A DNA stretch of 10,595 nt, from contig JADFNT010000034.1 in assembly GCA_022563215.1 (NCBI GenBank), positions 1 to 10,595 on the forward strand. The letters are read 5' to 3'. Below, piece by piece: positions 1 to 10,595 of this stretch. Origin of the DNA: Pseudomonadota bacterium (lineage in GTDB: Bacteria > Pseudomonadota > Alphaproteobacteria > Rhodospirillales > Casp-alpha2). The notes under the pieces are model-generated. The model was not told the origin of the DNA. It was given only the letters and a program-made list of their open reading frames with translations, and ran no database searches. Position numbers and translations under genes: made by a program. The stretch's first letter is position 1. Each line of letters starts with the position of its first letter.

Positions 1-1031
<1,031 letters not shown>

Positions 1032-1279
1032 TTTCGGTCTACGGACCTAGGGGGTCGGATATCTGATTTCGGCAACCGGAGGACGGAGGGGGTTTTGGAC
1101 GGTCTCTGTCAGGGCGGCCCAAAACCCGGGAAACCGGGCAAGAAACCCAAAAGGAAGGGTTGTCGGTCAAACAAGAAAATTGGTAATGCGTGTCGGATTT
1201 GACAGAGTTTAGAGAGCATTAAACAAACAACCATGACCTGTCAAATGAAGATTTCCAGGCATGAAACCAGGACCGGCCG
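1032..1279 (-). promoter_or_regulatory. Rho leader / promoter region
   Basis: Gap of 248 bp between the hemJ stop and the rho start. On the minus strand a perfect TTGACA (1244-1239) has two possible -10 boxes: TAATGC at 17-bp spacing (1221-1216) or TTTAAT at 15-bp spacing (1223-1218). Transcription would then start near 1210 and leave a leader of about 180 nt. The leader can form two small hairpins: AACCC/GGGTT (1144-1161, 8-nt loop) and CCCGG/CCGGG with a 4-nt loop (1125-1138). Rho is autoregulated through its leader in E. coli; that this leader does the same is inference. No convincing coding sequence was seen. Confidence 0.45.
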
Positions 1280-1291
1280 TCAAAACGGCCG
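1274..1291. repeat. Hairpin overlapping the hemJ stop codon
   Basis: Perfect 7-bp stem CGGCCGT/ACGGCCG with a CAAA loop. It spans the last hemJ codons and the TGA. No T-tract follows on the minus strand, so it is not a classical intrinsic terminator. It may stabilise the 3' end of the hem transcript or be chance in GC-rich coding sequence. Confidence 0.35.
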
Positions 1292-1729
1292 CACGACGGC
1301 AAAGATAATGATCCCGGCCATCAGCACCGTCGGGACCTCGTTGGCGATACGATAGAATTTCCGCGGCCGGGTGTTCCTGTCCTCGGCGAATTCACGCCGC
1401 CAGCGGCCCATGGCCATGTGCGCCACCAGGAGTCCGGCCACCAGCAACAGCTTCAAATGAATCCATGCGGCGCTCCAGGCCGCCCCGCCAAGACCCAGCA
1501 ACAGCAAGATGCCGAAAAAGAACGACGCCAGCATTGCCGGGTTCATGATCAATTTCAACAGCCGGCGCTCCATGATCTTCAAGGTTTCCGACAGTTCGGA
1601 CCCCGGGTCGGCGTCGACGTGGTAGACGAACAGTCTGGGCAGGTACAACAGGCCCGCCATCCAGGCGATGACGCTGATGATATGGAGCGCCTTGATCCAC
1701 AGATAGGCGGTATCCGAAAGCTCAATCAT
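1280..1729 (-). CDS. hemJ: HemJ-type protoporphyrinogen IX oxidase
   Basis: Small inner-membrane protein of 149 aa that oxidises protoporphyrinogen IX to protoporphyrin IX, the penultimate step of heme synthesis; HemJ replaces HemG/HemY in many alphaproteobacteria and cyanobacteria. Four hydrophobic stretches are visible: roughly residues 10-36, 63-82, 89-107 and 132-146. Family hallmarks are WIKALHIISVIAWMAGL at the N-terminus (His16), RLFVYH (His37), ERRLLKLIMNPAM (54-66), WIHLKLLLVAGLLVAH (His91, Lys93) and NEVPT (130-134). His16 and Lys93 sit at positions compatible with the conserved His and Lys residues of the family. The gene starts 15 bp after the hemH stop (ferrochelatase uses its product), supporting co-transcription. 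Older annotation may call it 'UPF0093' or 'CopD-like'. Confidence 0.93.
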   Translation of the reverse strand: MIELSDTAYLWIKALHIISVIAWMAGLLYLPRLFVYHVDADPGSELSETLKIMERRLLKLIMNPAMLASFFFGILLLLGLGGAAWSAAWIHLKLLLVAGLLVAHMAMGRWRREFAEDRNTRPRKFYRIANEVPTVLMAGIIIFAVVRPF

Positions 1730-1744
1730 CCGATCGTCCCATGA

Positions 1745-2794
1745 TCAGGGGCCCGATATCGGGCATTTTCCATATCCGGCGGGACATAGACGGGTTCCAT
1801 CCGCCGGACATAGGGCCCTTTCGCTGCCCAGGGCCGCTTTGACCAACCCTGCCAAGCCGCCGAGGAAGTCTTCCTGGACGCCAAGGGCCGGGACCCGGAC
1901 ATAATGAGGAACTCCTCGCTCATGGGCCAGGTCCCGGTACTGGATGTCAAGCTCGACCAGGGTTTCCGAATGCTCGGAAACGAAAGCCACTGGCACCACG
2001 ACGACCGGCACCCGGTCGCTGGCGGCGCGTAAAATTTCTTCGTCGATGGAGGGGCCGATCCATTGCAGCGGCCCGACACGGCTTTGGTAGCACACCGCCC
2101 AATCGAGGTCGGGAGAATCAAGCGCATCAATAATGGCCCGGGTTGTTTGTTCGATCTGCCATGGGTAGGGATCGCCCCGGGCGACGATTTTTTTCGGCAG
2201 GCCATGAGCGGAAAAGAGAATTCGGGGCCGGCCATGGCTTTTCGCTTCCGCGATCGCCGGGCCGATCAGCGCCGCCTGGCCCCGGATAAGTCCCGGGTCC
2301 GCCGGATAGCAGCAGATGGCGCGGGTCGGACATTTCAGGCCCTGGGTTGCGGCCTGGGCATGCCATTCCTTCAATGACGAGGCCGTGGTGGTGGTCGAAT
2401 ACTGAGGATAAAGCGGCAGCAGAATAATTTCATCCGGGCCGAAGGCCTTAACGGCCTGGACCGTTTCTTCGCTCATCGGGTGCCAGTAACGCATGGCAAT
2501 AAAAACCCGGACCTCCCCGGCCCCGTCTTCGAGCCCGTCTTCGAGCCGACGGGTCAGGGCGTTGGCCTGGGCCTGGGTTTCCTCCAACAGGGGAGACTTG
2601 CCACCGAGGTTTTTAAAAATCTCTCGCACCTCCGGAGCGCGGCGCCGCGAAATGAATTTGGCCAGAATCCACCGCAGCGGACCCGGGACTTCGATAATGG
2701 CGGCATCGTTGAACAGGTTGAAAAGAAACGGCTCAATCGCCCGCGGGCCATCGGGGCCGCCGAGATTGAACAGGACGACCGCCAATCGTTCCAT
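1745..2794 (-). CDS. hemH: Ferrochelatase, with cysteines typical of [2Fe-2S] forms
   Basis: Inserts Fe2+ into protoporphyrin IX, the final step to protoheme. 349 aa from ATG at 2794. That ATG shares its A with the hemE stop (TGATG), and AAGGAAG lies upstream; a TTG one codon earlier is a less likely start. Motifs: LFNLGGPDG near residue 8, MRYWHP at 101-106, LPLYPQYS at 126-133, FSAHGLP at 194-200 with catalytic-type His197, and SEHSETL at 273-279 with Glu277. There is an internal C161-C162 pair and a C-terminal cluster C329, C337, C344. [2Fe-2S] clusters are known in ferrochelatases of Caulobacter and Mycobacterium, with one internal and several C-terminal cysteines, so this is likely an iron-sulfur form (inference from spacing). 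The gene is translationally coupled to hemE and 15 bp from hemJ. Confidence 0.96.
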   Translation of the reverse strand: MERLAVVLFNLGGPDGPRAIEPFLFNLFNDAAIIEVPGPLRWILAKFISRRRAPEVREIFKNLGGKSPLLEETQAQANALTRRLEDGLEDGAGEVRVFIAMRYWHPMSEETVQAVKAFGPDEIILLPLYPQYSTTTTASSLKEWHAQAATQGLKCPTRAICCYPADPGLIRGQAALIGPAIAEAKSHGRPRILFSAHGLPKKIVARGDPYPWQIEQTTRAIIDALDSPDLDWAVCYQSRVGPLQWIGPSIDEEILRAASDRVPVVVVPVAFVSEHSETLVELDIQYRDLAHERGVPHYVRVPALGVQEDFLGGLAGLVKAALGSERALCPADGTRLCPAGYGKCPISGP

Positions 2795-3852
2795 CAACGG
2801 ACTTCCTTGGCCGTCGCCGGCCAGCCCAAGACGAGTTCGGCCACCCGGGCTACATGTTCCGGCGGCGTTGTCGGTAATATACCGTGGCCGAGGTTGAAGA
2901 CGAACGGGCCTTTTGACAGGGCTTTGAGGATTGCCATCGTTTCCCGGTCCAGGGCTTCGCCGCCTTCGACCAGGACCTGGTTATCCAGGTTGCCCTGGAC
3001 GGTGCATTTCGGTTGTAGGGTCTCGGCAATCCATGCCAGGGACGTATCCTGATCCAGGCTGATGGCGTCGATCCCGGTGCCGGTGACGAAAGGCTCCGCC
3101 AACGGCCCGACGTTGCGGGGAAATCCGATTACCGGAACCCCGGGGCAGCTTTCCCGCAGCCGATCGACGATCCGCCGCGTCGGTTCGATGGACCAGCGAT
3201 GGAACTGTCGTTCGTTCAATATCCCGGCCCAGCTATCGAATAATTGAATGATTTCGGCGCCGCTTTCGACCTGCCGGGTCAAATACGTCGCTATTGCTTC
3301 GACCAACAGGTTGATTAATTCCCGGAATTCATCGGAAGCGTCATCGGCCCATTTCCGTATCTGGCTGCAATCCGTCCCGCCCCGCCCTTCGACCATGTAA
3401 ACGGCGACCGTCCACGGCGCGCCGGCGAAACCGATCAGGGCGGTTTGTTCGGGGATTTCATTGGCTAATCTTGCGATGGTTTCGAAAACGGGTGCCAGAT
3501 GGTCTTCGATCCGATCTGCCGAAAGTTTATTCATCTCGGCGATGGAGCGGATGGGTTCGAGCACCGGGCCTTCGCCTTCGCGAAATTCGACTTTTTGACC
3601 CAGGGCATCAGGCAAAACCAGAATGTCGGAAAACAGGATCGCCGCATCCATGTTGTAGCGGCGAAGTGGCTGTAGAGTAGCCTCGACCGCCAAATCAGGA
3701 CTGTAACAGAAATCGAGAAAATTTTTCGACTGCTTCCGCAGCTCCCGGTATTCGGGCAAATACCGGCCCGCCTGGCGCATCAACCAGAACGGCGGCCTTT
3801 TCAAGACTTCGCCCTTCAGGGCTCGCAACATGAGTTTTCGGTCTGAAGTCAT
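2794..3852 (-). CDS. hemE: Uroporphyrinogen decarboxylase
   Basis: Removes four acetate carboxyls from uroporphyrinogen III to give coproporphyrinogen III in the cytoplasm. 352 aa, normal for the family. Visible signatures: PPFWLMRQAGRYLPEY at residues 20-35 (family signature 1), DAAILFSDIL with the substrate-contacting Asp76, GFAGAPWTVAVYMVEG near 140-155 (signature 2), FDSWAG, GFPRN, and FNLGHGILPTTPPEHV near the C-terminus with its conserved His. The usual GNLDP motif reads GNLDN here, a mild deviation. Start ATG at 3852; only a weak ribosome-binding site is visible. It leads the leftward hemE-hemH-hemJ group, overlapping hemH by one base. Its promoter must lie in the adjacent origin-like region, as in Caulobacter where hemE transcription begins inside Cori. 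Confidence 0.97.
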   Translation of the reverse strand: MTSDRKLMLRALKGEVLKRPPFWLMRQAGRYLPEYRELRKQSKNFLDFCYSPDLAVEATLQPLRRYNMDAAILFSDILVLPDALGQKVEFREGEGPVLEPIRSIAEMNKLSADRIEDHLAPVFETIARLANEIPEQTALIGFAGAPWTVAVYMVEGRGGTDCSQIRKWADDASDEFRELINLLVEAIATYLTRQVESGAEIIQLFDSWAGILNERQFHRWSIEPTRRIVDRLRESCPGVPVIGFPRNVGPLAEPFVTGTGIDAISLDQDTSLAWIAETLQPKCTVQGNLDNQVLVEGGEALDRETMAILKALSKGPFVFNLGHGILPTTPPEHVARVAELVLGWPATAKEVR

Positions 3853-3898
3853 GGCCTGATTTGATGAGAGGTTCGGAAGATTTTCTTTCTTAGTACAA

Positions 3899-3920
3899 GA
3901 TATATTTATTTATAAATAAA
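3899..3920. other. A/T-rich block, candidate DNA unwinding element
   Basis: Positions 3901-3920 contain only A and T. Within them 3905-3920 (TTTATTTATAAATAAA) is a perfect 16-bp palindrome. It lies on the hemE side of the candidate origin, about 35 bp from the first DnaA-box-like site, a usual place for the melting region. It may also contribute a -10 element for hemE. The surrounding region is GC-rich, so the contrast is sharp. Confidence 0.6.
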
Positions 3921-3955
3921 GGTAGTGGTAGTTGTTGTGCGGTGAATCCGGGGGA

Positions 3956-3964
3956 TTATCAACA
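3956..3964 (+). promoter_or_regulatory. DnaA-box-like site TTATCAACA
   Basis: 8 of 9 bases match TTATCCACA (A for C at position 6). It sits in the loop of a short inverted repeat, CCGGG (3948-3952) / CCCGG (3966-3970), and is the box closest to the A/T block. Confidence 0.55.
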
Positions 3965-4142
3965 ACCCGGGGCTTTATCACGGATAAGGAAAAACTTGGG
4001 GTTTGACCCAGTCGGGGCTGTGTATTTGTTGTTTAAAAGAAACTTTTTTGGAGAAAAGCGCGGCTTGTAGCGGAAATGCTTATAGCGTGATTTACCGGGA
4101 TAAAATTGAAAAGGAAGCTTGGGAAACGATAATTTCCAACCA

Positions 4143-4162
4143 GGTTGATAATGTTTTGCACC
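4143..4162. promoter_or_regulatory. Pair of opposed DnaA-box-like sites
   Basis: TTATCAACC on the minus strand (4151-4143) and TTTTGCACC on the plus strand (4154-4162) lie 2 bp apart and point away from each other. The second matches TTWTNCACA at 8 of 9 positions, the first matches TTATCCACA at 7 of 9. Close paired boxes are common in origins. Confidence 0.45.
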
Positions 4163-4231
4163 CATGAATCCCCTGGTGTATGGACACGTGACAAAACCGG
4201 ATAAATCGGCCCCATGACGATATAACCGTTC

Positions 4232-4240
4232 TTATCCCCA
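4232..4240 (+). promoter_or_regulatory. DnaA-box-like site TTATCCCCA
   Basis: 8 of 9 bases match TTATCCACA (C for A at position 7). It lies 35 bp before the ppsR start, so DnaA bound here could also affect ppsR transcription (inference). Confidence 0.55.
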
Positions 4241-4275
4241 AACGGCTCACAGCCCAGGTAACTCACAGAAGGCAA

Positions 4276-5109
4276 ATGAACGAAACCTCCTTGAAATCCT
4301 TTCATCTTCATCTGGTTTCAGACTCGACGGGGGAAACCGTCGGCATAGTCGCGCGTGCCAGCCTGGTGCAATTCGATTCAATTGATGCCAAGGAGCACCT
4401 CTGGCCCATGGTCAGAACGGAAAACCAGGTACAGGAAGTGATTGTCGGCATCGGCGAAAACCCGGGGTTTGTTCTTTACACCATCATCAACGAGGATCTG
4501 CGCAACCTCCTCGAAGACGGATGCCGAAAGCTCCAGGTTCCCTGTATAGCGGTGCTCGATCCGGTAATCGCCGAACTGGGCGCCCATCTGGACGCCGAAA
4601 TCCTCGCCCAGCCGGGCCGGCAGCATGTCATGGACGCGGAATATTTCAGCCGCATCGAAGCCATGCACTTCGTCCTCAGCCACGATGACGGCCAATCGAC
4701 CCGGGACCTGGAACAGGCCGATGTAGTGTTGCTGGGCGTGTCGAGGACATCGAAGACCCCGACCAGCATTTATCTAGCTAACCGCGGCATCAAGACCGCC
4801 AATATTCCGATCGTGCCGGGCTCTGAACTTCCCGAAGAACTGTTTGCGGCCAGCAGCCCCCTGATTATCGGTCTCACCAAGGATCCGAAACGGCTGGTCG
4901 AGATTCGTCAACAACGCTTGCGCATACTTGAACAGGATGAGGAAACGGATTACGTCGACCTGGATAAGGTGTCCAAGGAAATCAACGACGCACGGCGCCT
5001 GTTCACCAAGCACGATTGGCCGGTGATCAACGTCAGCCGTAAATCCATCGAGGAAACCGCGGCAACTATCATTCAATTGTACAACCGCCGCCGGGAGCAG
5101 GACTCCTGA
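4276..5109 (+). CDS. ppsR: Pyruvate phosphate dikinase / PEP synthase regulatory protein (DUF299, RP001-like)
   Basis: Bifunctional serine/threonine kinase and phosphorylase: ADP-dependent phosphorylation inactivates PPDK or PEP synthase, and phosphate-dependent pyrophosphorylysis reactivates it. 277 aa, normal for the family. Visible: N-terminal FHLHLVSDSTGETVGIVARA (residues 9-28), HFVLSHDDGQ (131-140), the nucleotide-binding loop GVSRTSKTPTS (154-164), YLANRG, NIPIVPGSELPEEL, and GLTKDPKRL with the downstream YVDLDKVSKEINDARRLF. The start ATG has AGAAGG three bases upstream. Which target enzyme is present cannot be told from this window; alphaproteobacteria often have PPDK. The gene flanks the candidate origin, and maf follows directly, overlapping its stop if maf starts at CTG. 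Product confidence is high; the symbol follows E. coli usage. Confidence 0.95.
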   Translation: MNETSLKSFHLHLVSDSTGETVGIVARASLVQFDSIDAKEHLWPMVRTENQVQEVIVGIGENPGFVLYTIINEDLRNLLEDGCRKLQVPCIAVLDPVIAELGAHLDAEILAQPGRQHVMDAEYFSRIEAMHFVLSHDDGQSTRDLEQADVVLLGVSRTSKTPTSIYLANRGIKTANIPIVPGSELPEELFAASSPLIIGLTKDPKRLVEIRQQRLRILEQDEETDYVDLDKVSKEINDARRLFTKHDWPVINVSRKSIEETAATIIQLYNRRREQDS

Positions 5110-5711
5110 ACCCGGCCAAAGAGGTCATTCTGGCGTCAGCCAGCATGGTACGGAGCCAAATCCTGGAAAGCGCCGGTGTTTCTCATTCTTGTGATCCCGC
5201 CGAGATCGACGAAAGAGAGCTGAAGGAACGGATGGCGAAACAGGGCGCCGATGTGGAAACCACGGCCGCGGCCCTGGCCAAAGCCAAAGCAGAGGAGGTC
5301 CAAAAACGCCACCCCGAAGCCTTGATCATCGGCGCCGATCAGATTCTTGAATATGAAGGCCGGTGGTTCGATAAACCGCAAAGCCGGAACGGCGCCGCGG
5401 AAACCTTAAGGACCCTTCGCGGCCGCACGCATCGGCTGATCAGTGCCGTGGCGGTTCACCAGGGGGAAGAATGCATCTGGCGGCATCTTGAAACGGCCAG
5501 CCTGACCATGCGCGAATTCAGCAATGCGTTTCTGAAACGCTACATCGACGACGCCGGCCCTGGAATTCTGGAAAGCGTCGGTGCCTACCGGCTGGAACAA
5601 ACGGGGGCACAGCTTTTTACTCGCATCGAAGGCAATTATTTCACTGTTTTGGGGTTGCCCCTGTTGCCGCTGCTTGGGTTTTTGCGGCACGTGGGCGCAC
5701 TCGGGGAATAG
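5106..5711 (+). CDS. maf: Maf-family nucleoside triphosphate pyrophosphatase
   Basis: Maf/YhdE/YceF family proteins hydrolyse non-canonical or excess nucleotides (dTTP, UTP or m7GTP, depending on subgroup); the substrate cannot be assigned here. The hallmark N-terminus VILASAS starts before the first ATG (5145), so translation must begin upstream. In that frame no ATG, GTG or TTG exists back into ppsR. CTG at 5106, preceded by GGGAGCAGGA and overlapping the ppsR stop, gives a 201-aa protein starting (M)NPAKEVILASAS, the family's normal length. Other signatures: IIGADQIL with the catalytic Asp, FDKPQSRNGAAETLRTLRGRTH, GPGILESVGAYRLEQTGAQLFTRIEGNYFTVLGLPL. The usual SxRR reads S-M-V-R. The gene call is firm; the start codon is about 50% sure. 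Confidence 0.88.
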   Translation: MNPAKEVILASASMVRSQILESAGVSHSCDPAEIDERELKERMAKQGADVETTAAALAKAKAEEVQKRHPEALIIGADQILEYEGRWFDKPQSRNGAAETLRTLRGRTHRLISAVAVHQGEECIWRHLETASLTMREFSNAFLKRYIDDAGPGILESVGAYRLEQTGAQLFTRIEGNYFTVLGLPLLPLLGFLRHVGALGE

Positions 5712-5824
5712 AGCAGTGATGAACGGCGGCGGGGCGCCAAATTTTGAAATAACGGGGGCTTTAAAGTAGCGGCGGCTTTAAAATAACAGCGACGACGTTC
5801 CCGGGGCGGGGCTGGAAAAAAACC
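5712..5824 (+). other. maf-aroE spacer with a short direct repeat
   Basis: A 113-bp gap inside an otherwise tightly packed run. It contains a near-exact direct repeat: CGGGGGCTTTAAAGTA (5753-5768) and CGGCGGCTTTAAAATA (5770-5785), 14 of 16 identical, period 17 bp. A looser third match (ATTTTGAAATAAC) precedes them at about 5741. A possible 16-codon ORF starts at ATG 5719 and ends at TAG within the repeat, but nothing supports its translation. No clear promoter or terminator is visible. Confidence 0.5.
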
Positions 5825-6673
5825 ATGACGGAAAACGGAAAGACCATACAAGCCGGCGTCATCGGATGGCCCGTCAGCCATTCCCTATCACCCCGGCTGC
5901 ACGAATTTTGGCTGAAGGAACTGGGAATCGACGGCACCTATCATGCCTTCGCCGTCGCCCCCGACGACCTTGAGGATTCTCTCCGTTCACTGCCCGAACG
6001 GGGCTTCGCCGGGGTCAACCTTACCCTGCCTCACAAAGAAGCCGCCGCCTCTATCGTCGACACCATGGATTCGGCGGCGAGCCGCATCGGCGCGGTGAAT
6101 ACCATCGTCGTCGGCGCAAACGGGAGCCTCGCCGGCGGCAACACCGATGGCTACGGTTTCATGGAAAACCTGAAGTCCGGCGCTCCCCGATGGACGGCGG
6201 ACGACAGTACCGCCGTGGTTCTCGGCGCCGGCGGCGCGGCGCGGGCAATCGTCGCGGCACTGTTGGATGCCGGGGTGAAGGAGTTGCGGCTGGTCAATCG
6301 CACCGGGTCGCGCGCCGAATCCCTGAAAGACGATATCGGGGGCGCCATCATTGTTGTTCCCTGGGCCGACCGCACGAAGGCGCTTGAAGGCGCGGGCCTT
6401 TTAGTCAACACCACGACCCTGGGGATGACCGGCGAGGAACCCCTGGAAATCCACCTTTCTCCGCTGCCTGCGAAGGCCGTAGTCACCGATATCGTTTACG
6501 CCCCGCTGACAACACCGCTGTTGAAAGACGCAGCCGGGCGCGGCAATCCCACCGTCGATGGCCTAGGCATGCTGTTGCACCAGGCCCGGCCCGGGTTCCA
6601 GCGATGGTTCGGGGCCGAGCCCGCCGTCACCGACGCACTCAGGGCGCATGTCCTGGAGGGCCTGGAGAGATGA
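5825..6673 (+). CDS. aroE: Shikimate dehydrogenase (NADP+)
   Basis: Reduces 3-dehydroshikimate to shikimate with NADPH, the fourth step of the chorismate/aromatic amino acid pathway. 282 aa, typical length. The substrate-binding part has GVIGWPVSHSLSPRLHEFW (residues 11-29, with Ser20 and Ser22), NLTLPHKE with catalytic-type Lys71, GAVNT (89-93) and GGNTDGYGF with catalytic-type Asp108. The Rossmann part has VLGAGGAARAIVAAL (from 132) and the LVNRT loop that favours NADP. The C-terminus has VDGLGMLLHQARPGFQRWFG, conserved for substrate binding. Start ATG at 5825 follows GGGGCTGGA. The stop overlaps the coaE start (ATGA), so the two are probably translationally coupled. Confidence 0.96.
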   Translation: MTENGKTIQAGVIGWPVSHSLSPRLHEFWLKELGIDGTYHAFAVAPDDLEDSLRSLPERGFAGVNLTLPHKEAAASIVDTMDSAASRIGAVNTIVVGANGSLAGGNTDGYGFMENLKSGAPRWTADDSTAVVLGAGGAARAIVAALLDAGVKELRLVNRTGSRAESLKDDIGGAIIVVPWADRTKALEGAGLLVNTTTLGMTGEEPLEIHLSPLPAKAVVTDIVYAPLTTPLLKDAAGRGNPTVDGLGMLLHQARPGFQRWFGAEPAVTDALRAHVLEGLER

Positions 6674-7311
6674 TGATCCTTGGGCTGACGGGCTCCATTG
6701 GAATGGGAAAATCCGCCGCTGCCGACAACTTCCGCCGCCTGGGCGTTCCTGTCCACGATGCCGATAAAACCGTCCACGAATTGTTGGCCAAAAACGGCGA
6801 GGCGGCGCCCCGGATCAAGGACCTGTTTCCGGATGCGGTCAAGAAGGGCATCCTGGATAGGGAACTGATCGCCAAAAAGGTTTTCGGCGACGCCCAGGCC
6901 CTGGCCCGGATCGAGGAAATCCTCCATCCGATGGTTCGGCGGCGGGAACAGACGTTCCTGGGCCGCGCCGCCCGCCGAGGAAGGCCCCTGGTCGTCCTCG
7001 ACATTCCGTTGTTGTTTGAAACCGGTGGCGAGGTCCGATGTGATGCCGTGGTTACCGTATCGGCGCCGAAATTCATTCAGCAACAGCGGGTTCTTAAAAG
7101 ACAGGGCATGACCCGGGAAAGGTTCGAGTCCATCCTGGAACGCCAGATGCCCGACGCGGAAAAGCGCCGCCGGGCCGACTTCGTCGTTTTAACCGGCTTG
7201 GGACGCGACTTCAGCTTGCGTCAGATTCTCAATCTTGTCAGAATCACTTCTCGTTGGCGGGGAACGAAATGGCCGCCACGGCCTGATGTGAGGGGAAAAA
7301 TCATTGCGTGA
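6670..7311 (+). CDS. coaE: Dephospho-CoA kinase
   Basis: Phosphorylates the 3'-hydroxyl of dephospho-CoA using ATP, the last step of coenzyme A synthesis. 213 aa from ATG at 6670, which overlaps the aroE TGA. A second ATG at 6673 is almost as likely; GGAGGG at 6655-6660 and GGAG at 6664-6667 precede both. An in-frame ATG further upstream (6604) would add 22 residues unlike the family and lie inside aroE. Signatures: MMILGLTGSIGMGKS with the P-loop, VHDADKTVHELL, ILHPMVRRRE, VVLDIPLLFETGG, and the C-terminal RADFVVLTGLGRD segment. Overlap with dnaQ by 8 nt indicates a compact aroE-coaE-dnaQ operon. Confidence 0.95.
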   Translation: MMILGLTGSIGMGKSAAADNFRRLGVPVHDADKTVHELLAKNGEAAPRIKDLFPDAVKKGILDRELIAKKVFGDAQALARIEEILHPMVRRREQTFLGRAARRGRPLVVLDIPLLFETGGEVRCDAVVTVSAPKFIQQQRVLKRQGMTRERFESILERQMPDAEKRRRADFVVLTGLGRDFSLRQILNLVRITSRWRGTKWPPRPDVRGKIIA

Positions 7312-7975
7312 AGTGGTTCTCGATACGGAAACCACGGGCCTTGACCCGGGCTCCGGTCATCGAATCGTGGAAATCGGTTGTGTCGAACTCATCAACCACA
7401 TGGCCACCGGCAAACACTTTCATAAATACCTCAACCCCGAACGGGATGTTCCCGAACAGGCTTCCGCCATCCACGGACTGACCGAGGAATTTTTATCCGC
7501 GCAGCCCGTGTTCGCCGATATCGCCGAAGAGTTCGAAGCCTTCATCGGCGATTCGACCCTGGTCATTCACAATGCGGAATTCGACCTCGGCTTTATCAAT
7601 GCCGAACGGGAAAAAATCAACCAACCGCCCATCGCCCCCAACCGGGCCATCGATACGGTATCCCTGGCGCGGCGCAAGTTCCCCGGCGCCCAGGCCAACC
7701 TGGACGCCCTGTGCCGGCGCTTTAAGATCGACAATTCGGACCGCTCGCAGCACGGCGCCCTCAAGGACGCCCGGCTTCTGGCCGAGGTTTATCTGGAACT
7801 GATCGGCGGCCGCCAGCAAGACTTGGAATTATCGGCCGAAGAACGAAAGATCGTCGAGGCGGCTGAAAAAAACCGTCGCCCGCCCCGGCCCCATGCGCCT
7901 ACCGACGCCGAGCAACTGGCGCACGCGCAATTCATCGAAAAGCTGGAATCGCCGATTTGGAAAAGTGAGAACTAG
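7304..7975 (+). CDS. dnaQ: DNA polymerase III epsilon subunit (proofreading 3'-5' exonuclease)
   Basis: Proofreading subunit of the replicative polymerase core. 223 aa from a TTG start at 7304, 8 nt inside coaE, with GAGGGG (7290-7295) eight bases upstream. All three exonuclease motifs of the DEDDh type are intact: Exo I LDTETTGLD with Asp7 and Glu9, Exo II IHNAEFDLGFI with Asp94, and Exo III with His150 and Asp155 (HGALKDA). These correspond to E. coli D12, E14, D103, H162 and D167. Other conserved stretches are HRIVEIG, VPEQASAIHGLT and RAIDTVSLARRKFPGAQANLDALCRRF. After about residue 175 comes a charged linker and a C-terminal segment (LAHAQFIEKL) likely contacting the alpha subunit. It ends the rightward operon. 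Confidence 0.95.
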   Translation: MREVVLDTETTGLDPGSGHRIVEIGCVELINHMATGKHFHKYLNPERDVPEQASAIHGLTEEFLSAQPVFADIAEEFEAFIGDSTLVIHNAEFDLGFINAEREKINQPPIAPNRAIDTVSLARRKFPGAQANLDALCRRFKIDNSDRSQHGALKDARLLAEVYLELIGGRQQDLELSAEERKIVEAAEKNRRPPRPHAPTDAEQLAHAQFIEKLESPIWKSEN

Positions 7976-7976
7976 A

Positions 7977-7993
7977 GTCCTTTTTTTAAGGAC
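7977..7993. terminator. Possible weak terminator between convergent dnaQ and secB
   Basis: GTCCTT/AAGGAC, a 6-bp stem around a five-T loop, lies in the 26 bp between the dnaQ and secB stops. Either strand could form it. No T-tract follows the stem, so it is not a standard intrinsic terminator; position between convergent genes is the main support. Confidence 0.35.
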
Positions 7994-8001
7994 CCTTCAT
8001 C

Positions 8002-8583
8002 TTAGCTGGAAGGAGCCGCCACCGCCTCGCCGCCGCCGGGCTGAGCCTTTTCCAATTCCTTGAGCTTGGCTTGGAACATGGCGGCAAAATCCACCGGTCC
8101 CAGCATCAAGGACGGAAATCCACCGTCGCGGGAAATTTCAGCCAGGATATTACGGGCAAACGGAAACAACAGCCGTGGACATTCGATCAACAGAACCGGC
8201 TGCAGGTGTTCGTCCGGAACGTTAATGGTAAACACCCCGACGTATTCAAGCTCGAAGATAAACGCGATTTGCTCCTTGACCTTGCATTCCGCCTGAAATT
8301 CGAGGGCAACCTCGAAAACATTGTCCTGAAGAGGATTGGCATTGACGTTGATGTTGACGTTGATATCGGGTTGCGACTCCTGCATGAGACTGAAAATGCC
8401 GGGCGCGGTCGGGGCTTCGAAAGACAGGTCCTTGATAAACTGGATGTTAATGATAATGGCATGCGCCGATTCCGCGCCGCCGGCCTCGGCCGCCGGTTTT
8501 TTTTCTTCGCCCGAACCGGCCTCGGCCGCCGGTTTTTTTTCTTCGGCGGCGGGCTTCTTATCTTTTTCGGGTTTCTTGGCCAT
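8002..8583 (-). CDS. secB: Protein-export chaperone SecB, with duplicated N-terminal extension
   Basis: Cytoplasmic tetrameric chaperone that keeps preproteins unfolded and hands them to SecA. 193 aa from ATG at 8583, which follows GGGAGAAAGAAGAA; an upstream ATG (8643) lacks such a site and adds non-family sequence. The core begins near residue 43 (IIINIQFIKDLSFEAP) and includes VNVNANPL-like beta strands, FEVALEFQAEC, FELEYVGVFTI, LLIECPRLLFPFARNILAEISRDGGFPSLMLGPVDF and AMFQAKL. Residues 1-40 are a Lys/Glu/Ala/Pro-rich extension holding two copies of a 12-residue unit (EEKKPAAEAGSG, EEKKPAAEAGGA), longer than the short N-termini usual for SecB. It is convergent with dnaQ and 95 bp after fxsA. 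Confidence 0.93.
   Translation of the reverse strand: MAKKPEKDKKPAAEEKKPAAEAGSGEEKKPAAEAGGAESAHAIIINIQFIKDLSFEAPTAPGIFSLMQESQPDINVNINVNANPLQDNVFEVALEFQAECKVKEQIAFIFELEYVGVFTINVPDEHLQPVLLIECPRLLFPFARNILAEISRDGGFPSLMLGPVDFAAMFQAKLKELEKAQPGGGEAVAAPSS
8480..8545. repeat. 36-bp-period in-frame tandem repeat inside secB
   Basis: Two perfect 30-bp copies, 8480-8509 and 8516-8545, 36 bp apart (12 codons). On the coding strand each has the run GAAGAAAAAAAACC (eight consecutive A) encoding E-E-K-K, followed by P-A-A-E-A-G. Recent duplication is likely because the DNA copies are identical at synonymous positions too. Confidence 0.9.
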
Positions 8584-8650
8584 TTCTTCTTTCTCCCATC
8601 CAAAAGTGGCCCTGTGGCTATCATGGATCACGACCGGGAACAACCGTTTC

Positions 8651-8667
8651 GGGCCCCTTTGGGGCCC
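8651..8667. repeat. GC-rich hairpin between fxsA and secB
   Basis: GGGCCCC-TTT-GGGGCCC is a perfect 7-bp all-GC stem with a 3-nt loop, 12 bp past the fxsA stop. No T-run follows on the minus strand, so it may be a pause or RNA-stability element rather than an intrinsic terminator. The rest of the 95-bp gap shows no clear promoter. Confidence 0.45.
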
Positions 8668-8678
8668 CGGGAATCGAG

Positions 8679-9212
8679 CTAGTCCTCGGGAAGCTTTCGG
8701 GTCGGCGCGGACTTTTCAGAATCGTCCGTATCCGGGGTGATGTCCTTGAAATCGCCGTTTATTACCGTATTTGCGCCCGGTCCGGCGCCTGGGCCAGCGC
8801 CCGGCCTGGCGCCCGGTCCGGCCGAAAACCCGGCGCCATAAACCTCGACGTGGCTCCGGGTGGCCAAAAAACGCCCCAGCCCCCGGCGCAACACGGCGCG
8901 AAACGGCGGCACGAACATCAACAGCCCTACCGCGTCGGTAAAGAACCCCGGGGTCAGCAAAAGGGCGCCGGCGAAAATCAGGCACAGGCCGTCGAAGACC
9001 TCATCCATGGGAAAGCGGTTCTCATTGAGGCTGGCCCGGGCTTTCCTGAGCGTGGCCAAGCCCTGTTGTTGCAACAGCGCCGTGCCGATCAGGGCCGTCA
9101 GGACGACGACTCCGATGGTCTTCCAAAAGCCGATGGCGCTGCCGATTTCGATAAACAGGGCGATTTCAAGAATCGGCACTCCGACAAAAGCGGCGAAAAT
9201 AAATCCACCCAT
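8679..9212 (-). CDS. fxsA: FxsA family membrane protein
   Basis: Inner-membrane protein of unknown molecular role; E. coli FxsA (YjeG), when overproduced, suppresses phage T7 exclusion by the F plasmid. 177 aa. Hydrophobic segments at about residues 4-28 (with PILEIALFIEIGSAIG), 32-47 (TIGVVVLTALIGTALL) and 76-102, followed by the conserved LLLTPGFFTDAVGLLMFVPPFR signature. The QQQGLATLRKARASL stretch lies between. The C-terminal tail after about residue 128 is a Gly/Pro/Ala repeat (GPGAxPGAGPGAGPGA) ending in a charged cytoplasmic-type segment; such tails vary in this family. ATG at 9212 has GAGGAAAG upstream. It precedes secB on the same strand and is divergent from the Tim44-like gene. Confidence 0.9.
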   Translation of the reverse strand: MGGFIFAAFVGVPILEIALFIEIGSAIGFWKTIGVVVLTALIGTALLQQQGLATLRKARASLNENRFPMDEVFDGLCLIFAGALLLTPGFFTDAVGLLMFVPPFRAVLRRGLGRFLATRSHVEVYGAGFSAGPGARPGAGPGAGPGANTVINGDFKDITPDTDDSEKSAPTRKLPED

Positions 9213-9398
9213 GCTTGTTCTTTCCTCGTTTCCGGCCTATCTACCCAGAACAACGAAAACGCAATCCGGTTCGCGGGACGGGTTTATAGACCTGGACAGC
9301 GTAAGTCGTTAACGTGGTTAAATGTCGATCAGTGTGTTTAACCCAGGGATGCCCGGGGGTCCACCCGGCGAATGCCCTGTGATGAAAGAGTTTTGACC
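9213..9398. promoter_or_regulatory. Divergent fxsA / Tim44-like promoter region
   Basis: A 186-bp divergent spacer. For fxsA, minus-strand TATAAA (9288-9283) has TTAACG 18 bp upstream (9312-9307). For the rightward gene, TGGACA (9293-9298) lacks a good -10 (GTTAAA at 18 bp). Both would overlap the inverted repeat TTAAC-GTG-GTTAA (9309-9321), a possible operator; a third TTTAACC lies at 9337-9343. Assignments are tentative. Confidence 0.35.
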
Positions 9399-10100
9399 AT
9401 GATGGACGAAGGCTTTCAGTTCATCGACATTATTTTCTTCGCCATGATCGCGGCCTTTCTGGTGTTGCGGCTTCGCGGCGTTCTCGGGCGGCGTGACGGC
9501 CACCAAGGAAAAATTCAAAATCCCTTTAAAAACCGGCCCAGCGAACAACAGGATAACAACGTTATCGCCATGCCCGACCGGAACGACCCCGATGCCGATG
9601 AAGGCGCCTTGAAGGAAAGCGCCCTGGATGCCGGCGAAAGCGACGATCCGATTGTTCAAGGCCTGATGGAGATTCAACGGGCCAACCCGGACTTCGATTC
9701 GGAAGATTTTATCTCCGGCTCGAAAATCGCCTTCGAACTTATTCTGGACGCTTATTCATCGGGCGATGCCGGAACGTTGAAGCCTCTGTTGAGTGCGGAA
9801 GTCTTCGCCGATTTCTCGCAGGCGATCCGGGATCGTGAACAGGCCGGCGAAACCCTCGAGGACACGCTGGTCGGGATCAAGTCGGCGGATATCGTCGAAG
9901 CCTACCTCGAAGACCGGACGGTCAACATCACCACCAAATTCATCAGCGACCAGATCAACGCCACCCGCGACGAAAACGGCGACGTGGTTGACGGCGACCC
10001 CAATTCGGTTATCGAGGTAACCGATTTTTGGACCTTCGCCAGGGACACCAAGTCCCGCGATCCGAACTGGACTCTGATCGCGACAAGCAGCCTTGATTAG
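9399..10100 (+). CDS. timA: Tim44-like (TimA) inner-membrane-anchored protein
   Basis: Bacterial homologue of the mitochondrial import factor Tim44; known in alphaproteobacteria as TimA, a membrane-anchored protein whose role in bacteria is not settled. 233 aa from ATG at 9399, with AAAGAG eight bases upstream; an earlier in-frame ATG (9372) has no better site. A hydrophobic helix (about residues 7-24, FIDIIFFAMIAAFLVLRL) is followed by a basic stretch and an acidic linker. The C-terminal Tim44/NTF2-like domain starts around residue 100 (DFISGSKIAFELILDAYSSGD, LKPLLSAEVFADF) and runs through VEAYLEDRTVNITTKFISDQINATRDENGDVV to the FWTFARD...PNWTLIATSSLD end, which is highly characteristic. 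The stop overlaps the next gene by 8 nt. fxsA, this gene and mltA adjacency is common in alphaproteobacteria. Confidence 0.9.
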   Translation: MMDEGFQFIDIIFFAMIAAFLVLRLRGVLGRRDGHQGKIQNPFKNRPSEQQDNNVIAMPDRNDPDADEGALKESALDAGESDDPIVQGLMEIQRANPDFDSEDFISGSKIAFELILDAYSSGDAGTLKPLLSAEVFADFSQAIRDREQAGETLEDTLVGIKSADIVEAYLEDRTVNITTKFISDQINATRDENGDVVDGDPNSVIEVTDFWTFARDTKSRDPNWTLIATSSLD

Positions 10101-10575
10101 GCGGTCCGCCTCAACGCAATTTTTGTTACCCCTGGCGGCGGCGGTCCTTGTTTCCGTAGTCGCGTCCTGCGGCGGCCGGCTGGTCCCCGAAGTAGATACG
10201 CCGGAACCGCAAGAGACCTTCCTCCGCCTCGACGTCACCACCTTCAGCGAGGTCCCCGGATGGAAGGGCGATAATTTTAGCCAGGCTCTGCCGGTATTCC
10301 TGCGTTCGTGTGAAAAGATCAAGGCCTTGCCGCCGGACAGTGGACTAGGGCCGAGGGGGGTGATGGGGCGTGTTTCGGATTGGATAAAAATCTGCGCCTC
10401 CGCGGCCTTGATACGCCCCGGCAACGAAACCGAATCCCGGTATTTTTTCGAATCCCGGTTTACCCCCTATTTGGCCCTGAACAACATTAAGACCCAGGGC
10501 CTGTTTACCGGATATTACGAACCCGAACTCCGCGGCGCCTGGAAACCCAACACCACGTATCGCTATCCCAGTTAA
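10093..10575 (+). CDS. mltA: MltA-like membrane-bound lytic transglycosylase, cut short by an in-frame stop
   Basis: MltA cleaves murein glycan strands to 1,6-anhydro products from the outer membrane. The TTG start at 10093 overlaps the Tim44-like stop by 8 nt. Residues 1-26 form a lipoprotein signal: basic MIRR, a hydrophobic core and lipobox VASC with Cys26 as predicted lipidation site. The MltA domain start is clear: FSEVPGW, DNFSQALPVFLRSCEKI, FFESRFTPYLA and GLFTGYYEPELRG. TAA at 10573-10575 ends the frame after 160 aa, whereas full MltA is over 350 aa and its catalytic Asp lies much later. The same frame continues after the stop as ARPNALV, matching the expected YPxYxRPxxLV motif with Tyr replaced by the stop. 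It is therefore a nonsense mutation or a sequence error, not the natural end; as read, the product would be inactive. Confidence 0.82.
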   Translation: MIRRSASTQFLLPLAAAVLVSVVASCGGRLVPEVDTPEPQETFLRLDVTTFSEVPGWKGDNFSQALPVFLRSCEKIKALPPDSGLGPRGVMGRVSDWIKICASAALIRPGNETESRYFFESRFTPYLALNNIKTQGLFTGYYEPELRGAWKPNTTYRYPS

Positions 10576-10595
10576 GCCCGGCCCAACGCACTGGT

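Follow-up and report, generated by a model that had tools for sequence, protein, structure and literature searches.

The closest described counterparts of the locus analyzed here are the replication origins of Caulobacter crescentus (Cori) and Rickettsia prowazekii, which, in the available parts of the sources, are flanked by hemE and a COG1806 gene, are AT-rich and carry weak DnaA boxes only (PMC1914354, PMC4468827). According to the accessible portion of PMC4468827, CtrA sites are absent from other origins, except possibly that of Rickettsia. As for strand opening, a basal unwinding system has been described in which one DnaA box or a pair of boxes is separated from 5'-TAG trios by a spacer, the length of which peaks at 10-13 bp; starting at the boxes, DnaA loads onto the strand carrying the trios (PMC8287927, PMC6669920, PMC10316083, PMC7561715 and PMC10721633, each available in part). 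In Bacillus subtilis, Asn187 of DnaA reads the middle adenine of the trios, and G or T at this place harms opening and replication, while C is tolerated (PMC10721633). The oriC of Thermotoga maritima carries a TTATT motif, three TAG triplets, a GC-rich stretch and a DnaA box (PMC10316083).

The hemE/PpsR intergenic region

The window, i.e., the whole stretch of DNA analyzed in this study, is the entire 10.6-kb contig (C272) of a 2.1-Mb genome bin, which comprises 397 contigs and is 74% complete. Its minus strand carries rho (cut), hemJ, hemH and hemE (2794-3852), followed by a gap of 423 bp with 43% GC (3853-4275); the genes beyond the gap, PpsR (DUF299; 4276-5109), a maf-like gene, aroE, coaE and dnaQ, lie on the plus strand. 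The gap is thus non-coding with divergent flanking genes, as the initial annotation had it, and these genes are the same as those around Cori, the hemE/RP001 junction with which it had compared the locus (PMC1914354, PMC4468827). We conclude that the gap is very probably the chromosomal origin.

This gene arrangement is widespread among relatives: divergent hemE adjoins PpsR in 105 of the 112 fetched PpsR sequences, a redundant set with 92 distinct gaps, and the gap measures 271-587 bp. Five of the seven loci without hemE start near a contig end. The other two (L066 and L071) have 6 kb on each side of PpsR with no hemE in either direction, and the origin context may have been rearranged or lost there. 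The loci of the same genus belong to uncultured bins labelled Rhodospirillales, Rhodospirillaceae, Alphaproteobacteria or Proteobacteria (e.g., MarineAlpha3_Bin2).

The gap holds both an AT-rich region and a cluster of DnaA boxes, albeit imperfect ones, as do the origins between hemE and COG1806. The A/T block, initially given as 20 bp, is an A/T-only run of 21 bp (3900-3920). It overlaps 3880-3919 (z 4.8), the 40-bp stretch of lowest duplex stability in the window and a probable unwinding element; the second least stable stretch, at 4019, is also inside the gap. The recount agreed with the initial annotation on eight TTATC/GATAA cores in ~280 bp: those at 3956, 3975 and 4232 are on the plus strand, and those at 3983, 4099, 4128, 4147 and 4200 on the minus strand. 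This is the top enriched 5-mer in the gap (8 observed vs. 1.08 expected). None of 5000 dinucleotide shuffles of the same 423 bp reached eight cores, and a scan in 20-bp steps found at most four per 423-bp stretch elsewhere in the window. A perfect TTATCCACA is absent from the gap, and the best sites match at eight of nine positions, again as initially noted: the putative DnaA boxes TTATCAACA (3956-3964, plus strand) and TTATCCCCA (4232-4240, plus strand). Whole-box counts are weaker evidence than the enrichment of TTATC cores, as 37 of 5000 shuffles reach the two boxes with at most one mismatch, and 369 of 5000 the four boxes with at most two.

No Rfam match was found anywhere in the window, and no terminator-like site in 3800-4330. 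GANTC sites were not enriched in the gaps (mean 1.50 per gap vs. 1.45 expected). Separately, we noticed an imperfect 19-bp direct repeat (4086-4104 and 4187-4205), the copies of which are 74% alike, lie 101 bp apart and carry one GATAA core each.

A conserved triplet module beside the AT block

An alignment of nine members of the genus showed that the parts kept in the gap are the AT block with AAGG and the adjacent triplets, GGGGATTA (9/9), a block at ~4147-4184 and the last box. The initial annotation had proposed to align the region with related genomes to see whether the TTATC cores are conserved. Most of the single cores are not conserved in the genus, whereas GGGGATTA at 3951, the triplet array and the box at 4232 are; the latter is identical in seven of nine rows, a perfect TTATCCACA in one and TTACCCCCA in one. 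The module (3923-3958) reads as the AT block, five T-D-G triplets on the plus strand (TAG TGG TAG TTG TTG, 3923-3937), a 13-bp spacer and GGGGATTA. The box-proximal part of the spacer holds a degenerate reverse DnaA box, GGTGAATCC (3941-3949, minus strand), with four mismatches to TGTGGATAA. The anchor GGGGATTA lies in the 9-mer GGGGGATTA (3950-3958, minus strand; three mismatches to TGTGGATAA) and recurs in order-level rows as well. The box TTATCAACA overlaps the anchor and is missing in some of the genus rows.

A similar layout was visible in most of 52 order-level gaps. When an array was accepted only with nine of the ten T and G letters and AT-rich DNA upstream, it was found in 42 of 50 gaps chosen independently of the pattern, and in none of the 50 reverse-complemented, 50 reversed or 50 shuffled control gaps. 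We also searched whole genomes with the pattern TNGx5-N13-GGGGATTA. In 61 relatives, 64 matches with at most two mismatches were obtained, of which 36, in 36 genomes, were at the hemE/PpsR gap (14/14 exact matches, 17/20 with one mismatch and 5/30 with two); the 28 matches elsewhere are about as many as the reversed pattern gave (24). Because the pattern had been drawn from some of these relatives, we searched further genomes. In 32 held-out genomes (G085 and G063, the sources of L047 and L041, being left out), 29 of 34 matches with at most one mismatch adjoin hemE (14/14 exact and 15/20 with one mismatch), the other neighbour being PpsR in 27 cases and maf in two (L245 and L246). In the latter two genomes (G117 and G095), the module lies between maf and hemE, and the best PpsR match is weaker and on another contig. 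The pattern is far from universal: with at most one mismatch it is missing in 230 of 297 sampled members of the order, and with at most two in 20 of the 56 relatives that have PpsR.

For the remaining counts we used a set of 78 order-level gaps, from which the Novispirillum loci L068 and L069 and two loci without a usable hemE gap (L252 and L253) were left out; five of the 78 had no anchor and seven no accepted array. As 28 of the gaps came from genomes picked through pattern matches, which favours T and G, we repeated the counts without them; the middle base cannot be biased in this way, because the pattern leaves it free. Rhizobiales-type loci (Ensifer, Sinorhizobium and Aquabacter), in which no such array was seen by eye, were kept out of the counts. 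With G[GA]GGAT preceded by the most AT-rich DNA as the sole anchor, 73 gaps were combined into a profile. It showed five T-D-G triplets, a spacer in which a degenerate reverse DnaA box is embedded, GGGGATTA and, at +12 to +20, TTATCCACA, which is the E. coli consensus. A box with at most two mismatches occurs at this place in 28 of the 73 rows and in no row at seven other offsets; the 48 rows chosen independently of the pattern gave the same consensus (18/48, and none at other offsets). The window has no box at +12 to +20, and carries instead TTATCAACA overlapping GGGGATTA. At the place of the spacer box, a perfect TGTGGATAA was found in G052, where it stands just before GGGGATCA, and in L068; to judge from G052, the spacer may itself be a box. 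Next to the array, possible tandem co-oriented boxes are degenerate in the window, and the spacer consensus is of the GTGAAT type; in G052 the proximal box is perfect.

The middle base of the triplets varies, but is hardly ever C. In 71 gaps, with the register set by T and G alone, it was T in 166 triplets, A in 150, G in 38 and C in one; C thus occurs in 1/355, compared with a C content of 18% in the gaps (binomial p 8e-30, kinship ignored). There was no middle C in the 160 triplets of 32 redundancy-reduced gaps, nor in the 46 gaps chosen independently of the pattern (A 115, T 90, G 25, C 0). In Caulobacterales, the layout is related, and the gaps carry NNG triplets with no middle C (0/124, against a background of 31%). 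The triplet closest to the box is TAG in 17 of 26 rows, a figure biased by the register score, which favours TAG; the spacer is 14 bp in 22 of 26, followed by GGGGA, and one gap (L076) gave no array fit. In Phenylobacterium-type gaps (L085, L087 and others), GGCCATACC and GGTATGGCC recur by eye and might be a site for an origin regulator.

It could be supposed that the conserved blocks serve hemE and PpsR as promoters or operators and are not parts of an origin. Divergent genes need promoters, one promoter-like match was found at 4106-4133, and an operator function is conceivable for the genus-specific block at 4147-4184. This block (GATAATGTTTTGCACC..CTGGTGTATGGA) consists of TATAATGTTTTACACAGG and, 26 bp from the block start, CCGGTGTATGGA, and contains an imperfect inverted repeat, TACACAGG/CCGGTGTA; it is missing from most of the order-level gaps looked at, and is a possible regulator site inside the origin. 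Nevertheless, promoter-like matches are at chance level (one found vs. 0.8 expected), the module stays by hemE where maf replaces PpsR, the profile yields a DnaA box consensus, and the GC skew of relatives switches at the hemE/PpsR junction (see below). We therefore regard promoters or operators as a very unlikely account of the conserved blocks.

The imperfect boxes call for an explanation of their own, and the initial annotation had offered two, relaxed specificity of the DnaA protein or reliance on many weak boxes. The absence of a perfect box from the gap would suit the former. Domain IV of the DnaA of the bin is, however, close to 1j1v, which we take to be E. coli DnaA (E = 5e-30), and the GGRDHTTV stretch is identical. 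The gaps of relatives also give the consensus TTATCCACA at one place, and a perfect box occurs in 12 of 52 distinct order-level gaps, one of them in the same genus (L011). Relaxed specificity is therefore highly improbable. Because domain IV matches 1j1v so closely, the other explanation, many weak boxes as described for Cori in the available part of PMC4468827, fits better and can be retained.

GC skew in relatives and the location of dnaA

The genome to which the window belongs is a bin of 397 contigs, and so evidence from GC skew was taken from relatives. We sampled skew as 20-kb stretches in three single-contig relatives (G027, G052 and G026), leaving stretches with masked bases unused (C1 2217368-2237367 and 3628421-3648420 in G027, and C1 30000-49999 in G052). 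In G027, the conserved module is at 432,824, and the cumulative skew (40 kb examined) reaches its minimum 172 bp away, at 432,996; the skew turns from negative to positive at the minimum, and PpsR lies at 431,685-432,491. In G052, the switch and minimum are ~4 kb from PpsR, with dnaA ~410 kb off if the contig is circular, and in a few stretches of the left arm the skew is weakly positive or close to zero. The sign change in G026 falls at 3.822 Mb, the site of PpsR; the minimum (60 kb examined) is 11 kb further, because the skew stays near zero there, as it does for more than 100 kb of the right arm. The initial annotation had called for a skew analysis and named a minimum elsewhere in the genome as grounds for rejecting an origin here. 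The sign changes at the hemE/PpsR junction in all three relatives sampled, and no minimum elsewhere was found in them, apart from the 11-kb offset in G026. In four of four single-contig relatives, the best parB match lies on the hemE side at a distance of 14-18 kb. In the sampled stretches, GGGNAGGG was too rare for its strand counts to be used.

The dnaA-dnaN region is a common origin site in other bacteria. If the origin were there, the gap at 3853-4275 would be merely regulatory, and indeed an intact dnaA neighbours dnaN on another contig of the same bin (C155). On the other hand, the skew does not switch at dnaA in G027 (where it lies at 175 kb), G052 or G026. In addition, the 363 bp upstream of dnaA contain no TTATC core, and no 423-bp stretch of contig C155 contains more than two. 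We thus give almost no credence to an origin at dnaA-dnaN. An origin gated by CtrA as in Caulobacter has an equally slender chance despite the flanking genes shared with Cori, as TTAA-N7-TTAA occurs nowhere in the gap of the window and in only 2 of 78 order-level gaps, in contrast to 23 of 26 Caulobacterales gaps. CtrA sites are a feature of a subset of origins between hemE and COG1806, not of the whole class. The scan for an IHF consensus likewise found no site in the gap of the window, and matches in 8 of the 78 order-level gaps.

DnaA residues and comparison with described unwinding systems

Aligned to chain 8btg, presumably B. subtilis DnaA, the DnaA of the bin keeps the single-strand-binding residues Ile190 and Glu228, as well as Glu183 and the Arg-finger position (Arg264), with Ile193 replaced by Leu and Asn196 by Lys. 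Two further positions differ, as Asn187 is replaced by Tyr and Arg202 by Lys. Among 33 order-level DnaA loci, 31 have Tyr at position 187 and two have His; among 29 class-level loci, the residue is Tyr in all but one, which has Phe. One of these three residues is thus found in 62 of 62 related DnaAs (the best-scoring loci of 57 and 75 matching genomes, plus four others). In the alignment to 2z4r, which we take to be T. maritima DnaA, this position is Asn. The numbering of 8btg matches that of the B. subtilis DnaA in PMC10721633. Comparing these sequences, we infer that reading of the middle base is relaxed or changed by the aromatic residue that stands where B. subtilis has Asn187. This link is a correlation between few lineages, and the change of Arg202 to Lys could matter too.

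The best explanation overall, in which we place high confidence, is that the gap is the chromosomal origin of an uncultured Rhodospirillales-type alphaproteobacterium and would be opened by a variant DnaA-trio system. DnaA would bind several weak boxes across the gap, with GGGGATTA and the degenerate box next to the triplets as its anchors. Its oligomer would then load onto the plus-strand triplets at 3923-3937, and the adjacent AT block would open for helicase loading. The system would be a variant of those of B. subtilis and T. maritima, with T and G retained at the outer places of every triplet and A, T or G, but not C, in the middle. It is attractive to speculate, rather tentatively, that the base-capture code for origin opening changed in alphaproteobacteria, i.e., that DnaAs with an aromatic residue at 187 read T-D-G, that the middle adenine of B. 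subtilis is lineage-specific, and that most of these elements escape the published trio rule.

The present case supports an origin call without a closed genome, and the module may serve as an origin signature in fragmented genomes of this group. An open remark in the accessible part of PMC10721633, to the effect that various single-strand sequences could be recognised by homologs of DnaA, also becomes directly testable with one residue (Tyr/Asn) and one base (T/A/C).

We found neither a T-D-G array nor the link to the Asn187-to-Tyr change described in the accessible, mostly open-access literature, which excludes the supplementary tables of PMC8287927, where alphaproteobacterial origins may be listed. 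Under the published rule, an array needs at least three consecutive NAN triplets, which TAG TGG TAG TTG TTG lacks and which 9 of 71 fitted arrays have (7/46 among gaps not chosen by pattern). The rule also needs a box with at most two mismatches within 16 bp of the triplets; GGGGGATTA has three mismatches, and TTATCAACA, with one, begins 18 bp after the array. Within the gap, our own version of the rule also picks out three further candidates, the boxes of which lie at 4047, 4143 and 4232; we take these to be probably due to chance. We would say that the module works like a basal unwinding system, and, as these two points of the rule failed, we regard it as a variant and not a certified member.

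The likeness to the B. subtilis system, i.e., boxes 6/7 and DnaA-trios, as described in the available part of PMC8287927, extends to an AT-rich region, triplets, spacer and box in the same order, to a spacer length near the published peak of 10-13 bp and to a proximal box weaker than the distal one. Unlike in B. subtilis, the middle base in the window is not a conserved adenine, the box adjacent to the array has three mismatches, and DnaA carries Tyr for Asn187 and Lys for Arg202. The oriC of T. maritima resembles the module in its AT module, TAG repeats and boxes, which come in the same order (PMC10316083, seen in part); its repeats are pure TAG, in contrast to those of the window, and its DnaA has Asn at the 187 position. 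With the origins of C. crescentus and R. prowazekii, the window shares the flanking genes, the AT-rich region and weak boxes only, and it differs from them in its T-D-G array and in lacking full CtrA sites and the IHF consensus. By position, anatomy and the skew of three relatives, the locus is an origin of the hemE-COG1806 kind without consensus CtrA or IHF sites; its location is of a known kind, and the trio variant, which is correlative, looks new.
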